This document shows, piece by piece, positions 1-11,612 of a DNA stretch of 11,612 nucleotides. The notes under the pieces were generated by a model that was not told the DNA's origin, made no database searches, and saw only the letters and a program-made list of their open reading frames with translations. Origin of the DNA: Roseburia sp. (GTDB lineage: Bacteria; Bacillota_A; Clostridia; Lachnospirales; Lachnospiraceae); NCBI GenBank assembly GCA_017547315.1, contig JAFYQA010000224.1, positions 1-11,612 on the forward strand. Reading direction: 5' to 3'. The first letter of the stretch is position 1; each line of letters starts with the position of its first letter. Position numbers and translations under genes: made by a program.

Positions 1-223
1 CATTGTAATAGATGCAAAGGAAGAAGTCATCGTTGAAATAGGAAGCAGAAGAGTGGAATTAGATGAAACAGCACTGGTAAGTTTTGATGGTGATAGTGTT
101 GCCGAATTGAGAGTTGGGGATAGATTTTTAATCAAACAGGCTGAGGCAAAAGTGAAGGTTTGTAAATTAAGCGAAGAAAGCTTTTTGGAGATCTTAAGAA
201 AGAAAATGCAGGCGTATTCGTAA
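1..223 (+). CDS. nadK: NAD kinase, C-terminal fragment (partial at the left edge)
   Basis: The open frame starting at base 2 runs from the window edge to a TAA at 221-223 and gives 73 residues. They include VSFDGD-like (ALVSFDGD), a GD turn (RVGDRFLI) and a C-terminal FLEILRKKM segment, which is how the beta-rich C-terminal domain of bacterial NAD kinases (PpnK/NadK) ends. The enzyme phosphorylates NAD to NADP in the cytosol. The catalytic GGDGT motif would lie upstream, outside the window. The next gene, argR, starts 47 bp downstream on the same strand, the usual clostridial order nadK-argR-recN, so co-transcription is likely. The assignment rests on a short tail plus synteny and is good but not absolute. 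Confidence 0.82.
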   Translation, partial: IVIDAKEEVIVEIGSRRVELDETALVSFDGDSVAELRVGDRFLIKQAEAKVKVCKLSEESFLEILRKKMQAYS

Positions 224-259
224 TCTGAGGAAGGTGCGAGTAGTGCTAGATTGTGGAAT

Positions 260-263
260 GGAG
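260..263 (+). promoter_or_regulatory. Ribosome binding site that decides the argR start
   Basis: GGAG at 260-263 lies 7 nt before ATG 271. A longer in-frame start, GTG at 253, has no purine-rich site at a proper distance and would add six residues not expected for ArgR, so 271 is preferred. Confidence 0.7.
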
Positions 264-270
264 CGAGAGG

Positions 271-720
271 ATGAAAACAAGACGTCAGACTAAAATATTA
301 GAGCTGATTAAAAAATATGAAATCGAGACACAGGAAGACTTATCTGCGTATTTAGAGCAGGAAGGATATCAGGTGACACAGGCGACCGTTTCGCGCGATA
401 TTAGGGAATTAAAGTTGACAAAGGTGTCGTTAACAAACGGCAGACAAAAATATGTGGCATTGTTAGAGACGAATGAGGATTTGTCGCAAAAATATGAGCG
501 TATTTTCCGTGACGGTTTTATTTCTATGGATATTGCGCAAAATATTTTGGTGGTAAAGACTGTTTCGGGAATGGCGATGGCAGTAGCAGCTGCGTTAGAT
601 GCATTACAGTTACACGAGATAGTAGGGACAATCGCTGGTGATGATACAATTATGTGTGCAGCACGAAGTACTGAGGACGCCATTGCAGTCATTGACAAAT
701 TGCGGAAATTCATAGAGTAA
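271..720 (+). CDS. argR: Arginine repressor ArgR
   Basis: From ATG 271 the product is 149 residues, the normal length for ArgR/AhrC. The N-terminal winged helix has the recognition segment VTQATVSRDIRELKL (about residues 35-49). The C-terminal oligomerisation and arginine-binding domain carries GTIAGDDTI (about 119-127), whose paired aspartates contact L-arginine. Family members form hexamers that bind ARG-box operators when arginine is plentiful, repressing biosynthesis and in some species activating catabolism. The gene sits between nadK and recN, its common place in Clostridia and Bacilli. No arginine genes are in the window, so its targets are probably elsewhere, though an ARG-box-like sequence lies before the clostripain gene at 8944-8954. 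Confidence in the identity is very high. Confidence 0.96.
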   Translation: MKTRRQTKILELIKKYEIETQEDLSAYLEQEGYQVTQATVSRDIRELKLTKVSLTNGRQKYVALLETNEDLSQKYERIFRDGFISMDIAQNILVVKTVSGMAMAVAAALDALQLHEIVGTIAGDDTIMCAARSTEDAIAVIDKLRKFIE

Positions 721-772
721 TAGTAAGTTGGATGTGCAATAAACATACTTCGGGGGAAGTAGAAGGAGATAT

Positions 773-2449
773 ATGTTACAGAATCTGCATGTGAAAAACT
801 TAGCGTTGATTGATGAGACAGAGGTGGATTTTAAAGAGGGACTGAATATTCTTTCCGGTGAAACGGGTGCCGGTAAGTCAATCATTATTGGTTCTATCAA
901 TTTGGCGTTAGGGGAAAAAGTACAGAAGGAAATGCTTCGTGAGAACGGAGAGAATGCATTCGTTGAGTTGGTTTTTTCTGTTGAGAACGAAATACAGAAG
1001 AGGGCATTAGAGGAATTGGATGTCATTCCGGAAGATGATTATGTGATTTTGAGCCGCAAAATAGCAAATGGCAGAGGTGTGGCAAAAATCAATGGAGAAA
1101 GTGTTCCGGCATCTAAAATGCGAGAAGTTGCGGCGATTTTAATTGATATTCACGGACAGCATGAACATCAGTCGCTTTTACATAAGAAAAAACATTTAGA
1201 GATTTTAGATGAGTTTGCGAAAGAGGCTTTAGCTGAGAAAAAAGAAAAATTAAAAGAAGCCTACGCTATTTACAAGGGATTATTAGAAGAGCTAAACCGT
1301 GCTGATGTGGACGAGGAAGAACGTTTAAGAGAGGCTTCTTTTTTGGAATATGAGATAAAAGAGATTTCTGAGGCAAAACTCCAGGATAACGAGGATGAAA
1401 TCATCGAAGAAGAATATAAACGCTACCGTAATGGCAAAAAAATTATGGAAGCTTTACATACAGCATATCAGTATTCCGGTAATGGTGGTGAGAATGCATC
1501 CGATTTTACGACGAGAGCATTGAAAGAATTGCAAGGTGCCTCAGCTTTTGATGAGAAAGTAAGAGAATTAGAAGCACAGATGTTGGAGATTGACAATCTG
1601 TTGAATGATTTTAATCGTGAAATTGCAGACTATATTGATGAGACAGAGTTTGATGATGAGACGTTTTATGAATTAGAGAAGCGTTTGGATGAGATTAATC
1701 ATCTCAAATCAAAATATGGTAGAACGATAGCGGATATATTAGCAGCTTTATCGGAAAAGGAAGCAAGACTTGTAAAATTGCAAGATTATGACGCTTACTT
1801 AGCTACTTTAAAAGGAAAAGTGGCAGAAGCAGAACAAGAACTTAGAAGTATTTCTATGGAGGTGTCTGCAATTCGTCAAGAATACGCAAAAGACTTGGTG
1901 AAAGAAGTGACATCTGCTTTGCAGGAATTGAATTTCTTAGATGTGCGTTTTGAAATGCAGTTTGAAGAACTTTCGAGTTATACAGCAAATGGTCTGGATG
2001 AAGCAGAATTTTTGATTTCGACTAATCCGGGGGAACCAGTAAAGTCGCTTGGTAAAGTAGCTTCCGGTGGTGAATTATCACGTATTATGCTGGCGATTAA
2101 GACTATTTTAGCGGATAATGATGCGATTGAGACATTGATTTTTGATGAGATTGATAGTGGTATTAGTGGAAGAACAGCACAGATGGTATCTGAGAAAATG
2201 AATACCTTAGGATGTAATCATCAGATTATCTGTATTACACATCTTCCGCAGATTGCAGCTATGGCAGATGCACATTATCTGATTGAAAAATCAGTAGAAA
2301 ACAGTACTACGGTCTCTAAGATTCGCCTGTTAAATGATGAAGAACGAGTGGATGAACTTTCACGTATGCTTGGCGGTGTAGAGATTACCGATAAAGTTCG
2401 TGAGAGTGCAAGAGAAATGCGAGAACTTGCATTGCAAAAGAAAGTTTAA
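773..2449 (+). CDS. recN: DNA repair ATPase RecN
   Basis: The product is 558 residues, normal for RecN, an SMC-like ABC ATPase that gathers at DNA double-strand breaks and helps recombinational repair. Visible parts are Walker A GETGAGKS (residues 29-36), a central helical coiled-coil region rich in Glu, Lys and Leu (about 150-390), the ABC signature SGGELS (431-436), Walker B with LIFDEIDSG (about 455-463), and a His-switch region THLPQIAAMADAHY near the end. All ATPase motifs look intact. The start ATG has AAGGAG at 763-768 with a normal spacing. The gene follows argR by 52 bp on the same strand. A strong terminator after it (2505-2545) closes the nadK-argR-recN unit. I see no LexA-type site before it. 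Confidence 0.97.
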   Translation: MLQNLHVKNLALIDETEVDFKEGLNILSGETGAGKSIIIGSINLALGEKVQKEMLRENGENAFVELVFSVENEIQKRALEELDVIPEDDYVILSRKIANGRGVAKINGESVPASKMREVAAILIDIHGQHEHQSLLHKKKHLEILDEFAKEALAEKKEKLKEAYAIYKGLLEELNRADVDEEERLREASFLEYEIKEISEAKLQDNEDEIIEEEYKRYRNGKKIMEALHTAYQYSGNGGENASDFTTRALKELQGASAFDEKVRELEAQMLEIDNLLNDFNREIADYIDETEFDDETFYELEKRLDEINHLKSKYGRTIADILAALSEKEARLVKLQDYDAYLATLKGKVAEAEQELRSISMEVSAIRQEYAKDLVKEVTSALQELNFLDVRFEMQFEELSSYTANGLDEAEFLISTNPGEPVKSLGKVASGGELSRIMLAIKTILADNDAIETLIFDEIDSGISGRTAQMVSEKMNTLGCNHQIICITHLPQIAAMADAHYLIEKSVENSTTVSKIRLLNDEERVDELSRMLGGVEITDKVRESAREMRELALQKKV

Positions 2450-2504
2450 AACCATTATCTGTCAAAGTAAAATTAGGATTGAAAACTGAAAAAAGAATCA
2501 TAAT

Positions 2505-2545
2505 AAAAGAGATAGCATTGTACATATGGTGCTATCTCTTTTTTT
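2505..2545 (+). terminator. Rho-independent terminator between recN and spoIVB
   Basis: A 13-bp perfect stem, AAAAGAGATAGCA (2505-2517) with TGCTATCTCTTTT (2530-2542), has a 12-nt loop and runs into seven T residues (2539-2545). It ends the recN transcript and implies a separate promoter for spoIVB. It also argues against the upstream TTG start at 2479, because that reading frame would run through the hairpin. Confidence 0.88.
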
Positions 2546-2592
2546 CGCGAATAAGCAGAGAGCTTAATGTAGAGATAGGTTATGGAGGAGTT

Positions 2593-3816
2593 ATGGTGAG
2601 AGCAGAGTTTTTTAAATGGCTTGCAGGTGTTGGTCTTTGGGCATTATTACTTTTTTCAGTGAAGACATTTTGGGATGCATTGCCGGATCATATTTATGTG
2701 AAAGTTGGAGATACAGTGTCTTATGATTTTCAGGTGCCAGTAACTGTCACTGTAAAAGAGGAGGAAACCGAGACTGTTTTTGTAGAAGGGCGTGCGAAGA
2801 CGGTAGAAAATATAGAACCTTCTTATTATGTGACCTGCAAGCTCTTCGGCATATTACCGGTAAAGGAAATCGCAGTATCTGTAGTAGAGGGAGAAGCGGT
2901 TTTTGTGGGTGGTATGCCGGTAGGAATTTATGCGAAAACCAAAGGGATTTTAGTAATCGGAATGGGAGAGGTGACAGATTCTTCGGGAACGAAAAAAAGT
3001 CCGGCTAAAAATATGATTAAGGTGGGAGATTATATTGTTAGTGTCAATGGAGAGACCGTGAAAGAAAAGGAAGATTTGGTAAAGTTAGTTCATGAAAATG
3101 GAGAGAAGACGGAAGTGATAGGCTTATTCCGGGATGAGAAGTTTATGGAAGTTGGCGTGGACGCGGTACTTTCCGAACAGAATCGTTATATGCTGGGTGT
3201 CTGGGTAAGGGATGATATGGCAGGAATAGGAACACTTACGTTTTATCGAAGTGACCAAAGTTTTGGTGCACTTGGTCATCCGATTAATGATGGTGATACG
3301 GGAGAGATGCTTTTAATGGAAGAAGGAAAGCTTTACGAAACGGATATTATTGGAATTAAGCGTGGCGAAAACGGAAACCCAGGAGAACTATCCGGTGTGA
3401 TATCGTATGGAAAGGATAGCTATCTGGGTGAAATTGATACGAATTCTGAAATCGGAATCTATGGAACACTTGATGGGAATTTGAAAAAACTTGAGGTTGG
3501 AACTTACTGTGAGATAGGATACAAACAGGAGATTGAAATGGGACCAGCGGTAATTCTATCGGCTGTATCAGGGGAGTTGGACGAATATGATGTCGTTATC
3601 GAGGGTGTGAACTTTAGTAGCATGGAGAGTAATAAAGGGATTATTTTGCATGTGACGGATAAGGAACTTTTGGAATTAACTGGTGGCATTGTGCAGGGGA
3701 TGTCGGGCTCGCCCATTCTCCAAAATGGGCGAATTGTGGGTGCTGTAACACATGTTTTAGTCAATGACCCAACTAGGGGGTATGGAATTTTTATAGAGAA
3801 TATGCTGGAGCATTGA
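2593..3816 (+). CDS. spoIVB: SpoIVB sporulation serine protease (family S55)
   Basis: ATG 2593 follows GGAGGAG (2584-2590) and gives 407 residues; the frame can be extended to TTG 2479 but only through the terminator. In Bacillus subtilis SpoIVB is made in the forespore, is secreted into the space between the two membranes and cleaves SpoIVFA, releasing SpoIVFB to activate sigma-K. Visible parts are an N-terminal signal-anchor helix (about residues 8-22), a PDZ-like segment (about 115-180, including MIKVGDYIVSVNGE), the catalytic-type histidine in GALGHPIND (His229), and the catalytic-type serine in GGIVQGMSGSPI (Ser371). The C-terminus is complete and ends in ENMLEH. A second, diverged copy of its last 39 codons lies at 6986-7107. 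The usual downstream neighbour spo0A is absent here. I found no convincing sigma-F or sigma-G promoter in the short space after the terminator. Confidence 0.95.
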   Translation: MVRAEFFKWLAGVGLWALLLFSVKTFWDALPDHIYVKVGDTVSYDFQVPVTVTVKEEETETVFVEGRAKTVENIEPSYYVTCKLFGILPVKEIAVSVVEGEAVFVGGMPVGIYAKTKGILVIGMGEVTDSSGTKKSPAKNMIKVGDYIVSVNGETVKEKEDLVKLVHENGEKTEVIGLFRDEKFMEVGVDAVLSEQNRYMLGVWVRDDMAGIGTLTFYRSDQSFGALGHPINDGDTGEMLLMEEGKLYETDIIGIKRGENGNPGELSGVISYGKDSYLGEIDTNSEIGIYGTLDGNLKKLEVGTYCEIGYKQEIEMGPAVILSAVSGELDEYDVVIEGVNFSSMESNKGIILHVTDKELLELTGGIVQGMSGSPILQNGRIVGAVTHVLVNDPTRGYGIFIENMLEH

Positions 3817-3944
3817 GTCCAAGCTGGACAGGAGTAAAATGAGGCGATACAAGCTTGCTTGTATGAGCCTCATTTTTGCGAGTGGACAATTTGGCGATAG
3901 CCAGGCACTGAGGAAAAGCGAAGCTTTTTCGAAGTGGCTTGGAC
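3817..3944. repeat. Structured intergenic spacer bounded by an 8-bp inverted repeat
   Basis: GTCCAAGC (3817-3824) begins directly after the spoIVB stop and its reverse complement GCTTGGAC lies at 3937-3944. Inside are a small hairpin GTCCA/TGGAC (3817-3829), the spoIVB terminator, a short GGC/GCC fold near 3894-3903, and AAAAGC-GAA-GCTTTT (3914-3928) followed by a T. It looks like a folded, possibly REP-like intergenic unit. No second copy is in the window, so this is tentative. Confidence 0.35.
3836..3877 (+). terminator. Terminator of spoIVB
   Basis: AAAATGAGGC (3836-3845) pairs with GCCTCATTTT (3867-3876), and inside it ATACAAGC (3847-3854) pairs with GCTTGTAT (3857-3864). The two stems form one long hairpin with a small internal mismatch, and the 3' arm ends in a run of five T residues. 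It lies 20 bp after the spoIVB stop. The near-symmetrical A and T ends mean it could work in both directions. Confidence 0.85.
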
Positions 3945-4006
3945 AGAAAGATTAAGAAAAATAGGGACGAGTTATGTTGGGAGCAACAAAAATTCGCCCA
4001 TTTTAT

Positions 4007-4013
4007 GGAGGAG
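4007..4013 (+). promoter_or_regulatory. Ribosome binding site that decides the start of the Phd-like gene
   Basis: GGAGGAG at 4007-4013 precedes ATG 4018 by 4 nt (6 nt counted from GGAGG). An open extension of the frame up to ATG 3934 starts inside the structured spacer and has no site of its own, so 4018 is preferred. Confidence 0.7.
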
Positions 4014-4017
4014 AAAA

Positions 4018-4413
4018 ATGAATAAATTTATACCATTATCAAGTTTAAAGGATACAATAGGAATTGTTGAATTATGTAAAAAGGCAGGTGAGCCTGTAGT
4101 GGTAAACAGAAATGGAGAACTTAAGTTAGTTATTATGACAAAGGATATTTTCAATGAATATTTTCGGATTAGAAAAGCGAACGGAGAATTAGATATTGAG
4201 AAGGAGTATTTTGGAATAAAAAATCAGAATTATGAATTAGAGGCAATCACGATTCAAAAACTAAAAAATCCGGCAGAGATTGTTAGAATATGTGAAAGCA
4301 TTGATATGCCGTTTCCTATTATTAGAAATGGTTATGATGAATTGTATGTAATGAGTTATAAGGAGTATTTGAGAAGAAAAGCAGTTATAATGTTTGTGAA
4401 AAAAACTTTTTGA
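4018..4413 (+). CDS. Protein with two tandem Phd/YefM-like antitoxin domains
   Basis: From ATG 4018 the product is 131 residues. Residues about 4-48 (IPLSSLKD through IFNEYF) look like the DNA-binding half of a Phd/YefM antitoxin: the SLKD helix, then PVVVNRNGELKLVIM and a following helix. Residues about 79-123 (ITIQKLKN through EYLRRK) align to the first copy without a gap over 45 positions, with 12 identities including LK, IV, C, P, RNG, L and M, so this is an internal duplication. Phd antitoxins dimerise, bind operators and mask a toxin with a disordered tail; here the second domain and a basic end replace that tail. A Fic-family gene follows 156 bp downstream; Doc, the partner of Phd, is also Fic-fold. 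Whether this protein neutralises that Fic, or is only a regulator, is inference. Confidence 0.7.
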   Translation: MNKFIPLSSLKDTIGIVELCKKAGEPVVVNRNGELKLVIMTKDIFNEYFRIRKANGELDIEKEYFGIKNQNYELEAITIQKLKNPAEIVRICESIDMPFPIIRNGYDELYVMSYKEYLRRKAVIMFVKKTF

Positions 4414-4502
4414 AACAAAACACAGAAACAAGCAATCTTATTTCAAAAATATGGTGACTTTTTGAAATAAGAGAGTTATAATAAGTGTAGTTATTTCAAA
4501 AA
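4407..4502. promoter_or_regulatory. Putative operator of four alternating 12-bp half-sites around the fic promoter
   Basis: The half-site TTTTTGAAAYAA occurs at 4407-4418 (forward, over the stop codon of the Phd-like gene), 4438-4449 (reversed), 4459-4470 (forward) and 4491-4502 (reversed). The middle pair is a perfect 13-bp inverted repeat, 4437-4449 with 4459-4471, with a 9-bp spacer. Starts are 31, 21 and 32 bp apart, close to 3, 2 and 3 helical turns, so all four would face the same side of the DNA. The -35 and -10 of the fic promoter lie between the second and fourth sites, so binding should repress. The binder could be the Phd-like protein or the Fic winged helix. Confidence 0.6.
4454..4482 (+). 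promoter_or_regulatory. Sigma-A-type promoter of fic
   Basis: The -10 is TATAAT at 4477-4482, a full consensus match. With a 17-bp spacer the -35 is GTGACT (4454-4459), 4 of 6 to TTGACA. The start of transcription should fall near 4489, right before the last operator half-site. This gives fic a transcript of its own, separate from the Phd-like gene. Confidence 0.6.
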
Positions 4503-4518
4503 AGAGGTGAAAAATTCT

Positions 4519-4556
4519 CTGCCTGCATAATCAGGCAGGCATTTTACTTCGTAAAA
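4519..4556 (+). promoter_or_regulatory. Two leader hairpins before the fic ribosome binding site
   Basis: TGCCTG (4520-4525) pairs with CAGGCA (4532-4537) and the stem can extend by one or two bases; an ATTTTACTT stretch follows. TTTTAC (4542-4547) pairs with GTAAAA (4551-4556) with a TTC loop, ending one base before the AAGGAG site (4558-4563). The first could be a weak attenuator and the second could affect access to the ribosome binding site. The function is inferred only. Confidence 0.4.
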
Positions 4557-4569
4557 CAAGGAGAATTAT

Positions 4570-5709
4570 ATGAATCGGGCAGGAATATACGTTGACAATT
4601 TAACAGGAGAGGCTACTTATCAATCTTTTAAACCAAATCCATTACCACCTATGCCGGAAATTGAAATGGATGAGGAGATTGTAAAACTTTTAGTAGATGC
4701 CAATAAACAACTTGTAAAACTTGATACTGCATCACAGTTAATTTCTAATGCGGATTTGTTTATATCAATGTATGTTAGAAAAGAAGCATTGATTTCTTCT
4801 CAAATAGAAGGAACTCAGTGTACTCTTGACGATGTATTAGATCCAGAAGTGGAAGCTAATGCAAATCTTGATGTTTCTGATGTTATTAATTATGTTAAAG
4901 CAACACAGTATGCATTAAAACGTCTGGAAAGATTACCTTTATGTTGCAGATTAATAAGAGAAATACATGAAGTATTAATGGAAAATGTTCGTGGACAGGA
5001 TAAGACTCCGGGAGAGTTTAGACATTCTCAAAATTGGATTGGGCCTGCCAACTGTTCGTTAAAAGATGCCAGATATATTCCGCCTAATGTAGAGGACATG
5101 CAAGATGCCATGTCTGATTTGGAAAAGTATATTAATGAAAATGTGAATTATGATCCATTGATTCGAGTAGCACTGATTCATTATCAGTTTGAAACAATAC
5201 ACCCGTTTTTAGATGGAAATGGAAGAATCGGAAGATTGCTGATATTACTCTATCTGATGGAACAGGGATTGCTTACTAAACCGGTCATTTATATATCCTA
5301 TTTCTTGAAAAAAAACCAGGTAGAATACTATGATCGAATTAGTGAAGTTAGAAGAAGTGGAAACTTTGAACAATGGATAAGATTCTTTTTGGAAGCAGTG
5401 AGTAAAGCGGCATCTGATTCATTGGAAGCAATTCGTCAGCTTTCTGCATTGCATGATACTAATATAGAAAAACTTCCGAAGACAACTCGAAGCAAAGATA
5501 ATTTACGAGCAGTTTTTGATTATATTGAACAGTATCCGATTATTGATATTAAGAGAACTGCAAAGGAATTAGATATTAGTTATAATACAGCAGCTACGGC
5601 TGTGAAGAAGCTTGTGGAAATTGGTATTTTGCAGGAAACAACCAATGCGGCGAGAAATAGAGTGTTTGCGTATGAGGAGTATTTGGGGATACTGAGGAAG
5701 GATACGTAA
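4570..5709 (+). CDS. Class II Fic family protein (AMP-transferase) with C-terminal winged helix
   Basis: The product is 379 residues, close to the length of class II Fic proteins such as Shewanella SoFic. An N-terminal Fic_N domain (about 15-100) holds the inhibitory helix motif S-x-x-x-E-G (SSQIEG, 76-81), whose Glu80 is expected to block productive ATP binding. The Fic core carries the full active motif HPFLDGNGRIGR (211-222), with catalytic His211. Residues about 310-375 form a winged helix (RTAKELDISYNTAATAVKKL, then a wing). The family moves AMP from ATP to hydroxyl side chains of target proteins; targets here are unknown. AAGGAG (4558-4563) sets the start. It follows a Phd-like gene and precedes a nucleotidyltransferase-nuclease fusion, and its promoter is flanked by operator-like half-sites, which suggests autoregulation. 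The block is richer in A and T than recN or the protease gene. Confidence 0.92.
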   Translation: MNRAGIYVDNLTGEATYQSFKPNPLPPMPEIEMDEEIVKLLVDANKQLVKLDTASQLISNADLFISMYVRKEALISSQIEGTQCTLDDVLDPEVEANANLDVSDVINYVKATQYALKRLERLPLCCRLIREIHEVLMENVRGQDKTPGEFRHSQNWIGPANCSLKDARYIPPNVEDMQDAMSDLEKYINENVNYDPLIRVALIHYQFETIHPFLDGNGRIGRLLILLYLMEQGLLTKPVIYISYFLKKNQVEYYDRISEVRRSGNFEQWIRFFLEAVSKAASDSLEAIRQLSALHDTNIEKLPKTTRSKDNLRAVFDYIEQYPIIDIKRTAKELDISYNTAATAVKKLVEIGILQETTNAARNRVFAYEEYLGILRKDT

Positions 5710-5723
5710 GAAAAAATGTGGTG

Positions 5724-5729
5724 TATAAT
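5724..5729 (+). promoter_or_regulatory. Possible -10 element before the nucleotidyltransferase-nuclease gene
   Basis: A consensus TATAAT lies 48 bp before the gene, but no good -35 sits 16-18 bp upstream (GATACG at 5701-5706). It may be a weak internal promoter or a chance match in AT-rich DNA. Confidence 0.25.
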
Positions 5730-5777
5730 GCTTGAATTATAAAGATAAAACAGGAAAAGGCGATAGGAGGTTATTTT

Positions 5778-6785
5778 ATGACAAAGAGTAATACAAAATT
5801 TTTGGCTTGGGATTTACAAGAGATTGTTTCGACAATTGTTGGGCATCATCCTAATATATCAAAAGTGTATTTGTTTGGTTCGCGTTCATATAAAACGCAT
5901 AGTTATAGGTCAGATATTGACATTTTAGTAATAACGGATAATATTCCTATTCCGGATGTTGAAGTGAATTCTTGGTTGCATGAAGAATATCCGCCAGTGG
6001 ATTTGTTTTGTTCGTACGATTCACAAGTTGCAAAGTCAGTGATAAATGGAAGTCTTATTCAATATATTCCAGGAAATAAGTGGGGATATAACAATTTAGC
6101 TGAACAATTAGATGCAAAGTTATTGTGGGAACGACAAAAAGGATTTGCAACTGATTTTTCAGATTGGATACAACAAACACTAAATGGAATAAATTATCAA
6201 ATGAGTATTATTCCTTCATATCCCATTCCTGACTTTGTAGAAACGGTAAATGCAGCTTTGCAATCATTGGAGGCTTCAGGAATTAAAACTTATTATGCAG
6301 GAAGTACATGGATAGAAATTAGCAATGAAATAATAAATTTAATTAAGAGAGGGATAAGAAAACCTATAAAATATCAGAAACGAGCAAGATGTTTTTCTTA
6401 TGATAGTATAAAAATCGAAAATGAATATGATTTTCAAAATATGATTCAGTTTATACTTCGACCTATTTTTCCTGATATTGAATCTGAACCCTTTATAATA
6501 AAAATAGATGGAAATGAAAAAAAGGCGGACTTTGCGATAAATGGAAATAAAATTGTGATAGAAGCTAAGTGGGTAGATGATACAAATAAAAAAGACAGTG
6601 TTCTAAAAACAATTAGTGGTCTTTCTGATTTTTATATTCAAAATCCTAATATATGTAGTCTTATTTTTCTTGTATTATATAAGAAAGATGTTTCTCTTGA
6701 TAAGGATGCTCTTGAGAAAATGTTTTCATACGAAAAAAGCACACCACCCATTTTTGTTCGATTTATAGAAAGTGACTATGTTTAA
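5778..6785 (+). CDS. Nucleotidyltransferase fused to a DpnII/MboI-like PD-(D/E)xK nuclease domain
   Basis: AGGAGG (5765-5770) lies 7 nt before the ATG; the product is 335 residues. The N-terminal part (about 20-100) is a DNA polymerase beta-type nucleotidyltransferase of the MNT kind: LFGSRSY (GS at 34-35), SDIDIL (Asp46, Asp48) and a third acidic site in PVDLF (Asp75). The middle (about 105-205) is helical and unassigned. The C-terminal part (about 210-330) reads like the REase_DpnII-MboI fold: EYDFQNMIQFILRPIF, then KADFAI (Asp251) and VIEAKW (Glu262, Lys264), the D-Ex-K core, then a strand SLIFLVLY. All expected catalytic residues are present. The fusion suggests a defence nuclease or toxin controlled by, or acting with, nucleotide transfer; the role is inference. 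It follows fic by 68 bp with no terminator between, so co-transcription is possible. The codon use is strikingly AT-rich. Confidence 0.8.
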   Translation: MTKSNTKFLAWDLQEIVSTIVGHHPNISKVYLFGSRSYKTHSYRSDIDILVITDNIPIPDVEVNSWLHEEYPPVDLFCSYDSQVAKSVINGSLIQYIPGNKWGYNNLAEQLDAKLLWERQKGFATDFSDWIQQTLNGINYQMSIIPSYPIPDFVETVNAALQSLEASGIKTYYAGSTWIEISNEIINLIKRGIRKPIKYQKRARCFSYDSIKIENEYDFQNMIQFILRPIFPDIESEPFIIKIDGNEKKADFAINGNKIVIEAKWVDDTNKKDSVLKTISGLSDFYIQNPNICSLIFLVLYKKDVSLDKDALEKMFSYEKSTPPIFVRFIESDYV

Positions 6786-6869
6786 AAATATAGAATTAAA
6801 ACAAAAAGAGATATCGGAATTTATACATATTAATTAGAGATTTATGCTAATGAGCATAGCATTAATATG

Positions 6870-6925
6870 AATAATACCACTCCTAAAAATTGTGCAAATA
6901 CACAAGATTTAGGAGTGGTATTATT
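6870..6925 (+). terminator. Long hairpin, probable terminator of the accessory block
   Basis: An 18-bp perfect inverted repeat, AATAATACCACTCCTAAA (6870-6887) with its complement at 6908-6925, encloses a nested TTGTG/CACAA stem (6890-6894 with 6901-6905). The total is 23 base pairs with a small internal loop. The 3' arm ends in TATTATT followed by GTTCTT, a modest U-rich tail for + strand termination. It lies 84 bp after the nuclease gene. The exact symmetry would also suit the end of a small mobile repeat. Confidence 0.6.
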
Positions 6926-6985
6926 GTTCTTGAAGAAAAACATCAAAATTTGCAGAAAATTGTTGCTCCCTACTTGACACGAAGG

Positions 6986-7107
6986 TGAGTGGCAGCCCGA
7001 TTTTACAGAATGGGAAGATTGTGGGAGCCGTGACACACGTGCTGGTGAATGATCCGACAAGAGGGTACGGGATTTTTATTGAAAATATGTTGGATGCAGC
7101 ATTATAA
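6986..7107 (+). pseudogene. Remnant of a second spoIVB: last 39 codons only
   Basis: The frame from AGT 6988 to TAA 7105-7107 encodes [10 protein letters not shown], then [18 protein letters not shown] and [11 protein letters not shown]. It matches the end of the intact SpoIVB from catalytic-type Ser371 onward at 34 of the first 35 residues, yet 30 of those 105 bases differ by my count, almost all silent, and no identical run exceeds 8 bases. So this is not a recent copy of the upstream gene but the 3' end of a diverged homologue. Similarity starts abruptly at about 6986; the sequence before it is unrelated. There is no start codon with a ribosome binding site, so it is taken as non-functional. 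It ends 59 bp before the AbgT gene on the other strand. Confidence 0.88.
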
Positions 7108-7120
7108 GTGTAGGATGTAA

Positions 7121-7152
7121 AATAAAAAGCGCCGGAGCATATCCGACGCTTT
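7121..7152 (-). terminator. Terminator of the AbgT gene, possibly bidirectional
   Basis: AAAGCG (7126-7131) pairs with CGCTTT (7147-7152), and after one C-A mismatch CGGA (7133-7136) pairs with TCCG (7142-7145) around a GCATA loop. Read on the - strand it is followed by TTATT, a good U-tract for the AbgT transcript, whose stop codon is 14 bp away. Read on the + strand it would have ended the old spoIVB transcript. Confidence 0.8.
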
Positions 7153-7166
7153 CATTGTCTTTTAAA

Positions 7167-8738
7167 TTAACCCATCGTGTAGAAAATGCTTGTATCAACA
7201 CCGATAGGAAGTCCTACTGTTAACCAAAGTACGAGGAGGATTGTCCAGCATACTAAGAATGCAATAGAGTATGGAATCATTGTTGCTGTAATAGTACCGA
7301 TTCCGGCTTTCTTATCATATTTCTGAGCGAATACGATGATTACTGAGAAATATGTCATTAGCGGTGTGATGATATTTGTAGAAGAGTCACCGATACGGTA
7401 TGCTAACTGGCAAAGTTCAGGGCTGTATCCTAAAAGCATGAACATTGGTACGAATACTGGTGCAAGGATGTTCCACTTTGCAGAAGCTGAACCCATGAAC
7501 AAGTTCAGGAATGCAGAGAAGAAAACAAAGATGATAACCAGTGGAATTAATCCGATGTCAGCACTCTTGAAGAAGCTTGCGCCTGAAAGAGCGATGATTG
7601 TACCTAATTTTGTGTAGTTGAAGTAGTTGATAAACTGTGAAGAAACAAATGCTAATGCAAGGAAAGATCCCATGGTAGACATTGCTTTGCTCATTGCGTT
7701 ACATACACCATTTTCTTTTGTGAATGTGCCAACAGTTTTACCATATACAGCACCTGGAATCATGAATAAGAATGTAATCAGCGTTACGATTCCGTTTACG
7801 AATGGAGATGCTGGACTACCGAAAATCTGGCCGTTTGCATTTCTCATGAAAGAATCAGCTGGAATACAAGCGATTACGATTACTGCAATGTAAATTAATG
7901 TAGCAATACCAGCATTTCTTAACCCTTTTCTTTCGATGTCAGTGATCGTTGTTAAAGAAAGGTCTTCTTCACCGTGAACTTCACCTGTGTATTTACCAAG
8001 ACGTGGTTCAACAACTTTATCTGTGATAAATGCACCGAGAATCGTGATCAGGAATGTAGATGCAATTAAGAACCAGTAGTTACCCATTACGGCTACTTCG
8101 TAGTTCGGATCGATAATGGAAACAGCTGCCTGAGAAATACCGGCAAGCAATGGATCTAATGTACCGATCAATAAGTTTGCAGAGAATCCACCAGATACAC
8201 CAGCGAATGCGGCTGCAAGACCAGCCATTGGATGACGTCCGTATGCACGGAAGATCATAGCTCCAAGTGGAATGAGGATAACGTATCCTGCATCACTTGC
8301 AATGTTGGACATAACACCTAAGAATACAACCATCGGTGAGATAAGTTTTGCAGGAGTTACAGTTACAGTTCTTTTTAAGAGTGTGTTAATAAGACCTGAC
8401 TGTTCCGCAACACCTACACCGAGCATAGCTACAAGTACCATACCAAGTGGTGCATAAGTTGTAAAGTTAGATACACAGTTTGTTAACATGTATGCAAGAC
8501 CATCTTTTGTAAGAAGGCTTACTACAGTTATAGTCTGTTCTTTGAGTTCACCATTAGAAATAAGTTCGCCTGTTGCGGAAAGTCCCGTAGCTGAAAGAAT
8601 CGCTGAAAGAACTACGATAATTAATGCTAAGCCTGCAAACAGAGCAACTGGGTGAGGAAGTTTGTTACCAACAGCCTCAATGCCATTGAGCCAACGATTA
8701 TAACCGCTAACTTTTTTGTTTGAGTTTTCTTTTGTCAT
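7167..8738 (-). CDS. AbgT family transporter (p-aminobenzoyl-glutamate type)
   Basis: The product is 523 residues, the usual family length. It is very hydrophobic with many membrane helices and two re-entrant-type segments. Family signatures include SNIASDAGYVILIPL (about 144-158), the GTLDPLLAGI region (192-201), GSASAKWNILAPVFVPMF (416-433) and YRIGDSSTNIITPLM (447-461). AbgT of Escherichia coli takes up p-aminobenzoyl-glutamate, a folate breakdown product; some other family members export sulfonamides, so direction and substrate are uncertain here. No abgA/abgB hydrolase genes are next to it. The start is supported by AGGAGAG (8744-8750 on the complement). A well-formed promoter lies at 8881-8910 and a terminator follows at 7121-7152, so the gene looks monocistronic. 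It is divergent from the protease gene. Confidence 0.93.
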   Translation of the reverse strand: MTKENSNKKVSGYNRWLNGIEAVGNKLPHPVALFAGLALIIVVLSAILSATGLSATGELISNGELKEQTITVVSLLTKDGLAYMLTNCVSNFTTYAPLGMVLVAMLGVGVAEQSGLINTLLKRTVTVTPAKLISPMVVFLGVMSNIASDAGYVILIPLGAMIFRAYGRHPMAGLAAAFAGVSGGFSANLLIGTLDPLLAGISQAAVSIIDPNYEVAVMGNYWFLIASTFLITILGAFITDKVVEPRLGKYTGEVHGEEDLSLTTITDIERKGLRNAGIATLIYIAVIVIACIPADSFMRNANGQIFGSPASPFVNGIVTLITFLFMIPGAVYGKTVGTFTKENGVCNAMSKAMSTMGSFLALAFVSSQFINYFNYTKLGTIIALSGASFFKSADIGLIPLVIIFVFFSAFLNLFMGSASAKWNILAPVFVPMFMLLGYSPELCQLAYRIGDSSTNIITPLMTYFSVIIVFAQKYDKKAGIGTITATMIPYSIAFLVCWTILLVLWLTVGLPIGVDTSIFYTMG

Positions 8739-8880
8739 TTAGTCTCTCCTTATGATTTTTTGTGATATTTAATCTTAATTACTAGAATTGTTCGAGTAAC
8801 CTTTGAATGAAAGTGTTGTGCATATATTCATGCAATATAAAAATCTTTAGATTCATATTTTTACCCAAACAATAGTCGCC

Positions 8881-8910
8881 ATTATAACACATAACTGGTG
8901 TGTGTGACAA
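8881..8910 (-). promoter_or_regulatory. Sigma-A-type promoter of the AbgT gene
   Basis: On the - strand the -35 is TTGTCA (8910-8905) and the -10 is TATAAT (8886-8881) with an 18-bp spacer and an extended TGT before the -10. Transcription would start near 8874, leaving a leader of about 135 nt that contains a TGCAT/ATGCA fold near 8819-8834 but no riboswitch I recognise. Confidence 0.7.
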
Positions 8911-8953
8911 GATAATTTTTTGCTTATTATCAAGTATTTATACTGAATAAAAA

Positions 8954-8996
8954 TATACAGAACAGTTCTTTCTTGGTATAATATTCATGCTATAAT
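8954..8996 (+). promoter_or_regulatory. Promoter region of the clostripain-like gene with two -10 boxes
   Basis: TATACA (8954-8959) and TATAAT (8977-8982) form a -35/-10 pair with a 17-bp spacer. A second consensus TATAAT is at 8991-8996, without a good -35 at normal distance. Either could start a leader of roughly 35-50 nt before the gene. An ARG-box-like run, TGAATAAAAAT, touches the -35 at 8944-8954. Confidence 0.55.
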
Positions 8997-9034
8997 GTGA
9001 TAAAAACAAAAATAATGCATATAGGAGGTAGCAG

Positions 9035-11413
9035 ATGAATAACAGACCGAGAGGCCGGCAGAGAAATATTATCGGTCAGGGAAAAGATATAAGGCGGCGT
9101 GGTGTTGGACTAGGCAACGGTCCTGTGGGTGGATTCGGACGTACACCTCGCAATTCTTCCGGTGGTGCACGGCGCGGGAATGCTACTCGTTCTGGAGGAG
9201 GACTTGGAAGCGGCAAATTGATTCTGTTGCTTTTAGTGCTCTTGCTAGGCGGTGGCGGTGGTATGGGAGGACTCTTCTCTGGATGGGACAGTGGTATTCC
9301 TTCTTCTTCCCAGAACGATACAACAAATAGTTACTATGAATATCTTATGGGAAATCTTGGAGGTGGAAGCGTATCCAACGGCTGGGATGCCCAGAATAAC
9401 ACACAGGTATTGAATACTTCGGTAGTCGCAGGTGCAAGAGATAAATATACAGAAATCCTTGGCGGAGGCAGAGACGAAGTGACACTGATGGTGTATCTTT
9501 GTGGTACCGATTTAGAGTCTAGAAGCCAGATGGCTACCATGGATCTTCAGGAAATGGTGGCTGCAGACATCGGTGAGAATGTGAATCTAATCGTATATAC
9601 CGGTGGTTGCAAGCAATGGCGGAATAATGTACTAGACAGTAACAAAAACCAAATTTGGCAGGTCAGAGATGACGGATTGGTTTGTCTTGAGAAGAACATG
9701 GGAAGTGTGTCCATGACGGAACCAGATACTCTTTCTTCTTTCATTCAATGGTGCGCAGAGAATTTTCCTGCCAACCGGAATGCTTTAATTTTCTGGGATC
9801 ATGGCGGAGGCTCTGTCAGTGGTTTTGGATATGACGAAAAATTTCAGACTAGCGGTTCCATGAGTCTGGCAGAGATTGACCAGGCTTTAACGGATGGTGG
9901 CGTGCAGTTTGATTTTGTGGGTTTTGATGCCTGCCTGATGGCCACAGCTGAAAACGCCCTGATGTTGACCAAACATGCAGACTATATGATTGCAAGTGAG
10001 GAAACGGAACCAGGCATCGGTTGGTACTATACGAACTGGCTGACGATTCTTTCTGAAAATACTTCTGTATCTACACCGGAACTTGGAAAAGAGATTATTG
10101 ATGATTTTGTAGAAACTTGTGCCGCGAAGTGTGGAGGACAGTCTACGACATTGTCGATTGTGGATTTGGCAGAAGTAGAAGCTACGGTTCCAAAAGCTTT
10201 AGTGGCATTTTCTAACGATACATACGAGCGAATTAGGAATGAGGAGTATGCACAGGTTTCTAATGCCAGAAGTGACGCAAGAGAATTCGGCTCATCAAGC
10301 AGGATTGATCAGGTGGATTTGGTACATCTGGCAAAGAATATGAATACTGAGGAAGGTGATGTTTTAGCGGAGGCTTTACTGGGAACCGTCAAGTATAATC
10401 GAACATCTTCTAATATGACAAATTCCTACGGCATTTCCATTTATTTTCCTTTCCGAAAGGCATCTATGGTGGATAGTGCAGTAGATACCTATGAGCAGAT
10501 TGGTATGGATGACGAGTATGCACGCTGCATTCAGGCGTTTGCCAGCATGGAAGTCAGCGGACAAGCGGCGGCCGGAGGTACCGCATCTCCGCTGCCGACT
10601 CTACTAGGAATTCCGGCATCTGTCCTTGGTAGTGACAGCAGTGTGGAAATGATTGGTCAGCTTCTGGATGTATTTTTAGGAGGCGACGTAGGAAGTATTG
10701 CAGGACTCACCGGCTTGAATACGGATTTTCTTTCCGGCCGTGCACTGGATGCAGAGGATATGGCTGCTTATATTGCGGATAATAGTTTTGACAGTACTTT
10801 GCTGACATGGGAAGAAACAGACCATGGTGCAGTTATTTCATTGCCGGAGGAACAGTGGGCACTGGTACAGACTCTTCATGCGAATATGTTCTATGATGAT
10901 GGGGCAGGTTATATTGATCTGGGTTTGGATAACGTATATGAATTCGATGCAGCTGGCAATTTGCTGGCACCGGATGAAATGACATGGATTGCTATAAACG
11001 AGCAGCCGGTTGCCTACTATCATGAATCTACGGTAGAATCTGGTGAAAGTTACAGTATTACCGGACGTATTCCGGTGTTGTATAACGGTGAAAGAGCAGA
11101 ATTGGTAGTTGTATTTACCGATAAAGATCCGTATGGCAGCGTGGCAGGTGTCAGACGTGTCTACAATAATGGCGAGACCACAACAGTAGCCAAGACGATG
11201 GATACAGTGGTAGCTGGCGATGTAATCGATTTTGTATGTGATTATTATAGCTATGATGGCGAATATCTAGATAGTTATATGTTCGGTGAACAGTTGGTAG
11301 TTGATGGCGAGTTGGTAATTAGCGATGTATATATTAATGCGGATGCAGCGAACCTGACCTATCAGTTTACAGATATTTATAATCAGGAATATTGGACAAG
11401 CACAGTGCAGTAG
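9035..11413 (+). CDS. Clostripain-family cysteine peptidase (C11), membrane-anchored
   Basis: AGGAGG (9023-9028) lies 6 nt before the ATG; the product is 792 residues. Residues 1-60 are basic and Gly/Arg-rich (12 Arg) and probably stay in the cytosol. A single hydrophobic segment (about 61-73, KLILLLLVLLL) followed by glycines serves as a membrane anchor, then a Gly/Ser/Asn linker. The C11 domain starts near residue 149 (VTLMVYLCGTDLES) and has the catalytic pair His256 in FWDHGGG and Cys300 in GFDACLMAT. It continues to about 515. The rest (about 520-792) is probably beta-rich and has no assignment I can make. Clostripain and its relatives cut after arginine, and many mature by self-cleavage. 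The substrate here is unknown; surface or extracellular proteolysis is likely. It is monocistronic, with a terminator after it. Confidence 0.9.
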   Translation: MNNRPRGRQRNIIGQGKDIRRRGVGLGNGPVGGFGRTPRNSSGGARRGNATRSGGGLGSGKLILLLLVLLLGGGGGMGGLFSGWDSGIPSSSQNDTTNSYYEYLMGNLGGGSVSNGWDAQNNTQVLNTSVVAGARDKYTEILGGGRDEVTLMVYLCGTDLESRSQMATMDLQEMVAADIGENVNLIVYTGGCKQWRNNVLDSNKNQIWQVRDDGLVCLEKNMGSVSMTEPDTLSSFIQWCAENFPANRNALIFWDHGGGSVSGFGYDEKFQTSGSMSLAEIDQALTDGGVQFDFVGFDACLMATAENALMLTKHADYMIASEETEPGIGWYYTNWLTILSENTSVSTPELGKEIIDDFVETCAAKCGGQSTTLSIVDLAEVEATVPKALVAFSNDTYERIRNEEYAQVSNARSDAREFGSSSRIDQVDLVHLAKNMNTEEGDVLAEALLGTVKYNRTSSNMTNSYGISIYFPFRKASMVDSAVDTYEQIGMDDEYARCIQAFASMEVSGQAAAGGTASPLPTLLGIPASVLGSDSSVEMIGQLLDVFLGGDVGSIAGLTGLNTDFLSGRALDAEDMAAYIADNSFDSTLLTWEETDHGAVISLPEEQWALVQTLHANMFYDDGAGYIDLGLDNVYEFDAAGNLLAPDEMTWIAINEQPVAYYHESTVESGESYSITGRIPVLYNGERAELVVVFTDKDPYGSVAGVRRVYNNGETTTVAKTMDTVVAGDVIDFVCDYYSYDGEYLDSYMFGEQLVVDGELVISDVYINADAANLTYQFTDIYNQEYWTSTVQ

Positions 11414-11442
11414 GACAACTTATATGATAGGAAAAGAAATGT

Positions 11443-11497
11443 AAAATACAAACATGCCCGACTTCTTGCGGCGCAGGAAAGTCGGGCATGGTATTTT
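11443..11497. terminator. Bidirectional terminator between the protease and aminotransferase genes
   Basis: CATGCCCGACTT (11453-11464) pairs perfectly with AAGTCGGGCATG (11479-11490). Outside it AAAATAC (11443-11449) pairs with GTATTTT (11491-11497) after a 3-nt bulge. The + strand ends in TATTTT; the - strand ends in TTTGTATTTTAC. It lies between converging genes and can serve both. Confidence 0.88.
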
Positions 11498-11509
11498 AAA
11501 AAGAACATA

Positions 11510-11612
11510 TTAGTTTTCTAACAAGCATTTCAATAGTCGGCTGTTATCTTCCGGATTCATAAAGCAGAATCTGATATACTTATTATCGAGGAATGGGAAG
11601 GTAGAACAGTCA
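11510..11612 (-). CDS. C-terminal end of a probable class I/II aminotransferase (partial at the right edge)
   Basis: On the - strand the frame from 11611 to a TAA at 11512-11510 reads DCSTFPFLDNKY, then IRFCFMNPEDNSRLLKCLLEN. The pattern 'CS-x-F-x2-LD-x2-YIR' followed by 'N-x-EDN-x-x-LL' is how HisC- and CobD-like pyridoxal-phosphate aminotransferases (histidinol-phosphate aminotransferase or threonine-phosphate decarboxylase type) end. The active-site lysine is outside the window. The gene runs in from the right and ends just before the shared terminator. Only 33 residues are visible, so the exact subfamily is open. Confidence 0.6.
   Translation of the reverse strand, partial: DCSTFPFLDNKYIRFCFMNPEDNSRLLKCLLEN

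Follow-up and report, generated by a model that had tools for sequence, protein, structure and literature searches.

The window analysed here is the whole 11,612-nucleotide stretch of the Roseburia sp. contig JAFYQA010000224.1. An intact spoIVB gene, a cargo of three genes, and a detached second spoIVB 3' end were identified in the window, together with candidate attachment sequences:

2593..3816, + strand: spoIVB, intact, 407 aa, SpoIVB peptidase (S55) with PDZ domain; the last 37 codons are tail A
3700..3702, + strand: attachment core codon ATG of spoIVB (M370), with TG 3701-3702 as the putative crossover
3703..3816, + strand: tail A, the spoIVB 3' end now used (SGSP...ENMLEH stop), read as a replacement
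3815..3944, + strand: 130-bp terminator-like stretch, 95% identical to the sequence directly 3' of the G047 spoIVB stop
3967..3988, + strand: P'-like arm, resembling the left end of spoIVB-splitting elements, displaced by about 265 bp into the unit
4018..4413, + strand: cargo, Phd/YefM-antitoxin-like protein, 131 aa (PF02604, E=8.9e-7)
4570..5709, + strand: cargo, Fic protein, 379 aa (PF13784, PF02661; SoFic in the defence catalogue PADLOC, E=1.9e-124)
5778..6785, + strand: cargo, fusion of a nucleotidyltransferase and a DpnII/MboI-type nuclease domain, 335 aa (PF18765; PF18742, E=1.8e-24)
6870..6925, no strand: hairpin next to the right end, on its inner side, with 25-nt arms (inverted repeat, 92%); candidate bidirectional terminator
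6960..6981, + strand: P arm, right end of the element (TTGTTGCTCCCTACTTGACACG), with one mismatch to the L082 arm
6986..6987, + strand: TG core of the right attachment site (attR-type), the TG that recurs before extra tails
6988..7107, + strand: tail B, a detached spoIVB 3' end (SGSP...ENMLDAAL, 39 codons and stop), read as the scar of the displaced gene end

The spoIVB product matched PF05580 over profile positions 2-210 of 210 (E=1.3e-82, Pfam scan of the window ORFs). Its start is likely the ATG at 2593 rather than position 2479, where the longest ORF begins; from 2593, the product is 100% identical to database entry P0001, and P0002 is a relative with 93% protein identity. A search of the window with the SpoIVB frame (E<=0.01) returned one extra copy, at 6985-7095 on the same strand (E=2.9e-17), indicating that tail B is not a chance match. 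This copy starts one codon before the SGSP serine; the initial annotation had placed the beginning of the remnant at that serine. The same annotation had counted by hand 34 of 35 common residues and 30 of 105 different bases, mostly silent, and the count was reproduced exactly: over 35 codons, tail A (from 3703) and tail B (from 6988) were identical at 75 of 105 bases, and 22 codons differed, 21 of them silently and one by an R/K change. These almost entirely silent differences rule out a tandem duplication of the tail, as had been argued, and support different histories of the two tails.

The inserted block had been limited to 4018-6785. We replaced these limits with a unit of 3,285 bp that extends from TG 3701-3702 to TG 6986-6987. 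The arm at 3967-3988 shares 20 of 22 bases with the left end of L001, and both this arm and the P arm at 6960-6981 had one match in the window and none in 200 shuffles. The Phd/YefM-like protein scored 29.0 bits with PF02604, slightly below the curated cut-off of 29.8. No LSR was found among the Pfam-scanned ORFs of the window, no conjugation module among the three cargo proteins (Pfam), and no tyrosine integrase in the window; an Rfam search of positions 2400-7300 gave four matches, all below the gathering score. The unit 3701-6987 would be non-autonomous or decayed, because it holds no recombinase.

First scans of genomes and viruses with a single protein gave no matches, and an alignment query was needed. 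Extra spoIVB tails numbered 33 from 24 tail-bearing sources, with TG directly before the first codon in 32 and a conserved P arm before 30; they are neither random nor independent, since the sources were picked for holding a tail and near-identical elements (L082/L086/L167 and L084/L087) are included, and most of the comparison loci are MAG contigs. The P arm was recognized by a regular expression in 24 of the 33 and by eye in six more (G019 1805, G198, G205, G481 8332, L032 11741, and L075); it was not accepted in three tails (G378 5940, G407 1973, and L032 13188). P arm and tail recur in six IMG/VR contigs (L082-L087) and in the faecal record MT836038.1. A P-arm pattern derived from G378 gave six matches in 4 of 397 genomes, five leading into a tail and one into a decayed tail, and its reversed control gave none in the 397 genomes; a left-end arm pattern had no matches in viral contigs. 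Ten records of the phage collection held a tail; in nine of them, it was part of a longer spoIVB match whose first residue lay between 3 and 103, and MT836038.1 was the only element among the ten.

Near-identical elements were found with different tails. L084 and L087 (99.65%) diverge at the TG, and L082 and L086 (99.4-99.8%) diverge 6 bases after it. These comparisons bear on the possibility that homologous recombination or gene conversion alone brings DNA of the spoIVB 3' end into the tails, the recombinase being uninvolved. Near-identical tail pairs in G343 (101/105) and L075 (95/105), the end of tail identity right after the stop codon in G343, and the G378 tail lacking a P arm would agree with such a process. 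However, the extra copies start at one codon, usually behind the P arm, and in different hosts, near-identical elements diverge at the TG or at most 6 bases from it. The common junction largely refutes this explanation, which we consider very unlikely. An artefact, namely a chimeric assembly or ordinary gene decay leaving a stray fragment, might be suspected where many comparison contigs are MAGs, but the recurrence of this anatomy in L032 (Parablautia sp. Marseille-Q6255, which carries no MAG label), the 3.1-Mb contig of G012, and unrelated data sets makes it highly improbable. As the remnant begins at an LSR attachment core that is used recurrently in spoIVB, the event is best read as site-specific. 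The earlier proposal that foreign DNA recombined into the locus holds in part, although it had missed the attachment core at the remnant start.

The recombinases at the spoIVB site in relatives are LSRs (PF00239, PF07508, and PF13408). On the G012 contig, a 113,527-bp conjugative element with a relaxase (PF03432), a coupling protein (PF02534), and three LSR genes splits spoIVB at the TG; the rejoined flanks read an in-frame SpoIVB of 410 aa, and spo0A lies downstream. Split spoIVB genes were also identified in G001, G205, and L053. G001 and G205 have an identical 138 bp after the ATG, and their SpoIVB proteins are 82% and 46% identical to that of the window. Three tandem LSR genes are present at the spoIVB site in G012, G198, and MT836038.1, and upstream of the tail in L083, L084, L085, and L087, with two intact genes in L082 and L086. 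The LSR clade is not confined to spoIVB. When it was searched with a query built from the six tail-bearing elements L082-L087, 8 of the 20 closest viral loci had a tail, six of these eight being the query seeds (best 80 of 221 loci). Among the 14 non-seed loci, two had a tail, six end within about 200 bp, and six had none (again from the best 80 of 221); the two were L167, found before by another search, and L171, the only new one among these 14. In the plasmid collection, LSR3 relatives were present in 43 records, none of them reaching 60% identity.

Apart from the window, eight loci have an intact spoIVB followed by one to three tails on one contig; their cargo is of defence, toxin-antitoxin, metabolic, or unknown type. 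The description of spoIVB as rebuilt rather than interrupted is supported, the gene of the window being intact, and the anatomy of L032 matches that of the window. Across nine same-contig loci, 12 extra SpoIVB matches (E<=0.01) all lay on the gene strand and none came from the 5' part; nine start at the core, two within three codons, and one, decayed, at +18. Multiple extra tails per contig were present in G483 (two), G481 (three), and L032 (two), and decay increased with distance from spoIVB in G185 and L032 but not in G481. In G299, a tail and the start of the next ORF are repeated (92% over 304 bp), and G019 and G378 have a common cassette that runs from the last bases of one tail into the next tail (87%); tail and cargo appear to move as one. 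Two complete spoIVB genes, or a tail within another intact gene, which the initial annotation had named as results that would speak against it, were not seen in the inspected loci; one G378 tail is fused to a Fic-domain fragment. Genes downstream of spoIVB were not common among the G343 relatives (G462 and G463) or within the G476 group (G481-G484, G488, and G490), and neither a circle nor an empty/filled pair of close strains was found in the G343 and G476 relatives examined. AbgT gave one weak match in six related genomes, and a C11 peptidase adjoins spoIVB in L011 alone among the loci then compared.

The recurrent tails with TG and arm, the G012 split, the near-identical elements parting at the TG, and the eight rebuilt loci together indicate, at the level of sequence comparison, that spoIVB is a hotspot for LSR elements and that insertion has one of two outcomes: the gene is either split or rebuilt with a replacement tail. 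We consider it probable (about 0.7) that the M370 ATG before SGSP is the site of LSR elements, and that units carrying a spare tail rebuild spoIVB and strand the old tail, including in the window. Fuller members have three LSR genes in tandem. Some members split spoIVB, and others would carry a spare spoIVB 3' end beside the attachment arm. A circle (P arm, TG, spare tail) would insert at the spoIVB ATG/TG; the spare tail would complete spoIVB with the cargo next, and the old tail of the host would end up beyond the right end (P arm, TG, tail B). The left junction would again be a normal spoIVB site, so that further units could insert at this rebuilt junction and give rise to arrays. For the window, a faulty excision from an earlier host is the probable origin of the spare tail; it would have joined a tail and about 150 bp of host flank to a P' arm; the displaced arm at 3967-3988 fits such a product. 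The capture step draws on one case, as scans over 2.5 kb of 10 rebuilt loci revealed a P' arm within the unit in one, the window. The reaction of a P-tail site with a spoIVB site differs from the canonical attP x attB reaction of LSRs, which counts against the proposed mechanism.

The silent-divergence test of spoIVB that had been recommended gave no clear breakpoint, but a codon trend set tail A weakly apart. The fractions of same codons in the 5' part, tail A, and tail B were 110/238, 13/31, and 20/31 for G045 and 110/237, 13/31, and 20/32 for G050, and tail A was below both the 5' part and tail B in all nine usable relatives (the tenth, G001, has no tail). The trend suggests tail A as the import, but weakly, because the comparisons share one tail A and lie near silent saturation. 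The 130-bp stretch that follows tail A is 95% identical to G047, yet the tails match at only 66/105, a pattern that our preferred explanation leaves unexplained.

Alternatively, two events may have occurred. A split-type element from P' to P (3967-6981) would have broken spoIVB site-specifically, and tail A with about 150 bp would later have restored the gene, by homologous recombination or with another, since partly deleted cassette, the tail lying outside any mobile unit. This sequence of events would account for the P' arm inside the unit 3701-6987 and for a 130-bp stretch with its own history, and split spoIVB genes are known from the four loci described above. However, the right side of tail A would presumably offer no homology for homologous recombination, and the multi-tail loci G481, G483, and L032, together with the shared tail-cargo borders, favour tails that move with cargo. 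We therefore regard two events as unlikely and prefer insertion of a unit that brought its own tail.

Building on such insertion, we tentatively suggest, with somewhat less than even confidence, that cassettes enter at spoIVB in an integron-like accretion system of Clostridia, which would be driven by LSR triplets and use cassette-borne tails of about 37 codons. The tail of a cassette would repair the sporulation gene and re-create the attachment site, so that defence and metabolic cassettes would stack behind a working spoIVB. The relatives that lack a tail and split spoIVB may undergo excision during development.

Several known systems resemble parts of this locus. The skin comparison of the initial annotation was a good lead; skin/SPbeta-type intervening elements are serine-recombinase elements splitting sporulation genes. 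In icd, e14 and phage 21 bring a variant 3' end and displace the native end to the far side, using a tyrosine recombinase whose shared attachment sequence is long. The window has two diverged target-gene ends at one locus, with a weak trend towards tail A as the import; the spoIVB units have LSR-type arms and a TG core. Integron cassette arrays have one entry site for successive cassettes, some of one or two genes; in contrast, spoIVB units are bordered by a gene tail and an LSR-type arm. SCC at rlmH/orfX combines an LSR, a target gene kept whole, tandem accretion, and non-canonical site pairs. Similarly, an LSR is associated with the spoIVB site, spoIVB is kept whole in rebuilt loci, and tails occur in tandem, but the window site is spoIVB, not rlmH, and about 37 codons are replaced. 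Ccr acts on attR x attR, as cited in the Discussion of PMC5595907. The gin element in gerE is a serine-recombinase element that splits a sporulation gene; it encodes three recombinases and is devoid of phage genes (PMC5595907). Unlike with gin and skin, the rebuilt spoIVB is uninterrupted and excision is unneeded; the G012 split fits interruption, with putative excision. Streptococcal ICEs with serine integrase triplets disrupt mutT, traG, and hsdM in the examples given in PMC4701971. PMC4701971 and PMC5053989 describe three tandem LSR genes at the end facing the target, conjugation genes, and 2-8 bp repeats, as in the elements considered here, but the target here is spoIVB, and in one class of units it stays whole and a second tail is present. 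With no LSR triplet, no conjugation module, and an undisrupted spoIVB, the window falls outside this ICE class; the G012 element shows all three features.

No report of elements in spoIVB was found in the open-licence papers searched. Our results place a recurrent insertion hotspot within the gene of a sporulation protease and link it to serine-recombinase triplets, with a harmful outcome (a split gene) and a benign one (a replaced gene end) in one locus family. Past insertions can be read from the leftover tails, and the split cases open developmental excision at spoIVB to direct testing. Provided that the rebuilt site can be used again, cassettes would stack outside integrons, with cargo that is often phage-defence- or toxin-antitoxin-like. 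The locus thus resembles a slot that accepts new genes without breakage of spoIVB.

The spoIVB gene of the window was complete, with PF05580 spanning positions 2-210 of 210, and a detached copy of its 3' end was identified downstream:

spoIVB, best start 2593: 407 aa, identical to the SpoIVB database protein P0001; its 3' end in use (tail A) begins at 3703
Tail B, 6988-7107: detached spoIVB 3' end of 39 codons and a stop

The inserted unit extends from TG at 3701-3702 to TG at 6986-6987, this TG being the attachment core at a spoIVB ATG (M370), which we take, from work on Bacillus, to be the site of the SpoIVB catalytic serine motif. The initial annotation described the two tails as diverged, mostly silently, from a hand count of 30 in 105 bases, and the codon-by-codon comparison returned the same 30, distributed over 22 codons, 21 of them changed silently. 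In all nine usable relatives, which are non-independent, the same-codon fraction of tail A was below those of both the 5' part and tail B, and this only weakly suggests that tail A is odd.

Intact spoIVB tails accompanied by further tails on one contig were found at nine loci (the window, G343, G185, G407, L032 of Parablautia sp. Marseille-Q6255, L065, L075/G476, G481, and G483), although on the G407 contig the intact gene is represented by its final 103 codons alone. When the SpoIVB of each locus was used to query that locus (E up to 0.01), 12 extra matches were obtained; all lay on the same strand, and no other part of the protein gave an extra match; nine began at the core, two within three codons of it, and one, decayed, at +18. 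Other scans added a second tail of L032 and a third, very decayed tail of G185, and extra tails were located on contigs other than that of spoIVB in G299 and G378 (three each), G423, G198, and G019. Decay did not always increase with distance from spoIVB (G481). In G378, a complete spoIVB tail lacking the P arm continues the reading frame of a Fic-domain fragment (L141, 5601-6059).

The right border of the elements was defined from virus-database loci and bacterial genomes. Among 120 SpoIVB relatives listed, the similarity of four (P0039, P0040, P0041, and P0061) ended at GGIVQGM. Seven IMG/VR loci encoded a SpoIVB relative; in six (L082-L087) the match was limited to 24-38 codons beginning at the SGSP motif, and in L081 it covered residues 83-406. 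The tail in L082-L087 was preceded by an arm of the TTGTTGTTCCCTACTTGACAC or GTGTTGTCCC type, and window positions 6960-6981 carry the TTGTTGTTCCCTACTTGACAC arm with one mismatch (0 matches in 200 shuffles). L084 and L087, 99.65% identical over 6,657 bp, diverged directly after TG into different spoIVB tails, and L082 and L086, 99.4-99.8% identical over 5.7 kb, did so at the sixth base after TG; the L082-type end also occurs in a third host, L167. Because near-identical elements part there, or at the sixth base after, the right border was placed at TG. Across 33 extra tails in 24 tail-bearing sources, TG preceded the first codon in 32 and the P arm was present in 30 (24 by pattern, six by eye). 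Additionally, the P-arm pattern of G378 was matched six times in four of 397 genomes (reversed control, 0), five of these matches running directly into a tail and the sixth into a decayed one.

Elements that split spoIVB were also identified. In G012 (3.1-Mb contig, total about 3.4 Mb), of the genus group of G001 (Roseburia MAG RGIG7456), 113,527 bp encoding a relaxase, a coupling protein, and a triplet of large serine recombinases (LSRs; Resolvase, Recombinase, and zinc-ribbon domains) separate the 5' part of spoIVB from its tail, beyond which the Spo0A gene follows after two other ORFs; in silico rejoining of the flanks at ATG/TG yields a 410-aa SpoIVB. This element also contains a reverse transcriptase gene (L135, C1 1444809-1442956), possibly a group II intron. 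Left junctions were found in G001, G205, and L053. The 138 bp after ATG are identical in G001 and G205 despite SpoIVB proteins 82% and 46% identical to that of the window, which again points to ATG as the element border. Contigs L001, L137 (G205), and L053 end exactly 138 bp past ATG, inside the left element end, as if assembly (k ~141) had halted at sequence common to several hosts or copies. Searches of G001, G012, G205, and the genome of L053 at E up to 0.001 revealed no intact spoIVB, and a detached tail only in G012 and G205.

Three tandem LSR genes lie upstream of the tail in L083, L084, L085, and L087; in L082 and L086 two are intact; no recombinase was found among the Pfam-scanned window ORFs. 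Among the best 80 of 221 loci in a search with the third LSR, eight of the 20 closest (six being seed contigs) and none of the next 60 bore a tail. The 14 non-seed loci of these 20 comprised two with a tail (L167 and L171), six ending within about 200 bp, and six without one. The LSRs are thus not tied to spoIVB alone. In L084, an LSR gene (6843-7873) begins about 135 bp past a detached tail that itself follows a complete triplet, which suggests elements in tandem. L174 carries, from 4540, two arm-like sequences, one per orientation, downstream of a clade LSR; no spoIVB tail accompanies them, and they may represent a different target site or attP.

We propose that a circle with the site P arm-TG-spoIVB tail would insert at spoIVB, producing a complete spoIVB, then cargo, then P arm-TG-old tail. 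The left junction would again be a spoIVB site, so that this model explains arrays, whereas the split form cannot make them. A tail with the start of the following ORF is repeated in G299 (92% over 304 bp), and a cassette shared by G019 and G378 runs from the final bases of one tail into the following tail; these borders support tails travelling with cargo. The window also has a P' arm, the left end of spoIVB-splitting elements, at 3967-3988, about 265 bp inside the unit (20 of 22 bases, 0 in 200 shuffles). In this one case, the window order is exactly what would be expected if a faulty excision had carried along host DNA on the right-hand side (the tail and about 150 bp) and fused it to P'; no P' arm was found in 2.5 kb scanned at each of nine other rebuilt loci. 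Overlapping this arm, upstream of an antitoxin-like gene, 3982-4004 is an inverted near-copy (87%, 23 nt) of 3722-3744 in tail A. The segment at 3815-3944 of the window matches, at 95% identity, the sequence that follows spoIVB in G047, with the border at the stop codon, its only full-length match in 62 genomes searched. With SpoIVB 49% identical between the two and the tails agreeing at 66 of 105 bases, this match does not fit the proposed mechanism. The proposed insertion is not canonical for LSRs; Ccr recombinases are described as using non-canonical site pairs, attR x attR among them (cited in the Discussion of PMC5595907).

Part of the cargo ORFs were scanned. The window encodes Phd/YefM-like, SoFic, and nucleotidyltransferase-DpnII/MboI nuclease proteins; G343 GmrSD_N/NsnA-like, NsnC, TOTE primase-helicase, and a HEC-02 pair; G378 RhuM-Fic and ToxN; G407 HTH and nucleotidyltransferase; G185 DUF3841 and a phosphorylase; L075 a pyruvate-formate-lyase-like enzyme and a radical-SAM protein; and L065 a TPR protein and two proteins without family. 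Given the cargo across these loci, it is not only defence.

Systems for comparison include e14/icd, SCC/rlmH, and integrons. Streptococcal ICEs with serine-integrase triplets are described as disrupting mutT, traG, and hsdM (PMC4701971), and gin, with three serine recombinases, as splitting gerE (PMC5595907). No report of elements in spoIVB was found in the open-licence literature searched. We regard it as a new form of a known type of system that an LSR triplet and stacking occur together with a second 3' end that rebuilds a sporulation gene.

At least 256 of 397 family genomes had a SpoIVB match; at least 18 had two or more and were searched again, giving clear extra or detached tails in at least eight (G185, G198, G205, G299, G343, G378, G407, and G423) and a weak one in G409. 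G001, also among the 397, has a split spoIVB. Extra or detached tails or splits occurred in at least three of 62 genomes of the genus (G001, G012, and G019), in three of 21 comprising G476 and 20 relatives (G476, G481, and G483), and, as extra tails, in three of 108 scanned loci (L032, L065, and L075), two others without a tail being truncated at the core (L001 and L053). Nine of ten tail-bearing records in a phage collection (MT835504.1, MT835737.1, and seven other 'Bacteriophage sp.') contain longer spoIVB genes and resemble bacterial contigs that were submitted as phage sequences. In the empty-site comparison, genes downstream of spoIVB were not common to the relatives examined, which would fit a turnover hotspot.
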